Assembly (NCBI RefSeq): GCF_000769655.1
Contig: NZ_CP008887.1
Span: 1-64,000 of the forward strand
Source of the DNA: Thermococcus eurythermalis
GTDB taxonomy: Archaea > Methanobacteriota_B > Thermococci > Thermococcales > Thermococcaceae
Length of the DNA: 64,000 nt
Direction of reading: 5' to 3'
Part shown: positions 1 to 64,000 of the stretch, in pieces
How positions within the stretch are numbered: position 1 is the stretch's first letter
How the letters are laid out: every line of letters starts with the position of its first letter
Notes under the pieces: generated by a model
Database searches by the model: none
What the model saw: the letters and a program-made list of their open reading frames with translations, nothing else
Told to the model about the DNA's origin: nothing
Program-made: the position numbers and the translations under genes

Positions 1-49
1 AAACATCGTCAAACAACTCAGAGAAATCATCAGCAAATTCAAACTGTGA
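1..49 (+). CDS. C-terminal end of probable methyl-accepting chemotaxis protein (5' partial)
   Basis: Only the last 15 codons are present, ending in TGA at 47-49. The visible tail, NIVKQLREIISKFKL, has the short amphipathic ending (hydrophobic heptads then SKFKL) common at the C-terminus of chemoreceptors. A CheF-like gene lies two genes downstream on the same strand, which fits a taxis locus. The family call is an inference from 15 residues and context only; the reading frame itself is well supported because the next gene starts 60 bp later. Confidence 0.45.
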   Translation, partial: NIVKQLREIISKFKL

Positions 50-108
50 CTTTCGTTTTCGTTCTATCTTTCCATTTCCCCGTGAGGTTCCCGTAAGGAG
101 GTGAAAAC

Positions 109-849
109 ATGGACGTGATGACAATTGCCGTCATAGCAATCGTGATGTTGCTCGGCATGGTGGTTACAGCGTACATCATCACAAACGCCATAAACAACCA
201 GATGGGAGAGCTGTACGCGGCGCTGATTGAGAGGGAGCTCAAGAGCGAAAGCCCTGCCCCCAAGAGAGAGGAGCCAGTAGTCTCCCCCAGAGAAGAAAAG
301 AAGCAGATGAGCGTCTCAGGCGTCAACGAGGATGAGCTCATCAGGAAGCTCCGCCAGGTCATTGACGAGAAAGTCCAGCGCGTCATTGACGAGGCCAGGC
401 ACAAGAAGGAGAGGCTGCTGATGCTCCTCGACGTCGCGAGGGGATACGCCCTCGGCTACATAAGCGAGGACGAGTACAACGCTTTCCTGATGAAGGTGCT
501 CGCCGAGCTCGAAGAGTTCAAGAGGCTCTGGCTGGCACGCTTCCCGAGCCAGAAGGACAGGGAGAAGCTCAACCAGGTGATATCGTACGTCGCAAGGACA
601 AAGCTCCCTGTTAAGGTCAAGAGCAAGGACGGAAAGACTGCGGTTGAGCTCCCGCCTGAAGAAGCCCTTATAAGGATTACCAGCAGTATCAACAATGCCG
701 TAGGGATACTCGATGAGCTCATACAGAGCAGGGGTGAAAACCCTGCCGTAACTCCGCTGGAAGTTAAGCTCTCACAGGAGTGTGAGAAGCTCCGCGCAAA
801 GGTTGAAAAGCTCGAAAAGCAACTCGAGGAGTACCGGGCAATTACCTGA
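109..849 (+). CDS. Single-pass membrane protein with charged coiled-coil cytoplasmic region
   Basis: 246 aa. Residues 4-26 form one strongly hydrophobic membrane helix, followed by a Pro/Glu/Lys-rich linker (about 45-65) and a long charged helical region that ends in a heptad-patterned coiled coil (about 222-243). An excellent Shine-Dalgarno (GGAGGTG) sits just before the ATG. It lies between a probable chemoreceptor tail and the CheF-like gene, so an accessory role in taxis or archaellum function is plausible but inferred. I do not recognise a named family. Confidence 0.75.
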   Translation: MDVMTIAVIAIVMLLGMVVTAYIITNAINNQMGELYAALIERELKSESPAPKREEPVVSPREEKKQMSVSGVNEDELIRKLRQVIDEKVQRVIDEARHKKERLLMLLDVARGYALGYISEDEYNAFLMKVLAELEEFKRLWLARFPSQKDREKLNQVISYVARTKLPVKVKSKDGKTAVELPPEEALIRITSSINNAVGILDELIQSRGENPAVTPLEVKLSQECEKLRAKVEKLEKQLEEYRAIT

Positions 850-867
850 GGACGGAAGGGGTGAACC

Positions 868-1893
868 ATGGCAGTAACTGAGACCAGGGTAAAGGTGGCC
901 ATCGTCTCATCGTGGAAGGGCTCAAACCGTATCAACTGGCGCGATGCTATTGGGGTTATTCAGCACGATAGGCTTATTCTTAGGTATCTTCGTATGGGGG
1001 AGGTGGTGGGTGAAGATAACTTCCCTCTATCAACCCTGAGCGACCTTGCAACCAACGTCCCCGATGGATACAAGCTAAACCCCGAGAGGGAGCACTTTGG
1101 ATTGAAATTTTATGTCCCCGGCAGGGGAGACCTTATGGTTATTCTAACTATCGGGGACAACCTGTTGATATACGATGAGGACAAGTTTAAGGAGTTCGTC
1201 CACACGATTTTCGAAGTTCTAATAAACGGAAAGCCGGTAAAAATACAGCTGGCCAGAGTTAAGGGTGGCGCGCTCAACATGGAGTCAAAGTGGCAGGACG
1301 GCACGCTCCGCATAGTTTCCGTCAAGTCCGCCAAAAAGGGCAGAACCGAAAGGAACATAGTGGTGCTAGACCCCGATATGAGGCCCATACCGATATTCTC
1401 CGACGTGGAGGACATGGATATAGAAGAGGTCGAGATGGACGGCAAGAAAATCCAGGCCTGGAAGATAAAGCACTTCTACATAGACGAGACCGTGACATCG
1501 TACCTGTACATCCCCGAAAAGAAGACGAGGCTCTTCGTCCTGCGCTACCTGCTCAAGTACATACCCGGCTACTTTGAGTTCATCATGAAGGTCTCTAAGG
1601 AGTTCCCGACGCTCCAGGCAGAGTTCCAGGAGGTCATGGAGAAGGAGCTGAAGGAGCTTGAGAGCCTCGACGAAATCGAGAAGCAAATCCTCATGGCGCT
1701 CTACTCAGGCCTCAACCCGCTTGAGGTCCACCAGTTCCTCGGCCTCAGCGAGAGGGAAATCGAGGAAATCTACGACAGAATGATAGACAAAGGCCTCCTC
1801 AAGATAGTCATGATAAGAAAGGTTGTTGACCTAACAAGAGAGGGAAGAAAAATAGTGAACAAGCTAATCGAATACGGCCTCGTTTCTATGTGA
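868..1893 (+). CDS. CheF-like archaeal taxis protein
   Basis: 341 aa, start supported by GGGGTG upstream. The N-terminal half (VKVAIVSSWKG, then RDAIGVIQHDRLILRYL) resembles the archaeal CheF/DUF439 family, adaptor proteins shown in haloarchaea to link CheY and related Che proteins to the archaellum. The last 80 residues look like a winged helix (LDEIEKQILMALYSG, then a recognition helix and DLTREGRKIVNKLIEYGL), consistent with CheF architecture. Its 3' end overlaps the convergent beta-propeller gene by 8 bp. The family call is from memory of its overall pattern, so moderately certain. Confidence 0.6.
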   Translation: MAVTETRVKVAIVSSWKGSNRINWRDAIGVIQHDRLILRYLRMGEVVGEDNFPLSTLSDLATNVPDGYKLNPEREHFGLKFYVPGRGDLMVILTIGDNLLIYDEDKFKEFVHTIFEVLINGKPVKIQLARVKGGALNMESKWQDGTLRIVSVKSAKKGRTERNIVVLDPDMRPIPIFSDVEDMDIEEVEMDGKKIQAWKIKHFYIDETVTSYLYIPEKKTRLFVLRYLLKYIPGYFEFIMKVSKEFPTLQAEFQEVMEKELKELESLDEIEKQILMALYSGLNPLEVHQFLGLSEREIEEIYDRMIDKGLLKIVMIRKVVDLTREGRKIVNKLIEYGLVSM

Positions 1894-3157
1894 GCCTCCT
1901 TACAAACAGCACCGCAATGGCGAGTAGAACCACGAAACCCGGCCCGCATATTGAGCTCTTCTGGCCTCCTTTCAAAGCGTTTACATCGACCACATAGAAC
2001 CTTGAGCTCGCGGTTCCGATTACCGCTCTGCCGTCCTTTACCGCTATGCTCCTGACGTATCCTGTATTGGGGAGCTTTCTGAGAACCTTCCCCTCAGGAC
2101 TGAGAGCGTACAGCTCGCCGACGCTGTAAACGTAAGTTGTCCCGTTCTCTGCCCTGCTCTCAAACTTACCGGTACCCGCGAGCAGAACTCCATCGGCATA
2201 GGCCAGAGCCTTGACGCGGTACGGGAACTTTACTTCCCACCGAACCTCCCCCGAGGGAAGCTCCAGGGCGACCAGCGTCCCGTTCCTGCCGTCGTAGCCG
2301 CCAACGTATGCGGTGTCGCCGACCACAACTATGTCCTCGGTGTAAAAGAGGCTCTCGTTGAGGAGCACTTTCCCGGCGGGAGAGACAACGTAAAAGTTGC
2401 CTTTCGAGCCGTCCCACCCAGTCCCAAGGACGGCGTTGCCCTTCCAGACTTCCAGGTCCCTTACCCAGTGCCCGATGCTGAGGTTCCAGAGGGACTTTCC
2501 TTCCGGGGAAACCCCGTAGAGCGAACCGAACTGGTAGCCTCCAGCATAACCCGAGGGAAAACCGGAACTGGCGTATATGATGCCATCAGCAACTCTGACA
2601 CGAGTAATCATATCGTTGAACGTGACGTTCCAGATGCCGGTAAGGTTCCCACCAAGTTTTACGGCATAAACGTGGCCCCGGTACGAGGTGGAGCCCCCGG
2701 ACAGGAAAAAGTCCCCGTCAGCTATGTACACCATACCATCAGAGACCACGAAGTCATAAAGCTTGTTTAGGACGTTGTAAGACCCCACAATGCGCCCGTC
2801 CCTGTCGAACTTGAGGAGGGCACCAAAGCTCCCTGCCAGCACACCGTCATCGAGAGGAGCAAGCTTGACCGTATATCCGGAAGAGTTCTGCCAAAGCTCA
2901 GTCCCGTTGGCCGAGAACGCGGAAAGGATACCGAGGTAGTATACCTGGATAAGACCGGTGGAATTGACCACCTGCCTGTAAGAGCAGGCCGCGTAGACCC
3001 TGTCCTCCGTCATCGCGGCGGCTTCTATGCTCTTCTGGTAGGCTATGTCCTCACAGGCCGTCCCCTCCCACAGCACCGGTCTTGGAGCCGCTGAGACATT
3101 TCCAAGCAGGAGAAACGCCACCAAAGTTACTAAAATCGCTGGAACTCCCCGTTTCAT
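1886..3157 (-). CDS. Secreted PQQ-like beta-propeller protein with C-terminal membrane anchor
   Basis: 423 aa. Residues 1-23 are a signal peptide (MKRGVPAILVTLVAFLLLGNVSA). The body has repeated blades of the type V-VSDGMVYIAD / LYGVSPEGK-L / AYADGVLLAGTGK, typical of WD/PQQ-like repeat propellers, and the C-terminus has a membrane helix (FVVLLAIAVLFV) followed by RR, so the protein is probably anchored outside the cell. A longer in-frame extension upstream to 3229 exists but would place the signal peptide internally and overlap the divergent gene's start. Ligand unknown. It shares one TATA box with the divergent HEAT-repeat gene. Confidence 0.75.
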   Translation of the reverse strand: MKRGVPAILVTLVAFLLLGNVSAAPRPVLWEGTACEDIAYQKSIEAAAMTEDRVYAACSYRQVVNSTGLIQVYYLGILSAFSANGTELWQNSSGYTVKLAPLDDGVLAGSFGALLKFDRDGRIVGSYNVLNKLYDFVVSDGMVYIADGDFFLSGGSTSYRGHVYAVKLGGNLTGIWNVTFNDMITRVRVADGIIYASSGFPSGYAGGYQFGSLYGVSPEGKSLWNLSIGHWVRDLEVWKGNAVLGTGWDGSKGNFYVVSPAGKVLLNESLFYTEDIVVVGDTAYVGGYDGRNGTLVALELPSGEVRWEVKFPYRVKALAYADGVLLAGTGKFESRAENGTTYVYSVGELYALSPEGKVLRKLPNTGYVRSIAVKDGRAVIGTASSRFYVVDVNALKGGQKSSICGPGFVVLLAIAVLFVRRLT

Positions 3158-3183
3158 TGCTAATCCCCTTAAAGAAGTGGTGA

Positions 3184-3200
3184 AAAGCTTATATAAACCT
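3184..3200. promoter_or_regulatory. Shared TATA box for divergent genes 3157(-) and 3229(+)
   Basis: The near-symmetrical element GCTTATATAAACC is the only strong TATA-like sequence in the 71-bp divergent spacer. It lies about 30 bp before the plus-strand ATG and about 33 bp before the minus-strand ATG and reads as a TATA box in both directions. Confidence 0.6.
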
Positions 3201-3228
3201 TTGCAGTATTTTTTACGGTGGAGAAACA

Positions 3229-3978
3229 ATGGACGAAGAGTTCAACCTGAGAGAGGCACTGGCGACTGGGGAGGGCATCCAGGACGTCATAGTGCGAGCG
3301 ACCGTCGACAAAGAGTTCCTCAAAAAAGTCGTTGAACTCCTCGACGACGACCTGTGGACAGTCCAGAAGAACGCCCTTCGCGTCGTCATAGAGGCCATGA
3401 GGGACATGCCGGAGCTCCATGACTCGCTGATAACCAAGCTCATGGTGATGCTCAGGAGAAGTGAGGCGGTGCCCCTTACGCAGGAGATAGCGAGGGCTTT
3501 TGGAGTGCTCGCGGAGATAGCCCCAGAAAAGGTCGCGAAGGTGACCCCCGTTATCTTTGCCAACTACCGCGTCGGAGACCCAAAGATAAAAGTAAACGCC
3601 ACCTACGTCCTCGAAGAGATACTCAGGGTCAGACCGAGCCTTTTGGGCAACGTGCTCAGGGACATAAGCTTCATGCTGACGTCAAAGGAGACCTCGGATA
3701 AACTCGCGGCGCTAAACTTCATCCTCGCGCTGAGCAATAAGGGGATAAAGTACGTAACACCGTTCCTGCCCAAGCTGTTCATGCTGCTCAAAGACAAGAA
3801 CGAACTCGTGAGGGCGAGTGCCGTTGAGACTCTGGTAGCGCTCGGCGAAGCCAACGAGAAGCTGAGGAAGATAGTGCTGTCAAAACTCGAGGAGATAAAG
3901 GACGATAGAAGCGGGCTGGTACAGAGAAAAGTCAAGGAAGGGATTTCAAGACTCATTCTCCTCGAAAGAGAGACCTAA
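3229..3978 (+). CDS. HEAT-repeat protein
   Basis: 249 aa, entirely helical, with repeated paired helices of HEAT type: LLDDDLWTVQKNALRVVIEAM, VGDPKIKVNATYVLEEIL, LKDKNELVRASAVETLVALGE. HEAT solenoids act as protein-binding scaffolds; the partner cannot be read from the sequence. RBS GGTGGAG precedes the ATG and a TATA box lies about 35 bp upstream. The 3' end overlaps the convergent coiled-coil gene by 33 bp. Confidence 0.75.
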   Translation: MDEEFNLREALATGEGIQDVIVRATVDKEFLKKVVELLDDDLWTVQKNALRVVIEAMRDMPELHDSLITKLMVMLRRSEAVPLTQEIARAFGVLAEIAPEKVAKVTPVIFANYRVGDPKIKVNATYVLEEILRVRPSLLGNVLRDISFMLTSKETSDKLAALNFILALSNKGIKYVTPFLPKLFMLLKDKNELVRASAVETLVALGEANEKLRKIVLSKLEEIKDDRSGLVQRKVKEGISRLILLERET

Positions 3979-4992
3979 CTCCTCCTCATCGAGCTTCTCC
4001 TGGAGGAGGGTCTTGAGGGCCTGCCTGAGCTTTTCATTCTCCTTCCTCAGACGCTCGTTCTCGTCCTTAAGGGCCTCGGCCTCTTCGAGGGCAGTCTTGA
4101 TTTCCTTGAGGGTTTTCTCAACCCTGGACTTGGGAACAAACTGGTTCTTTATAATTTCAATCGCAGAGATGGCGTCCTTGGCACCAGTCAATGAAACGAG
4201 TTCCTTCTCAACAACGCGAATCTCCTTAAGCTTCTCTTCGTACTTCCCAATCTTTTCGCTCAGAACATCTACCCTCTTGGCCATCTCCTGGTACATTGCC
4301 AGGCGTTTCTTCAACTCCTCAAGCTCACGCCCCTTCCCAACGAGCTCCTTCTTCAGTTCCTCATTTTCCCGCGCCAGGCCTTTCAGCCGGACGTTCTCCT
4401 CAACGAGCTTCTCGTAGTGCTCCTGAAGCTCCCTAAGGGCCTTAGCAAGGTCAACACTTACACCGAGAACCTCACGTTTAAGCTCTTCCCTCAGCTCCTC
4501 AACCCGCTCCTCCACGAGCTTTCTGAGGTGCTCATCGGCCTTCTTCCCATAGGTCTCCTCAACACGTTTAAAGAGCTCCGCAGGGAGGCGGTCAATTTTT
4601 TCTTCGAGTTCGTTTATCCTCGGGACTATAGCCTCAACGCCCTCAAGGAAAAGCGTCCTCCGCTCCAGCTCTGAAATCCGGCCTTCAAGCTCACTAAACC
4701 TCTTGTCAACGGAATAGCTGAACTCCCTATATGACGTCCCGAGATCTTCAAGTTTTCTGCCCACGTTGTCAATTCTCTCATTAATGAAAGAACGCTCGAT
4801 ACGGAGCTCCCGGATAACGGCCGCTATCGCCTCAAGGGCCAGAAGAGAATAGTCGCCGAGAGTCTCCGACTCAGGGATAACTGATTTAACATCGTCCCAG
4901 TTACGTAGGCTCTTTAATTCGTCAATGACCTCAGAATGCCGACTTTTTATATAATCCCACGTAAGCCTGTTTTTAGATGACTTCTTAAGCAT
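3946..4992 (-). CDS. Long coiled-coil protein of unknown function
   Basis: 348 aa. Nearly the whole length after residue 60 has heptad-like Leu/Glu/Lys/Arg patterning with few helix breakers, predicting a long parallel coiled coil similar in style to the Smc or prefoldin class but with no ATPase or zinc-hook motif. I chose the ATG at 4992 over an in-frame ATG at 5019 because a TATA-like element (5026-5035) would put the transcript start downstream of 5019. It lies immediately downstream of the 5S rRNA gene on the same strand. Confidence 0.65.
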   Translation of the reverse strand: MLKKSSKNRLTWDYIKSRHSEVIDELKSLRNWDDVKSVIPESETLGDYSLLALEAIAAVIRELRIERSFINERIDNVGRKLEDLGTSYREFSYSVDKRFSELEGRISELERRTLFLEGVEAIVPRINELEEKIDRLPAELFKRVEETYGKKADEHLRKLVEERVEELREELKREVLGVSVDLAKALRELQEHYEKLVEENVRLKGLARENEELKKELVGKGRELEELKKRLAMYQEMAKRVDVLSEKIGKYEEKLKEIRVVEKELVSLTGAKDAISAIEIIKNQFVPKSRVEKTLKEIKTALEEAEALKDENERLRKENEKLRQALKTLLQEKLDEEELGLSFEENES

Positions 4993-5063
4993 GCGCACCA
5001 ACCGTAAAAGAATAGCCATAATAGTCTTAAATAGCTTTTGTGTAGGTAGTTACGAGAGAATTT

Positions 5064-5187
5064 AGTGGCCGGCGGCGTTCCCGGTTTCCCGCCCCCTCTC
5101 GGAGGGCAGTACACCCGGGAACGCTGGCGGGCTTAACTTCCGGGGTCGAAACGAGACCGGGTGTAACCCCGCCGCTATGGCCGCCGT
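5064..5187 (-). rRNA. 5S ribosomal RNA
   Basis: The minus strand reads ACGGCGGCCATAGC at the 5' end, GACCCCGGAAGTTAAGCC in the middle and ACTGCCCTCCGAGAG towards the 3' end, ending CGCCGCCGGCCACT. These are the conserved archaeal 5S rRNA blocks, the ends pair as helix I, and the length (about 124 nt) is right. The exact ends are uncertain by a few bases. It stands alone, not linked to 16S/23S, as is usual for Thermococcales. Confidence 0.93.
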
Positions 5188-5210
5188 GCCGATTCATACC
5201 TCCAGAGATG

Positions 5211-5224
5211 ACTTTATAAACTTT
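5211..5224. promoter_or_regulatory. Palindromic TATA box shared by 5S rRNA and divergent protein gene
   Basis: ACTTTATAAACTTT reads AAAGTTTATAAAGT on the other strand. It lies about 25-29 bp upstream of the 5S rRNA 5' end on the minus strand and about 26 bp upstream of the ATG at 5243 on the plus strand, so it fits as the TATA box for both, with the protein-coding mRNA probably leaderless. Confidence 0.6.
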
Positions 5225-5242
5225 ACGGTTCTTCAACAGTTG

Positions 5243-6730
5243 ATGGAGGCGCTACTCGAACTGCTCAGGGAAGAGATGAGACGGCCCCTAACTCCGGAAG
5301 TCAGGGTTAGGGACTTCCTTAAAGAAATCAGGAGAAAAAACGGAGAGGAAATTGAGGTTGAGGGCTTTCTGTTGCTCCGACAGCCCCCCAACGCACCGAG
5401 AGACGCTGTCTACTACCTCCTGTCCCCGCTCTCCCCCGAAGAAGCAAGGAAGACCACGCTCAGGGCCTACCTCGTCCTCTGGATTACCGAAGCGAGCTCA
5501 ATCGGGGGGAGCCTCTACTCCGGGGCCTATGTAAGGGCCAAAGGAGTCCTCGACGCGTACCCATACGGGAACCTCAGGCTCCTCCACGTCAGGGAGCTTA
5601 AGGAAGCCCCCTACGAGAACCGCTGGCTCCGGTACGAAGAGTACGCGCTGAGCAGGGGCGAGCTTGAGGGCCTGATTTCGGACACGATATACGCGAACTA
5701 CGAGACGGAGAGGGCGATAATATACTCCCTCCTGAGCGCCCCGACCGTCATAGGAGCGGGGAACTGGGGAGAGGGGGTGACGTTCTCGGCCTTTAAAGGA
5801 GAGCGCGAGCGCTCGGTTCTCTCACTCTGGGAGGCGTTAAAATACCTCCACTCACTCCTTCCGGAGGAGCTGAAGCTCAGGCGGGACAGATGGACGGAGT
5901 TCGACGACGACTTCCTGAGCCTCGACTTCAGGTTCGCGAGGCCGAGGGCGAAGTTGGCCTACTACGTCCCCCACACCAGGGCGATGCTGAAGAGGCCCAG
6001 GCCAGTGCCCAAGTGGGCAGAGGAGCACTTCAGGGGAAAGAACGCGGGCTTCCTCAGCCCGAGGCTTGTCATGAAGCCGGAGGACGAGACAGCAACCCTG
6101 GGGGAGGCCCCGCTCGTAATAACCGAGGACGTTGCCTACGAGCGAAACCGCGAGCTTGAGGAGCTTATTCCTAACGTCGTCGCCACAGTCATGGTCGCCA
6201 GAAGGCGCGTCGGAGTTTTAAACCTCGGTGAGATGGAGGACTACCGCTACCGCTTTGAGGCCTTCCTGATAAGGAACAGAAACGAGTACGGGGAGCTGTT
6301 TGACGCGCTCACGCTCTCGGGTAAGGTCTTCAACGTGGGGCTCAGGTACAGGCTTGGGGCGAGGCTTCTCGGCGCGATGGGGCGCTTCGAGGGAAAACTC
6401 AGAAGGGGCCTTATAAGCGACCTGCTCGGGCTGTACCAGGAGATAACCGACACGTGGATAAACGAGCTCCCGGACAGGGAAAAACTGAGGCTCCTGAAGG
6501 AGTACGAGCGCTACATAGGAAACTCCCGGGTGGCGGAGATTGGCGTCAGAATCTTTGAAGACCTCGAGGCGACATCAATTGACGGCACGGTCACGAGGGA
6601 GGAGTTCTTAAAGGCCCTCATCGAGGCCGGTTTCAGGAGGGAGCACGCGGGGGAGACCCTTGAGAAGCTACTCCGCGAGGGCTACATCTACGAGCCGTTT
6701 CCCGGAAAGCTGAAGCTGGTGAGGTGGTAG
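5243..6730 (+). CDS. Unknown protein, OB-fold-like N-terminal part and winged-helix-like C-terminus
   Basis: 495 aa. Residues about 35-130 alternate beta-strand patterns (EIEVEGFLLLRQ, TLRAYLVLWITEASS, GAYVRAKGVLDAY) reminiscent of an OB fold. The last 60 residues (TVTREEFLKALIEAGFRREHAGETLEKLLREGYIYEP) look like a winged helix as found at the C-terminus of MCM and other replication proteins. No Walker motif is visible, so it is not an active MCM. The frame opens further upstream into the 5S region, but the ATG at 5243 matches a leaderless start. The gene is followed 1 bp later by RNase P p4. Confidence 0.65.
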   Translation: MEALLELLREEMRRPLTPEVRVRDFLKEIRRKNGEEIEVEGFLLLRQPPNAPRDAVYYLLSPLSPEEARKTTLRAYLVLWITEASSIGGSLYSGAYVRAKGVLDAYPYGNLRLLHVRELKEAPYENRWLRYEEYALSRGELEGLISDTIYANYETERAIIYSLLSAPTVIGAGNWGEGVTFSAFKGERERSVLSLWEALKYLHSLLPEELKLRRDRWTEFDDDFLSLDFRFARPRAKLAYYVPHTRAMLKRPRPVPKWAEEHFRGKNAGFLSPRLVMKPEDETATLGEAPLVITEDVAYERNRELEELIPNVVATVMVARRRVGVLNLGEMEDYRYRFEAFLIRNRNEYGELFDALTLSGKVFNVGLRYRLGARLLGAMGRFEGKLRRGLISDLLGLYQEITDTWINELPDREKLRLLKEYERYIGNSRVAEIGVRIFEDLEATSIDGTVTREEFLKALIEAGFRREHAGETLEKLLREGYIYEPFPGKLKLVRW

Positions 6731-6731
6731 T

Positions 6732-7094
6732 GTGGGAAAAAAGTTCCTGAGAAAAAAGGAGCAGAGAGAGAAGAGGAGGATAGCAAAGGAGCGGGTTGAA
6801 ACTCTCTTCACCCTCGCGGAGAGGGTTTTTCCATACAGCCCGGAGCTGGCGAACAGGTACGTTGAGATAGCTCTTGCCGTCCAGCAGAAGGCCAAGATAA
6901 GACTTCCGAGGAAGTGGAAGCGCCGCTACTGCAAGCGCTGTCACTCATTCCTCGTCCCGGGAAAGAACGCACGCGTAAGGCTGAGGAGCAGACCGTACCC
7001 CCATGTGGTCATAAAGTGCCTGAACTGCGGCCACATAATGCGTTATCCATACCTGCGGGAGAAAAAGGCAGGGAGAAAAGGAGAAGCGGCCTGA
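6732..7094 (+). CDS. rnp4: Ribonuclease P protein component 4 (Rpp21/Rpr2 family)
   Basis: 120 aa, GTG start directly after the preceding stop. The basic N-terminal helices and the zinc ribbon with C67, C70, C96 and C99 (YCKRC and CLNCGH) are diagnostic of the archaeal Rpp21 homologue, which with Rpp29 binds the specificity domain of RNase P RNA and helps 5' maturation of tRNA. Translation is probably coupled to the upstream gene. Confidence 0.92.
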   Translation: MGKKFLRKKEQREKRRIAKERVETLFTLAERVFPYSPELANRYVEIALAVQQKAKIRLPRKWKRRYCKRCHSFLVPGKNARVRLRSRPYPHVVIKCLNCGHIMRYPYLREKKAGRKGEAA

Positions 7095-8294
7095 TCACGG
7101 CCTCCTTCCCTTTCCGGACCCCGGATTCTTCCAGGACTTGGGGCCCATGCCCATGTTCATCCTTATTGCTCCCCTGTTCTGCACGTAAAGCTCGTGGAGT
7201 GCCTTCCTGGCCTTGTTCAGGAGAACTCTGGCAACGCTGTAGTTCCCCGCCTCAGCGGCTTCCTCGGCCTTCTCGATGGTCTCCTTGACTGACGTTACGT
7301 TGATGCCCGCCCTATCAAGTACTCTGACCTGGACTTCAAGCCTCCTGAGCCCGAGCCAGAGGCCGAGCCTTTCGTTCGACTTGAGGGCATTGACGAACTC
7401 GAGGTGTGCGTCCCCCACGGCGAACTCGGTGAGCACCTGGAGCTTGAGGGCGAGCTGGTAGGCCTCGGTGTAGTTCCCGCTCCGGAGGCTCTGGTTCGCC
7501 TGCTCCATGAGCTGGTAGAGCTCCCCGATGCGCTCAGTGAGGTTGGTGGAGTTCGTCAGGTTTGCCATCTCCTCAAGGGCCATGAGCCTGACCTGAACCC
7601 TCTCCAGAACCCTTACGACGTGCTCCTCGGTGATGTTTGCCTCCACCTCCTCAGCGGTGCAGTTGCAGTTCTCAAGCCCCTTCGCGAGCTTCTCCATAAC
7701 CCCCTCAGAGGCCCTGCTGCGAACCATAACAACATTCTTCACCCCAAGCTTCTTCACGACCTCTGTGACGTTCGTTGACTCATTGACGTAGAGGATTACC
7801 CCCTGAACCTTAAGGGCAAGCTTAAGGGAGACCTCGATGGAGGCACTGTCGTTGCCTGGGGCAACTACGGTGGCGTTGAACCTGAGCCCTAACACCTTGG
7901 TCGCATTGTTAATAACTGCGATGTTGGTCTCGTACCTGTTCTTACCCCACCAGCGGTAGACGGTTATGCCGTACTCCTCAAGGTCGGTGATATACTCATC
8001 AACGACTGCCTTGGGGCCGCCTATTATAACTACCTGGTCAGGGGCGTAGGCAAGTATCTCCGCAGTCACGTTGGGGTCGTACGCACCCCATGTGGTAGTC
8101 ACGACAACGGCGCCCGTCAGATTGGCGAGGTACTGCGCTATCGCACTGTCCGCAACGTTGTCGCTGACGAGTATCACGGTGACGCCTTCAGCGGTTGCCG
8201 CCTGAGTCTCTGAGGCATAAGCACCCTCGACGCCGAAGGTCATTCCAATCACGAGCAGTCCAAACAGGACCGCCACCAACTTCTTACCCATCAT
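7095..8294 (-). CDS. Secreted protein with cell-wall-binding-repeat-2-like domain
   Basis: About 399 aa. A signal peptide of about 27 residues is followed by a Rossmann-like region (VTVILVSDNVADSAIAQYLANLTG, VVIIGGPKAVVDEYITDLEEYG, GKNRYETNIAVI) resembling the CWB2 repeats of bacterial and archaeal surface proteins. The C-terminal half is helical with many N-glycosylation sequons (NLT, NST, NCT, NYT), fitting an extracellular glycoprotein; it ends in a basic Gly/Pro tail. Role unknown, perhaps S-layer associated. Its start abuts a TATA-like GCTTAAATAGG. Confidence 0.65.
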   Translation of the reverse strand: MMGKKLVAVLFGLLVIGMTFGVEGAYASETQAATAEGVTVILVSDNVADSAIAQYLANLTGAVVVTTTWGAYDPNVTAEILAYAPDQVVIIGGPKAVVDEYITDLEEYGITVYRWWGKNRYETNIAVINNATKVLGLRFNATVVAPGNDSASIEVSLKLALKVQGVILYVNESTNVTEVVKKLGVKNVVMVRSRASEGVMEKLAKGLENCNCTAEEVEANITEEHVVRVLERVQVRLMALEEMANLTNSTNLTERIGELYQLMEQANQSLRSGNYTEAYQLALKLQVLTEFAVGDAHLEFVNALKSNERLGLWLGLRRLEVQVRVLDRAGINVTSVKETIEKAEEAAEAGNYSVARVLLNKARKALHELYVQNRGAIRMNMGMGPKSWKNPGSGKGRRP

Positions 8295-8518
8295 GGCTCA
8301 TCACCAGTATGAAATAACAAAAAAGCCCTATTTAAGCTTTTTTCACGAAATCAAGGCTTTATACAGCGTTTCTCAAAAATCCGAGAAATTTCGTCCGTTC
8401 TCTTACTTTCCCCATCAGACCAGAAGGTACCACGTCGTTCCAAACCGTCCCAGAAACAGAGACAGAGCCCCTTAACCCAAAATCGGGCCAGGAAAAACTC
8501 CAGGAACCAAGAGGAACT

Positions 8519-9097
8519 TCAGTCTTCGAGTATCGCAACCGCCCTGACCGGGCTCCCCGAGCCCCCTTCGATTTTCAGTGGAATGCCTATGAAAGTGAAC
8601 GTCTTTCCGATGAGCCGCTCAAGGCCTGTAGGATTGAGGCTCTCGAAGACAGGCACTTCAGCGGTCAGCAGGATTGTGTGGACGGTCTCATCGCCTATGC
8701 TCATCGCGTCGGTACCGACGGCCTTTGCTCCCTCAGCCACAAGGAACAGCGCCACCTCTGGTGAAAGCTCTCGCCCATCTGTAAGGAGGAGGACAATTTT
8801 CCCATAATAGCCAGAATCTGGCAGTTCGTCGAGCTTGATGGGCCCTTCGCCACCCCTTACGTCTATGACAAAGGCCTCGCCAACGAACTTCTCAAGGGGC
8901 ATCTCGTCCACGGTCTTCCCGCCGGGGACAAAGTGGGCAGGCGCGTCAACGTGCGTCCCGGAGTGCTCCCCAAGGCGGAGTGCGTTCATGTAGTAGCCGT
9001 CGCGCTCGATGAAGGCCCAGGGCCTCACCTTCACTTCGGGGTCGCCGGGGTACACCGGCGTGTCCTCGCTCAGGGGACGGGAGAGGTCAATTATCAT
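8519..9097 (-). CDS. Cyclase/kynurenine-formamidase-like metal-dependent hydrolase
   Basis: 192 aa. It begins [20 protein letters not shown] and has the [12 protein letters not shown] metal-binding motif near residue 46, the signature of the cyclase family (PF04199), which includes bacterial arylformamidase KynB. The true substrate in Thermococcales is not known, since a full kynurenine pathway is not expected. The start codon lies 53 bp from the divergent ahcY start. Confidence 0.8.
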
Positions 9098-9150
9098 GGC
9101 AACACCAACCCTTTTTAACTCCAGAAATTAAAAACCCATCGGTGGTTGTT

Positions 9151-10416
9151 ATGGACTGCACGAAGGATTACTGCGTTAAAGACCTGAGCCTCGCCACCAG
9201 CGGCGAGAAGAAGATAGACTGGGTCTCGCGCTTCATGCCCGTCCTCCAGACGATAAGGAGGGAGTTCGAGAGGGAGAAGCCCTTCAAGGGCGTCAGGATC
9301 GCCACGACGCTCCACCTTGAGATGAAGACCGCCTTTCTGCTCCTGACACTTAAAGCAGGCGGTGCAGAGGTCTCCGCCGCGGCGAGCAACCCGCTTTCGA
9401 CCCAGGACGACGTTGTTGCCACCCTTGCCAAAGCAGGGGTCAAGGTCTACGCCATAAGGGGCGAGAGCAGGGAGCAGTACTACGAGTTTATGCACAAGGC
9501 CCTCGACATAAGGCCCAACATCATAATAGACGACGGCGCGGACATGGTCTCGACGGTTCTGAAGGAGAGGCCCGAGCTGATAGACGAAATATGGGGCGCG
9601 AGCGAGGAGACGACGACGGGAGTGATAAGGCTCCGCGCGATGGAGAAGGACGGCGTTCTGAAGTTCCCGATAATAGCGGTGAACGACAGCTATACCAAGT
9701 ACCTCTTCGACAACCGCTACGGCACGGGCCAGTCAACCTGGGACGGGATAATAAGGACGACCAACCTGCTCGTTGCTGGAAAGAACGTCGTCGTTGTGGG
9801 CTACGGGTGGTGCGGAAGGGGAATAGCGATGCGCGCTCGCGGACTGGGTGCGACGGTGATAGTCGTCGAGGTTGACCCGATTAGGGCCCTGGAGGCGAGA
9901 ATGGACGGCTTCCTCGTCATGGACATGAAGGAGGCCGCCAAAATCGGTGACATCTTCGTCACCTCAACCGGCAACATCAAGTGCATCAGGAGAGAGCACT
10001 TCGAGCTGATGAAGGATGGCGCGATAATGGCCAACGCGGGCCACTTCGACGTCGAGATATGGAAGCCTGACCTTGAGGGCCTCGCGGTTGAGATAAACGA
10101 GCCGAGGCCGAACATAAGGGAGTACAGGCTCGCGGACGGAAGGAGGCTCTACCTCCTCGCCGACGGAAGGCTCGTCAACTTAGCGGCCGCTGACGGGCAC
10201 CCCGCGGAGATTATGGACATGAGCTTCGCCCTCCAAGCAAAGGCGGCAGAGTACATCAAGGAAAACCGCGGGAAGCTCGGGCCGAAGGTCTACGTGCTCC
10301 CAAGGGAGATAGACGAGATGGTAGCTCGGATCAAGCTCGCCTCGATGGGGATAAAGATTGAGGAGCTCACCGAAGAGCAGAGGGAATACCTGGAGAGCTG
10401 GGAGCACGGGACATGA
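9151..10416 (+). CDS. ahcY: S-adenosyl-L-homocysteine hydrolase
   Basis: 421 aa. It converts S-adenosylhomocysteine to adenosine and homocysteine, removing the product inhibitor of methyltransferases. Visible are the substrate region [12 protein letters not shown] (about 125-135), [26 protein letters not shown] and the NAD-binding GYGWCGRG loop at 217-224. The ATG at 9151 has GGTGGT just upstream; a GTG three codons earlier falls inside that Shine-Dalgarno. A T-rich tract after the stop looks like its terminator. Confidence 0.95.
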
Positions 10417-10418
10417 GA

Positions 10419-10446
10419 CCCCTCTTTTTCTTTTATATTTTCCCTT
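10419..10446 (+). terminator. T-rich terminator after ahcY
   Basis: A pyrimidine tract with runs of T (CCTCTTTTTCTTTTATATTT) follows the ahcY stop, matching the oligo-T signals at which archaeal RNA polymerase stops. Confidence 0.5.
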
Positions 10447-10450
10447 CTCA

Positions 10451-10484
10451 AGCCTCGCCCTTCAGGGCAGGGAGGAGGTCAGAC
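10451..10484. mobile_element. Possible solo end hairpin of an IS200/IS605-type element
   Basis: The segment CCTCGCCCTTCAGGGCAGGG followed by GAGGAGGTCAG forms a GCCC-TTCA-GGGC hairpin. It resembles, from memory, the subterminal hairpins next to archaeal TnpB-type genes. No transposase or tnpB remnant is next to it, so it could be a relic end, a solo element or just a terminator for the convergent wtp operon. Confidence 0.3.
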
Positions 10485-10501
10485 AGCGCCGAAATCCATT
10501 A

Positions 10502-11536
10502 TTAAAAGACATGCAGCGCGCTCGCCTTGAAGCTGACGTAGATTTCTCTTCCCTTTGTTATCCCCATCTCCAGCATCGAGGAGCGGGTTATAAAGGCCCT
10601 CAGGCGCAGATTTCCAACCCTCAGATGAACCCTTACAAGCGGGCCAAGCTCTTCCACCAACTCGACCGTTGCCCTAAACTCGTTCCTCGCGGACGTCCTT
10701 ATCGGTTCGAGGGACAGAATTATATCCTCCGGCCTCAGACCGACGCGGACCCTCCCCCTCGCCTTCACCGGCAGTTCAATCTCAACGCCGTTCGCCCTCA
10801 GCTTCCTGCCCTCGGCTGTCCCCTCGATTATGTTCTCGAAGCCCAGGAACCGCGCAACCTCTTCGCTAGCTGGCTTTGAGAAGACCTCCTTCACGCTCCC
10901 GACCTGGACGAGTCTCCCGTTGAGCATCACGCCGACCCTGTCGCCCAGGCTCACCGCCTCCTCAAAGGAGTGGGTGACGTGTAGGGCTGTAAAGCCGAGC
11001 TCTTCCCTCCAGCGCTTCATCTCGCCGATGAGCCGGGAGCGGGTCTGGACGTCGAGGTTGGCAAAGGGCTCGTCGAGAAGGATCAGCGGAGGCTCGACCG
11101 CAAGCGCCCTCGCGAGCGCAACCCTCTGCTGCTCCCCGCCGCTGAGCGTCTTCGGCTTTCTGTGGAGAAGGTGCTCTATCCCGAGAACCTTTGAGATTTC
11201 CCTTACCTTTCGCTCGATTTCAACCTTCGGGACTTTCCTGACTTTGAGGCCAAAGGCGATGTTGTCGTAAACGCTCATGTTCGGAAAGAGGGCGTAGTTC
11301 TGGGGGACGTAGGCCAAGCCGCGCTTTTCGGGCGGCAAGTCCGTGACGTCCCGACCGTTGAGGTAGACCCGCCCGGAGTCGGGCTCTATTATGCCGGCGA
11401 TTATCTCAAGGAGGACTGTCTTTCCAGCACCGCTCGGGCCGAGGATTACGAAGTGCTCACCCTCGTTTACCTCGAAGCTTATCTCCCTCAGCCGGAACTC
11501 CTTCCAGTCCTTGGAGATTCCCTCAGCCCGGAGCAT
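10502..11536 (-). CDS. wtpC: Tungstate/molybdate ABC transporter ATP-binding protein
   Basis: 344 aa. It powers uptake of tungstate for the tungsten-pterin oxidoreductases of Thermococcales. Walker A GPSGAGKT at 33-40, signature LSGGEQQ at 131-137 and Walker B LLDEP at 153-157 are all intact; the C-terminal 120 residues form a MOP/TOBE-like regulatory domain ([13 protein letters not shown]). Its Shine-Dalgarno lies in the end of the upstream TOPRIM gene, 4 bp away, so it is transcribed through the inserted cassette that separates it from wtpB. Confidence 0.88.
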
Positions 11537-11540
11537 GACA

Positions 11541-12254
11541 TCACCCTGTTATTCTGTCGAGGAATTCTTTTAGACCAGATTCTCTGAGAAGCCCCTCTAT
11601 AAGTTCTGGTTTTTCATTGATCAGTTTTTCAACAAATTTTCTATAAAGTCCAGACATTGAGTCTCCATCATAGTCTTTGGCAATAGCGAGAACATGCATA
11701 ACGTCCTTGGGCTTGAGTCTTCTTTGAGCATCTTCTTTAAGCTGATTCAATGAACGTTCAAACTGCGATAACGTGCTCTCCTTTTCTGCGAGCGCTGTGA
11801 GCAAGAGTTCAAGTTCCTTCTTTCTCTCGATGTTGGGATTGTGAATGCTTATATTCCCAAGGCCAAATGGTATAATCTCAATCTCCCCAACCCACAGGGA
11901 ATCTTCTTTTACAACTGGATAAAACTGTCTGAGGGAACTTTTTGCCCACTCCATAATATCCCGGGTGGTATCTATATCCCTTGCCACTCCAACTTTATGG
12001 AGTCCTACCCTATGAAAATTTGCCCACAAAAGTATGTTTTTAAGAATTCGTTTCATTCTGTTTTTGTCTTGGGCATTAATAAGAGCGATAACAGTGTTCT
12101 CTCTTTTGAATGTGATAGGAGGCAAATTAAGTTTAGTTTTGCTAAACCCCTCTATTTCAACTTTCTCCTTTTTAAAACCATAAATATTCTCGATTAAAGT
12201 TTCAAAGAAGGCCTTGTCTGTGGATCCTTCAATGAGTAATAAGTTGAGTTTCAT
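11541..12254 (-). CDS. TOPRIM-domain (DUF3226-like) protein of two-gene cassette
   Basis: 237 aa. It opens [18 protein letters not shown], a TOPRIM first motif with E9 and D13; a second acidic motif [10 protein letters not shown] places D93 and D95 as the DxD pair. The domain resembles DUF3226/OLD-type TOPRIM nucleases, followed by an all-helical C-terminus. It starts 4 bp after the AAA ATPase stop, so the two are one operon. The coding sequence is AT-rich compared with the wtp genes around it. Predicted to be a metal-dependent nuclease effector governed by the ATPase; this function is inferred. Confidence 0.72.
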
Positions 12255-12258
12255 TGGA

Positions 12259-13335
12259 TCACCCCCTTAGATCAATCCCAAGATCTTCTCTTAATTCTTT
12301 AGCGTTTTCAAACGTCTCAATACTATGTGTTAGCTTTCCATTTTCACGCTTCATGTAAATAACCCTGCCGTTAATTCCCATCCTGATGCCCTCTTCAAGT
12401 AGCATGTCTATAAGCTCAAGGCTGTGAGTTGTGAGGAATACTTGAACGTTGTTTTTCAGTGAGCCTTCAAGAAGGGTTCTTACCATTGCCCTCAAGGATG
12501 CAAGGTGATGGAAAGCCTCTGCGGAATCAATGAGAAGATAACCATTTTTCATTGAGGATACAAGAAATGCAGTTGCAGAGAGGAATTTAAATCCGTCTCC
12601 CATGCTGTAATATGGGATGCTCTTAGGAGCATGTTTTATGTCGACGTACATCAAAACACCATTTTCTTCATGAACTGGACTTAGTCCCTCAACATCTGGG
12701 TAAGCCCTTCTGATTAAATCGAGGGCAATGGAGTATGCTCTAACTTTAAAAGCTTTTGAAAAAACTGTCTCAATAAACCCTGGTGTGACCATATCGTATG
12801 GAGTTACAAACTCGACGGGAAGCTCAACGGGGTATGGCTCATCTTCAGAAGTCATTACGGTCATATTACCACTACCAGAAACCAGTACCATGGCGTTGCG
12901 CTGAAGGGGGCCAGCTTTAATCTGAAGAGAAATTGCTTCAACAGATTCAGATAGCATGTTCTTCAGAGTTTCGGTGTCAAGTTTAAGTTTGGACTTAGTT
13001 TCCATTAACTGGGTCAGATTGCCAGGATGCATGATAGTAACAACGAATGGAACACCGCCAGCAATAAATTTTAGCTCAATTGGGATCTGAGAGTTTGTAA
13101 AAAGAGAGTACAGCGATGTGTGCCCAACCCAGCCTCTCCACTTCAACACATGGCCGAAGATAGCCTTTAACTGAGTGGGATCTCGATTTGCGGCACTAAG
13201 AGCGATAGCAATTGCTTCGAGAACTGATGATTTTCCAACGTTATTCCTGCCTACGAAGACGTTAACCTGCCCAAAATTTTCAAGATCCAAGCTCTTAATT
13301 CCTCTAAAGTTTTTAATTGACAATGAAGTGATCAT
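12259..13335 (-). CDS. OLD/AriA-like AAA (ABC-type) ATPase of two-gene cassette
   Basis: 358 aa. MITSLSIKNFRGIKSLDLENFGQVNVFVGRNNVGKS gives the Smc/RecF-type N-terminus with Walker A GRNNVGKS at 29-36. The C-terminal half has SMGDGFKFLSATAF as a degenerate signature (244-256), Walker B YLLID at 266-270 with E273 and H-loop TTHS at 302-305. The residue right after the Walker B Asp is Ser instead of the usual Glu. The ATG at 13335 has AGGTGG seven bases upstream, better than the in-frame GTG at 13344. It sits directly between wtpB and the TOPRIM gene. Sampled 60-bp GC about 35 percent against about 58 percent in wtpB. Confidence 0.75.
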   Translation of the reverse strand: MITSLSIKNFRGIKSLDLENFGQVNVFVGRNNVGKSSVLEAIAIALSAANRDPTQLKAIFGHVLKWRGWVGHTSLYSLFTNSQIPIELKFIAGGVPFVVTIMHPGNLTQLMETKSKLKLDTETLKNMLSESVEAISLQIKAGPLQRNAMVLVSGSGNMTVMTSEDEPYPVELPVEFVTPYDMVTPGFIETVFSKAFKVRAYSIALDLIRRAYPDVEGLSPVHEENGVLMYVDIKHAPKSIPYYSMGDGFKFLSATAFLVSSMKNGYLLIDSAEAFHHLASLRAMVRTLLEGSLKNNVQVFLTTHSLELIDMLLEEGIRMGINGRVIYMKRENGKLTHSIETFENAKELREDLGIDLRG

Positions 13336-13381
13336 GGCAACCACCTAAGTCGATATTGTCAGTACCTCTTAAAGCCTTTAT

Positions 13382-14125
13382 TCACTCAACCTTCCTCCCG
13401 ACGAGCCACCTTAAGAGGACGAATATAACAAGGCTGATTGCGACCATTATGACGGAGATAGGTCTTGAGGCCCTGAGGCCGTAGTTGTTGAAGTACTCCA
13501 TTATCAGAACCTGGGCGGTCTTGGGGTAGTAGGCAACGATGAGGATTGCCCCAACTTCGCTTATCGCCCTCGCCCACGTCATTATCACACCGCTCGCCAC
13601 GCTGGGGAACGCTATCGGAAGGGAGACAGAGAAGAAGACCCTCAGCCGGGAAGCCCCGAGGGTTCTGGCAACGGCTTCGACTTTCTCATCAACTGCAAGA
13701 AAACCGTCGCGCGCGGCGTTGACCGTGAACGGGGCCGATACAAAGAGCATTGCCGCGATTATGCCCGCGTAGCTGTCGAGAATTGCACTCGAAAACGTGA
13801 CGAGGAGCATTATGCCGACGACCGAGTGCGGGATAACGATTGGAACATCAACCAGGGCCTGGACGAGGCTCTTTCCGGGAAATTCCTTTCTCGCCAGGAC
13901 GTAGCCCAGGGGGACGCCGAAGAGGAGGGCTATTAGAGCGGTCGCCGTCGCGGTTAGAAGGGAGTTTCGAAGGGCCTCAATGACGTAAGGGTCGTGGAGG
14001 GTCTTTACGAGCATCTCCCAGTCCATGAGCTGTTTGGCGAAGATGATAACCAGAGGCAGGGCTATGTAGGCGATTAGAAAGCTTCCCAGCGACGCGAAGA
14101 GGTATAGAGTGTAGTCCCTTCTCAT
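13382..14125 (-). CDS. wtpB: Tungstate/molybdate ABC transporter permease
   Basis: 247 aa with about six membrane helices. The cytoplasmic EAA loop [21 protein letters not shown] contacts the ATPase. It closely matches ModB/WtpB-type permeases. It follows wtpA by 36 bp on the same strand; wtpC comes only after the two-gene insertion. Confidence 0.9.
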
Positions 14126-14161
14126 GGCGCTCCCCCTAAAATTGGAAGGGAAGATAAAAGC

Positions 14162-15244
<1,083 letters not shown>

Positions 15245-15275
15245 TTAACGGCAAATAGAAATGTTTTCACCGGGC

Positions 15276-15851
15276 TCACTTTGACCCATAGCTGCCTTCG
15301 CGAAACAGCTTCCCCCTCATTTCCACGAGCCCCTCAACGATGTCCTTGAAGTACTCATAGAGCTCGCTCTTCCTAAGCTTATCAACCGTCCCCCAGAACT
15401 CGTCGAGGTTCCTGACGCCGGCCCTCTCATACTCGAACGCCTGAACCAGCATCTCCAGCCTGTCCACGAACTTCACGAGCCTGCCTTCGAGACTGAGCTC
15501 CGCCTCATACTCCCTGAAGAGGCCGAGGTATTCTTCCGCTCTGCCAGTGACCCTCAGCATGTCCTCAAGCGCTCTGACCTCGCCCCCGACCTTGTCGAAG
15601 TATTTCTGGGCCGGCATCGGGATGTCGGTTATCCTCGCCTCTCCGACGTCGTGGAGGAGGGCTATCTTCAGGGCCTTTTCAACGTCTATTTCAATCCCCC
15701 TGGCCTTGAGCTCGTCGGCGAGGAACAGCGTAATAAGGGCCACGCGGTAGCCGTGCTCCGCCACGCTCTCCGGATTGGGGACTCCCCTGAGGAGCCACCC
15801 CGCCCTCGGAAACCTCTTCAGGTTGCCGAGCTCTAAAAACAGCTCCAGCAT
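15276..15851 (-). CDS. HD-domain phosphohydrolase (YfbR/HDDC2-like)
   Basis: 191 aa. Metal ligands are visible as H of VAEHGYRVA, LLHDVGEA (the HD pair) and the later VKFVDRLEML, the pattern of HDDC2/YfbR 5'-deoxynucleotidases. An upstream ATG two codons earlier touches the GGAGG sequence, so the second ATG at 15851 with 7-bp spacing is preferred. Probably nucleotide housecleaning; substrate not visible. It follows the small OB-like gene closely on the same strand. Confidence 0.78.
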   Translation of the reverse strand: MLELFLELGNLKRFPRAGWLLRGVPNPESVAEHGYRVALITLFLADELKARGIEIDVEKALKIALLHDVGEARITDIPMPAQKYFDKVGGEVRALEDMLRVTGRAEEYLGLFREYEAELSLEGRLVKFVDRLEMLVQAFEYERAGVRNLDEFWGTVDKLRKSELYEYFKDIVEGLVEMRGKLFREGSYGSK

Positions 15852-15853
15852 GG

Positions 15854-16162
15854 TCATTCCTCCGTCGTGAAGAGTGCCTTTTCAGTCTCAATCGCAGTCG
15901 CGATGATTGCATCGCCGAGGAAGCGGCCGTAGACCTTCACCATATCTCCCTTCCCGATGCACGGGCTGCCAGCGAAGTCAACCCGAATTCCGTGAATCCT
16001 GAAGGTCGTCCTCCAGCTCGGGAGCTCCATCGGCAGGAACTCCACAACGGGCTTGTCCTCTATTTCTCCTTCAAGGACGATGTTCTTGCCCCTGAGCTTT
16101 CCGTTGAGCTCACCGGGGGTTACGACGTAGTAATAGTGATGACCCAGCTTGACCCGCTTCAT
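15854..16162 (-). CDS. Small OB-fold-like nucleic-acid-binding protein
   Basis: 102 aa. The pattern NIVLEGEIEDKPVVEFLP, TFRIHGIRVDFAG, GDMVKVYGRFLGDAIIATAIE is a five-strand OB fold with the last strand typical of tRNA_anti-like domains. The ATG at 16162 has GGTGATTGGT upstream; the much longer in-frame opening runs antisense through the GTPase gene and is rejected. Coupled to the HD gene downstream. Specific function unknown. Confidence 0.65.
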   Translation of the reverse strand: MKRVKLGHHYYYVVTPGELNGKLRGKNIVLEGEIEDKPVVEFLPMELPSWRTTFRIHGIRVDFAGSPCIGKGDMVKVYGRFLGDAIIATAIETEKALFTTEE

Positions 16163-16211
16163 ACCAATCACCTTTAAACCCCACCGCTGAGGTTGGTTAT
16201 GGGGTGATGAA

Positions 16212-16769
16212 ATGATAAAGGTTGCGATAATCGGTGCAGAGAACGTTGGGAAATCAACCCTCATGAACGCCCTCATAGGTGGTAAGGTGAGCGAGGTAGA
16301 GAACCTGCCGGGGACTACAAAGGGGCTTGTACGGAGGAGGTTCGGCAAGCTGAAGATACCAAAGGGCATGAAGAACCCCCTCGGAGGTGCAGACGAGTTC
16401 GTGCTAATTGACACTGCTGGACTCTTCGACCCCAAGCTCGAACTGCGCGGGAAGGTGCTCAGCGAGGAGAAGTTCAAGGAGCTGATAGACGAGATAGTAT
16501 CGGCGGACATGATAATCCACATGGTCGACGCGACGGTTGGTCTGCACAGGGGAATGGAGAAGCTCCACCACATGCTCAAAATGCGCTACGACAAGCCGAT
16601 AATAGTGGTAATAAACAAGATTGACCTCGTCCCGAGAAAGCGCGTGGAGGAGCTTAAGGAAGTCATAAAGAAGAGGCTTGAGCAGGAGCCCTTAGCTTTA
16701 TCGCTCGTCACCTACGAGGGCTTCAACGAGCTCCTTGAGAGGATTGCCCACATGGCGATGTACGTCTGA
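16212..16769 (+). CDS. Era-like small GTPase
   Basis: 185 aa, a bare G domain. G1 GAENVGKST (about 8-16), G2 region LPGTTKG, G3 DTAGLFD, G4 NKIDLV near residue 137 are all intact. TRAFAC-class Era/Der-type proteins assist ribosome or RNA maturation in bacteria, but this archaeal single-domain form has no attached RNA-binding part and its partner is unknown. Good GGGGTGATGAA ribosome site. Confidence 0.85.
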   Translation: MIKVAIIGAENVGKSTLMNALIGGKVSEVENLPGTTKGLVRRRFGKLKIPKGMKNPLGGADEFVLIDTAGLFDPKLELRGKVLSEEKFKELIDEIVSADMIIHMVDATVGLHRGMEKLHHMLKMRYDKPIIVVINKIDLVPRKRVEELKEVIKKRLEQEPLALSLVTYEGFNELLERIAHMAMYV

Positions 16770-16776
16770 CTACTCT

Positions 16777-17202
16777 TCAATACTCCTCGGGAAACTCCGG
16801 GCAGGGGCATACCATAACGTAGACCTTCCTGTGCCTCGGCCCGTCGAGCTCAACGAAGAGAATCCTCTGCCACGTCCCGAGGTAGAGCTCGGCCTGGTCT
16901 ATGGGGACGACGACCTCAGGGTTCAGGAAGATGCTCGCCCTTATGTGGGCGTGGGCGTTGCTGTCGATCCTGTCGTGGGAATAGCCAGCCCCCCTCGGCA
17001 CGAGCTCGGCCATCTTGGCCTTGATGTCCTCTATAAGTCCTTTCTCATACTCGTTTATGAGGAGGCCCGTCGTCGTGTGGTGGGTGAAGACGACGGCTAT
17101 TCCGTGCTTCACCTTGGAGCGGTAGACGAGCCTCTGAACCTCGTCCGTTATGTCGATAATCTGGACGCGCTCCTTCGTGTCAATGGTTATCTCATAGAGC
17201 AT
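16777..17202 (-). CDS. YjbQ/UPF0047 family protein
   Basis: 141 aa. Conserved signatures FTHHTTTGLLINEYE, NAHAHIRASIF and LGTWQRILFVELDGPRHRKVYV identify the YjbQ family, a small beta-rich protein with weak thiamin-phosphate-synthase-like activity reported for some members. I take the ATG at 17202 because the two earlier in-frame starts lie in or next to the GGGGTG ribosome site. Convergent with the GTPase. Confidence 0.88.
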   Translation of the reverse strand: MLYEITIDTKERVQIIDITDEVQRLVYRSKVKHGIAVVFTHHTTTGLLINEYEKGLIEDIKAKMAELVPRGAGYSHDRIDSNAHAHIRASIFLNPEVVVPIDQAELYLGTWQRILFVELDGPRHRKVYVMVCPCPEFPEEY

Positions 17203-17207
17203 AACCA

Positions 17208-17489
17208 TCACCCCAACTGAGAGAGGAGCTTTCTGAGCAGGGCCTCGACCTCAAGGTTCTCTTTGAACGCAACCGCCCTTAAAACTACCGCAGTCTCGTA
17301 GGCGTCGAGGAGTTTAGAGTTGCCGGACAGAACCTCGGACTTGAGGAGAGAGTAAACTTCCTCAACGGCGTCTTTAAACAGCGCCTCGCTGGAGTACAAA
17401 TCCTCCCTGACCAGGAGGGAAGAGATGAGGTCTCTGAGGAAGTCAATCCTGTTCTCCCGCTTTCTCCTGGGTAATCCTAGCCTTTCCAT
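17208..17489 (-). CDS. Small all-helical protein of unknown function
   Basis: 93 aa, mostly amphipathic helix (FLRDLISSLLVREDLYSSEALFKDAVEEVYSLLKSEV). It overlaps the end of the upstream helical-repeat gene by 47 bp, so the two are translationally linked and probably act together. No family recognised. Confidence 0.6.
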   Translation of the reverse strand: MERLGLPRRKRENRIDFLRDLISSLLVREDLYSSEALFKDAVEEVYSLLKSEVLSGNSKLLDAYETAVVLRAVAFKENLEVEALLRKLLSQLG

Positions 17490-18744
17490 TTCTCAACCCC
17501 TCTAACTCTTTGTTGAGAGCCTTTACAAGTATCTCCGACATAAGCAGGGACGCAAAGCGCCCCTCTCTGACCTCAAGGGCCGTGTCTATGGCCTTCTCGA
17601 CCTCGCCGAGCTTTAAGTAGTGGTGCGCCACGTCGGCCATGACGAGGGAGCGGAGCTTCTGGTTCTGGAGGGAGAGGCCAATTCTCCTAGCGGACTCGAC
17701 GTCGCCGATTAGGACGTAGAAGCGAGCCACCTTCGTCCACACTTCCTCCAGGCGAACAAAGCGGGCTATCGTGTTTACAATGCCCCTTTTATCCGGCGTT
17801 GGTTCCTCCAGTATGCGGTTCATTAATGCCCTGCCCACCAGCAGAGCTTCCTCTGCATTCAGGGCACCAAGAAATTCTGGAAGAGCTGAGGGATTCTTGT
17901 CGAGGACGTCAAGGGCGACGGCCTCAAACAGGCTCTCATCACCGAACTTCCTGAGCATCTGTGCGGCCAGAGAACCCCTTCCGGCCAGCGCAAGGACTGT
18001 GGCGACCTCGAGTGCAAGGTTCTCGTCGAACTTCTGAGAAAGCTCTTCCGCCAGTGCCGTGAAGGAGTCAACGTAGTTCTCCACGACGCCGAGTTCGCTG
18101 AGGCTGAAGGCGAGCTCCTTAAAGGCCTGCTTCGCCCACTCCCGGGAACCCATATCCCTGATAGCCGAAAAAGCACCACTGTAGCTTCCAAGTGTGACGA
18201 ACGCCTTCGAAAGCTCGAAGAGGGCCTTCGAACGGTAGGGCTCATCTGTGATGTACTCAAGGGCTAGCTTCATCTTTCTGAGCCTGTAGGCGGTCTTAAT
18301 CGGGTTCACTTCGAGGGAGCGCGAAATTCCCCTGACGATGGAGACCAGGGTCGTCTGCCGCAGGACATCGTCTCCTATTTCCACAGCGAATGATATTGCC
18401 TCCCCGATGTCCCCAAGGCCAAGGAGGGCCAGAGAGGCCGTTTTGAGGAGCTCGTCCCTCTGTGGAGGGGCCAGACTGCGCGACTCGGAGAGAACCCTCA
18501 CGAACACGCGCCGGTAGGCTTTAATCCGCACCCTGCCCATCGAGACGCCTATCGAGAGAAGGGCTTTCAGCATTCCAAACGGGTCGTCTATTGATGCCAG
18601 AGACTCGAAGGCCTTGAGAAAAGCCTGTTTGTAGAGGGGGTGAGACTTTCTGGCGAGCTCCTCACCTATTTTGGCGTAAGTAACGGCCTTAACGTAGGGG
18701 TCTGGAATCTCGCCGGCTGATTTAAGTATCTCGGCAACCAGCAT
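17443..18744 (-). CDS. Helical-repeat (TPR/PPR-like) protein
   Basis: 433 aa composed of paired-helix repeats of about 35 residues (YVKAVTYAKIGEELARKS; LEYITDEPYRSKALFELSKAF; GDVESARRIGLSLQNQKLRSLVMADVAHHYLKLGEVEKAI). Such solenoids are protein-binding scaffolds. The ATG at 18744 has GGTGATGGTC directly upstream. No enzymatic motif is visible, and the partner is likely encoded by the overlapping 93-aa gene. Confidence 0.72.
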   Translation of the reverse strand: MLVAEILKSAGEIPDPYVKAVTYAKIGEELARKSHPLYKQAFLKAFESLASIDDPFGMLKALLSIGVSMGRVRIKAYRRVFVRVLSESRSLAPPQRDELLKTASLALLGLGDIGEAISFAVEIGDDVLRQTTLVSIVRGISRSLEVNPIKTAYRLRKMKLALEYITDEPYRSKALFELSKAFVTLGSYSGAFSAIRDMGSREWAKQAFKELAFSLSELGVVENYVDSFTALAEELSQKFDENLALEVATVLALAGRGSLAAQMLRKFGDESLFEAVALDVLDKNPSALPEFLGALNAEEALLVGRALMNRILEEPTPDKRGIVNTIARFVRLEEVWTKVARFYVLIGDVESARRIGLSLQNQKLRSLVMADVAHHYLKLGEVEKAIDTALEVREGRFASLLMSEILVKALNKELEGLRNGKARITQEKAGEQD

Positions 18745-18783
18745 GACCATCACCGGAACGAATCACTGCATATCTTACGCGGA

Positions 18784-18798
18784 AGTTTTTTAAAAGCT
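18784..18798. promoter_or_regulatory. Shared TATA-like element between genes 18744(-) and 18817(+)
   Basis: AGTTTTTTAAAAGCTT lies about 25 bp before the plus-strand ATG and about 45 bp before the minus-strand ATG, and is symmetrical enough to serve both. The plus-strand transcript would be leaderless, as no Shine-Dalgarno precedes its ATG. Confidence 0.45.
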
Positions 18799-18816
18799 TA
18801 CTCACAGCGCAATTCC

Positions 18817-19917
18817 ATGTATGGCATGATACTGGGCAAAAACCCCGAGCTTGGAAGGGCAGAGTTCTACTCATTCGCGAGGCGCTTCGGGCTAAGGGTC
18901 AAACCTATCGAGGAAGGAAAAAACTGGATTGTTTTCGAGTCAAAGCCTTCAATAGAGAGGCACTTCCGCTGGCTCGGCGGTTCTCTCAAGCTGGTCAGAA
19001 TCGTCGGCGAGGGGGAAGAGGCGATAAAAGACCTCGAATACGCGAAACTTTTCACAGTCAGCCTTTATGGAAAGGACGACTGGAAGCTCTGGAGAAAGCT
19101 TGGAAGCACCGTTAAGAAGGAGTTCAAGAAGAAGGGGCCAGCCAAGTTCTTCAAGCCGGCCAAGGTCTATTCCATGCCGGCCGAGCTAATCCTGAAGGGC
19201 TTTCCGGAGACAAAGGACGTGGTCTTCCTGTTCAGGGACGACGGAAGCTTTCTCGTGGGCGAGACGGTTAAGGTTACCGACCCCTTCGAGCTGAAGAAAC
19301 TCGACGTGGAAAGACCAGTTCAGAGGCCAATCCTCTCTATTCCGCCGAGGCTTGCCCGGATAATGGTGAACCTCACCGAGGTGAGGAAGGGCCTCTTCCT
19401 TGACCCCTTCTGCGGCATTGGAACTGTCCTTCAGGAGTTCGTCCTCCAGGGACTGCCTGCCTACGGGAGCGACAGAGACCCTGAAAGGGTGAGGGAAGCG
19501 AGGCGGAACATCGAGTGGCTCAGGCGGGAGTTCAGGCTCAAGAACTCGGCAAGGATAGAGGTCTGCGACGCAAGGAAGCTGAAGCGCTGTTTCCGCGAGA
19601 GGTTTGATGCCATAGTTACCGAGCCCTACCTCGGGAAGCCCCTGAAGAGGAACCCGGGCAGGGGAGAGGCGATAAAGCTCGCCAACGAACTGGACAGGCT
19701 GTACTTTTCGGTCTTCGAGAGCTTCTCGGACGTCCTGAAGAGGAACGGTAGGGTGGTCTTCGTCTTTCCGGCGTATAGACTGAGGGACGGGAGCATCTAC
19801 CGGAAAGACCGGAAGTGGCTCAGGAAACTAGGCTTCGAGGTTCTGTCGAGGCACCTCGACTACGAGGAGAGGCACCGCTTGGTCAGGGACATCCACGTGA
19901 TAAGAAAAAGGAGCTAA
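18817..19917 (+). CDS. Trm11/TrmG10-like RNA methyltransferase
   Basis: 366 aa. The N-terminal half is a THUMP-like RNA-binding region; residues about 170 onward are a Rossmann methyltransferase with FLDPFCGIGTVLQEF as SAM motif I and AYGSDRDPERV as motif II. The catalytic motif reads TEPYLGKPL rather than the DPPY of characterised tRNA m2G10 enzymes, so it belongs to a sub-branch whose substrate is less sure. Leaderless start likely. Confidence 0.8.
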   Translation: MYGMILGKNPELGRAEFYSFARRFGLRVKPIEEGKNWIVFESKPSIERHFRWLGGSLKLVRIVGEGEEAIKDLEYAKLFTVSLYGKDDWKLWRKLGSTVKKEFKKKGPAKFFKPAKVYSMPAELILKGFPETKDVVFLFRDDGSFLVGETVKVTDPFELKKLDVERPVQRPILSIPPRLARIMVNLTEVRKGLFLDPFCGIGTVLQEFVLQGLPAYGSDRDPERVREARRNIEWLRREFRLKNSARIEVCDARKLKRCFRERFDAIVTEPYLGKPLKRNPGRGEAIKLANELDRLYFSVFESFSDVLKRNGRVVFVFPAYRLRDGSIYRKDRKWLRKLGFEVLSRHLDYEERHRLVRDIHVIRKRS

Positions 19918-21107
19918 GAGAGCTCCTCGATCGGGAGCTTCATCCTGCTCGAAACAAGGAGAAGGAGTATTCCAAGCAGGGTCATGCCGATGTAGATGAC
20001 CATCCCGGTCGTGACGCTCTTCACGAGGACGAACATGACGTTGGGTGCGACGGCGTTGGCCGAGTTCGAGATGAGCCCGAGGGCAAAGCTGGCCTCCGGG
20101 TAGATTTCTTTCGGGTACGCCGCCGGAGCGGTGGTCCAGAACGCCGGGCCCGTTCCCTGAACGATTCCAGTTATCGCGATTCCGAGGAGCGCCAGCGTGT
20201 AATCGTTTGCGCTTATGGCTCTCCAGAGAATGAAGAGGCCCACGAAGGTCACCGCGTAGGAGAGGGTCATAACGCTGACGATGGCCTTGAACAGGCCGCG
20301 GTTGCTCGTGTTCTTAAGGGAGAGGCGGTAGCCGAGGTAGCCCATGATTATCGACCAGAGGGCCATCGAGACCTCAAGGGTCATGACGAGGTTCGCCACT
20401 TGGTCGTCGCTGAAGTGGACGTTGTGAAGCGTGAAGGAGCCCAGGGTGAAGACAACCCACAGGGCAGGGAAGAACGTGAAGCCGAAGACCCACGTGAAGG
20501 GAATCTTCCAGACGTTGGCCTTGGACGAGTGCTCCTCCTTGGGAATTTCAAAATCCTCGACGAAGAGCCACCATATGGCGAGCATGACGTACATGAGGAC
20601 GGCGGAGATTAGGAAGGCCTGAGTAACCGACGACCAGCTCGCATCACTGCCGCCGGCCCACTTGGCCAGGTTTATACCGTAGATTCCACCCCAGAAGATT
20701 CCAGATAGGATTATGCCCTTGGCGAAGGGCCTCTCGGCCACAAAGAGCCTGGCAATCTGGTTGCTGAATACAGCTATCAAAGCAACTATGAATCCCTGGA
20801 AGAAGCGGAGTGCAACGACACCCCACCAGTTAGGCATGAACGGGATCAGGAACTGAGGAATCGCGGCAAAGCTCACTATCAAGGCAACACTCCTCTTAAA
20901 AGAGCCCTTGAAGAGGCTCGTCCCACCGAGGAGGAAAGCGACGAAGAGGCCGACAACGTAGGCCGTCTGCTGGTAGCCCATCATCGCCTCCGTGATGCCG
21001 TAGTGCATCAAAACCGCACCCTTGAATTTCTCAAGCATGTGCATCGTCCCAAAGCCTGAAGCAACTAGAAGGGTGTTAATCAATACCGTTGACCACCTTT
21101 TGTCCAT
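19914..21107 (-). CDS. Major facilitator superfamily transporter
   Basis: 397 aa with about twelve hydrophobic segments and a central cytoplasmic loop (VEDFEIPKEEHSSKANVWK). The loop after helix 2 is GGTSLFKGSFKRSV, the degenerate MFS A motif. Substrate unknown. It is the last gene of a three-gene operon with an aminotransferase and a GDT1-type protein, suggesting transport of an amino or keto acid, but this is only contextual. RBS GGAGGGT precedes the ATG; its stop overlaps the methyltransferase stop. Confidence 0.82.
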   Translation of the reverse strand: MDKRWSTVLINTLLVASGFGTMHMLEKFKGAVLMHYGITEAMMGYQQTAYVVGLFVAFLLGGTSLFKGSFKRSVALIVSFAAIPQFLIPFMPNWWGVVALRFFQGFIVALIAVFSNQIARLFVAERPFAKGIILSGIFWGGIYGINLAKWAGGSDASWSSVTQAFLISAVLMYVMLAIWWLFVEDFEIPKEEHSSKANVWKIPFTWVFGFTFFPALWVVFTLGSFTLHNVHFSDDQVANLVMTLEVSMALWSIIMGYLGYRLSLKNTSNRGLFKAIVSVMTLSYAVTFVGLFILWRAISANDYTLALLGIAITGIVQGTGPAFWTTAPAAYPKEIYPEASFALGLISNSANAVAPNVMFVLVKSVTTGMVIYIGMTLLGILLLLVSSRMKLPIEELS

Positions 21108-21119
21108 ATCCGACCCTCC

Positions 21120-21383
21120 TTAGAGTTTTCCAAGCAGCATCAGGGCACCAAACACTATGAAGAGCACCCCAGCGCCTTTGTGTATAAACTCCACGGGGAG
21201 AACGTCCCCGAGCTTATCGCCGAGCAGGGCGCCGATGAGGTTGACGGCGGCGAGACCGAAGACCGCACCGAGAAAAGCTGTTTTCCACCCATACTTAGAG
21301 GCGAAGGCTATCGTCGCCAGCTGTGTTTTGTCACCCAGCTCCGCCAAAAAGATGGAGATAAAGACTGCGAGTAGCTCCTGCAT
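21120..21383 (-). CDS. Half-size GDT1/TMEM165 (UPF0016) cation transporter
   Basis: 87 aa, three membrane helices. FLAELGDKTQLATIAFAS contains the family motif ExGDKT near residue 15. Full-length members (Gdt1, TMEM165, MneA) carry two such repeats and move Mn2+ or Ca2+; this protein has one, so it would need to dimerise. RBS GAGGTGG. Twelve bases separate it from each neighbour in the operon. Confidence 0.82.
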   Translation of the reverse strand: MQELLAVFISIFLAELGDKTQLATIAFASKYGWKTAFLGAVFGLAAVNLIGALLGDKLGDVLPVEFIHKGAGVLFIVFGALMLLGKL

Positions 21384-21395
21384 TAATTTACCACC

Positions 21396-22574
21396 TCACA
21401 GCTTGGAGAGGGCCTCCTTCATTCTCTCCATCGCCTCGATGAGCTTCTCCTTCTCCGTTGCGTAGCTTATCCTGACCCATCCCTCGCCCTGCTTTCCGAA
21501 GGCAGTTCCGGGGATGACGACCACACGGGCGTTGTCAAGGAGCCAGTTCGCGAAGTCCTCGCTGCTCATGTCGAGCTCCGGGTCAATCTTGGCCCAGATG
21601 TAGAAGGCACCCTTGGGCTTGAAGGGCTGTATGTGGGGCATCTCGTTGAGGTACTTGAGGACGAGCTTCCTCCTCTCGTCGTAAACCCTCCTCATGGTCT
21701 CAACGGCTTCCCAGCTCCTCTTGTCGCGAAGGGCAGTTATTCCCGCTATCTGGATGAAGGACGTGACGTTTCCAACGACGTAGGCGTGGAGCTTTATCAT
21801 GTCCCTGATTACCTGCTTGGGCGCTATGGCAAAGCCGAGCCTCCAGCCGGTCATGGCAAAGGTCTTTGAGAAGGAGTTGGCCAGTATCGTGTTGTCCGGG
21901 GCGTACTTAATCATTGGGTAGTGCTTCGCCCCCTCGTAGAGGAAGTGCTCGTAGGGTTCGTCGCTGAGAATGTAGATGTTGTAGTCCTGGGCTATGTCGG
22001 CGATGGCCTTAACGGTGGACTTGTTCATGACGGCTCCGGTCGGGTTGTTCGGATAGTTGATGACAATCATCCTCGTCCTCTTGGTGATGGCCTCAACGAG
22101 TTCATCGGGGTTGATGCGGAACTTGTACTCCTCACGGAGAGGAATCCTTATGATGCCCGCCTCGGCTATCTTGGCGTCTTCCACATAGCAGACGAAGGCG
22201 GGGTCGGGGATGATAACGTCGTCGCCCTGCTCAAGGATGCTCTGGAAGGCGAGATAAGTGGCCTCGTAAGCGCCGGCGGTGACGAGGATGTTGTCAACCT
22301 CAACATCAACCTTGTAAAAGTCCTTGTAGTATTCCGCTATTGCCTCCCTAAACTCCGGGATGCCTGCATTGGGCGTGTAGTGGGTGTAACCCTCGTCGAG
22401 GGCCCTCTTCGCGGCGTCTTTAATGACATCAGGAGTATCAAAGTCAGGCTCACCAATTCCGAGAGAAATAACGTTCTCCATCTTCGAGGCCTTCTCGAAG
22501 AGTTCCCTAATCTTCGAGCGCTGAATTATGTTTATCCTTCCGGCAAGGAAGTATTTCCTTTTCTTGTAGCGCAT
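21396..22574 (-). CDS. PLP-dependent class I aminotransferase (aspartate/aromatic type)
   Basis: 392 aa. SLGIGEPDFDTP near the N-terminus, NYPNNPTGA, SDEPYEHF, the PLP-lysine motif NSFSKTFAMTGWRLGF and the C-terminal WVRISYATEKE arginine site are all present. This is fold-type I subclass I-gamma, as in Pyrococcus aromatic or aspartate aminotransferases; exact amino-acid preference cannot be read. First gene of an operon with GDT1 and MFS genes. A TATA box lies about 40 bp upstream and GGGGGGATG is the ribosome site. Confidence 0.9.
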   Translation of the reverse strand: MRYKKRKYFLAGRINIIQRSKIRELFEKASKMENVISLGIGEPDFDTPDVIKDAAKRALDEGYTHYTPNAGIPEFREAIAEYYKDFYKVDVEVDNILVTAGAYEATYLAFQSILEQGDDVIIPDPAFVCYVEDAKIAEAGIIRIPLREEYKFRINPDELVEAITKRTRMIVINYPNNPTGAVMNKSTVKAIADIAQDYNIYILSDEPYEHFLYEGAKHYPMIKYAPDNTILANSFSKTFAMTGWRLGFAIAPKQVIRDMIKLHAYVVGNVTSFIQIAGITALRDKRSWEAVETMRRVYDERRKLVLKYLNEMPHIQPFKPKGAFYIWAKIDPELDMSSEDFANWLLDNARVVVIPGTAFGKQGEGWVRISYATEKEKLIEAMERMKEALSKL

Positions 22575-22611
22575 CTAACATCCCCCCGGGCACTGCGGGG
22601 TGTAGGGAGAC

Positions 22612-22625
22612 AGTATATAAATTTA
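22612..22625 (-). promoter_or_regulatory. TATA box of aminotransferase operon
   Basis: Minus strand TAAATTTATATACT, about 40 bp before the aminotransferase ATG. Confidence 0.6.
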
Positions 22626-22659
22626 TCCTCAATTGAAGACGGAAAAAGGCAATTCGTAC

Positions 22660-23067
22660 CTACAAAACTTCGACCAGAGCTGATTTTTCAAAAAAAGTTT
22701 TCACGGCCCCATCGGGACACTCGTCAAGGGGAAGCTCTTTGAGCCCAAGTTTGTCGAGGAGTTCTCTCGCCTTGGCCTCGCCACCGAAGACCACGAGGTA
22801 GTTCTCGCCGGGCTTTGCACCCACTTCCCGAATAGCGTCCCTAATCTGGAGCACTCCGGCCAGCCTGAGGAGCAGTTCCCCCCCAAGCGTCTTCGCGTGG
22901 TTAGTACCCCGCTCAAAGGCCCTTATGGCCAGCAGTGAGGCAAAAGCGACGGCCTTCCAACATGGAATATTAACAAGCTGAACGTCCGCTCCGAGATAGG
23001 GGACAATTTCTTCAACGTTTTGGACTGAGACCCTCGTGATAAAGACTCCATCTGTTACAGGAATCAT
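22660..23067 (-). CDS. cgi121: KEOPS complex subunit Cgi121
   Basis: 135 aa. NHAKTLGGELLLRLAGVLQIRDAI is the hallmark of archaeal Cgi121, which binds Bud32 and helps deliver tRNA to the KEOPS complex for N6-threonylcarbamoyladenosine formation at A37. The protein starts directly at MIPVTDGVFITRV. The other KEOPS subunits are not in this window. Confidence 0.88.
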   Translation of the reverse strand: MIPVTDGVFITRVSVQNVEEIVPYLGADVQLVNIPCWKAVAFASLLAIRAFERGTNHAKTLGGELLLRLAGVLQIRDAIREVGAKPGENYLVVFGGEAKARELLDKLGLKELPLDECPDGAVKTFFEKSALVEVL

Positions 23068-23099
23068 TTCTGAACCCCCGTCTTTCCGTTCAGACTCCC

Positions 23100-23110
23100 G
23101 CTTTAAAAGG
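23100..23110 (-). promoter_or_regulatory. TATA box of cgi121
   Basis: Minus strand CCTTTTAAAGC about 33 bp before the ATG at 23067. Confidence 0.45.
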
Positions 23111-23167
23111 GTTTTTCAAAAAATTTTTGAAAAAGATAATATTCTAGTATTAACATGGAAGCATAAA

Positions 23168-23178
23168 GTATTTAACTA
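23168..23178 (+). promoter_or_regulatory. TATA box of the RHH-ftsZ unit
   Basis: GTATTTAACTA lies in an AT-rich divergent spacer, about 50 bp before the RHH start, leaving a leader of roughly 25-30 nt that carries GGTGGTG. Confidence 0.45.
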
Positions 23179-23228
23179 ATTAAGCACTACAACTATCACA
23201 GCGGCTTAATGGACGTGGTGGTGCAGCG

Positions 23229-23420
23229 ATGAGCAGAATGAGAATCATCAGTGTCCAGCTTCCGCAGGGCCTTATAAACGCTATGGACCAGCTTGTTAAG
23301 AAGGGTGTGTATCCTAACAGGAGTGAAGTCATCAGGGAGGCCATTCGTGAGCTTCTGAAAAAAGAACTGTACCACCTCGATACTGAAAACCGCTCAACGC
23401 CGGACTATATTATCAAATAA
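23229..23420 (+). CDS. Ribbon-helix-helix DNA-binding protein
   Basis: 63 aa. [20 protein letters not shown] is the beta-strand and first helix and [20 protein letters not shown] the second helix of the CopG/MetJ/Arc fold. Such proteins bind operators as dimers. GGTGGTG precedes the ATG. It lies 65 bp upstream of ftsZ on the same strand with no clear promoter between, so it may be cotranscribed with, or control, the cell-division gene. Confidence 0.88.
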
Positions 23421-23485
23421 GACACTTGAATAAGGTTTCAAATAAGCAAAAAATCAGCCCACATTTAAGATTGGGGGTTGGGGCA

Positions 23486-24724
23486 ATGGTGTTTAAGCTG
23501 CTTGAACAGGCGGGGATAAAGATAGACCTTGACGACGAGCCGAAGAGGCCTAAGATGGAAGAGAATATCATGGACGATGATGAAGACCTGATAAGGATTG
23601 TTATTGTCGGTGTTGGTGGCTCCGGTAACAACACAATAACCCGCCTATACGAACTTGGCGTCCAGGGGGCAGAGCTTATAGCCATGAACACCGATGCCCA
23701 GGCGCTGAAGCACGCTAAGGCCCACAAAAAGCTCCTCCTTGGCAAGGAGATAACACAGGGAAAGGGCTCTGGCGGTGACCCCGAGACCGGCTACCGCGCG
23801 GCAGAGGCGAGCGCTCATGAAATCGCCGAGACCATCGGCGACGCTGACCTCGTGTTCATAACCGCCGGAATGGGTAACGGAACCGGAACCGGTGCCGCTC
23901 CTGTTGTCGCAAGGGTCATAAAGGAGCGCGCAAGGCACAACGGACGCTTCCGCGAGCCGCTTGTTGTCAGCGTCGTAACGTTCCCGTTTAAGAACGAAGG
24001 GCGCCTGAGGGAAGAGAAGGCAAAGGCCGGTATAAAGGCCCTCCTCTACTACTCCGATACCGTTGTGATAATCGAGAACGACAAACTCCTCCAGCTCGTT
24101 CCAAAGCTCCCGATAAACGCCGCTTTCCGCTTTGCCGACGAGATAATAGCGAGGATGGTCAAGGGAATAACCGAGACCATAAAGCTCCCGTCTATGGTGA
24201 ACATTGACTTCGCGGACGTTTACAGCGTCATGAAGAACGGTGGAGCCGCCCTTATAGGAATCGGCGAGAGCGATTCGAGCAACAGGGCCGTTGATGCCGT
24301 TAAGAACGCCCTCCAGAACAAGCTCCTCGACGTTGAGTATGGAAGCGGTGAAAAGGCCCTCGTCCACTTCACAGTCGGCCCGGACGTCAGCCTTGGAGAG
24401 ATTAACGAAGCAATGAACATCGTCTACGAGAAGCTCGGAGAGAAGAGCGAAATCAAGTGGGGAGCGAGGATTGACGAGGACATGGGCAAGATGGTCAGGG
24501 CCATGGTGATAATGACCGGCGTCAAGAGCCCGCACATCCTCGGTGGTGAAACCGCACTCCAGCTCGCACCGAAGGAGTCGCTCCTTCCAGCGAAGCCAAA
24601 GAGGGAATTCGGTTCATCATTTGAGGACAAGCTCTACAAGACGATAGCGAGGAGAGAAGAGTCGAAGGCAGGGCTTCCGCCCTATGTGAGCAGGGTCTTC
24701 GACGACTTCGAAGACCTTTCCTGA
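23486..24724 (+). CDS. ftsZ: Cell division protein FtsZ
   Basis: 412 aa. Tubulin-like GTPase that polymerises into the division ring. GVGGSGNNT (42-50) and the tubulin signature [10 protein letters not shown] (128-137) are intact, as is the T7 synergy region [11 protein letters not shown]. The ATG at 23486 is preceded by a G-rich ribosome site; an in-frame opening 20 codons upstream lacks one. The C-terminus ends [11 protein letters not shown], a likely partner-binding tail. Followed 31 bp later by a ParA-like ATPase. Confidence 0.97.
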
Positions 24725-24755
24725 CTAACTCTTTTTAACTCATAGGGTGAAAACC

Positions 24756-25526
24756 ATGGCAGTGGTAATCAGCGTTGCCAATCAGAAGGGGGGAGTCGGG
24801 AAGACGACCCTGACGATGAACCTCGGCTACGCCCTAGCAGACATGGGCAAAAGAGTCCTGCTCGTTGACATAGACCCCCAGTTCAACCTTACGTTTGGCC
24901 TGATCGGCATGAAGGTTCTTGAGTACGGGGACAGGAACGTCGGTACGCTGATGACGAGGGAGAGCGAAATCGAGGAGAGCCTTGTCCATATCCAGGAGAA
25001 CCTCGACCTCGTGCCCAGCCACCTCAACCTGTCCGCCAGGGAGATTGAGATTATCAACGCCTACAACCGGGAAAGGAGGCTCGAAAAGGCCCTCCTGCCC
25101 GTTCTGCCGGACTACGACTACGTCCTAATAGACAACCCGCCGAGCATGGGGATATTCCTCGTTAACTCCCTCACCGCCTCGGACTACGTGCTCATACCTC
25201 TGGAGCTGAGCTACTTCGGCGTCATAGGAATGCAGCTGATGTTCAACCTCATGAGGATGATTCGCGAGGAGACCAACGAGAACCTCAAGCTTCTCGGACT
25301 CGTTCCCAACAAGTTCACGAAGCAGACAAAGGTTCCAAAGCTCCGCCTCAAGGAGCTCAAGGAGACCTACCCAGATGCACCGATACTGACTACGATTCCA
25401 AAGGCAATAGCCCTGGAAAAGGCGCAGAGCGAGGGCAAGAGCATATTTGAGTTTGAGCCCCAGAACCGCGCCGCGAAAGCCTTTCAAAAGCTCGCGAAAG
25501 AGGTGGTTGAGATTGCCGAAGGATAA
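24756..25526 (+). CDS. ParA/MinD-superfamily ATPase (Soj-like)
   Basis: 256 aa. VISVANQKGGVGKTTLTMNLG is the deviant Walker A, LLVDIDPQFNLTFGL the switch I region and YVLIDNPPSMG Walker B. The closest pattern is plasmid/chromosome ParA (Soj) rather than MinD, since no amphipathic membrane-targeting helix ends the protein. The ATG at 24756 has AGGGTG upstream. A ribbon-helix-helix gene overlaps its 3' end, forming a probable partition pair next to ftsZ. Confidence 0.9.
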   Translation: MAVVISVANQKGGVGKTTLTMNLGYALADMGKRVLLVDIDPQFNLTFGLIGMKVLEYGDRNVGTLMTRESEIEESLVHIQENLDLVPSHLNLSAREIEIINAYNRERRLEKALLPVLPDYDYVLIDNPPSMGIFLVNSLTASDYVLIPLELSYFGVIGMQLMFNLMRMIREETNENLKLLGLVPNKFTKQTKVPKLRLKELKETYPDAPILTTIPKAIALEKAQSEGKSIFEFEPQNRAAKAFQKLAKEVVEIAEG

Positions 25527-25839
25527 AATTCCCAAGCTCTTTGATGGCTCGGTAGATGAGCTCACAAAGCCGACCAAGGCAAAGTCCAGGAAGGAGCAGA
25601 GCCTGAAGAAGGAGAAGATGCAGAAGACCCTCTACGTAAGCAGGGACATGAACATGAAGCTAATCCAGCTCTACGCCGAGGAAGGAAGGAGGCAGAGCGC
25701 CATCGTCGAGGACGCGGTTAATCTCTACTACTACCTCCGCCTCGCCCTCGGGGAGAAGAAGTTCGAGGAGCTTCTAAGCGCCGTCAAAAGGGAAGACCCG
25801 GAGTTCCTGCGCGATTACCTTGCAAAGCTAAAACCTTAG
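25513..25839 (+). CDS. Ribbon-helix-helix partner of ParA-like ATPase
   Basis: 108 aa with a TTG start at 25513, chosen because AGGTGG at 25501-25506 gives proper spacing and no ATG is suitably placed. A basic N-terminal tail (LPKDKIPKLFDGSVDEL, then KPTKAKSRKEQSLKKEK) of the type that stimulates ParA is followed by the ribbon-helix-helix KTLYVSRDMNMKLIQLYAEE and RRQSAIVEDAVNLYYYL. The 14-bp overlap with the ParA gene implies coupling. Proposed centromere-binding protein (ParB function). Confidence 0.7.
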   Translation: MPKDKIPKLFDGSVDELTKPTKAKSRKEQSLKKEKMQKTLYVSRDMNMKLIQLYAEEGRRQSAIVEDAVNLYYYLRLALGEKKFEELLSAVKREDPEFLRDYLAKLKP

Positions 25840-25855
25840 GGCCCCACCCCTAAGG
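25834..25855. terminator. Hairpin between convergent genes
   Basis: CCTTAGGG and CCCTAAGG form an 8-bp stem with a 6-nt loop over the stop codon of the RHH gene, in the short spacer facing ribL. Probably a bidirectional termination or stability element. Confidence 0.45.
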
Positions 25856-25883
25856 TCAAATCAAAAGGTAAAATAAGCCCCGA

Positions 25884-26342
25884 TCACTCGCAGAACTCCT
25901 CGATTATTCTTCTTATTATCTTGCTCGTCTTCGCCCTGTCGCTCTTGTAGAGGTAAGGAATCCGTATTACCTCAGCGTTTATCCCGTGCTTCCTGAGCTC
26001 CTCCTTGAGCTTCTCGCAGTTGAAGTTCTGGTCCGGGCCAATTGCTATAACGTCGGGGTTTATCCGCTTCACGAGCTCGAAGTCTATCCCACCAGGAGAG
26101 CCTATGTAGACCTCGTCAACGTATCTAATTGCCTTCAGGAGCTCGGCCCTGTCTTCGGCGGGGTTTACGGGCTCACGGCGCTTCTGTCTCCTGACGGTCT
26201 CGTCATGGGCGACTATGACCACCAGCTCGTCCCCAAGGCTCTTTGCCTTGCTCAAAAAATGAATGTGGCCGACGTGGAGGATATCAAAAACTCCCCCAAC
26301 AAGAACACGGATTTTCTCCTTCTCTTCCCCAGGTTCCCCCAT
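25884..26342 (-). CDS. ribL: Archaeal FAD synthetase
   Basis: 152 aa. [32 protein letters not shown] has the HxGH motif of nucleotidyltransferases, and the length and [11 protein letters not shown]-like region match RibL, which adenylates FMN to FAD with CTP or ATP. Two cysteines (NFNCEKL and the third-last position) may correspond to the conserved Cys pair of RibL. Start has GGTGGGCTAAA upstream. It follows the PUA-protein gene by one base. Confidence 0.88.
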
Positions 26343-26343
26343 T

Positions 26344-26862
26344 TTAGCCCACCGTGACGTTCCAAATCTTGTCCTTGGCGTGGTGGATGTTCTTAACTGC
26401 CTTGCCCTTAGGCTTCTCCTTCATCGCCTTGCCGCTCATCAGGGCTATCCCGATGGCGAGGGGTCTCCCATAGTTCTCCTCAACAACGAAGACGAAATCC
26501 CCTTCCTTGATGTTCTCATCGGCGTCAACTATGCCCGCGGCCATGACGTCGGCGCCGTTGATGATGTACGGAACTGCCCCTTCATCAACGACGACGCGCC
26601 TCGGCCACTTCCTCAGGTCTTCTTCGTTGGACAGCTCGTAGAGCGCTATGACGAGCGGGAAAATCAGGCCCTTCCTCCGTATGAAGAAGGGCTTTCCGTT
26701 GACAAGGAGGATTTCTGTGGTCTTGTCGAATTCAGCGACCTCAACGCGGTCCTTCTTGCTCAGCATCTTCTCGGCTATCTCCTCGCCGAAAATCTCGGCC
26801 ATCTCGCGGATTATGGCCTTTACCTCCTTCTTGCTGAGGGGGTGCTTGACCTTCAGCTCCAT
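26344..26862 (-). CDS. PUA-domain RNA-binding protein
   Basis: 172 aa. The C-terminal half ([57 protein letters not shown]) is a PUA domain, and the N-terminal part is a pre-PUA module as in MCT-1/Tma20-like proteins, which act on ribosomes and tRNA in eukaryotes. ATG at 26862 has GGAGG at 7 bp; GTG two codons earlier is inside that spacer. Its start overlaps the pyrF stop. Confidence 0.85.
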
Positions 26863-26864
26863 CC

Positions 26865-27512
26865 TCACACCTCCATGGTCTCTTCGTAAAGCCTTCTCGC
26901 GCTCTCCCTCGGGTTCTCGCTCGCGTAGATTGAACGCCCCACGATGATGTAGTCGGCACCGGCCTTTAAAACCTCGCCCGCCTTTCCACCCTGGGCGCCA
27001 ACTCCAGGGGTTAGGATTTTGACTTCGCTATTAAGCCTTGAGCGTATGTAGGCAACCCTCTCGGGTCTCGTGGCGGGTGCTATGACGCCGAAGGGCTCAA
27101 GCCTGTTGGCGAGTTCCACCAGCTTGTCGGTAGCGGGCTGAATAAACTCCTTCGCTCCGGGGTGGCTCATCTCGACGACGATTATCGTCTTCCCGAGCTC
27201 CATAACAGCCCGAACGCTGTCGCTACCGACGAAGCCGTGCGCTATTATGTAGTCCGCACCGGCCTCAAAGACCCTGCTCGCTATCAGCCTGTTGGTGTTT
27301 GGAATGTCAGCGAGCTTGAGGTCGGCTATAATCGGAAGACCTGTTGCATCTTTGAGCTCCGTGACGATTCCCAGGCCCGAGCCGATTATGAGCGGCCAGT
27401 TCACCTTAATCGCCCAGAGGTACTCGGCCGTTTGCTCCGCTATTTTAAGCGCCCTCTCACGCTCGTAGACGTCCAGGGCAAGGATTAGCCTGCTCTCGTT
27501 ATTCCCGCTCAT
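26865..27512 (-). CDS. pyrF: Orotidine 5'-phosphate decarboxylase
   Basis: 215 aa. Catalyses the last step of UMP synthesis. The catalytic DxKxxD motif is IIADLKLADIPNTN (about residues 62-75), and TPGVGAQGGKAGEVLKAGADYIIVGRSIY forms the phosphate-binding loop. RBS GAGGTGA. Part of a tight minus-strand cluster with a regulator upstream and PUA and ribL genes downstream. Confidence 0.95.
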   Translation of the reverse strand: MSGNNESRLILALDVYERERALKIAEQTAEYLWAIKVNWPLIIGSGLGIVTELKDATGLPIIADLKLADIPNTNRLIASRVFEAGADYIIAHGFVGSDSVRAVMELGKTIIVVEMSHPGAKEFIQPATDKLVELANRLEPFGVIAPATRPERVAYIRSRLNSEVKILTPGVGAQGGKAGEVLKAGADYIIVGRSIYASENPRESARRLYEETMEV

Positions 27513-27516
27513 TTCG

Positions 27517-28110
27517 TCACCTCACGAGGGACTTTATCTCATCGGGGACGTCCTTAAGGAAAACCGCCACGTGGTAGGCGCTCTTCATCGCATCGGCTGG
27601 GTTTTCAGCCCACGTGACTACGACCATGTCTCCTTCTTCGAACCTCAGAACCGAGAGTCTCTCGGCGAGCTCTGACATAGTCTCTCTTAGGGGCCTGCCG
27701 TCTTCTGGAAAAACTACCTCCCCGTTTTTAACTACGAGAATCATTGCACCCTTTGCGAAGAACCTTATGGCCTCGTCGCGGAGCTCAATACTCTTGAATT
27801 CAGGGGGATTCCTCACGACGATGGCATAAGCAGGGTAGCCTTCGACTCTGCCAACGGCGTGGACTTCGGAGAAGGACTTCGAGAGCCTCTCCACGAGCTC
27901 CCTTCCCTCTTCGCTGAGGGTGTGGCCCCTCTGAGAGGACTCAATAAGGTTCATCTTCGAAAGCTTTCTCAAAAGCGTCCTGACGCTTCCTTCGCCAAGG
28001 CCGAGAAGCTCCGAAATCGTCTTTCTTCCAACAGGATTTTTCATCAGGTACAGAACCGCGACCGCGTCTTCAATCGTGAACTCAGGATACGCTCCCCTCT
28101 TCCAGCTCAT
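27517..28110 (-). CDS. DUF4443-type predicted transcriptional regulator
   Basis: 197 aa. N-terminal winged helix (AVAVLYLMKNPVGRKTISELLGLGEGSVRTLLRKLSKMNLIESSQRGHTLSEEGRELVERL) followed by an alpha/beta C-terminal domain (AYAIVVRNPPEFKSIELRDEAI, GAMILVVKNGEVVFPEDG) that may bind a ligand. ATG at 28110 has GGTGGGTGAGA. Four bases from pyrF, so it could govern pyrimidine genes; that is only suggested by position. Confidence 0.72.
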   Translation of the reverse strand: MSWKRGAYPEFTIEDAVAVLYLMKNPVGRKTISELLGLGEGSVRTLLRKLSKMNLIESSQRGHTLSEEGRELVERLSKSFSEVHAVGRVEGYPAYAIVVRNPPEFKSIELRDEAIRFFAKGAMILVVKNGEVVFPEDGRPLRETMSELAERLSVLRFEEGDMVVVTWAENPADAMKSAYHVAVFLKDVPDEIKSLVR

Positions 28111-28157
28111 TCTCACCCACCGAGAAGAGTAGGGAAAAAGGAGTTAAAAGCTTGCCG

Positions 28158-29306
28158 TCAGAGCCATCTCGGCTTGAGCCCGGCCCAGGTGCGCATCTTC
28201 TCGTGGGCAATGATGCGCGGGATGTTGGGCATCTCCTTGGGGCCGGGGTTCTTCATGTAGAAGGCATTGACCTCATAAACGGTTCCGAAGGCCTTCTTTT
28301 CGAGGGCTATCTTTCCAAGCCTCGCGAGGTCAACGAGCAGGCCCGCGAGTGCCGGGCTGTCGTTTATCCTGCCGGTGATGACAAGCTCGTCGTGGGCGCC
28401 GTTGAATGAGACGTACTCGATGTGCATGGCGATGAACTTCTTGTCGCCGAGCGGCTCAAGGAAGCCGGTGGGCTTGATGTAGTGGGGTGCATCGTAGCCG
28501 AGGAGGTCCTTGACGATGGAGCTCTTGGTGAACTCCTTGCTCTTGTTCCTCTCCTTGTCGGTGAGAGCGAGGAAGTCCTGGTTTCCACCGATGTTGAACT
28601 GGGCTATGTCGAGGACATAGCGGTTCCTCTGGGCGAGGTGGCTGAGTATGTCAGCTGTCAGCGGGGTCGCACCGGTGGCGCCGTCGTCACCGAAGATGAC
28701 CATGTTGCTCTCCTTAGCGAGCTCAACGAAGGCAGGGTCGTTGGCTATGAGGGTTGGTATGGCGTTGACGAAAGCCGCTCCGCCGACCTCCTTGGCGTAC
28801 TGGGCAACCGCGTAGGCGTAGACCTGGGTAGCGGTAAGCCTGTCCCTGTTGTCCTCTGCGATGGCCTTCTCAAGCTCCTCCTTGTTTCCAAAGGGCACGA
28901 AGGCCTCGGTGGTGCAGACGTTTATGAAGCCCTCGGCGCCGAGCTCCTTCCACTCGCTAACGAGGTGCTCAACGGCCTCCTTGAGGGTCATCTCGTCCTC
29001 AAGGCCAGTGGCTTCGAGCGGGAGGTTCCTGAGGCTTCTGAGGTGGACTCCCTTTCTGATGGTGATGCCCTTGAGGCTCTCCGGCGCCTCGGGGTCGTAG
29101 GCCTTAACGACCTCGTAGAGGTCCTTTCCGACCTTCGCCTTGTCAACGTCGTAGGAACCGACGATTTCGATGTCCTTAATCTTAATCGGGAGCTCGTCAG
29201 CGAGGGGGACGCCGTACGGCTCCATCTTCCCGGCCTTTATTTTCTCAAGGCCGCTCGCAAAAATGCTGGCAACGTATCCCTGTCCGAGTATGACAACCTT
29301 CACCAT
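28158..29306 (-). CDS. ino1: L-myo-inositol-1-phosphate synthase
   Basis: 382 aa. Converts glucose-6-phosphate to L-myo-inositol-1-phosphate using NAD. VVILGQGYVASIFASGL is the NAD fold, VNAIPTLIANDPAF, GDDGATGATPLTADIL and GNQDFLALTDKERNKSKEFTKSSIV are the active-site stretches. It supplies the osmolyte di-myo-inositol phosphate, made by the product of the next gene upstream (29365-30648). GGAGGTGGAGGAG precedes the ATG at 29306. Confidence 0.93.
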   Translation of the reverse strand: MVKVVILGQGYVASIFASGLEKIKAGKMEPYGVPLADELPIKIKDIEIVGSYDVDKAKVGKDLYEVVKAYDPEAPESLKGITIRKGVHLRSLRNLPLEATGLEDEMTLKEAVEHLVSEWKELGAEGFINVCTTEAFVPFGNKEELEKAIAEDNRDRLTATQVYAYAVAQYAKEVGGAAFVNAIPTLIANDPAFVELAKESNMVIFGDDGATGATPLTADILSHLAQRNRYVLDIAQFNIGGNQDFLALTDKERNKSKEFTKSSIVKDLLGYDAPHYIKPTGFLEPLGDKKFIAMHIEYVSFNGAHDELVITGRINDSPALAGLLVDLARLGKIALEKKAFGTVYEVNAFYMKNPGPKEMPNIPRIIAHEKMRTWAGLKPRWL

Positions 29307-29364
29307 CTCCTCCACCTCCTTTTTGTTGTTTTAAGATATTTTATGGCAGTTAAATAGTTTTTGG

Positions 29365-30648
29365 TTACGAAACTTTTCTGGCTATAATATAGAGGGTCAC
29401 CCCAACGCGGAGGTTGGTGAGTAAGGCCAAGAGCGCGAACAGCGCTTTGACTGAGACCTCCACTGGATACAGCAGAAAGAGCATCGTGAGGAATATGCGC
29501 TCGTCCCTTTTGCCCGGAAGCTTCCTGAGGCCGGGGACTTCCATGTAAGCGTCCCTGCAGAAGGCCCCCTTGAACCTCTCGGTCGAGTAGCTCACCATCA
29601 CCGAGCCGAGGAGCGCTACAAGCGCCACGAGATACCAGAGGGGCTCGCGGAGAGTCGAATACGCCAGCAGGGCCAGGAAGGTTCCGTCAACGTAGCGGTC
29701 GAGGATAGAGTCAATGTAACCACCGAGCCTGCTGGCCCTCAGCTGGGCCCTCGCGAGCTCGCCGTCAACGCCGTCGAGGATTGAGCTGAGCTGGTAGAGA
29801 ACCCCCGCCAGCGGAAGGTTGATTAACGTGAGGACTGCCGAGAGAATTCCGACTGCAAACGTGACGGCCGTCATCTGGTTTGGAGTCACTTTCTCCGCGA
29901 GGAGGTAGCTTATCTCGGTGGAGAGCTTCCTGTTGATGTGCCGGCTGATAAAGCCGTCCCCGATTCCCTTGGGGGCGCTCTTAACGAGCATTTTTCTGGC
30001 CCTTTTGACATCAGACGGGGTATCAACATCAGTCCAGGGAAGGCCGTCCACGAAAGTCACAGGGAGCCTTGCCCTTTTCACGACCTCACTGAGGGGATAG
30101 TCGCCGTTCCGTTCACGCTCAAGTTCTGCCGTTACCTCAAAGATGCTCTCATCGAGGACGAAGAAGCCAGTATCCACTGCATCCCACTCTCTGAGAGACT
30201 TGCCTATATCCTCAACTCTGCCGTCCATGACCTTCACCTTGGTGGCCTCGCCCACGTCGGCCCATCTCGGCCTTCTGTCGGCTATGAGGCCGTTCCCTTC
30301 CACTGCTTCCGCGACGAACTCCTCGCCGTAGACGTGGTCGCTCATCACGAGCACGAACCTTCCCGAGACGTGTTCCCTGGCGAGGTGAAGGGAGTGCCCG
30401 TTGCCCTTCTCTGGCTCAGGGTTTATCACCAGCTCGGCGTTGAAGCCGTGTTTCTCTATGAACTCCCTGTAAAGTCCTGCATACCCTTCGTTCGTTACGA
30501 TTACAAACCTCTCAACGCCGTTCTTTTGGAGAAGGTAGATAGTCCTGTACAGAATCTCCCTTCCTGCAACTCTAATAAGTCCCTTGGGCTTCCCGCCCAT
30601 CCTCGTTCCAAGGCCGGCCGCGAGAACCACTGCCGTCTTTGAGGTCAT
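29365..30648 (-). CDS. Bifunctional CTP:inositol-1-phosphate cytidylyltransferase / DIPP synthase
   Basis: 427 aa fusion. Residues about 1-225 are a nucleotidyltransferase ([32 protein letters not shown]) that makes CDP-inositol. The membrane C-terminal half is a CDP-alcohol phosphotransferase with DG-x2-AR-x8-G-x3-D-x3-D ([21 protein letters not shown], then LDRYVD), joining CDP-inositol to inositol-1-phosphate to give phosphorylated di-myo-inositol phosphate, the thermolyte of Thermococcales. It precedes ino1 by 58 bp on the same strand. Confidence 0.92.
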
Positions 30649-30741
30649 TGGCACCACCTTTTTAAGGCCCTTTTCTGTGGCCCTACTGAGAGAACCAAAG
30701 TTAAATTAACTTCCAGTAATTTAAAGATTTCGGTGGTGGAA

Positions 30742-31425
30742 ATGCGAGTTGCGGTCTTGTACTCTGGCGGAAAGGACTCAAACTATGCCTTCTATTGGGC
30801 CCTAAAGCAGGGTTTTGAAGTCAAATATCTCGTCTCGATGGTCAGCGAGAGCGATGAGAGCTACATGTACCACGTGCCAAACATTCACCTCACGGAACTC
30901 CAGGCGAGGGCGATAGGAATCCCGCTCGTCAAGGGGTTCACGAGCGGCGAGAAGGAGAAGGAAGTCAAGGATCTGAAGGCCGTCCTCGAGGGCCTGAAAA
31001 TTGACGGCGTTGTTGCCGGGGCTCTGGCCAGCGAGTATCAGAAGAGGCGCGTTGACAGGGTAGCGGAAGAGCTCGGTATCGAGAGCTTCGCCCCAGCATG
31101 GCACCGAGACCCGGTTGACTACATGCGCGAGCTGATCGAAATCTTCGACATCGTGATGGTTGGTGTCTCGGCCTACGGCCTGGACAAGGGCTGGCTCGGG
31201 AGGAAGATAGACGGGAAGGCCCTGGAAGAGCTGGTAAGGCTCCACGAGAGGTACAAAGTCCACGTGGCCGGAGAAGGAGGTGAGTTTGAAACTTTCGTGA
31301 GGGACGCGCCGTTCTTCAAAGCTAAGATAGTTTTCGATGAAGTGGAAAAGAAGTGGAGCGAGTGCAACTACTCAGGAGTCCTTGAAGTCAAGAGGGCGCA
31401 CCTAGAGAAAAAGGGGAGTACTTAG
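30742..31425 (+). CDS. dph6: Diphthine--ammonia ligase
   Basis: 227 aa. [20 protein letters not shown] is the PP-loop ATP-pyrophosphatase motif (SGGKDS 8-13), and [40 protein letters not shown] are conserved in the Dph6 (MJ0570/DUF71) family, which amidates diphthine on elongation factor 2. The ATG at 30742 has GGTGG upstream. Confidence 0.88.
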
Positions 31426-31477
31426 AGAGCAAACTGCCCTTCTAAATTATCACAAGGGCAAAAGCTACTCTGTCACC

Positions 31478-31840
31478 TCAGCAAGTGACGTGGAAGATTC
31501 CCAGCACCTTTCTTTTTCCGTTCAGCTCGTTGAAAAGCTCAACAGCCTTTCCCGTCGGGAGCCCGTAGACTTCCTTTCCTTTGACCAGCTCTCTACTTTC
31601 CGGCAGGAGCGAGAGGTAACCATAGTAGCCGGTGCCAACGATAAGGACGTCAAAGTCCTCCGTGAGGTACTCCTTCAGCTCGTCGGGGTCGAGCTTGTGG
31701 CTGGTGCCGTGTTTGGACTTGCTGAGCCACTTCTTCCGCTTTTCAACTTTCCCGCTCGGGTATACTACGATGTCGTGCTCGTAGGTTTTCCCATCAACGA
31801 TTATCCTCCCGAAGGAGGGGTATTCGAGCTTCACAGCCAT
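31478..31840 (-). CDS. Mth938-like (DUF498/NDUFAF3-type) protein
   Basis: 120 aa. YPSFGRIIVDGKTYEHDIVV, FDVLIVGTGYYGYLSLLPES and YGLPTGKAVELFNEL fit the Mth938-like fold, whose mitochondrial relative NDUFAF3 assists complex I assembly. Its ATG overlaps the stop of the Nudix gene (TGATG), so translation is coupled. Archaeal role unknown. Confidence 0.8.
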   Translation of the reverse strand: MAVKLEYPSFGRIIVDGKTYEHDIVVYPSGKVEKRKKWLSKSKHGTSHKLDPDELKEYLTEDFDVLIVGTGYYGYLSLLPESRELVKGKEVYGLPTGKAVELFNELNGKRKVLGIFHVTC

Positions 31841-32352
31841 CACCAGCAATCCTTTGGATGGAGCGCGTCCCGCAGAATCTTTGCGTGGTCAAACGCCAGC
31901 GGGAGTTTCCCAGCCTCCCCGATGGGGACAACGTGAACCTCTTTGGCGTCGTCTCCAGCTTTAAGCTCGCCCTCTCCAAGGCAGAGGAAGGCAACTGAAA
32001 CGGTGTGGCCCCTTGGATCCCTGTTCGGATCTGAGTAAACGCCCACAAGTCTGAGGATTCTGACGTCGAGGCCGGTCTCCTCCTTCATCTCCCTCTTCAG
32101 GGCCTCCTCAACGGTCTCGCCGTACTCAACGAACCCACCAGGAAGGGCGTAGTGGTCTTTGAAGGGCTCGTTCTTCCGCTTTATGAGGACGACGCCGCCT
32201 TTGTAGAGGATTACCCCATCCACGGTCAGGCCTATGCACCTGTGGAGTTCGGCCTTCAGGCCGTGCTTTTCGGCAAGAAGCTTCGCTTCCTCGCGGAACT
32301 GGGTTATGTCGGCCCCCTTGGGGGCCTTGACAAGCAGAACGTAACGGTCCAT
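31840..32352 (-). CDS. Nudix hydrolase (ADP-ribose pyrophosphatase-like)
   Basis: 170 aa. The Nudix box GGFVEYGETVEEALKREMKEETGL is complete (G-x5-E-x7-REUxEExGU) near residue 85. A 45-residue N-terminal extension precedes it. Archaeal homologues hydrolyse ADP-ribose; substrate here is inferred. I place the start at 32352, after GAGGTGAAAAAG; a longer frame to 32382 would run through a box C/D sRNA. Confidence 0.85.
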   Translation of the reverse strand: MDRYVLLVKAPKGADITQFREEAKLLAEKHGLKAELHRCIGLTVDGVILYKGGVVLIKRKNEPFKDHYALPGGFVEYGETVEEALKREMKEETGLDVRILRLVGVYSDPNRDPRGHTVSVAFLCLGEGELKAGDDAKEVHVVPIGEAGKLPLAFDHAKILRDALHPKDCW

Positions 32353-32360
32353 CTTTTTCA

Positions 32361-32413
32361 CCTCAGGGAAGTCCCTTCTCATCAGCGTTCAGCGTGCTGA
32401 CGTTTCATCATCG
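32361..32413 (-). ncRNA. Box C/D sRNA (2'-O-methylation guide)
   Basis: On the minus strand the order is ATGATGA (box C, 32405-32411), 12-nt guide AACGTCAGCACG, CTGA (D', 32389-32392), 3-nt spacer ACG, CTGATGA (C', 32379-32385), 12-nt guide GAAGGGACTTCC and CTGA (D, 32363-32366). These spacings are exactly those of hyperthermophile double-guide box C/D sRNAs. It lies in the leader of the Nudix gene; box D touches that gene's GGTG ribosome site. Targets not identified. Confidence 0.85.
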
Positions 32414-32430
32414 GTCGTCCTTCTTTGGGC

Positions 32431-33255
32431 TCACTCACTTAAAGCTTCAACGGTCACTTTCCTGGCGAGCTCGCTCACTTCGTCCAGCTCAAACTCCACC
32501 GAGCGGTGCTTGAGGAACAGGGCCGTGAAGGCAGCTGCCCTTTTGAGGGACTGTATGAAGGGGCATTCCAGGTAGAAACCAGTGAAAGCTCCGAGAAAGA
32601 CGTCCCCAGCACCCGTTGATTCACCGACCTCAACCTTCAGCGGAACGAAGCGGTAGGGCCTGCCGCGCAGGTACGCTTTTCCGGGGTTGGGGCCGTCGGT
32701 GAGTAGCAGGGACTCCACGGAGTTCGGGCTTACCTTCGCGTAGGGGAGCTCAGCGATGTCTGCGTGGAGGACGCTGAGCCCTTTAAGAAAAGAGCAGTCC
32801 CTCCTGATTAGCTCCACCGGGCCGGGCCGAGGGGAGCGTATAAACCCCTGGAGGTCTGCGGAGACGAGCTTTGCCCTGTTCAGTGCTTCCCTCACGATGT
32901 CCTCGGGAATCTCGTTGGCAACGGGGTTGAGAATTATGGCATCGTACTTCCAGGCCGGGAGTTCTGTAATGGGGGAAGCGTGTGAAATCAGCCTCAGCTC
33001 CCTCCTGTTGGAGTCCAGGTAGTTGAGTTCGTACGAGGTAGTCTCCTCAGACGGAAGCACTTCCAGCCTTCCAATGGAGCGGAGCTCCTCAACCCACTCC
33101 TTAGGGAGCTGAGAAAAGCTTGTGAGAATCTCAACGTCGCAGAAGCGCGAAAGTGCCAGAGCGGAGTAGTAGGCACCGCCACCGAGCCTCTCCTCGATTT
33201 TTGAACCGCGCCTTATCAAATCCCTGACGACGTGGCCGACGACAAGGCACTTCAT
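32431..33255 (-). CDS. PfkB/ribokinase-family sugar or nucleoside kinase
   Basis: 274 aa. [14 protein letters not shown] resembles the N-terminal substrate motif and [22 protein letters not shown] is the C-terminal GAGD signature with the catalytic Asp near residue 221. It starts [14 protein letters not shown], with a G-rich ribosome site. Some Thermococcales members phosphorylate myo-inositol or nucleosides; the substrate cannot be decided here. Confidence 0.85.
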
Positions 33256-33379
33256 CTTTCCCCGTCCCAATCTTATACTTTTTGTGAGTGGACATTAAAA
33301 ACCTTTCCTAAACTACCGAAAGGCTTTTAAGGGGAAAAAGCGAAAAGTTTAAAAGGAGATGTCGTTTTGGGGTGGGGCT

Positions 33380-33700
33380 ATGAAGCGCTTAGGAAAGGTT
33401 TCTCACTACGCAAAGCAGGGCTTCCTCATAGTCAGGACGAACTGGGTTCCATCGCTCAACGAGCCCGTCGTTGACAAGGATTTGAGACCGGTAGGCATTG
33501 TTAAGGATGTTTTTGGTCCCGTTGATTACCCCTATGTTGCTGTTAAACCGCGCGTTAAGAACCCCGAGAGATACGTTGGCGCTCTTCTGTACGTGGACAA
33601 GAGAAAGAAAGAAAAGAGGTCAGGAAAAAGAAATAGGGCAAAGTTCAAGGGCTCTAAGGGGCCCAAGCGTTCTCGCCCCGCCCCCAGGAGAAGGGGGTGA
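33380..33700 (+). CDS. gar1: H/ACA RNP protein Gar1
   Basis: 106 aa. [54 protein letters not shown] is the six-stranded Gar1 core that binds Cbf5 and aids release of pseudouridylated RNA; a Lys/Arg-rich tail follows. ATG at 33380 is preceded by GGGGTGGGG. Its last codons overlap the tfb start by 4 bp. Confidence 0.93.
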
Positions 33701-34617
33701 GAACGATTACTCCGAAAAGGGTTTGTCCCGTGTGCGGGTCAACCGAGTTCATATACGACCCCAGGAGGGGGGAGATAGTCTGCGCCAAATGTGGCTACGT
33801 CATCGAGGAGAACGTGGTCGATGAGGGGCCGGAGTGGAGGGCCTTTGACCCGGACCAGAGGGCACGTAGAGCGAGAACCGGCGCGCCGATGACGCTGATG
33901 ATACACGACAAGGGCCTCTCGACCGACATAGACTGGCGCGACAAGGACATACACGGCAACCAGATTACCGGCATGTACCGGAACAAGATGAGAAGGCTCC
34001 GCATGTGGCAGAGAAGGATGCGCATAAACGACGCCGCCGAGAGAAACCTCGCGTTCGCGCTGAGTGAGCTCGACAGGATGGCCGCGCAGATGCGCCTTCC
34101 GAGGCGCGTCAAGGAGGTCGCGGCTTCCCTCTACAGAAAGGCCGTCATGAAGAAGCTAATCCGCGGCCGCTCGATAGAGGGCATGGTTTCCGCCGCTCTC
34201 TATGCCGCCTGCAGGATGGAGGGCATCCCAAGAACACTCGACGAGATTGCGGCGGTTTCCAAGGTCTCCAAGAAGGAGATCGGGAGGAGCTACCGCTTCA
34301 TGGCCAGGGGACTCAACCTGAACCTCCGGCCAACGAGCCCGATAGAGTACGTGGACCGCTTTGGCGACGCCCTCGGCGTCAGCTCGAAGACAAAGGAGAG
34401 GGCAAAGAAAATCCTGCGTGAGGCCATAAAGCGCGGAATAACCAGCGGAAAAGGCCCGACAGGACTTGCCGCCGCAGCCCTTTACATTGCCTCCCTCCTC
34501 GAGGGTGAGAAGAAGACCCAGCGTGAAGTGGCTGAGGTTGCACACGTCACCGAGGTCACCGTAAGGAACAGGTATAAGGAACTCGTCGAGAAGCTTGGTA
34601 TAAACGTGCCGATATGA
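33697..34617 (+). CDS. tfb: Transcription initiation factor TFB
   Basis: 306 aa, GTG start overlapping gar1. Zinc ribbon with C10, C13, C29, C32 ([18 protein letters not shown]), B-finger [18 protein letters not shown], then two cyclin folds (about 120-205 and 215-300) with the BRE-binding helix-turn-helix [20 protein letters not shown]. Recruits RNA polymerase to TBP-TATA complexes. Thermococcus species often have two TFB paralogues; which one this is cannot be told. Confidence 0.96.
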
Positions 34618-35108
34618 CCGCGATAGCAGTTTTAAGCGATACCCACGTGGGGGACAAGGCAAAGGCCCTTCCTGTTCCCCTTTTGGATAAGCTGAAAAAG
34701 GCCCGTCCGGAGCTTATACTCCACGCGGGCGACATAACTTCCCCTTCAGTTCTTGAGGCCCTCGAAGAGATAGCTCCCGTCATAGCAGTCAGGGGAAACG
34801 TTGACCACCTCGGCCTCCCGGAGGAAGAGACCGTCGAGATCGAAAAGCTCAGAATAGGCCTGATTCACGGCCACCAGCTCCTCTCGCTAAACGCCCAGTT
34901 CCTGACGCTCAAGGCCCTCGACATGGGTGTTGACCTGCTCGTCTTCGGGCACACGCACCGCTTCTACTTCGATTCCTTCAGTGTCTACGGAAGAAGGGTC
35001 TACCTTCTGAATCCGGGTTCACCGACGTTCCCAAGGTGGGACGAGGCCGGTTTTGTCCTCCTGAGACCAGAAGAAGAACCCAGCGTCAGAAGGGTAAAGC
35101 TCTGGTAA
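34614..35108 (+). CDS. MJ0936-type metallophosphodiesterase
   Basis: 164 aa, ATGA overlap with tfb. Calcineurin-like metal motifs are clear: [26 protein letters not shown] and FGHTHR. Members hydrolyse bis-p-nitrophenyl phosphate or cyclic/other phosphodiesters in vitro; physiological substrate unknown. Confidence 0.9.
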
Positions 35109-35134
35109 AAGAGGAACAGGAAAGAAAAAGGCCA

Positions 35135-35338
35135 TCAGCTCTTGATAGCGAGCTTGATGTCCTCGGCCTTGACGGTCTTCCTGCCGGCGTGCTGGGCAAG
35201 GGCAACGGCCTTCTTGGCGATCTCAAGGGCCTTCTCCTCAAGGTGCTCGGCGAGGACCTTCGCTGCCTCCTCGCTGACGCGGGCGGCGCCGGCCTTCCTT
35301 ATAAGCCTGTCAACCGGGGCAATTGGAAGCTCAGCCAT
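35135..35338 (-). CDS. Archaeal histone
   Basis: 67 aa. [65 protein letters not shown] is a bare histone fold as in HMf and HPyA. It wraps DNA in extendable left-handed multimers. A strong TATA box and GGAGGTG leader precede it, fitting high expression. Confidence 0.97.
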
Positions 35339-35398
35339 TCACAACACCTCCTACTTTCTGTTTTGCAGGTTTCTGCATTCTATTCTAAGAACAAAGAG

Positions 35399-35411
35399 CT
35401 ATATAAACCTT
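35399..35411 (-). promoter_or_regulatory. TATA box of histone gene
   Basis: Minus strand AAGGTTTATATAGC, about 62 bp upstream of the ATG, giving a leader of about 35 nt with GGAGGTG. Confidence 0.65.
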
Positions 35412-35642
35412 TCGGAAAAGGAGCCTCCTGACCGGGCCTATGGGTGTGATTTCAGTTAATAGTCGAGAACTTCAACCCCATACGGCTTAACACCAACCTA
35501 AGCCAAAACGGCAACCTTCAGAGGAAGATTGGGGAAAGAACGGAAAACGCCCCAAAAGCCAAATGAAGGGGTTTGAAACCTCCAAACATGTCCAGCACAC
35601 ATGTAAAGATACGACCATCAATCCCCAAAATTCACCAGTAGG
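35412..35642. other. Intergenic region between histone and RuBisCO genes
   Basis: This is the longest non-coding stretch in the window (35339-35692 in all). Apart from the two promoters I see no open frame, tRNA or box C/D pattern. A small dyad, ACATG at 35586-35590 and CATGT at 35100+500 (35600-35604), lies about 40 bp upstream of the RuBisCO TATA and could be an operator, but this is weak. Confidence 0.4.
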
Positions 35643-35652
35643 ATTTTTATAG
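35643..35652 (+). promoter_or_regulatory. TATA box of RuBisCO gene
   Basis: ATTTTTATAG about 45 bp before the ATG; the leader carries AAGGAGGTG. Confidence 0.55.
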
Positions 35653-35692
35653 TCAGCGATAGAACACTATAGTTACCAAGGAGGTGTTGCAG

Positions 35693-37027
35693 ATGGTGGA
35701 GAAGTTCGACAAGATATACGACTACTACGTGGACAAGGACTACGAGCCGAACAAGAAGAGGGACATCATAGCCGTTTTCCGCGTGACCCCCGCTGAGGGC
35801 TACAGCATCGAAGCGGCCGCGGGTGCGGTTGCCGCGGAGAGCTCAACCGGAACGTGGACAACCCTATACCCGTGGTACGAGCAGGAGCGCTGGGCCGACC
35901 TCTCAGCCAAGGCCTATGACTTCCACGACATGGGCGACGGCAGCTGGATAGTGAAGATAGCTTACCCAGTTCACGCGTTTGAGGACGGGAACATGCCCGG
36001 CTTCCTCGCGAGCGTAGCGGGCAACGTCTTTGGAATGAAGCGCGTCGAGTGGCTCCGCTTGGAGGACATATACCTTCCCGAGAAGTTCCTCCGCAACTAC
36101 CCCGGTCCAAACTTCGGTATCGAGGGCGTTAGAAAGAAGCTGGGGATATACAACAGGCCCCTCTACGGTGTCGTTCCAAAGCCGAAGGTCGGCTATTCTC
36201 CGGAGGAGCTTTACCAGCTCGCCCTCGATCTCTTTATGGGCGGCGCTGACTACCTCAAGGACGATGAGAACCTCACCAGCCCCTGGTACAACCGCTTCGA
36301 GGATAGGGTCAAGGTCGTCACGAAGGCGATGGAAAAGGCCGAGAACGAGACCGGCGAGAAGAAGACCTGGTTCGCCAACATTACAGCGCCGATACTGGAG
36401 CTTGAGAGGAGGCTTGAGATACTCGCGGACTACGGAGTCCCGCACGCGATGATTGACGTCGTTGTCCTTGGTTGGGGCGTCCTCGACTACGTAAGGGAGC
36501 TCGCTGAGGACTACGGCATTGCTCTCCACGCCCACAGGGCCATGCACACGGCCTTCGCTAGGAACCCCTACCACGGCATCTCGATGTTCGTCCTGGCGAA
36601 GCTCTACCGCGTCATAGGCGTTGACCAGCTCCACATTGGAACCGCCGGCGCGGGCAAGATGGAGGGCGAGAAGTGGGAGGTCATTCAGTACAAGAGGATA
36701 ATCACTGAAGACCACTACGTTCCGGACGAGAATGACGTCTTCCACATGGAGCAGAAGTTCTACCACATTAAGCCAGTCTTCCCGACGAGCTCAGGTGGCC
36801 TTCACCCAGGCAACATTCAGCCGGTCATAGAGGCCCTCGGAAAGGACATCGTCCTCCAGCTCGGCGGTGGAACCATGGGTCACCCGGACGGACCGAGGGC
36901 AGGCGCTATGGCCGTCAGGCAAGCGATAGACGCCATCATGAAGGGCATTCCACTCGACGAGTACGCCAAGACTCACAAAGAGCTCGCCCGTGCCCTCGAG
37001 AAGTGGGGCCACGTCACTCCGGTTTGA
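35693..37027 (+). CDS. rbcL: Type III ribulose-1,5-bisphosphate carboxylase, large subunit
   Basis: 444 aa. Form III RuBisCO of the archaeal AMP (nucleoside salvage) pathway: it carboxylates RuBP made from AMP by AMP phosphorylase and ribose-1,5-bisphosphate isomerase. KPKVG at 163-167, the carbamylated Lys189 in GGADYLKDDEN with Asp191 and Glu192 as Mg ligands, HRAMH and LQLGGGTMGHPDG are intact. ATG at 35693 has GGAGGTG at 6-bp spacing. The two partner enzymes are not in this window. Confidence 0.97.
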   Translation: MVEKFDKIYDYYVDKDYEPNKKRDIIAVFRVTPAEGYSIEAAAGAVAAESSTGTWTTLYPWYEQERWADLSAKAYDFHDMGDGSWIVKIAYPVHAFEDGNMPGFLASVAGNVFGMKRVEWLRLEDIYLPEKFLRNYPGPNFGIEGVRKKLGIYNRPLYGVVPKPKVGYSPEELYQLALDLFMGGADYLKDDENLTSPWYNRFEDRVKVVTKAMEKAENETGEKKTWFANITAPILELERRLEILADYGVPHAMIDVVVLGWGVLDYVRELAEDYGIALHAHRAMHTAFARNPYHGISMFVLAKLYRVIGVDQLHIGTAGAGKMEGEKWEVIQYKRIITEDHYVPDENDVFHMEQKFYHIKPVFPTSSGGLHPGNIQPVIEALGKDIVLQLGGGTMGHPDGPRAGAMAVRQAIDAIMKGIPLDEYAKTHKELARALEKWGHVTPV

Positions 37028-37030
37028 TGA

Positions 37031-37072
37031 GCTTTATTTCTCCGTTTTTAACTCATTTTGCATCCTGCAAAA
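37031..37072 (+). terminator. T-rich tract and hairpin after rbcL
   Basis: Runs of T (CTTTATTTCTCCGTTTTTAA) follow the stop, then a perfect TTTTGCA-TCC-TGCAAAA hairpin at 37056-37072. Confidence 0.5.
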
Positions 37073-37230
37073 CTTTCACAGACGTGGAGGTTCTGAAGAG
37101 TGATAAAACCAAGAAGCCTCGTTGCCTGTTTAGATGTTAGAAACTCAACCAAAGACTGCATCCACCATTACGCGACTCTTGTGTAAAGATGAATTTTTAA
37201 ACTTCACCTTTTTTTGACAATGAGATAGAA

Positions 37231-37243
37231 AATGTTTTAAGGA
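37231..37243 (+). promoter_or_regulatory. TATA box of phr
   Basis: ATGTTTTAAGG, about 25 bp upstream of the dyad that covers the expected transcription start. Confidence 0.5.
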
Positions 37244-37245
37244 TT

Positions 37246-37270
37246 TTTACTAACCTATGGTTAGATAAAG
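37246..37270 (+). promoter_or_regulatory. Probable Phr autoregulatory operator
   Basis: A perfect dyad CTAACC-TAT-GGTTAG (37250-37264) lies over the expected transcription start of phr. Together with TTTA just upstream and ATAAAG just downstream it matches the known Phr site layout (TTTA near -10, TGGTAA at the start, AAAA near +10) closely, with TGGTTA in place of TGGTAA. Confidence 0.6.
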
Positions 37271-37281
37271 GGGGTGAGAGT

Positions 37282-37875
37282 ATGGAGTGGGGCGAGATGG
37301 GAAAACTGCTCGATATCCTTGGGAATGAGACTCGGCGGAGGATTCTTATCCTCCTCACCAAGCGGCCGTACTTCGTCAGTGAACTAAGTCAGGAGCTTGG
37401 GGTAGGACAGAAAGCCGTCCTTGAACACCTGAGAATCCTCGAAAGGGCTGGACTAATCGAGGGCAGGACTGAGAAGATACCCAGGGGGCGCCCAAGGAAG
37501 TACTACACCATAAAGCGCGGCTTCAGGCTTGAGGTGCTCCTGACGCCCTACACGTTCGGCACGGAGATGTACGAGCCCAAGAAGCCGAGGCAGACGGCTG
37601 AGTACACCCAGGCTAGAGAGCTCATAAAATCAACGGAGCCTGTGGAGAGGAAGATAAACGAGCTCCTCCAGTTCCTCAGCGAGATAGAGAGGCGCGTTGA
37701 TGAGGTCATGAGGACAAAGCAGGAGCTCGAAGAGGTCAGACTGCTGGTGGAGACTTACATTGAGAACCTCCTCAGAAGGGTAGCCCAGGAAGACGAAAGG
37801 GAGTTCGAGAAGCTCATGCGTGAGTTCAGCTCAAGGCTTCCAAGAAAGATAGTAGAAGACCTGAACGACTTTTAG
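37282..37875 (+). CDS. phr: Heat-shock transcription regulator Phr
   Basis: 197 aa. LLDILGNETRRRILILLTKRPYFVSELSQELGVGQKAVLEHLRILERAGLIEGRTEKIPRGRPRKYYTIKRG is an ArsR-type winged helix almost identical to Pyrococcus furiosus Phr, which represses its own gene, Hsp20 and an AAA ATPase until heat shock. The C-terminal third is a coiled-coil dimerisation region (about 110-180). GGGGGTGAGAGT precedes the ATG. Confidence 0.9.
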   Translation: MEWGEMGKLLDILGNETRRRILILLTKRPYFVSELSQELGVGQKAVLEHLRILERAGLIEGRTEKIPRGRPRKYYTIKRGFRLEVLLTPYTFGTEMYEPKKPRQTAEYTQARELIKSTEPVERKINELLQFLSEIERRVDEVMRTKQELEEVRLLVETYIENLLRRVAQEDEREFEKLMREFSSRLPRKIVEDLNDF

Positions 37876-37908
37876 GAAGCGGATGGTAGAGAATAAAGAG
37901 GGCCAGCA

Positions 37909-38112
37909 TTAAAGTATCTTGCCCTCTTCCTTCATTCTCACGAGCCTGGTTATGTAGCCAGCAATCCTGTTCCTGATGGTCTTGCTCGTGACGTTGGTGA
38001 GCTCCTGAACCATCTTCTTGTTGTGCTCAAAGTCCCTGGTGAACTTGTCCGGGTACCTGTCAAAGAGCTCGCGAGCGGTCCTCTTGATAAAGGTCTGCTT
38101 TATGTTCCCCAT
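37909..38112 (-). CDS. rps17e: Small-subunit ribosomal protein eS17
   Basis: 67 aa. [59 protein letters not shown] is the archaeal S17e. An extended frame to 38151 is rejected because AGGTGATGGG sits right before this ATG and family members start here. Confidence 0.96.
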
Positions 38113-38198
38113 TCCCATCACCTCTAGCCTGAACTCTTGGCCGTATCTCAAATCAAAGGCATCTTTTAAAAGTTTTCCTACCCCCTCAAAAACCCAAG

Positions 38199-38208
38199 TG
38201 TTTTATAG
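38199..38208 (+). promoter_or_regulatory. TATA box of DUF371 gene
   Basis: GTTTTATAGA about 25 bp upstream of the ATG at 38230, so the mRNA is probably leaderless. Confidence 0.5.
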
Positions 38209-38229
38209 AGGAACAAAAAAGCTCAACCC

Positions 38230-38658
38230 ATGCTACGGGAAATAATTCGCTGCAGGGGACATGAAAACGTGAAGGCAACGCACCGCTCAACGCTCGAAAT
38301 AACGAGGGAGGACTTCTTAACACCAAGAGGGGACTGCATCATCTGTGTTTCAGCCGATAAAGCTCTGAGCGACCTAAGCGAGGACTTCAAAGAGACCCTC
38401 AGGAAGGGTGCGAAGCTGAGGGTAGTTATACGTGCCGGAGACATTGCCGACGAGCTTATCGCACAGGGGAACCCGGACTTAAAGCTTGAGAGCCCAATTT
38501 CGATGGTCATAAGGAAAAGCGACTACGTAGACGGTAGAACTCTCGCTATAAGAGCGAACAAAGCCGCCAAAGACATAAGTAGGGAACTCGTTGAGCTGCT
38601 CAAGAACCCGGAAACGGAGGTTGTAGTTGAGCTCATAATCGAGGACAAAAAAGCTTAA
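38230..38658 (+). CDS. DUF371 family protein
   Basis: 142 aa. CRGHENVKATHRSTLEITREDFLTPRGDCIICVSADKAL is the DUF371 signature (RGH, ATHxxTLE, LTPRGDCI). A beta-barrel-like conserved archaeal and eukaryotic family with no assigned activity. No Shine-Dalgarno, consistent with a leaderless transcript. Confidence 0.85.
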   Translation: MLREIIRCRGHENVKATHRSTLEITREDFLTPRGDCIICVSADKALSDLSEDFKETLRKGAKLRVVIRAGDIADELIAQGNPDLKLESPISMVIRKSDYVDGRTLAIRANKAAKDISRELVELLKNPETEVVVELIIEDKKA

Positions 38659-38692
38659 AAGCTTCACCCTTTTATTTACTTAGGGTGAAAAA

Positions 38693-39361
38693 ATGCTTGA
38701 GGGATACTACATAGTCGAGAACACTGGAGTCGTTCCGGCGGAGAGAAGGTTCCGGTTCAAAGACCTGAAAGCGTGGGGTTATGACCTGCACCTCGGGACG
38801 ATAGACGGAAGGGAAGCATATTTCGTCTCAAGAACCGGAACTCACGAGGAGGGCGAGACCTACACCGAGAAGGGCAGGGAGTACTACATCAGCGAGACCC
38901 AACAGGAGATTCCAAAGGACGCGAGGCTCCTTGCGAGAATAGTCATCGAGCGCGGCCAGCCATACCTTGAGTTCTGGCTCGACACGGAGGAAGGCAACTA
39001 CCCGCTCGCCAAGGAGGACCCGAGGCTAATCCTGCACCGCTTCTGGACTGCCAAGAAGTTCAACCAGCTCGAAAAGCACGTCGGAAGCGTTGGCCTCACA
39101 ACGGACTTCTTCAAGGACAGGGTCTTTGTTAAGGGCATCCCACTGCCGTTCGATGAGTACCCACCGAAAGTTAGACGCGTCCTCAGGGCAGTCAGGGACG
39201 TCCACCGCGACATGACAGGCTTTGGAAGGTTCGTCTTCCAGTACTATGGAGAAGAAGATAAAACCCACAACTACCGCCTCTGGTGGCTCCTGCCGACCAT
39301 ACATCTCTTCGACGTCGAGATATCAAACGAGGTGGACAAGATACTGGCGATGCTCGATTGA
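38693..39361 (+). CDS. Conserved hypothetical protein
   Basis: 222 aa, soluble, no membrane segment. Notable pieces are the mixed alpha/beta N-terminus (YYIVENTGVVPAERRFRFKDL), a Trp- and Tyr-rich C-terminal part (RLWWLLPTIHLFDVEISNEVDKIL) and no obvious catalytic motif. AGGGTGAAAAA precedes the ATG and a TATA-like CTTTTATTTAC lies before it. I do not recognise the family. Confidence 0.65.
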   Translation: MLEGYYIVENTGVVPAERRFRFKDLKAWGYDLHLGTIDGREAYFVSRTGTHEEGETYTEKGREYYISETQQEIPKDARLLARIVIERGQPYLEFWLDTEEGNYPLAKEDPRLILHRFWTAKKFNQLEKHVGSVGLTTDFFKDRVFVKGIPLPFDEYPPKVRRVLRAVRDVHRDMTGFGRFVFQYYGEEDKTHNYRLWWLLPTIHLFDVEISNEVDKILAMLD

Positions 39362-39419
39362 CCTTCTTTATTTTTCCACAAACTTATTAAAGAACAGCCG
39401 TCTTATTCTCCTCCAGTGC

Positions 39420-39555
39420 AGACGCGGGGGGAGAAATAACTGGTCGAGGGGACTAGAACCACCGCGCTGGAAAGGGCCGGCGCGCTCCTTAAGACAGGGC
39501 CGACCGGGACGAACGTGAACTCTCCGGTCATAGCGGTGGTTCAAGGAGACGTCAG
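39420..39555 (+). ncRNA. Candidate structured GC-rich RNA of unknown type
   Basis: The gene-free stretch is about 64 percent GC and folds compactly: hairpin CTGGTC/GACTAG (39440-39456), immediately a perfect 9-bp stem AACCACCGC/GCGGTGGTT (39457-39465 with 39533-39541) enclosing GCTGG/CCGGC (39466-39481) and GACCGG/CCGGTC (39502-39529), with GACG/CGTC possible at the base. A TATA-like CTTATTAAAG at 39383-39392 supports the plus strand. It resembles the high-GC (Hgc-type) Thermococcales RNAs in style; class not identified. Confidence 0.5.
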
Positions 39556-39560
39556 TGAAT

Positions 39561-40361
39561 TCACACCTCAACGAACTCCCAGCCCTTCTGGTGGGTCTCT
39601 ATTCCCGCTGTCCTCACGTTCAGGGATTTTATCTCCTTCTTCAGCCCCCACAGGAACTCTTTAAAGGCCTCCTCGTTGGTTAGAACCTCGTAGCTTTCTG
39701 GATATTCATCGCGGAGAAGCTCCTGGAACTTCCTTCCGGCCGCGCGGAGGTTGAGCACCTCGAAGAAGTAGTGGTCCGCAAAGCTCCTCGTGTCCTCGAA
39801 TATGGCCGAGACGTCCGTAACCCCTGGAATTATCGGGCTAACGAAGGCGTAGGTCTTCAGCCCGGCCTCATGGAGCTCCTTGAGGGCGTTTATCCTTGCC
39901 TAGTGGACGGGTGTAAGCGGTTCAAACAGCCTCTTCTCCCTTCCTGTGAAGCCGTTTATCGTGAGACCAACCTCTATCTTCCGGAACTCCCTGAAAATGT
40001 CAATATCCCTGGTCACCAGCGGCGATTTGGTGAGTATCGAGAGTTCATTCCTCTTGTCCATATACCTCAGAACCCTCCTCGTGAGCTTTAGCTCGGCCTC
40101 AATCGGCTGGTACGGATCGCTAACCGTGGACATCACGACGCTCCCAGAAACGTGCTTTCTCGCTAACTCGGGCGCGTTTGTCTTGGCCTCAACCCAGCTC
40201 CCCCACTTTCCGTAGTCCTTCCACTTAGCTATGAACTTGGCGTAGCAGTACCCGCAGGCGAAGGCACAGCCGACGTACTGGTTCACGCTCCACGAGACGC
40301 CCGGAATCCTGGAGCGGGTGTATAGGGACTTGGCCCTCCGTTTTATGACCCTAACTTTCAT
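39561..40361 (-). pseudogene. Radical SAM protein (SPL-like) interrupted by in-frame TAG
   Basis: Reading from 40361, 153 codons give an intact radical SAM N-terminus (NQYVGCAFACGYCYAKFIAKW, Cys motif C-x3-C-x2-C) then stop at TAG 39900-39902. The same frame continues without any other stop for 113 codons to 39561 with clear protein sequence (ARINALKELHEAGLKTYAFV, IIPGVTDVSAIFEDTRS, AAGRKFQELLRDEYPESYEVL). The whole frame has the normal length of the COG1533 family (about 266 aa). A single C-to-T or similar change would explain it. Either a recent nonsense mutation, a sequencing error or readthrough. Confidence 0.85.
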
Positions 40362-40398
40362 AAGCCCATATCGGAACCAGACCTTAAAAGGTGATACG

Positions 40399-41049
40399 AT
40401 GGAAGTCGAGGTTCGCTACAGGCCCGTCCGCTACGCGAGGCTTGAGCTCAGACCCGGCGGCAGGGTCGTGGTTACCGCGCCGAGGGGCTTTGACGTTGAC
40501 GCATTCCTGAAAAAACACGAGAGATGGCTTCAGAGCAGGTTGCGGGAGCTTGAAGAGCTCAGGAGAGAGTCTTCAAGGGGCTTTCCGCTTTTCGGGGAGT
40601 TCTACCGGCTGGAGCAAGGAGATGTCAGGGAAGTTGAAATCCGAGACGGAACGCTCAGGGTCCCCGCCAGGCGCGAACTGGCCGTAAAAGCCCTGAAAAA
40701 CCTCTTAAGGGTTAAGATAACCCCTCTCGTTGCCGTCTACTCGGTCATGATGGGGGTCTCACCCGGAAAGGTGTACATCAGGAACCAGAGAACCAAATGG
40801 GCGAGTTGCTCAAGCCGGAGAAACCTCAGCTTCAACCTCCGCCTTCTCGCACTGCCGGAGAGGCTAATCGAGTACGTTGTAATCCACGAGCTGGCCCATC
40901 TGAGACACCTCAACCACTCTAGGGAGTTCTGGGCGCTCGTGGGGCGGTTCTATCCCGACTACGCGGCCGCGAGAAAGGAGCTGAAGCGCTGGTGGGGTAT
41001 AATCGAAGTGAACGAGGGGTGGAGATGGCTGGAGGGCAGGGAGTCCTGA
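40399..41049 (+). CDS. YgjP-like (DUF45/SprT-type) metal-dependent hydrolase
   Basis: 216 aa. Zinc motif VIHELAHLRHLNHSREFW (HExxH near residue 162) with NQRTKWASCSSRRNLSFNLRL upstream is the DUF45/YgjP signature, often encoded near restriction or repair genes. ATG at 40399 is preceded by GGTGATAC. It overlaps the NfeD-like gene by 25 bp. Confidence 0.88.
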   Translation: MEVEVRYRPVRYARLELRPGGRVVVTAPRGFDVDAFLKKHERWLQSRLRELEELRRESSRGFPLFGEFYRLEQGDVREVEIRDGTLRVPARRELAVKALKNLLRVKITPLVAVYSVMMGVSPGKVYIRNQRTKWASCSSRRNLSFNLRLLALPERLIEYVVIHELAHLRHLNHSREFWALVGRFYPDYAAARKELKRWWGIIEVNEGWRWLEGRES

Positions 41050-41441
41050 AAAGGGCCCTCAAGCTGATTGCACTGCTGGCGGACGAGATAGTGGTGGCAG
41101 TAGTCCTGCTCGCTGTCCTCCCTTCAGCGGGGTTAGATGTTCCTTTTCCAGTGGTTGGACTCGTTCTGGGAATCCTCCTGATTAAAGACGTCCTGATAGC
41201 GCCGTACGTGCTCAAAGGCGGGCTTGAGAAGAAGCCGCAGACCGGGGCAGAGGCCCTGATAGGCCGGGAAGCAGTTGTCGTTGAAGACCTCTCCCCGGAG
41301 GGCCTCGTTAAGCTCGACGGCGAACTCTGGCGGGCCGAGTGCATCACAGGAACGGTGAAGAGAGGGGAGCGGGTTAGGGTTGCGGACGTTAAGGGGACTA
41401 AGCTCCTCGTGGAATGCCGAGGGACTGGAGGACTGCCCTAA
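41025..41441 (+). CDS. Short NfeD-like membrane protein
   Basis: 138 aa. Two membrane helices (about 10-33 and 36-54) precede a C-terminal OB fold (GREAVVVEDLSPEGLVKLDGELWRAECITGTVKRGERVRVADVKGTKLLVE), the NfeD domain. Usually encoded next to a stomatin/slipin (SPFH) partner; none is in this region. GAGGGGTGGAG precedes the ATG inside the upstream gene. Confidence 0.82.
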   Translation: MAGGQGVLKRALKLIALLADEIVVAVVLLAVLPSAGLDVPFPVVGLVLGILLIKDVLIAPYVLKGGLEKKPQTGAEALIGREAVVVEDLSPEGLVKLDGELWRAECITGTVKRGERVRVADVKGTKLLVECRGTGGLP

Positions 41442-41835
41442 TTTCCTCCGGCCTGTTGGTGGAGAATGAGACGTCCCATTTGTCGCGCCTCTTGAGGTAA
41501 ACGCACGCCTTTGCTGGGTAGTTGAAGTGCATCTTCGCGGGACAGCTCCCCCAGCCCTCCCTGACGGCGAACCACTCAACATCTTGAAGTGGTATCGTCT
41601 TCCTGAGGAAGAGCCCTATGAGGCCGCTGATGACGATTCCCTCCTCGTAAATCCTCACGCGCAGTCCCATAACTTCAAGGAGCACCAGAACAGTGACCGC
41701 AAGTGCCGCGAGCATTATCTCAAAGCCCTCGCCCACCTGGTAGGTGGCGTAGAGGCCGACAAGCAAGGAGAGGAGAGGGATTACCATTAGAGCCTGAAAG
41801 GCCCGGCTCGTCAGCGTTTCCTCGTAGAGCGCCAT
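41398..41835 (-). CDS. Membrane protein with PH-like cytoplasmic domain
   Basis: 145 aa. Two membrane helices near residues 17-55 (VIPLLSLLVGLYATYQV, IMLAALAVTVLVLLEVMGL) are followed by a beta-rich region (VRIYEEGIVISGLIGLFLRKTIPLQDVEWFAV) typical of bacterial PH-like domains. GGTGGG precedes the ATG at 41835. Its 3' end overlaps the convergent NfeD gene by 44 bp. Confidence 0.65.
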   Translation of the reverse strand: MALYEETLTSRAFQALMVIPLLSLLVGLYATYQVGEGFEIMLAALAVTVLVLLEVMGLRVRIYEEGIVISGLIGLFLRKTIPLQDVEWFAVREGWGSCPAKMHFNYPAKACVYLKRRDKWDVSFSTNRPEEIRAVLQSLGIPRGA

Positions 41836-41901
41836 GCTTCCCACCGATGGAAGTTTCCGTTAGGGCTTTAAACTTCTTCTCCAACCAATGGTGGTGATAA
41901 A

Positions 41902-42333
41902 ATGGTTAGGATAATGCCCGTTGACAGACTGAGCGACGATGACATCGGAGAGATTCTAACAAAGTACCGCACGATAGCCCTCGTTGGCGCCTCGCCGAAA
42001 CCTGAAAGGGACGCGAACATGGTCATGCGCTACCTCATCGAGAAGGGCTATGAGGTCTACCCCGTGAACCCCCGCTACGAGGAAGTCCTTGGGCGGAAGT
42101 GCTACCCGAGCGTTCTAGATATCCCCGATGAGGTTGAGATAGTCGACCTCTTTGTCCGTCCCGAGTTCACGATGGACTACGTTGAGCAGGCAATAAAGAA
42201 GGGCGCGAAGGTCGTCTGGTTCCAGTTCAACACCTACAACAGGGAGGCTTTTAAGAGGGCGAAGGAGGCCGGCCTCACTGCAGTTGCCCACAGGTGCATA
42301 AAGCAGGAGCACGAGAGGCTTATTGGAGAGTGA
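41902..42333 (+). CDS. CoA-binding domain protein (YccU-like)
   Basis: 143 aa, one Rossmann CoA-binding domain: IALVGASPKPERDANMVMRYLIEKGYEVYPVNPRYEEVLGRKCYPSVLDIPDEVEIVDLFV. It matches the N-terminal domain of ADP-forming acyl-CoA synthetases but stands alone; function unknown. GGTGGTGATAAA precedes the ATG. Confidence 0.88.
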   Translation: MVRIMPVDRLSDDDIGEILTKYRTIALVGASPKPERDANMVMRYLIEKGYEVYPVNPRYEEVLGRKCYPSVLDIPDEVEIVDLFVRPEFTMDYVEQAIKKGAKVVWFQFNTYNREAFKRAKEAGLTAVAHRCIKQEHERLIGE

Positions 42334-42435
42334 TGGGCTTTTTCTTTCAGCTTTTGTTGGGAAACTCCCTCAAATTCTAGGTAGCCCAGAAGAGGAAACT
42401 CCGTTTGAATGCTCGAGAAGAATCACAAACCTTGA

Positions 42436-42461
42436 TCAAACTTCGCTCAGGCGAAGTTTGA
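42436..42461. repeat. Perfect inverted repeat at the tRNA-Leu 3' end
   Basis: TCAAACTTCGC (42436-42446), loop TCAG, then GCGAAGTTTGA (42451-42461): 11-bp perfect stem ending one base before the tRNA CCA. May be a terminator or processing element, or a relic of integration at the tRNA. Confidence 0.6.
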
Positions 42462-42462
42462 A

Positions 42463-42550
42463 TGGTGCGGGGGCGGGGATTTGAACCCCGGAACCCCTGC
42501 GGGACGGGACCCTAAATCCCGCGCCTTTGGCCAGGCTCGGCTACCCCCGC
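42463..42550 (-). tRNA. tRNA-Leu (anticodon UAG)
   Basis: The minus strand begins GCGGGGGTAGCCGAGCCTGG and ends GGGGTTCAAATCCCCGCC, CCCGCACCA. The acceptor stem, D arm, long variable arm of a class II tRNA and T arm (GTTCAAAT) are clear; the anticodon loop TTTAGGG gives UAG, reading CUN leucine codons. CCA is encoded. Confidence 0.96.
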
Positions 42551-42576
42551 GCGGATTGAACTTCTTCCCGGAGCTT

Positions 42577-42590
42577 TAAAAACTTTGAGG
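42577..42590 (-). promoter_or_regulatory. TATA box of tRNA-Leu
   Basis: Minus strand AGTTTTTAAAGCTC, about 27-30 bp before the tRNA 5' end. Confidence 0.55.
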
Positions 42591-42597
42591 GAAAAAG

Positions 42598-42606
42598 CTT
42601 ATAAAG
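42598..42606 (+). promoter_or_regulatory. TATA box of the DUF2178-ABC operon
   Basis: CTTATAAAG lies about 25 bp before the middle of the tandem palindromes, placing the transcription start inside them. Confidence 0.6.
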
Positions 42607-42608
42607 AT

Positions 42609-42640
42609 GTAAAGGAAACTTTACGTAAAGGAAACTTTAC
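42609..42640 (+). promoter_or_regulatory. Tandem palindromic operator
   Basis: Two directly adjoining identical copies of GTAAAGGAAACTTTAC (42609-42624 and 42625-42640), each a dyad GTAAAG/CTTTAC with GAAA between. They fill the space between the TATA box and the first gene, the position of an archaeal repressor site. The Xre-type regulator encoded in the same operon is the obvious candidate to bind it. Confidence 0.7.
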
Positions 42641-42652
42641 ATGGTGAGGGTG

Positions 42653-43036
42653 ATGGAAGATAAAAAGGCCTTACTGCCAGCGCTCCTCGCGGTTATGGCC
42701 CTAGGCTGGGTCGTTGGGTGGGCCACCAGTTCAGAAAAAAGCGAATACGCAATAGTTGCCTTTGCCTTTGGGGCAGTGTTCATAAACATCTACTTCTCCC
42801 ACCTCGAAAAGAGGGGCATTGTTCTTGAAGACGAGAGAACCCTGCGGATAAACGAGATTGCTTCCAGAAGAACCCTCCAGGTGACGAGCATGGGGCTCGC
42901 AGTCGCTCTGCTCGCCCTATCGGGAAAAACCTCGAATCCGAAGATGGAAGGTGCCTTCATAGCGGTCGGTCTCGTTCTGGCAGTCATGTTGATGCTCCAC
43001 CTTCTGTTCAGGCATTACTACTCGCGGGTGATGTGA
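42653..43036 (+). CDS. DUF2178-type small membrane protein 1
   Basis: 127 aa, four membrane helices. Between helices 2 and 3 is RGIVLEDERTLRINEIASRRTLQVT, the DER...RIxEIASRRTL motif of the DUF2178 family. Ends FRHYYSRVM. I prefer the ATG at 42653 after GGTGAGGGTG; an earlier ATG at 42641 abuts the operator without a ribosome site. First gene of a seven-gene operon. Confidence 0.75.
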   Translation: MEDKKALLPALLAVMALGWVVGWATSSEKSEYAIVAFAFGAVFINIYFSHLEKRGIVLEDERTLRINEIASRRTLQVTSMGLAVALLALSGKTSNPKMEGAFIAVGLVLAVMLMLHLLFRHYYSRVM

Positions 43037-43037
43037 G

Positions 43038-43400
43038 ATGAAGTACGGGCATCTGCTCGGCATTCTCAGTGCGGCTATAATAATTGGGCTGGCCTATTCC
43101 GTGAAGGCAGGCAGGCCATATCTAGCGGTGGGCACGCTCGTTCTGGGAGTTCTGCTGGTCCAGGCTCTGAACTGGTACTACAACTCGAAGATTGAGAGAA
43201 TCAAGGACGAGAGGACTGAACTCATAGATGCAAAGAGCACGAAAAACGGCTATGCGGTAATGAGCTTTCTCCTCTTCGCCGAGTACGTCTGGGAGTACGC
43301 CCACGGCAACATGGACGTTGCGGTGAAGCTCCTGGTTCCCCTCGGTGTCGGCAGCGTAGTGCTCCTAATCTCGCAGTACTACTACGGGAGGGCGATGTGA
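43038..43400 (+). CDS. DUF2178-type small membrane protein 2
   Basis: 120 aa, four helices, with IERIKDERTELIDAKSTKNGYAVM as the same cytoplasmic motif in diverged form and a similar C-terminus (SQYYYGRAM). Starts one base after the previous stop. Probably a paralogue that assembles with its neighbours. Confidence 0.72.
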   Translation: MKYGHLLGILSAAIIIGLAYSVKAGRPYLAVGTLVLGVLLVQALNWYYNSKIERIKDERTELIDAKSTKNGYAVMSFLLFAEYVWEYAHGNMDVAVKLLVPLGVGSVVLLISQYYYGRAM

Positions 43401-43691
43401 ATGGGGAGCGAGTGGTTGTTTCTTTTCATAGCGGCCGCCACAGTGATATACTGGTTCGCATTCTACCGCTTCATGAAAGAGACGGGCCAGATGAAGGACG
43501 AGCGCGGAAGGAGAATAAACCAGGTCGCCTCAGAGAAGACCCTCATAATCGTCCAGATGCTCCTCCTCATGGGAATTCTCGCGGTTGATGCCTTTCGGTG
43601 GCTCGACCCCGCCAAGGTTCTCGCCCTAATCTACGTCGTTGCCATATTTGGACACGCCCTGATACGGTACCACTATTCGAGGGTGATGTAA
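43401..43691 (+). CDS. DUF2178-type small membrane protein 3
   Basis: 96 aa, three helices, motif TGQMKDERGRRINQVASEKTLIIVQ and the same ending IRYHYSRVM. The three genes are thus a tandem family sharing DER-x2-RI and a (H/Y)YxRxM tail. Starts directly after the preceding stop. Confidence 0.72.
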   Translation: MGSEWLFLFIAAATVIYWFAFYRFMKETGQMKDERGRRINQVASEKTLIIVQMLLLMGILAVDAFRWLDPAKVLALIYVVAIFGHALIRYHYSRVM

Positions 43692-43889
43692 GTGAAGAAC
43701 CGCCTGCGCGAGCTGCGGGAGGCGAAAGGATTAACTCAGGAGGAGCTTGCGAAGGCCCTCGGCGTCACGAGGCAGACCATCATAGCAATCGAGAAGGGGA
43801 AGTACGACCCGTCCCTGAGGCTGGCCTTCAAGATTGCAAGGTTTTTTAACGCTAAAATTGAAGATATATTCATTTATGAGGGTGACTGA
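43692..43889 (+). CDS. Xre-family helix-turn-helix regulator
   Basis: 65 aa, GTG start right after the third membrane gene. MKNRLRELREAKGLTQEELAKALGVTRQTIIAIEKGKYDPSLRLAFKIARFFNAKIEDIFIYEGD is a minimal five-helix Cro/CI-type domain, the YozG-like type that usually partners DUF2178 membrane proteins. Likely binds the tandem palindrome before the operon and responds to the membrane proteins. Confidence 0.92.
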   Translation: MKNRLRELREAKGLTQEELAKALGVTRQTIIAIEKGKYDPSLRLAFKIARFFNAKIEDIFIYEGD

Positions 43890-43890
43890 G

Positions 43891-44247
43891 ATGAACACGA
43901 AAAAACTGGTCGGGTTTGTGGCCTACTTCGCAGGAATCGGCCTGGGAATCGCCAGGCCTCCCGTCGAGAGGCTCGCCTGCATGAGGTTGCCGAGCGGGGA
44001 GGTCTTGACGAGGATAAACACCCCACTGCTGGTGATTGAGCTTCTCCTGGTAATGCTCGGCGCCCTTCTGATGGGTCTTTCCGGCGATTTTAGGAACACC
44101 CACAAGCTCAACGGGTGGCTTGGCATCTCCACTGGCTTGGGGGCTGGTATAATTGGAGGTTACGCCGGTATAGATACACTCACGCTGTTCGGGGTAGCCC
44201 TCGCGACCCTCGGGCTGATTCTGTACAAACTGGGGGGACGGAAATGA
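43891..44247 (+). CDS. Membrane protein of unknown function in ABC operon
   Basis: 118 aa with four hydrophobic segments and a short loop with PPVERLACMRLPSGEVLTRINTP, probably outside the membrane. ATG at 43891 follows GAGGGTGACTGAG. It overlaps the ABC ATPase start (ATGA). No family recognised. Confidence 0.65.
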   Translation: MNTKKLVGFVAYFAGIGLGIARPPVERLACMRLPSGEVLTRINTPLLVIELLLVMLGALLMGLSGDFRNTHKLNGWLGISTGLGAGIIGGYAGIDTLTLFGVALATLGLILYKLGGRK

Positions 44248-45002
44248 CCGCGGTTAGAGTTGAGAACCTCAAAAAGGACTACGGGGGCGTTAGGGCCCTC
44301 AAGGGGATAAGCTTCGAGATAAAGGAAGGCGAAATCTTCGGCCTTATCGGGCCCAACGGCGCCGGAAAGAGCACTACGCTCAAAATCCTCGCGACCCTTC
44401 TGAAACCCACCGGAGGTAGGGCTGAGGTCTTTGGCCACGACGTTGTAAAAGAGGCAGAGGGGGTCAGGGCGCTCATAAGTTACCTGCCGGAGGAGGCCGG
44501 CGCCTACAAGAACCTCACCGGGAAGGAGTACCTGGGGTTCATGGCACGGCTCTACGCAAAGGACGAGAAAAGGGCAGAAGAGATGCTCAAGCTCGGAGTC
44601 GAGCTTTCGGGCCTCGGAGAGAGGCTAAATGACAAAGTCTCGACGTACTCGAAGGGCATGACGAGGAAGCTCCTCCTGGCAAGGGCCCTCATGGTAACCC
44701 CCAAGCTGGCGATTCTCGACGAGCCTGCGAGCGGGCTTGACATAGTAAACGCCTACGAGATAAGGAAGACCATAAAGCGCTTTGCCAGGGAGAAAGGCGT
44801 CACCTTCCTCGTCTCAAGCCACAACATGCTTGAGGTCGAGTTCCTCTGCGACCGCGTTGCCATGATAGCGGAGGGCAGGATAGTGGAAATCGGCACGCCG
44901 AAGGAGCTGAAGGAGAAGTACGACGCCGAGAACCTCGAGGAGGTCTTCATGAGGGCCATCGGAGTGCACATCCCAGAGCCCGTTGGAGGTGAAGGCTCAT
45001 GA
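44244..45002 (+). CDS. ABC transporter ATP-binding protein (NatA/CcmA-like)
   Basis: 252 aa. Walker A GPNGAGKST, the signature region YSKGMTRKLLLARALM, Walker B LAILDEPASGLD and H-loop SSHN are all intact. The degenerate signature YSKGM is typical of export-type ABC-2 systems. ATGA overlaps at both ends show strict coupling with the membrane gene before it and the permease after it. Confidence 0.9.
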   Translation: MTAVRVENLKKDYGGVRALKGISFEIKEGEIFGLIGPNGAGKSTTLKILATLLKPTGGRAEVFGHDVVKEAEGVRALISYLPEEAGAYKNLTGKEYLGFMARLYAKDEKRAEEMLKLGVELSGLGERLNDKVSTYSKGMTRKLLLARALMVTPKLAILDEPASGLDIVNAYEIRKTIKRFAREKGVTFLVSSHNMLEVEFLCDRVAMIAEGRIVEIGTPKELKEKYDAENLEEVFMRAIGVHIPEPVGGEGS

Positions 45003-46276
45003 GCGATTTCTGGGTGCTAGCCAGAAAGGAGATAATGAACCTGGTGAGGGACAAAAAGCTGCTCTTTGGCCTCATCGTGGTGCCGCTTATTATCTACCCC
45101 GCGCTCGGCAAGATGATGCAGTTCGGCTTTGAGAGCGCGACGAAGGAGACACAGGTCGCCATCGTGAACTTCGACGATGGGAACTACGGAGAACTTCTCA
45201 TAAAGGCGCTGAACGCCACTCCAAACGTTACTGTCACCGTGATAAGCGCAGGCTCGGTGGAGGAGGCCCTCAAGAAGGCGGTTGAAGCGGAGCATAACGT
45301 CCTCGTAGTGATTCCCTCCAACTTCAGCGAGGGCATTGAATCAAACGAAGTCGCGACTGTCCAGATATACGGCGTCTTCAAGGGGCTGAGCTCGGGGATG
45401 GCTGAGAGTGTAAGCGAGGGCAGGATTAATGCGGTCATTAATGTCCTTTCCGAGGAGATTGCACGGCTTAAGGTTGCCAGGCTCGGCGTTTCAAACCCTG
45501 GAGCAGTCCTGCACCCCATACGCGCCGAGAGCAAGTCGTACTTCATGGGACGGGTGGTAGACGTCCCCCCGACGGTGGTCTCGCAGGTACTCTCCTCACA
45601 ATCGGTAAGCCTGCCTCTAATAGTCTTTCTCATGGTAACGATAACGGCCCAGATGTCTGCTGGAGCGGTTGCGGCCGAAAAGGAGAACAAGACCCTCGAA
45701 ACGCTCCTCACGCTCCCGGTCAAGAGGACGACGATAGTGGCGTCCAAGATATCCGGGACTGCGGTCATGGGCCTCGTAGCTGCGCTGGCGTATATGATAG
45801 GGCTCAGAAGCTACCTCGGTACCTTCCAGGTGGACACTGGCATAAGCCTTGAAGAGCTCGGACTAGGGCTTACCCCCGAAGGCATGGCGCTCTTTGCCCT
45901 AATAGTGTTCCTGACGATAATCTTCGCGCTCTCACTGGCAATGCTTCTGGCAGTCTACGCAGAGGACGTCCAGAGCGCCAACACCGTCGTCAGCTCTGTC
46001 ATACTGCCCCTCGCTTTCCCGGCGTTCATGCTGATGTTCGTTGACCTAACTCAGGTACCGACGGTGGCCCGTTACGCTCTCCTCGCGCTGCCCTTCACGC
46101 ACCCGATAGTCGCGTACCGGTATGCGCTCACCGGTGACTACTCCTCAATGCTCCTCAGCGTTGCATACCTCAGCGTCATAGCCCTCGTGACCCTCTACAT
46201 GACTGCCAGGATATTCTCAAGCGAAAAGGTGCTGACTGCCAAAATCAGCTGGGGGAAGAAGAGAAAGAAAACCTGA
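44999..46276 (+). CDS. ABC-2 type permease (NatB-like)
   Basis: 425 aa. One N-terminal helix (LLFGLIVVPLIIYPALG), a large extracellular domain (about 45-190, with N-sequons), then five or six helices (from LPLIVFLMVTITAQMSAG) with ENKTLETLLTLPVKR, the conserved coupling stretch of NatB-type exporters. Works with the preceding ATPase to export an unknown substrate, possibly Na+, a lipid or a peptide. Confidence 0.88.
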   Translation: MSDFWVLARKEIMNLVRDKKLLFGLIVVPLIIYPALGKMMQFGFESATKETQVAIVNFDDGNYGELLIKALNATPNVTVTVISAGSVEEALKKAVEAEHNVLVVIPSNFSEGIESNEVATVQIYGVFKGLSSGMAESVSEGRINAVINVLSEEIARLKVARLGVSNPGAVLHPIRAESKSYFMGRVVDVPPTVVSQVLSSQSVSLPLIVFLMVTITAQMSAGAVAAEKENKTLETLLTLPVKRTTIVASKISGTAVMGLVAALAYMIGLRSYLGTFQVDTGISLEELGLGLTPEGMALFALIVFLTIIFALSLAMLLAVYAEDVQSANTVVSSVILPLAFPAFMLMFVDLTQVPTVARYALLALPFTHPIVAYRYALTGDYSSMLLSVAYLSVIALVTLYMTARIFSSEKVLTAKISWGKKRKKT

Positions 46277-46281
46277 CTCGA

Positions 46282-46295
46282 CTTTTCCTTTTTTA
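46282..46295 (+). terminator. T-rich terminator after ABC operon
   Basis: CTTTTCCTTTTTTAG follows the permease stop. Confidence 0.55.
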
Positions 46296-46353
46296 GAGCC
46301 CAAAACAAACAAAAACGGCGAAAACAAAAATCAAACGGCGGACAGCACAAAAA

Positions 46354-46770
46354 TCACTCTATCGGCACGCCGTCCTTTGTCCTCGGAGCTAACCACTTCA
46401 TTAGCTTCTTCGGGTTCTTCGTGCGGATTATTATCGTTATCGGGCCGAGCGGGGACTCCTCGTTGAAGTTCACAACTCCCGCGTAGGCCGCCTGCTTGTT
46501 CACCTTTATGATAATTTCCTCCCCGAAGTAGCCCTCCTCAAGGAAGGAACGCGCCGTGTCGAGTATAGCCTGACCCCTGAACAGCTCGTAGAGCCTGCTG
46601 AGGGCTTTTCTGTTCTTTGTCTTTCCGGTGAGGATTATGTAATCGCCCCTGTCAAAGGCCTCGAACTCCAGGCCCGGGATGAGGTTCAGCATCGCCCTCT
46701 TTACCTTCTCGATGTCCTCAGTGGGGTAAACGTAAGCCTCAACCTCAACTTCCTCGAACAGCTCTTCCAT
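46354..46770 (-). CDS. UPF0201/RNA-binding-domain family protein
   Basis: 138 aa. [27 protein letters not shown] opens the family and [27 protein letters not shown] closes it, the alpha/beta fold of archaeal UPF0201-type proteins, predicted to bind RNA and sometimes linked to the exosome. ATG at 46770 after GGTGAGGTGAGAAAG. Confidence 0.78.
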
Positions 46771-46804
46771 CTTTCTCACCTCACCAGGCTAAGCTCGAAG
46801 GAAC

Positions 46805-46816
46805 GCTTATAAACCC
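46805..46816 (+). promoter_or_regulatory. TATA box of ZIP transporter gene
   Basis: GCTTATAAACCC about 35 bp before the ATG at 46846, leaving a very short leader. Confidence 0.5.
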
Positions 46817-46845
46817 AACCGCCGAAAGAATTAGGTGGCCTAAAT

Positions 46846-47652
46846 ATGTTAGAAGGCTTCATCGAAAACCTTGCAAGCTACCTGCTGAACTTGAGCGGGG
46901 GAAGCCTGATATGGGTGTCCTTTTATGCCGGTCTCTTCGTCGCTCTCATGACGTCTCTAGGTGCTATGGTGGCAATTTTCGCGAAGAAGATTCCAGAGGG
47001 CGGGGTTGACTTTTCGCTCAGCTTCGCGGCGGGTGTAATGATAGTCGCGTCCTTCACGTCCCTTATCCTCCCAGGGATAGAGAGCGCGGGGTTCCTGCCG
47101 GTGGGGGTGGGGATAGCCCTCGGTGTCCTCCTGATTTATGCCGTGGACAGACTTCTTCCCCACGAACACCTCGTCAGGGGTTATGAAGGGCCCAAAGGGA
47201 TGAAAGAGAAGCTAAGGAAGGTCTGGCTCCTCATATTCGCAATGATAATCCACAACCTCCCGGAGGGGCTTGCCGTCGGCACTTCCCTTATCTACAATCT
47301 TGAGGTCGGGCTCGTTACTGCGATAGCAATAGGCATCCAGGACTTCCCTGAGGGAACAGTCGTCTCGCTCCCCTTAGCAGTTATACAGAAGAAAAGCCTG
47401 GGCCCAGTTTTAGTAGACATCCTTAGCGGGCTGGCCGAGATGGTGATGGTGGTCATCGGCGCGCTCTTCTTCACGGCGTTCTCAAGTGTTCTGCCCTACG
47501 GCCTGGGCCTCGCTGGAGGTGCGATGCTCTACGTGACGATAAAGGAGATGATCCCCGAGATATATGGAGAAGAGAAGAACCAGACCCTCGTCACGCTGGG
47601 CTTCTTCGCAGGGTTCTACGTTATGCTCCTCCTCGATTCAAGTCTTGGATGA
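46846..47652 (+). CDS. ZIP-family divalent metal transporter
   Basis: 268 aa, eight helices. Helix 4 has IIHNLPEGLAVG and helix 5 IGIQDFPEGTVV, the two halves of the ZIP metal site; in helix 5 the usual His is replaced by Asp. Transports zinc or related ions. A His-poor loop (VRGYEGPKGMKEKLRK) follows helix 3. Its 3' end overlaps the convergent kinase gene by 32 bp. Confidence 0.9.
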   Translation: MLEGFIENLASYLLNLSGGSLIWVSFYAGLFVALMTSLGAMVAIFAKKIPEGGVDFSLSFAAGVMIVASFTSLILPGIESAGFLPVGVGIALGVLLIYAVDRLLPHEHLVRGYEGPKGMKEKLRKVWLLIFAMIIHNLPEGLAVGTSLIYNLEVGLVTAIAIGIQDFPEGTVVSLPLAVIQKKSLGPVLVDILSGLAEMVMVVIGALFFTAFSSVLPYGLGLAGGAMLYVTIKEMIPEIYGEEKNQTLVTLGFFAGFYVMLLLDSSLG

Positions 47653-48193
47653 CCCTCTCAACGAGGGCCTTTACCTTTTCCTCGTACTCCTCCTTCGAGC
47701 CGTCGTTTATCAGCATGTAGTCCGCCATCGCTATGACGCCTCCAATCCCAAAGCGGAGCTCCTTCCAGTCCCTCTCCTCGAAGTCCTCCCAGCTCTGCGG
47801 GTCGTCGTGCCTGCCCCTCTCTCTGAGCCTCTCGAAGCGGAGCTTCGGCGGTGTGTGGACGGCGATGATGATGATTTCCTCCCCCGGAAAGGCACTCCTG
47901 AAGGTTCCCACCTCGTCAAGGGAGCGAACGCCGTCTATGACAACGAGCGGGCTCTTCTCTAAAAAAGCCCTCACCTTCTCAACGGCGAGCTTCGCGACCG
48001 CGTTCTGACCGAGCTCCTGCCTCAGGCGTATGCTCACCTTTGCGACGTTTTCCTTGGTTAGTTCAAGACCCCGCTTCACCGTTTCCTCACGGACGATGTC
48101 ACCGAGGGAAACGCTGGGAAAACCTCTCCTCTCAAACTCCGCCACAATCTTACTCTTTCCAGAACCGGGCATTCCAGTTACTATCACTATCAT
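47621..48193 (-). CDS. UPF0200 P-loop nucleotide kinase
   Basis: 190 aa. IVIVTGMPGSGKSKIVAEFERRGFPSVSLGDIVREE gives the P loop and the adenylate-kinase-like acceptor region; VIDGVRSLDEV and FERLRERGRHDD are the Walker B and lid. Family resembles dephospho-CoA kinase, but substrate is unproven. ATG at 48193 after GGTGGGCTCA. Confidence 0.85.
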   Translation of the reverse strand: MIVIVTGMPGSGKSKIVAEFERRGFPSVSLGDIVREETVKRGLELTKENVAKVSIRLRQELGQNAVAKLAVEKVRAFLEKSPLVVIDGVRSLDEVGTFRSAFPGEEIIIIAVHTPPKLRFERLRERGRHDDPQSWEDFEERDWKELRFGIGGVIAMADYMLINDGSKEEYEEKVKALVERVIQDLNRGGA

Positions 48194-48243
48194 TGAGCCC
48201 ACCCAGAGTAGCTCGGAGGGGATTTAAAAAGGTAACCCAACGG

Positions 48244-50409
48244 TCACTTCAGGAAGTCCTCAAGCGTCCCCCTCTTTTTCGGCCTTTCCTGCACGCTCAC
48301 GCTCTTCTCAATTCCAAGGTGGCGGTAAATTCCGTCGAGGATTTTCGCACCGATGCCTTCGACTCTGAGGAGCTCCGCAGGCTTGGCTCTAACGATGTCC
48401 TCAACGCTCCTGAAGCCGGCGTTGTAGAGCGCCCTGGCCCTCTTCCTTCCGATGTTCGGGAGCCTGACCAGCTCAAGGAGCTCCTCGCGGACGCCGTGCC
48501 TCAGCCTCAGGTGGAGGTCTCTCAGGTACTGCAGGATGTCCTCCTTGGGGTCGAAGAGCTTGTAAAGCTCTATGAGCGAGTACATCAGCCAGTCTGCCAG
48601 CTCAAGAAGCCTGTAGAGGTCTCCGGGGTCTATGTTGTAGGTCTCGTAAATCCTAGTCTCGGGCACCTCGTTAATCCAGTCGAGGAGCACCTTGGCCGTC
48701 TTCACTTGCCCTAGGAAGCCCTGGAACCTGGAGTCTTCGTAGTAGGGTATGCTCGCGTAGAGTTTATCTTCGAGCTCGTAGGCAAGGTCGAGGTAGTCCT
48801 CCATCTCGCGCCTCCTGGCCGTCAGGGTGGCCATGTCCGGGGTCGAGGCGATGAGCTGGAAGATTCCGAAGGGGTTCGGGTTTTTCTCGAGGGCAGGGAA
48901 GGCGTCCTTGAACTTCTTGGCTGTGAGCGGGTCTATGTAGAGCTGGGAAGTCCTCTTTCCGAAGGGCAGGGCCTGGAACTTACCCTCAAGGTCGAGGTCT
49001 ATGAACTCGTTCTCAACGAGGAAGTAGACGACGTCTTTAGCCTTGTATTCAAGCGAGCTCAAGTCCTTCCGCTGGTGGGCGTAGAAGGTTCTCTCAAGGA
49101 AGTGGACGAGCTCAGAGAAGCTCTTAACCCCGAAGTTTGTGATTAGGGCAAGGATCTGACTCCTGAAGGCCTGCTCGTTGGCGAGCATCGAGAAGAGCTT
49201 CTCGGGCTTCCCGCGGATGTAGCGCTCCATAAGCTTGCCCGGCTCGTCGGTTCTGGCCACTATTATCGCCTCGCCGTACTTGTCGTACTTTGGCCTTCCA
49301 GCCCTTCCCATCATCTGCTGTATCTCAAGGACGGGTATATCCGTCCAGCCGAAGCCCGCATAGCGCTTGGTGTCGCGGATTACTACTCTGAATGAGGGTA
49401 AATTTACTCCAGCGCTGAGGGTAGGGGTAGCTGTTATGACCTTAATCAACCCCTCCCTAAAGGCGTCCTCTATGAGCGTCCTCTCGGTCCTGCTGAGGCC
49501 CGCGTGGTGGAAGGCAACGCCCCCGACGAGGGCTTTCTTCAGCTTCTCGCTCGTCGGGTTGTCCTCAAGCTGGGAGGCAAGGTTTTCAAGGGCCCTCTTT
49601 TCGGGCTTGGTGAGGTGGCTTGAGACGAGCTTCGATAGGGCTAAAGCCTCCTTCTCAGCCGAGCGGCGCGTGTTGACGAAGACGAGAGCCCCCTTGCCCC
49701 TCTTCACGGCGTCGGTCACGAGGGAGTACCAGTTCTCAGGGTATCTTTCCACCGTGCCGTCTTCCCATATGAGAGTCCCGGTGTGGAAGACTCCCTTCCT
49801 CAGCTGGACGGGCCTCCACTCGCTCATAACTAGAGCGGCATCGAGCCACTCCGCCAGCTCCTCGGCGTTGCCAACGGTCGCGCTCAGGGCCAGAATCTGG
49901 GCCCGCCCGAGCATGTGGGTGAGAATCATCTCAAGCGTTGCCCCCCTGTCGTAGGAGCCTATGAGGTGAACCTCGTCAGCAACGACGAGCTTTACGTCTC
50001 TAATCCACCTGGCCCCGTGCCTGAGGAGTGAGTCAAACTTCTCAGCTGTGGCCACTATTATGTCGTACTTCCCGAGCCAGTCGTCGGTTGAGTCATAATC
50101 ACCCGTCGTCGCGGCGACCCTAAGGCCTAGGCTCTCCCACTCCTTGAACTCTCGGTATTTCTCCTCCGCCAGGGCCTTGAGCGGGACGAGGTAGACAGCC
50201 TTGCCCCCCTCGCGGAGAAGCTTGTCCACCATAACTATCTCGCTCACGAGGGTCTTTCCGCTCGCCGTTGGAATGGCTAAAACGAGGTTCCTGCCCTCCA
50301 GCACCCCGCTCTTCAGCGCCTCGGCCTGGGGTGGATAAAGCTCCTCTATGCCCCTCTCCTTGATGACCCGTTTAAGCCTCTCATCAACAGGGAGTTCATC
50401 AACTTTCAT
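48244..50409 (-). CDS. hel308: ATP-dependent DNA helicase Hel308 (Hjm)
   Basis: 721 aa. Superfamily 2, 3'-5' helicase acting on stalled forks and Holliday junctions. Walker A AIPTASGKT (45-53), DEVH (145-148), SAT (LALSATVG) and motif VI QMMGRAGRP are intact; a C-terminal helix-hairpin-helix (LPNIGRKRARALYNAGF, LLRVEGIGAKIL) and a final GTLEDFLK that may act as a PCNA-binding tail. Full length for the family. Confidence 0.96.
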   Translation of the reverse strand: MKVDELPVDERLKRVIKERGIEELYPPQAEALKSGVLEGRNLVLAIPTASGKTLVSEIVMVDKLLREGGKAVYLVPLKALAEEKYREFKEWESLGLRVAATTGDYDSTDDWLGKYDIIVATAEKFDSLLRHGARWIRDVKLVVADEVHLIGSYDRGATLEMILTHMLGRAQILALSATVGNAEELAEWLDAALVMSEWRPVQLRKGVFHTGTLIWEDGTVERYPENWYSLVTDAVKRGKGALVFVNTRRSAEKEALALSKLVSSHLTKPEKRALENLASQLEDNPTSEKLKKALVGGVAFHHAGLSRTERTLIEDAFREGLIKVITATPTLSAGVNLPSFRVVIRDTKRYAGFGWTDIPVLEIQQMMGRAGRPKYDKYGEAIIVARTDEPGKLMERYIRGKPEKLFSMLANEQAFRSQILALITNFGVKSFSELVHFLERTFYAHQRKDLSSLEYKAKDVVYFLVENEFIDLDLEGKFQALPFGKRTSQLYIDPLTAKKFKDAFPALEKNPNPFGIFQLIASTPDMATLTARRREMEDYLDLAYELEDKLYASIPYYEDSRFQGFLGQVKTAKVLLDWINEVPETRIYETYNIDPGDLYRLLELADWLMYSLIELYKLFDPKEDILQYLRDLHLRLRHGVREELLELVRLPNIGRKRARALYNAGFRSVEDIVRAKPAELLRVEGIGAKILDGIYRHLGIEKSVSVQERPKKRGTLEDFLK

Positions 50410-50482
50410 TCTCCCTCAGCTCCACATTCCATTGGCCGGCGGTTTTATATGTCTATTGTCCCAATGGGAGATGGGATGCGGT

Positions 50483-51061
50483 ATGGAAATAGAGGTGCCC
50501 TACGTCCTGTTCAGGACAAAATCCGGGGTTTATGGACTGGACAGCTATTTCTACCCCGCTCTGGAGAGAGCTGAGCACAGGGCGGCCCTGCTTAGAAAGA
50601 TGGAGCTAAAACCGCTCCCACAGGTCAGCGGGGAGTACCACGTAACCCCAGACAACGTGAAGGACATCCTCAGGGAGCTTGCCCTCGAACTGTACAGGCT
50701 CGCGGGCAGGAGCTTTGATGAGAGGAGCAAACACATGAGGCGCTGGAACATACTCCGCTTTCTGGGGATTCCCTCAGGCTACCTCAAAAACCTGAAGAAG
50801 GACGAGGAGCTGGCGGGAAGGATAAGGAGGGTTCTGCTGGCACTCTCGATTGTAGAACACGTCCTCGGGATAAAAGGCCCCTCAGACCTGGAGAACCTCT
50901 CAGTTGAGCCCCTTGGATGGGCCGTCTTCAGGCTGGAAGTGATGGACGGAAAACCAGTTGACCCTGTTTATGCACAGCTCTACGAAGACGACGCCGGTTT
51001 CAGAAGGGCCCTTTTCGGGCTCCTGCAGAAAGAAAAAGGTTTAGAAAAGGAAAGGTCATGA
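50483..51061 (+). CDS. Hypothetical protein
   Basis: 192 aa, mainly helical. Features include PYVLFRTKSGVYGLDSYFYPALERAEHRAALLRKMELKPL and RRWNILRFLGIPSGYLKNLKKDEELAGRIRRVLLALSIVEHVLG. TATA-like GGTTTTATATG lies at 50438-50448. Start uncertain between 50471 and 50483; weak ribosome site. No family recognised. Its end overlaps the convergent dppF by 6 bp. Confidence 0.6.
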   Translation: MEIEVPYVLFRTKSGVYGLDSYFYPALERAEHRAALLRKMELKPLPQVSGEYHVTPDNVKDILRELALELYRLAGRSFDERSKHMRRWNILRFLGIPSGYLKNLKKDEELAGRIRRVLLALSIVEHVLGIKGPSDLENLSVEPLGWAVFRLEVMDGKPVDPVYAQLYEDDAGFRRALFGLLQKEKGLEKERS

Positions 51062-52033
51062 CTTGGCGTAGAGCCAGCAGGCCACGTAGTGATCCTTCTC
51101 GACCTCAACAAGCGGTGGCTCCTTCTTGTCGCAGAGCCCGGCCTTGGCAAAGGGACACCTCGGGTGGAAGTGACATCCCTCCGGCGGGTTTATCGGGCTC
51201 GGCGGCTCGCCTTCTATCCGGGCACGCTTCTTCTTGAGCTCCCTTGCCAAGTCGGGGTCAGGGACGGGAATCGCCGAGAGGAGCATCTGGGTGTATGGGT
51301 GCAGTGGATTCTCGAATATCTTCTCAGCCGGGCCGACTTCCACGAGTTTTCCGAGGTACATCACACCCATCCTGTGGCTCATGTACTTGACGACACCGAG
51401 GTCGTGGCTGATGAAGAGGTAAGTGAACCCGTACTTCTTCTGGAGGTCCTTGAGCATGTTGAGAATGTTCGCCTGAACCGAGACGTCAAGAGCTGAGGTT
51501 GGCTCATCGAGCACGATAAACTCCGGCTTGAGGGCGAGGAGCCTTGCGAGGGCTATCCTCTGCCTCTGTCCTCCTGAGAACTCGTGGGGGTAGCGGTAGA
51601 GGTGCATCTCGTTAAGGCCGACACTTTCGAGCAGGTCTATGACGAACTCCTCCGGGTCGTCAACCGGGATGCCGTGGAAGCGGACCGGCTCCATTATGAC
51701 TTCAAAGACAGTCTGCCTCGGGTTCAGGGAGGAATATGGGTCCTGGAACATTATCTGGGCCCTTCTCCTGAACTCCTTCATCTCGTCGCCTTTTATCGTG
51801 GTGACGTCCTTACCGTCAAAGATTATCTTTCCGGACGTTGGCTCTATGAGCCTCAGTATCGTCCTTCCCGTTGTCGTCTTTCCACAGCCGCTTTCACCCA
51901 CCAGTCCGAAGGTTTCACCCCTGTTTATCTCGAAGCTTATGCCGTCAACGGCCTTAACGTATCCTATAGTTCTGAAGAGTCCCCTGACGGGGAAGTACTT
52001 TTTGAGGTTTTCAACCTTGAGGAGCGGTTCCAT
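51056..52033 (-). CDS. dppF: Dipeptide/oligopeptide ABC transporter ATP-binding protein (second)
   Basis: 325 aa. Walker A GESGCGKTT, signature FSGGQRQRIALARLL and Walker B FIVLDEPTSALD are intact; the C-terminal oligo-HPY domain has GCHFHPRCPFAKAGLCDKKEPPLVEV with Cys ligands of an Fe-S cluster. Last gene of dppABCDF. GAGGTGGTGACG precedes the ATG at 52033. Confidence 0.93.
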   Translation of the reverse strand: MEPLLKVENLKKYFPVRGLFRTIGYVKAVDGISFEINRGETFGLVGESGCGKTTTGRTILRLIEPTSGKIIFDGKDVTTIKGDEMKEFRRRAQIMFQDPYSSLNPRQTVFEVIMEPVRFHGIPVDDPEEFVIDLLESVGLNEMHLYRYPHEFSGGQRQRIALARLLALKPEFIVLDEPTSALDVSVQANILNMLKDLQKKYGFTYLFISHDLGVVKYMSHRMGVMYLGKLVEVGPAEKIFENPLHPYTQMLLSAIPVPDPDLARELKKKRARIEGEPPSPINPPEGCHFHPRCPFAKAGLCDKKEPPLVEVEKDHYVACWLYAKS

Positions 52034-52043
52034 CGTCACCACC

Positions 52044-53024
52044 TCAGTACAGATGGCAGGCCACGAAGTGGCCGGGTTCTAACTCCTTCAGCTTCGGCAC
52101 TTCACTTCTGCACCTCTCGGTCGCGTAGGGGCACCTCGGGTGGAAGCGGCATCCCTTCGGAGGGGTTATCAGGTTGGGCACGGTTCCAGGTATTGCCTCA
52201 AGCCTCTCTATCTTCGCCAGCGGGTTCGGAACTGCCCTCAGCAGGCCCTTTGTGTACGGGTGGAGCGGGTTTTTGAAAATCTGGTCAACGGAGCCTATTT
52301 CGACGATTTTGCCCGCGTACATGACAGCAACACGGTCCGCCATCTCGGCGACGACACCCATGTTGTGCGTGATGAGTATCACCGTCGTGTTGTACTCCTT
52401 CTTGAGCTTGTTCATGAGGTCGAGTATCTGCGCCTGGACAGTTACGTCAAGGGCCGTGGTCGGCTCGTCCGCTATCAGAATCTTCGGGTCGTTGGAGACA
52501 CCGATTCCAATGACGACACGCTGTTTCATACCACCGCTGAGCTCGTGCGGGTAGTTCTTGACCCTGTTCTCCGGGTCTGGAATTAGGACGCGCCTGAGTA
52601 TATCAACGGCCTTTCTGAAGCCTTCTTTCCAGCCCTCCACAGTCCCGTGAACCACCATGGCCTCGGCAATCTGATAGCCGACCGTGTAAAGCGGGTCGAG
52701 AGAGGCGTGGGGGTCCTGGAATATGTAGGCTATCTCCCTGCCCCTTATCTTCCTGATTTCCTCTTCGCTGAGCTTCAGCAGGTCTATGGTAGACCCGTCG
52801 TCCCTGTGGTAGAGCACTTTGCCCTTGACAATCCTTCCAGGGCTCTCTATCAGCTGGGTCAATGCCCTCGACGTGACGCTCTTTCCACAGCCGGTTTCTC
52901 CAACGAGGGCGAACGTTTCTCCCCTGTAGACGTCGAACGAAACGTCCTCTATCGCCTTGACTATGCCTGCATAGGTGTAAAAGTGAACAGTGAGGCCGCG
53001 GACTTCGAGTATGGGCTCAGGCAT
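52044..53024 (-). CDS. dppD: Dipeptide/oligopeptide ABC transporter ATP-binding protein (first)
   Basis: 326 aa. GETGCGKSV, LSGGMKQRVVIGIGVSND and ILIADEPTTALDV are the nucleotide-binding motifs; C-terminus has GCRFHPRCPYATERCRSEVPKL. ATG at 53024 after GGGTGAGGAGA, overlapping the dppC end. Confidence 0.93.
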   Translation of the reverse strand: MPEPILEVRGLTVHFYTYAGIVKAIEDVSFDVYRGETFALVGETGCGKSVTSRALTQLIESPGRIVKGKVLYHRDDGSTIDLLKLSEEEIRKIRGREIAYIFQDPHASLDPLYTVGYQIAEAMVVHGTVEGWKEGFRKAVDILRRVLIPDPENRVKNYPHELSGGMKQRVVIGIGVSNDPKILIADEPTTALDVTVQAQILDLMNKLKKEYNTTVILITHNMGVVAEMADRVAVMYAGKIVEIGSVDQIFKNPLHPYTKGLLRAVPNPLAKIERLEAIPGTVPNLITPPKGCRFHPRCPYATERCRSEVPKLKELEPGHFVACHLY

Positions 53025-54177
53025 TCTCCTCACCCTCCTTTTCCTCCATCTGCTTCTGTTTCTTCACCTTGAACTCTATGCTGCGCCTCATCTTGGGGTC
53101 GAGTATGTCCCTAAGGGTGTCACCGAGGAGGTTCCATCCGAGGGCCACGATGAGTATCATGAAGCCCGAAAACGTGACTAGCCACCACTTCTCAGGGAAG
53201 TACTGGGAGCCGTCGTAGACTATCCTACCCCAATCCGCTATCGGCGGGGTCGCACCGAGACCGAGGAAGCTCAGGCCGGCCTCCATGAGGATAACGCCAC
53301 CGAAGTCGAGGGTTATGTAGACCAGTATCGGGCCCACGATGTTTGGTAGGATGTGCTTGAACATTATCGTCCTGGAGCTCAGTCCTATCGCCCTCGCCGC
53401 CTCAACGTAGAGCTTCTCCCTCTCCGTCAGAGTTGAACCCCTGGTTATCCTCGCATATGCCGGCCACCAGACTATGACCATCGCCAGTATGACCGCCAGC
53501 AGCTTTCCGAGGTTTCCTGCCTCCTGCGGCTCCAGCGCGAATATCCTGAGGAACAGGGTCTCGAAGAACTCGTGATTGCTGATGAAGGACTGCAACCTAT
53601 CCGGCAGGACGGCGGAGAACGCTATGGCAAGGATTAACGCCGGGAACGCAAGGAACATATCGGTTATACGCATTATGAGCTCGTCTATCTTTCCCCCGTA
53701 GTAGCCCGCAACAAGGCCAAGGATTATGCCGAGGGGCACTCCGAGGACTATGACTATGATTGATATCACGAACGACGTCCTTGCTCCGTAGAGGATTAGG
53801 CTCAGCAGGTCCCTACCGTAGTGGTCGGCACCGAGGGGATAGGTTATTGTCTTGTCGGCGAACGGCAAATACGCCTTGGTGCCGGGGGGCGCGAGGTAGG
53901 TGGTCATGTTCTCAAGGGCGGGGAAATAGCGGTAGCTCCACGGCGCAATGCTCGGTCCAAAGATGCCGAGGAAGATGAAAATCCCTATCAGGAAAAGGCC
54001 GATTAACCCGGGGGGCGAGCGGTTGAGGGCGTAGAGCATCAGCTTCCATTCTTCCATCTTCGAGCGGTTCTTATTCTTCCAGTCCTTTTTGAAGAGGGAT
54101 ATGAACGAGCCTATTGCATCGACGAGCTTGTCAGCGAGCCTGTCAAGAATCCCCTTCTTGTATTCTTCCTGCGTCAT
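53017..54177 (-). CDS. dppC: Dipeptide/oligopeptide ABC transporter permease
   Basis: 386 aa. A cytoplasmic N-terminal extension of about 55 residues precedes the OppC_N helix (SPPGLIGLFLIGIFIFLGIFG), then five helices with the EAA loop YVEAARAIGLSSRTIMFKHILPN. Larger than bacterial DppC by the N-terminal extension and a loop of about 45 residues within the membrane domain (LPDRLQSFISNHEFFETLFLR). Confidence 0.9.
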   Translation of the reverse strand: MTQEEYKKGILDRLADKLVDAIGSFISLFKKDWKNKNRSKMEEWKLMLYALNRSPPGLIGLFLIGIFIFLGIFGPSIAPWSYRYFPALENMTTYLAPPGTKAYLPFADKTITYPLGADHYGRDLLSLILYGARTSFVISIIVIVLGVPLGIILGLVAGYYGGKIDELIMRITDMFLAFPALILAIAFSAVLPDRLQSFISNHEFFETLFLRIFALEPQEAGNLGKLLAVILAMVIVWWPAYARITRGSTLTEREKLYVEAARAIGLSSRTIMFKHILPNIVGPILVYITLDFGGVILMEAGLSFLGLGATPPIADWGRIVYDGSQYFPEKWWLVTFSGFMILIVALGWNLLGDTLRDILDPKMRRSIEFKVKKQKQMEEKEGEENA

Positions 54178-54189
54178 GTCACCACCACC

Positions 54190-55191
54190 TCAGTACCTCA
54201 CCCTCGGGTCAACGACCGCGTACAGTATGTCCACTATCAGGTTGGTCGTCACGAAGATCAGGGCGAAGATGAAGGTTATCGCGACCACCGCCGGGAAGTC
54301 GAGGTTCCTTATGGCGTCCAGGACGTAGGAACCCATTCCAGGCAGTCCGAAGACGGTCTCGGTGATCGGAGTTCCTCCGAGCAGTCCGCCGAACTGAAGG
54401 CCCAAAACGGTCAGGATTGGGACGAGGGCGTTCTTCAGGGCGTGCCTGTATATCCTGAGCTTGGGGACGCCCTTCGCCTTGAGGAAGGCCACGTAGTCAC
54501 TGCTGAGGGCCTCAAGGAACGAGTTCCTCACGAACCTGGCGAGGACTCCAGAGCCGGTAAATCCAAGGGTGAGGCCCGGAAGCCAGAGCCTGTGGATGTG
54601 CTGGGCGAACGTCGAGAAGTCCCCCGTAAGGAGCGCGTCTATCATAGGGACGTGAGTTATCACACGTTCGGGTGGAGCCGGGAAGCCCGCCAGGGTTATG
54701 ACACGCCACTTGACGAAGAAGATGTACATGAGCATGTATCCCAGCCAGAATATGGGCATTGAAACACCGGTCAGGGCGAATATCCTAACCACGGTATCAA
54801 TCCACGTGTTCCTCTTGAGCGCGGCGAGTATACCGAGTGGAAGACCTATTATCAGGATGAAAAAGAACGCCACCAGCGTCAGCTCAAACGTTACCGGAAA
54901 CCTCTTTTCGATATCGTCAAATACGTAATTCGACGTCCTCGGGTCAACAATCTTGTTCCTAGCGAGCCCACTAACCAAAAACCAGTACTGCTCGTACCAG
55001 GGGTCGTCCATATGGTACTGCTCACGTATCCTCTGGATTGCATCAGGGGTAGCCTTTTCTCCACCCGCCCACGCCCTTGCGGGGTCGGCGGGGATGACAT
55101 AGGCGATAAGGAACACAATAAGAGTGACTCCAATTATTGTGGGTATAAACGTCAAGAGCCTCCTGACGAGGAACTTCTTAAGGTTGGCCAA
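54190..55191 (-). CDS. dppB: Dipeptide/oligopeptide ABC transporter permease
   Basis: 333 aa. Opens LKKFLVRRLLTFIPTIIGVTLIVFLIAYVIPADPARAW as in DppB/OppB, with the EAA loop YVAFLKAKGVPKLRIYRHALKNAL. Six helices. Follows dppA by 56 bp and is 12 bp upstream of dppC. Confidence 0.92.
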   Translation of the reverse strand: MANLKKFLVRRLLTFIPTIIGVTLIVFLIAYVIPADPARAWAGGEKATPDAIQRIREQYHMDDPWYEQYWFLVSGLARNKIVDPRTSNYVFDDIEKRFPVTFELTLVAFFFILIIGLPLGILAALKRNTWIDTVVRIFALTGVSMPIFWLGYMLMYIFFVKWRVITLAGFPAPPERVITHVPMIDALLTGDFSTFAQHIHRLWLPGLTLGFTGSGVLARFVRNSFLEALSSDYVAFLKAKGVPKLRIYRHALKNALVPILTVLGLQFGGLLGGTPITETVFGLPGMGSYVLDAIRNLDFPAVVAITFIFALIFVTTNLIVDILYAVVDPRVRY

Positions 55192-55247
55192 CTTTGCTCA
55201 CCCCCTTGCCGTGCATGTCGTTAGAAAATAGAAAAGAAATGGAAGCT

Positions 55248-57362
55248 TCATTCAGAGACGTTAACCTCAAGGCTCTTGAACTCGGTGGCACCGTAGAGGA
55301 ACGGGCCAACCCAGTTGTCGGAGTCGAGGTAGTCCGGAACCCATCCGACGACGTAGACGTCGTAGTCGCCGTGCTCGGTCTTGCTGAGGTAGGTCGGCCA
55401 GTTGTAGCTGTTCACGGTGACCTGGAAGCCGAGCTGGCTCCAGACGTTCTGTATGAGGGTCATAATCTTCTCACGGGCGGCGTTGCCCTCGTTGTAGATG
55501 AGCTCGATGGAGTACTTGCTCGGGTCAATCCCGGCCTCCTGGAGAAGTTGCTTGGCCTTGTTGATGTCGTAGGTGTACTTGGTGATGCCCTCCTCCATGT
55601 ATCCCGGCCACGGCTTGGGTATCGGGCCGTAGTTGGGCTCCAGGAGTCCCTGGTAGACGAGCTGCCTTATCTGGTCGTACGGAATGGCGTAGGCAAGGGC
55701 CTGCCTGACCTTCGGGTTGTTGAAGGGCTCCTTCTGGGTGTTGAAGACGAGGAACGTCAGAATCGGCTGGAGGATGTCGGTCTTAACGACCGAGTGGAAG
55801 CCGTTGAGCTCAAGGCCCTTCACGCTGTCCATCTTCTCAGGCGGTATCGCGACGACATCGGCAGTACCGGTCTTGAAGAGGTTTATCCTGGCCTGGGCGT
55901 CGTTGTTGATGACGTAGATGACGTACTTGTGACCTGGGCTGCCCGTGGCGTTCCAGTAGTGCGGGTTGTACTCGAGGACTATGTAGCTGTTCTCCTGGTA
56001 GTCCTTGACGTAGAACGGTCCGGTTCCAACGGGCTTCTGATGCATGAGCTGGTGGGTCGGGTCGTCCTTGCCGGACTGGAGGTAGTCCCACCACGCGCTC
56101 GGGTCGTGGCCGTTGTTGCTGGCCTGCAGGGCCTCTTGGTACTTGTCGCCGAGGAGGTACTCCATCGGGACGACGCTGAGGAACGGGTCAGCGAGGATGC
56201 TCAGAACCGGCGCGTACGGGTTCGGGAGGACGAGCTTGAAGACGCCCGCGGTCTCGCCGCTGTATCCGAAGAACTGCTTGAGCTCCTCAACGGAGTGGAT
56301 TTCCTTGACCTGACCGTTGAACTCGGCGATGAGCGGGTTGTCCTTGAGGTAGCCATCAAGCTCCTCCTCGCTAATCGCCGCCGAGTTGTTGACGTCCATA
56401 AAGCTGTCGACCATCCAGCTGACGCTGTGTCCGAGCCTCTCGACGCGGAGGAACGTGAAGGCCACATCGGTAGCGTCTATCGGGTAGGTCTTGTCGTTCC
56501 ACGGGTCATATGCTTTAACTCCACCGCGGATGAGGAAGTACCACTCGGTGCCCTCCTTGTTGTGGGCCCAGGCAACCGCCAGGTCGGGGCTGACGGTCTC
56601 GGTGTTCTCCTTCCAGTAGGTGACGAGGGTGTCGCCAATCTCGTGCCAGAGCTCCCATCCAAAGGTCTCGTAGGTCATTGCCGGGTCAAGGCTCTCCGGC
56701 CAGCCGATTGTGGCTATGACGTAGGTCTCAGGGTCGTTCTTGTAGTCCTTGATACCAATCTTGACTGAGGGGGCGTTCGAGTCCTCGCTGAGGAGGTCGT
56801 AGCGCTCGGCAAGGGTCGGGTGGTAGTAGCGGCCCTTCACCCAGTCCCAGTAGACACGGAGCTGCTTGTTCTGTCCGAGAATGGCCTCAGGCACAAGCTG
56901 GTTTCCGAGTATGTAGAGGGCCTTGAAGATTTCAGTTCTGACCTCGGGGTTGGTCTCGCGCCTCGCCGCTATGACGAGGGCATCAACATGCTCGTCCCTG
57001 AAGAACGCGGGGTTAATCGCACCGAATCCCTGGCCCTGCTCCATGAGGGTCTTGACATCGGGGGTGTTCTCCGTGTCAACCTCGTAGCTGACCCTTATGA
57101 CCTTCTTTCCTGAGGGAAGGTCCACCGTCGGTTCAGCCCCCTTAGGTCCGACAACAACTACGCTCTTATCGGTCGTGACGACATAGACTTTGCCCATCTC
57201 CAGGACGCCGGTCTGAGCTGGCTGTGACGAAGTTTCACCCGGCGAGGTCGTCTGCTGGGTGCCGGTTGTGGTTTCGCTTTCACCACCGATGCAGCCGCTG
57301 GCCACTGTCGAAAAAACAACCAAAAAAACAACCAGCATGGCTATTGTAGCTCTGCTTTTCAT
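55248..57362 (-). CDS. dppA: Peptide-binding lipoprotein, apparently circularly permuted
   Basis: 704 aa. Signal peptide with lipobox VASGC (Cys24), then a Thr/Gln-rich linker. Residues about 112-185 (NPAFFRDEHVDALVIAARRETNPEVRTEIFKALYILGNQ through WVKGRYYHP) read like the segment that normally closes SBP_bac_5 proteins. The usual N-terminus (VIATIGWPESLDPAMTYET) begins only near residue 215, and the protein stops abruptly after VVGWVPDYLDSDNWVGPFLYG. Binds peptides for DppBCDF. Start chosen by GAGGTGG and the signal peptide; a 49-codon upstream extension is rejected. Confidence 0.9.
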   Translation of the reverse strand: MKSRATIAMLVVFLVVFSTVASGCIGGESETTTGTQQTTSPGETSSQPAQTGVLEMGKVYVVTTDKSVVVVGPKGAEPTVDLPSGKKVIRVSYEVDTENTPDVKTLMEQGQGFGAINPAFFRDEHVDALVIAARRETNPEVRTEIFKALYILGNQLVPEAILGQNKQLRVYWDWVKGRYYHPTLAERYDLLSEDSNAPSVKIGIKDYKNDPETYVIATIGWPESLDPAMTYETFGWELWHEIGDTLVTYWKENTETVSPDLAVAWAHNKEGTEWYFLIRGGVKAYDPWNDKTYPIDATDVAFTFLRVERLGHSVSWMVDSFMDVNNSAAISEEELDGYLKDNPLIAEFNGQVKEIHSVEELKQFFGYSGETAGVFKLVLPNPYAPVLSILADPFLSVVPMEYLLGDKYQEALQASNNGHDPSAWWDYLQSGKDDPTHQLMHQKPVGTGPFYVKDYQENSYIVLEYNPHYWNATGSPGHKYVIYVINNDAQARINLFKTGTADVVAIPPEKMDSVKGLELNGFHSVVKTDILQPILTFLVFNTQKEPFNNPKVRQALAYAIPYDQIRQLVYQGLLEPNYGPIPKPWPGYMEEGITKYTYDINKAKQLLQEAGIDPSKYSIELIYNEGNAAREKIMTLIQNVWSQLGFQVTVNSYNWPTYLSKTEHGDYDVYVVGWVPDYLDSDNWVGPFLYGATEFKSLEVNVSE

Positions 57363-57375
57363 TAATACCCACCTC

Positions 57376-57407
57376 TGTACATCTAGGGCATTGTTATATA
57401 TGTACAT
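57376..57407 (-). promoter_or_regulatory. dpp operon promoter with repeated TGTACAT boxes
   Basis: A TATA element (TTATATA, 57394-57400) is flanked by two copies of TGTACAT (57376-57382, 57401-57407), each with palindromic core TGTACA. A further dyad ACACAA-TAG-TTGTGT is at 57461-57475. Arrangement suggests repressor and activator sites. Confidence 0.5.
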
Positions 57408-57587
57408 GCCAAATAATAAACCTTTCGAAATACAAATGGGGCCTAAACCCCAACTATCATACACAATAGTTGTGTTAAGTACAACATGCACCCAACTTGT
57501 GGGACTCAAGAATCTGTCCCGACTACGAAAAGCTTAAATGAACGGAACTCGCATTAGGAAATGAAGAAAATTCCGGCGGTGATACCC

Positions 57588-57827
57588 ATGGTTAGGGCGT
57601 ATGTTTTGTTGACAGTCGAAATTGGAAAAGTTGAGAGTGTGATTGAGGCACTCAAGCAGATACCCGGCGTCACCAAGGCGGACGCCGTGACCGGCCCCTA
57701 CGACGCCATAGTCCACATCGAGGCAAACGACCTCGGTGAGCTTACCAGGAAGATCCTCCACGACATCCACAACATCGACGGCGTCATAGACACTACCACT
57801 GCCATTGTCGTCGAGACGGAAGAGTGA
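57588..57827 (+). CDS. Stand-alone Lrp/AsnC ligand-binding (RAM) domain protein
   Basis: 79 aa. VRAYVLLTVEIGKVESVIEALKQIPGVTKADAVTGPYDAIVHIEANDLGELTRKILHDIHNIDGVIDTTT is the effector domain of Lrp/AsnC regulators without the DNA-binding half. Such proteins bind amino acids and may assemble with full-length Lrp proteins. ATG at 57588 after GGCGGTGATACCC. Stops directly against the convergent srp19 stop. Confidence 0.9.
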   Translation: MVRAYVLLTVEIGKVESVIEALKQIPGVTKADAVTGPYDAIVHIEANDLGELTRKILHDIHNIDGVIDTTTAIVVETEE

Positions 57828-58160
57828 CTACTTCCTCCTCTTCTTAGTCTTGCCCTTCTTGGGCTTTGTCCTTGAACGGAGTTCTCTAATCTTCTCCGCA
57901 ATCATTTTTAGGCTCTTCCCCTTTCCGTACTGGCTCTCAACCACAAGAAAGCCGTACGTCCTGAGCTCCTCGTCCAGGCCAGAAAGGCGGGGGTTAAGCT
58001 TGGTGTGGTCCTTCTCAACGACATTCATACCGAGAACTACGACGGCGTCTTCTATTTCAGAAAACCTGGGCGCCTCAACGGCGAGGTTCTTTGGGACGGC
58101 TCTCCCATACTTCCTGCTCAGCCTTGAGTCAAGCTCGCTCGGCCATACTACAAACCTCAT
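57828..58160 (-). CDS. srp19: Signal recognition particle 19 kDa protein
   Basis: 110 aa. MRFVVWPSELDSRLSRKYGRAVPKNLAVEAPRFSEIEDA and GFLVVESQYGKGKSLKMIAEKIRELR with a Lys/Arg tail identify SRP19, which binds SRP RNA helices 6 and 8 to allow SRP54 binding. ATG at 58160 after GGTGGGAAA. Confidence 0.93.
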   Translation of the reverse strand: MRFVVWPSELDSRLSRKYGRAVPKNLAVEAPRFSEIEDAVVVLGMNVVEKDHTKLNPRLSGLDEELRTYGFLVVESQYGKGKSLKMIAEKIRELRSRTKPKKGKTKKRRK

Positions 58161-58217
58161 TTTCCCACCCGACAAGGTTTAAAAGATTTGCAGTTAAAAA
58201 CCCTTTTGGTGAAGGGC

Positions 58218-58838
58218 ATGGCCATTAAAGACCTCAAAAAAGATGCACTCAGCCGTATGACGCCTGGGGACGTTGTTTTAATCGAGTACCAGTCACGAGA
58301 ACCCATAGAGAACCTCGCATGGGGCGAGCTCCTGCCCGCGATAGCCCCTGGTGGAGTGGTTGTGGTGGACTTCTTTGGGCTTGGCGAGATTCTGCTGAGG
58401 AAGTTCGTGAGAAAAGAAAATGTGGACTACTCTGCCACTCTGGAGATCCTCAGGAGCCTGAAAGTCGTGAAAGTTGGGCCCGGGACAGTGACCTACGGTG
58501 AAATCCTTGAGGATGTAGTGCCGAGCTACGACTCACACACATTCCTCAGGAACTACCACTCAATAATGAGCAAGATATCGAGGCTCCCACAGAAGCCGAA
58601 GTACATGGTGACCTTCGGGCTGAGCCACTACATTCACTTTTCCCCCGAGGACGCCGTTAAGGCGATTCTAACCGCCGTGAGCACAATCCCCGGCGAAGAC
58701 CTCATCATAATAAACTTCATCAACACGGATATCGTAGACCGCCCCCACCTGGCGATACTCGAAGAGCTGAGCACGGCGATAGTCGAGGTCTCCAAGGGGG
58801 AGTTCAAAGTCTACAAGGACGGTGGTATCGGTGATTGA
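58218..58838 (+). CDS. DUF257 family protein
   Basis: 206 aa. GDVVLIEYQSREPIENLAWGELLPAIAPGGVVVVDFFGLGEILLRKF and EDLIIINFINTDIVDRPHLAILEELSTAIVEV resemble DUF257, a family largely limited to Thermococcales with a RecA/KaiC-like fold lacking a Walker A loop. ATG at 58218 after GGTGAAGGGC. Its end overlaps the trmI start, so the two are coupled. Confidence 0.7.
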   Translation: MAIKDLKKDALSRMTPGDVVLIEYQSREPIENLAWGELLPAIAPGGVVVVDFFGLGEILLRKFVRKENVDYSATLEILRSLKVVKVGPGTVTYGEILEDVVPSYDSHTFLRNYHSIMSKISRLPQKPKYMVTFGLSHYIHFSPEDAVKAILTAVSTIPGEDLIIINFINTDIVDRPHLAILEELSTAIVEVSKGEFKVYKDGGIGD

Positions 58839-59592
58839 GAAAGGAAGCAGAGTCCTCCTCGTCGATAAGCGCGGGAAGCGCTACCTCGTGAAGGTGGAAG
58901 ACCGGGAGTTCCACACGGACCTCGGAATACTTAAACTGGGAGAACTCATTGGCAAGCCCTACGGGAGCAGGATAGAAACCCACAAAGGCGAGACCTTCGT
59001 TGCGCTCAAGCCGGACATCAACGATATAATAGCGAAGATGAAGAGGGGCCCCCAGATAGTGCACCCCAAGGACGCTGGTATAATAATAGCCTACGCAGGT
59101 ATCTCGCCGGGAGACACCATCATAGAGGCCGGCGCCGGGAGCGGTGCGCTGACCATATTCCTCGCGAACGCCGTGGGTCCCCAGGGCAGGGTCATAAGCT
59201 ACGAGGTCAGGAAGGACTTCTACGAGATAGCCAGAAAGAACATCGAGCTGGCAGGTTTTTCAGACAGGGTAACCATCAAAAACAAGAGCATATACGACGG
59301 AATAGACGAGGAGAGTGCCGACCATATAGTCCTTGACCTGCCCCAGCCGGAGAACGTCCTCCCCCACGCCGTTGATGTCCTGAAGCCCGGCGGCTACTTC
59401 GTAGCTTACACACCCTGTATGAACCAGGTCCACCGCTTCTTCCAGGCACTTCAAGAGTACAGAGATTACTTCATGAGGCCGAGGGTCGTTGAAGTCCTCG
59501 TAAGGGAGCACGAAGTAAAGAAAGAGTGCATGAGGCCGAAAACAACGATGCTGGCCCATACAGGTTACATAACTTTCCTCAGGAAGCTGTGA
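58831..59592 (+). CDS. trmI: tRNA (adenine-N1)-methyltransferase TrmI
   Basis: 253 aa, GTG start, the same length as the Pyrococcus abyssi enzyme that methylates A57 and A58 of tRNA. MKRGPQIVHPKDAGIIIAYAGISPGDTIIEAGAGSGALT includes SAM motif I (98-106); VLDLPQPENVLPHA and YFVAYTPCMNQV follow, and Cys residues at the PCMN and KKECMRPKT sites match the disulphide-forming pair of P. abyssi TrmI. Confidence 0.94.
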   Translation: MIEKGSRVLLVDKRGKRYLVKVEDREFHTDLGILKLGELIGKPYGSRIETHKGETFVALKPDINDIIAKMKRGPQIVHPKDAGIIIAYAGISPGDTIIEAGAGSGALTIFLANAVGPQGRVISYEVRKDFYEIARKNIELAGFSDRVTIKNKSIYDGIDEESADHIVLDLPQPENVLPHAVDVLKPGGYFVAYTPCMNQVHRFFQALQEYRDYFMRPRVVEVLVREHEVKKECMRPKTTMLAHTGYITFLRKL

Positions 59593-59845
59593 ATCCTTCT
59601 TTCCCCTCTTCTTCGTACGTGAAATAAGCAACGGCCCAACCAAGCAACATCAGGACCAGCGACTTGGGCAGGGGGTCGCTTCCAAGGAGTTCCCGAACAA
59701 ACGGAACCGTCCCGTAGAGGAGGGGCATGAACATGCCGAGCGACGCCACTATGACTGCAAGCATATAAACGAGCTTTTTCCCGGACATTCTCGACACCAC
59801 TGGTGGGTTTCTCGCGAGGTTAAAAAGGGTTTCTTTCAGCCCCAT
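59579..59845 (-). CDS. Small two-helix membrane protein
   Basis: 88 aa. Helices LVYMLAVIVASLGMFMPLLYG and SLVLMLLGWAVAYFTYEEE; N-terminal basic region. ATG at 59845 after GAAGGTGCCC. Its end overlaps the convergent trmI by 14 bp. Function unknown. Confidence 0.6.
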   Translation of the reverse strand: MGLKETLFNLARNPPVVSRMSGKKLVYMLAVIVASLGMFMPLLYGTVPFVRELLGSDPLPKSLVLMLLGWAVAYFTYEEEGKEGFTAS

Positions 59846-59896
59846 GGGCACCTTCCCGAAATCCCTTCGGAGTTATTAACTTTTGGTTAGGAACAG

Positions 59897-59907
59897 GTTT
59901 ATAAACA
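59897..59907 (+). promoter_or_regulatory. TATA box of sudBA operon
   Basis: GGTTTATAAAC about 65 bp upstream of the sudB ATG, giving a leader of about 38 nt with GGAGGTG. Confidence 0.6.
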
Positions 59908-59966
59908 CCACAGGTTTTGAACTACTTAGATGCTCATGTTTGAGCCTGTGTACGGAGGTGTGCATA

Positions 59967-62277
<2,311 letters not shown>

Positions 62278-62283
62278 GCCCTC

Positions 62284-62303
62284 AATTCTTTTCCCCTTCC
62301 CCC
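62284..62303 (+). terminator. Pyrimidine-rich terminator after sudA
   Basis: AATTCTTTTCCCCTTCCCCC follows the stop, between convergent genes. Confidence 0.45.
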
Positions 62304-62317
62304 TTAATATGCTCTTG

Positions 62318-63415
62318 TTACTTAAACACTGCCTCAAGCACCGGGTCTGGGATTTTATAATGAACGTTTCGGCCGTCCTTAACCTTCTGAAGGAAGGAGG
62401 AATCAACAAGCGCCTTCAAGAGCCTTGCCAGCACGCTGTCGACCACACTTTTACCCTCCTTCCGTTCGAGGTGCTCCTTTATCTCCTCCCAAGTGTTCTT
62501 TCCGCTCGCGACGGCACGCATTATTTCAAGGTAGCGTTTCCTCGCCAAAGGCCTCTTTGAGAGGAAGTTCTCAAACTCCTCCAGCGCGAGTCTCCTGGCC
62601 TCTTCAAAGACCTCCTCGACGACTTCTTCAGAGGGGCCCTTCTCAAGAACCCTCCTGCCAAAGAGAACGAGCCAACCTACGATGCCGTCGAGCCTCTCCA
62701 CCGCGGTCTCGATTAGCTCTTCTGGAGGGGAAAGTTCAACCTGCTCGAACCCCTTAATCAGAAAGTCCCTGCTCTGCTCCCGCGTGAACCTTGGGAGTGT
62801 AACCTCGTGGAAGTACCTGCCGTAGAGGGGCGCCCGGGGGTCGTCAACGCCGAGGTAGTCGTGGAGCAGGCCAACTTCAGAGCCTGTCATGACTATTCTC
62901 AGGTTCGAGTAGTCGTAGAGGTGAGCGATTAGGCCCGCGAACTCGCTCCCGACGGGGCCCCTCAGATACTGCACCTCATCGAAGGCCAGAACAACACCGT
63001 ATCTCTCAAGTTCCCGGAACAGCGCTATTAAGTCGGTTTTCTCCTCGCGCCAGGAGAGGTTGACGCCGAAGCTCAGAACTCGAAGGCCCGTTATGGCCCT
63101 TAGGTTTTCCTTGAGTTCCTCCCAGAGGTTGCGGTTCTCGCGGAAGAAAAGGTTTAGGGAGCTCTCTATCCGCTTGTAAACGTCCATTCTGGAGTTTGGA
63201 TTCACCCCCCTGAAGTCCACGAGGACGTAGGGAAGGCCGAGTTCGTTCAGCCCCACGAGGAGGAGGGAAGTCTTCCCCAACCTTCTGATTCCCGTGATGA
63301 CCGTGAGGGGGTTGTTCGAGCGGAGGGAGTTTTCAAAATCGCTCAGCTCCTTCTCACGGTCGTACAAATCCTCACGCTTTCTCTTTGGTCTCGTGTCAAA
63401 GTACAGAACTACCAC
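62318..63415 (-). CDS. Archaeal P-loop ATPase (PF01637-type)
   Basis: 365 aa. DREKELSDFENSLRSNNPLTVITGIRRLGKTSLLLVGL holds the Walker A variant GIRRLGKTS; VVLAFDEVQYLRGPVGSEF Walker B; IVMTGSEVGLLHDYLG sensor 1. C-terminal winged helix (YLEIMRAVASGKNTWEEIKEHLERKEGKSVVDSVLARLLKALVDSSFLQK). These STAND-like archaeal ATPases are expanded in hyperthermophiles; role unknown. GTG start with a TATA box about 30 bp upstream implies a leaderless mRNA. Confidence 0.85.
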   Translation of the reverse strand: MVVLYFDTRPKRKREDLYDREKELSDFENSLRSNNPLTVITGIRRLGKTSLLLVGLNELGLPYVLVDFRGVNPNSRMDVYKRIESSLNLFFRENRNLWEELKENLRAITGLRVLSFGVNLSWREEKTDLIALFRELERYGVVLAFDEVQYLRGPVGSEFAGLIAHLYDYSNLRIVMTGSEVGLLHDYLGVDDPRAPLYGRYFHEVTLPRFTREQSRDFLIKGFEQVELSPPEELIETAVERLDGIVGWLVLFGRRVLEKGPSEEVVEEVFEEARRLALEEFENFLSKRPLARKRYLEIMRAVASGKNTWEEIKEHLERKEGKSVVDSVLARLLKALVDSSFLQKVKDGRNVHYKIPDPVLEAVFK

Positions 63416-63419
63416 CCCA

Positions 63420-63451
63420 GTAGTTAACTACCGGGGCAGGAGTTATAAGGG
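63420..63451 (-). promoter_or_regulatory. Promoter and palindrome of the archaeal ATPase gene
   Basis: TATA element CCCTTATAACT (minus, 63441-63451) and a perfect 12-bp palindrome GTAGTTAACTAC (63420-63431) over the expected transcription start just before the GTG codon. Fits an operator. Confidence 0.5.
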
Positions 63452-63492
63452 TTTTGATGTTCTAAAGCTTGGAGAAGGAAGTTGCATGAGGT

Positions 63493-63822
63493 TTAACCCT
63501 TCAGCTTCAGCTCGCCCTCCTTTTCTATGGCCTTCAGCGTGGACTCCAGCCTGCTGAAGAGCGCCCGGAGGGCCTCCCCGGGGGCCTTGGCGTAGTAAAC
63601 GTAACCCAGCCAACCCCTGTTCACGAGGGTTCTCTCGACGAGGCCCAGCTCAAGGAGGTGCTTCAGCTTTTCCCTGACGATTCTCTCGGACAAGCCGAGG
63701 GTTTTCGCAATCTGCCTCGGCGTCAGTGACTCCCGCTGAAGGAGGGAGTAGATTTTTATCTCAGACTCACCGAGTTCAAAGGCCTTCAGGCTTTTCGAGA
63801 GGGCACGGAGCACATCCTCCAT
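63493..63822 (-). CDS. TrmB-like winged-helix regulator
   Basis: 109 aa. LSKSLKAFELGESEIKIYSLLQRESLTPRQIAKTLGLSERIVREKLKHLLELGLVERTLV is a TrmB-type winged helix; a short C-terminal helix region (ALRALFSRLESTLKAIEKEGEL) replaces the sugar-binding domain. Start at 63822. It precedes the ATPase gene on the same strand and may control it through the palindrome. Confidence 0.82.
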   Translation of the reverse strand: MEDVLRALSKSLKAFELGESEIKIYSLLQRESLTPRQIAKTLGLSERIVREKLKHLLELGLVERTLVNRGWLGYVYYAKAPGEALRALFSRLESTLKAIEKEGELKLKG

Positions 63823-63913
63823 CGGCAACCCCCTGAAGATTTTCCTTCATACCTATCCCCCAGTTAGTGAAAAGGTTTATAACGCTTTCTTCAAAGGGTG
63901 AGCGGTGGTAGTG

Positions 63914-64000
63914 ATGACATCGATTTCAGCCGTTGTTAGAAACCTCCGGCCACTGGAGGGGAGGGCCTACATAGCACTGATTGGGTTCGCCCTTCTGATG
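63914..64000 (+). CDS. Start of a membrane protein (3' partial)
   Basis: 29 codons to the window end: an N-terminal cytoplasmic stretch (MTSISAVVRNLRPLEGRAY) then the start of a membrane helix (IALIGFALLM). GGTGGTAGTG precedes the ATG and a TATA-like GGTTTATAACG lies about 35 bp upstream. Family cannot be told. Confidence 0.6.
   Translation, partial: MTSISAVVRNLRPLEGRAYIALIGFALLM

Follow-up and report, generated by a model that had tools for sequence, protein, structure and literature searches.

A circularly permuted SBP_bac_5 lipoprotein in a Thermococcus dpp operon and its differently rotated archaeal relatives

Circular permutation and the SBP_bac_5 family are each well known, and natural circular permutations are usually encountered as single old events. 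The closest described systems to the protein studied here are DppA, OppA and NikA (PF00496), with which it shares the sequence family, the predicted fold, an aligned peptide-amine-binding Asp residue and the position as first gene of dppABCDF. However, these proteins are arranged as N1-N2-C, which is the usual order for SBP_bac_5 although the Pfam middle-region model does not demand it, whereas the archaeal protein runs C-N1-N2 and carries an extra beta-rich module, termed E. A rotated module order with the fold kept has likewise been described for saposin/swaposin, DNA methyltransferases and transhydrogenases (PMC3320104); what differs here is a large binding-protein family with about six break points, at least four departures from the canonical order and rotations interleaved on the tree. 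Circularly permuted periplasmic binding proteins have also reportedly been engineered for biosensors, being cut open and rejoined or domain-inserted (e.g. PMC6335823); such proteins are man-made, whereas the archaeal permutations are natural and fixed. A full-text literature search with incomplete coverage of subscription journals returned no report of natural permutation in SBP_bac_5 or solute-binding proteins, only engineered sensors and unrelated papers.

The window, the whole 64,000-nucleotide stretch of Thermococcus eurythermalis DNA analyzed here, contains on its minus strand an ORF (55248-57362) for a 704-aa dppA-like SBP_bac_5 lipoprotein with the module order signal-linker-E-C-N1-N2. 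The features, with the evidence for each, are as follows.

55248..57362, minus strand: circularly permuted SBP_bac_5 lipoprotein gene (dppA-like), 704 aa (sequence, profiles)
57291..57362, minus strand: signal peptide with lipobox ASGC and Cys24, residues 1-24 (sequence)
57216..57290, minus strand: Ser/Thr/Gly-rich linker, residues 25-49 (sequence)
57030..57215, minus strand: E module, predicted beta-rich insert, residues 50-111 (module comparison, AlphaFold)
56754..57029, minus strand: C module, the canonical C-terminal helix-helix-strand segment placed at the front, residues 112-203 (profiles, structure matches)
55947..56747, minus strand: N1 module (A+B), the canonical N-terminal part, residues 206-472 (profiles, structure matches)
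55251..55943, minus strand: N2 module (D+F), the canonical middle part, residues 474-704, last residues ...DYLDSDNWVGPFLYGATEFKSLEVNVSE (profiles)
54190..55191, minus strand: dppB permease (ORF, domain search)
53017..54177, minus strand: dppC permease, OppC_N + BPD_transp_1 (ORF, domain search)
52044..53033, minus strand: dppD ATPase, ABC_tran + oligo_HPY (ORF, domain search)
51056..52042, minus strand: dppF ATPase, ABC_tran + oligo_HPY (ORF, domain search)

As seen, the dppA-B-C-D-F operon is complete, adjacent and co-directional, with the permuted gene first, in agreement with an earlier sequence-only reading that had placed an intact gene with this ORF in a complete dpp operon. The stop codon lies 56 bp from dppB, and there is therefore no space for a concealed C-terminal segment. 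The Pfam SBP_bac_5 (PF00496) match is strong (245.9 bits against a gathering score of 32.4, E 9e-73) and spans only residues 257-692 of the 704; it misses the rotated order, as had been foreseen for simple domain tools.

The family was cut into modules A and B (N1), D and F (N2), E and C by window numbering, with one HMM per module. These HMMs replaced a search of doubled sequences with a canonical-order HMM, which reported too few permutations, its match being broken in two by the signal and linker and counted as two domains. The C-module HMM (residues 112-203) was built from permuted proteins only (alignment A1) and run without a threshold. In 89/89 canonical ORFs, from bacterial loci and one Nitrososphaeria locus, its best match fell directly after F, at an offset of 1 to 5 aa (binomial p ~1e-101, taking a register window of 41 positions). 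The window protein stops where this segment would be expected and carries it ahead of the canonical start, both of which the sequence-only reading had claimed: C precedes N1, the canonical N1-N2-C order is absent, and each module is present in a single copy. The anticipated split domain matches were also obtained, since Yersinia pestis DppA was matched in three out-of-order stretches, with window residues ~209-306, 434-688 and 126-193 corresponding to DppA residues 27-125, 198-448 and 468-535, respectively (A1 profile positions 161-258, 386-640 and 78-145, to which ~48 is added to obtain window residue numbers). A single-sequence search against solved structures gave the same out-of-order pattern, the third piece being weak. 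Together with relatives that show the canonical joins between modules at other places along the chain, these results confirm, at the level of sequence, that the protein is a circularly permuted SBP_bac_5 chain made of homologous, single-copy modules in a cyclically rotated order.

AlphaFold predicted the window protein as one confident body (mean pLDDT 90.4, pTM 0.87), in which the C module adopts a helix-helix-strand arrangement. Using Foldseek, the comparison of which depends on sequence order, the best matches of the model were DppA, HbpA and OppA (~500 aligned columns, probability 1.00, TM-score by target ~0.6). For the N2-first relative L113 (pLDDT 90.5, pTM 0.85), ~375 columns were aligned to the same structures, which is the length expected because its D-F-E-C part is collinear with them. 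When rotated by 244, L113 aligned with the window protein over 649 residues with 74% identity, 96% secondary-structure agreement and a score of 2653, versus a score of 1492 and only 432 aligned residues without rotation. Both models are confident across the C segment and, going by the secondary structure predicted for the window protein, the sites at which relatives are cut lie in its loops. The rotated body is thereby predicted to retain the two-lobed DppA/OppA fold, a prediction made without an order-independent superposition of the models.

All full-length classified ORFs of the family are cyclic rotations of A-B-D-F-(E)-C, comprising 126 canonical, 71 (E)CABDF, 26 DFECAB, 5 FCABD and 1 DFCAB, with 103 permuted in all; the only ORFs left unassigned were two truncated ones. 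Because the ORFs were collected by their resemblance to permuted queries, and overlapping fetches may count some genes twice, the 126:103 ratio is not a frequency. The order with E and C before N1 extends beyond the Thermococcaceae into further archaeal phyla, occurring in L039 (a Sulfolobales MAG), G216, G285, G304, G372, G392 and others. Another genus of the Thermococcaceae, represented by three genomes (G022, G023 and G024), has the N2-E-C-N1 order, as do many other archaea, and its ends are NPYYWNATLWEQLYGYKP at the C terminus and K..H..VLY at the mature N terminus. CN-type proteins (L039, L133, L245 and others) are cut within E, so that part of E lies at the C terminus. A cut at D|F occurs in L172 and L214-216, from four genomes of one archaeal genus, and separately in L223, whereas the cut falls inside D in L038 (~48 residues into it) and in L262 (near the stretch equivalent to NTQKEPFNN). 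L256 is an apparent further F-C-A-B-D case, classed by eye with its F module below threshold. L038, L256 and L262 each rest on one record only; that of L256 is on one contig, and the other two come from fragmented assemblies or MAGs.

Several side observations were made on these relatives. The E module (~60 aa, beta-rich) is limited to members of the main permuted clade, and an S-layer origin for it was considered, for which Pfam gave nothing convincing for the ends of L134 and L039. The permuted member L134 (1066-3450, minus strand) is extended at its C terminus by ~150 aa, the end of which weakly resembles an EF-hand, and in L262 (4355-6451, minus strand) a CARDB domain follows the N-terminal membrane segment and precedes the permuted binding domain. 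The single-contig genome G548 encodes two permuted proteins of different rotation (L250 and L251), each with its own dppBCDF.

Next, a tree of 83 proteins was built from the concatenated modules. One clade (support 100, stem 0.55), which adjoins canonical archaeal proteins, unites the C-before-A proteins cut at F|E, within E, at B|D or in the manner of L038. The starred branches force four changes from the canonical order (the main clade, the D|F cut twice and L262) and, inside the main permuted clade, at least three changes for each of the two main rotations. A single clade of N2-first proteins, without L038, was rejected (p-AU 6.3e-5), and a single clade of D|F-cut proteins gave a p-AU of 0.045. 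The tree has long branches, and the independence of the two D|F-cut groups is borderline in the AU test. The tree and AU tests therefore indicate that rotations switched more than once, or that recombination or transfer mixed them. On this tree, the family has left the canonical order at least four times, with rotation switching in addition inside the main permuted clade.

A broader proposal, which we offer only tentatively and hold to be somewhat less probable than its opposite, is that permutation in archaeal family 5 proteins is a repeated and possibly continuing switching among E-C-N1-N2, N2-E-C-N1, C-N1-N2, F-C-A-B-D and other orders via tandem-duplicated intermediates, with the break selectable by the tether exit point. 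Another reading would have the rotations selected rather than neutral, the membrane tether being shifted to another face and permease docking being altered. Rotated proteins keep the N-terminal anchor and flexible linker, so that each rotation shifts the tether exit point, and certain breaks are met more than once, D|F at least twice and B|D in several clades; however, there are no functional data, and the recurrence may merely show which loops tolerate cutting. Selection of this kind is possible, but we consider it less likely than not.

In the window protein, the canonical C-terminal segment has been joined to the canonical mature N terminus through a linker of ~20 residues, and new termini have been opened in the loop following the ligand-site motif GWVPDYLDSDNW. 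The front of the chain is still formed by the signal peptide, the lipid anchor and the linker, with the rotated body presumably feeding DppBCDF; transport is an inference. Archaeal relatives have opened the circular fold at other loops (N1|N2, inside D and D|F). Both canonical termini of DppA/OppA lie in domain I, near enough to be linked, and the permutation would be tolerated because of this closeness and, as we infer, because the anchor is attached through a flexible linker. The likely route, which is inferred, is that the gene was duplicated in tandem and in frame, that the inner signal sequence was lost and that, as a last step, the redundant front and back were deleted behind the retained signal and linker, which follows the general tandem-duplication-and-trimming model of circular permutation (PMC3320104). 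L223 and the canonical L170 are close relatives that share an N-terminal membrane segment (MSKNALYGIIALVVIVIIVGA versus MKKSAIYGIIAVVVIIIVVVA). The canonical end is FYSLYK in L170 and FYHLYK in L223, the canonical mature start is NPDTF, and the C-to-A joint of L223 reads FYHLYK-DPNAT-NPDTFTW, that is, canonical end, five residues and canonical mature start. Judged from these sequences, the joint fits tandem duplication, loss of the inner signal and then trimming of the ends, the route itself being inferred. A terminal overlap in L256 was considered as a trace of duplication and found unsupported by alignment, and no tandem-duplicated intermediate was seen among the family members classified. 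Gene fission followed by refusion in another order is also an accepted model for circular permutation (PMC3320104), but we regard it as the distinctly less probable route, given that the intact dpp operons showed no free-standing half-genes, that a signal or membrane anchor with its linker still stands at the front in the rotations examined, and that the L223 joint resembles a direct tail-to-head fusion.

Alternatively, residues 112-203 could have been added in front of an ordinary SBP, either as an extra domain or by partial duplication, and not be a displaced C segment. The length of 704 aa exceeds that of most canonical relatives, and the E module is without counterpart in canonical members, in which F and C are separated by 7 to 22 aa. 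Nevertheless, the chain has only one C module and ends shortly after F, the homologous segment follows F exactly in every one of the 89 canonical ORFs, and F, E and C are contiguous in N2-first relatives, where E sits between F and C. In L113, for example, F is followed by E and C, the canonical succession at a chain position that differs from that in the window protein. The case named beforehand as refuting a permutation, in which residues 112-185 form a separate domain and the C-terminal lobe lacks nothing without them, fails on sequence, as no second C-like segment is present, and an added domain is hardly credible.

The circularly permuted order is also conserved among homologues, a point that the sequence-only reading had proposed to check in other Thermococcales. 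It is present in open frames in ~56 Thermococcaceae genomes at identities from 91% to ~52%, the second genus having another rotation. Compared with close relatives, the C module has a dN/dS of 0.04 to 0.13, which indicates purifying selection. That the rotated order stems from an error of sequencing or assembly or from a pseudogene, as the MAG contigs among the relatives and the frameshifted or degraded copies in G036, G049 and G099 might suggest, can be practically dismissed, because many of those genomes are single-contig and carry it in intact frames and the whole-gene dN/dS against Thermococcus relatives is 0.10 to 0.17. The G036 and G049 copies (L127 and L128) are Thermococcaceae copies of the permuted gene, and G029 apparently has two permuted-gene copies (C1:2-1360, 1818137-1820272 and 1860545-1861318), one of which spans the contig start. 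Across window positions 55251-57218, the synonymous difference (pS) against the nearest relative (L005) is 0.09 in N1, 0.36 in C and 0.78 in E, an unevenness that suggests recombination between strains.

A complete dppBCDF adjoins nearly all rotated genes, most of which are first in their operon. Asp677 is invariant in alignment A1 and aligned with Asp436 of DppA, whereas the position of DppA Arg383 aligns with Asn in the family profile consensus (DppA precursor numbering); both DppA residues are mutated in PDB 8z1z, as far as the structure title indicates. The DppA dipeptide-binding equivalog NF043070 of NCBIfam scored 127.6 bits, far under its cut-off of 1005. The "dipeptide" label of the sequence-only reading was thus not upheld, and owing to the Asn and the low score, "peptide-type" is the better description. 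From the intact dppBCDF neighbors and the invariant Asp677, we infer that the rotated proteins are functional in transport, no binding, expression or structural experiment being available; a literature search on expression of the Pyrococcus orthologue found no usable text. Both the ligand and what caused the permutations are likewise matters of inference. Overall, we estimate at about 95% the probability that the gene encodes a functional peptide-type SBP family 5 lipoprotein with a circularly permuted chain, a reading that joins an observed order, conservation and operon to a predicted fold and an inferred transport role.

Domain tools class permuted SBPs as ordinary members, and their rotated chain order is overlooked. 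The family amounts to a natural permutation scan, since it includes rotated as well as unrotated members, both kinds in intact transporter operons, and has a large two-lobed fold opened at about six natural break points. With it one can test directly how a permutation comes about, which loops accept new termini and whether the position of the tether matters in ABC import.
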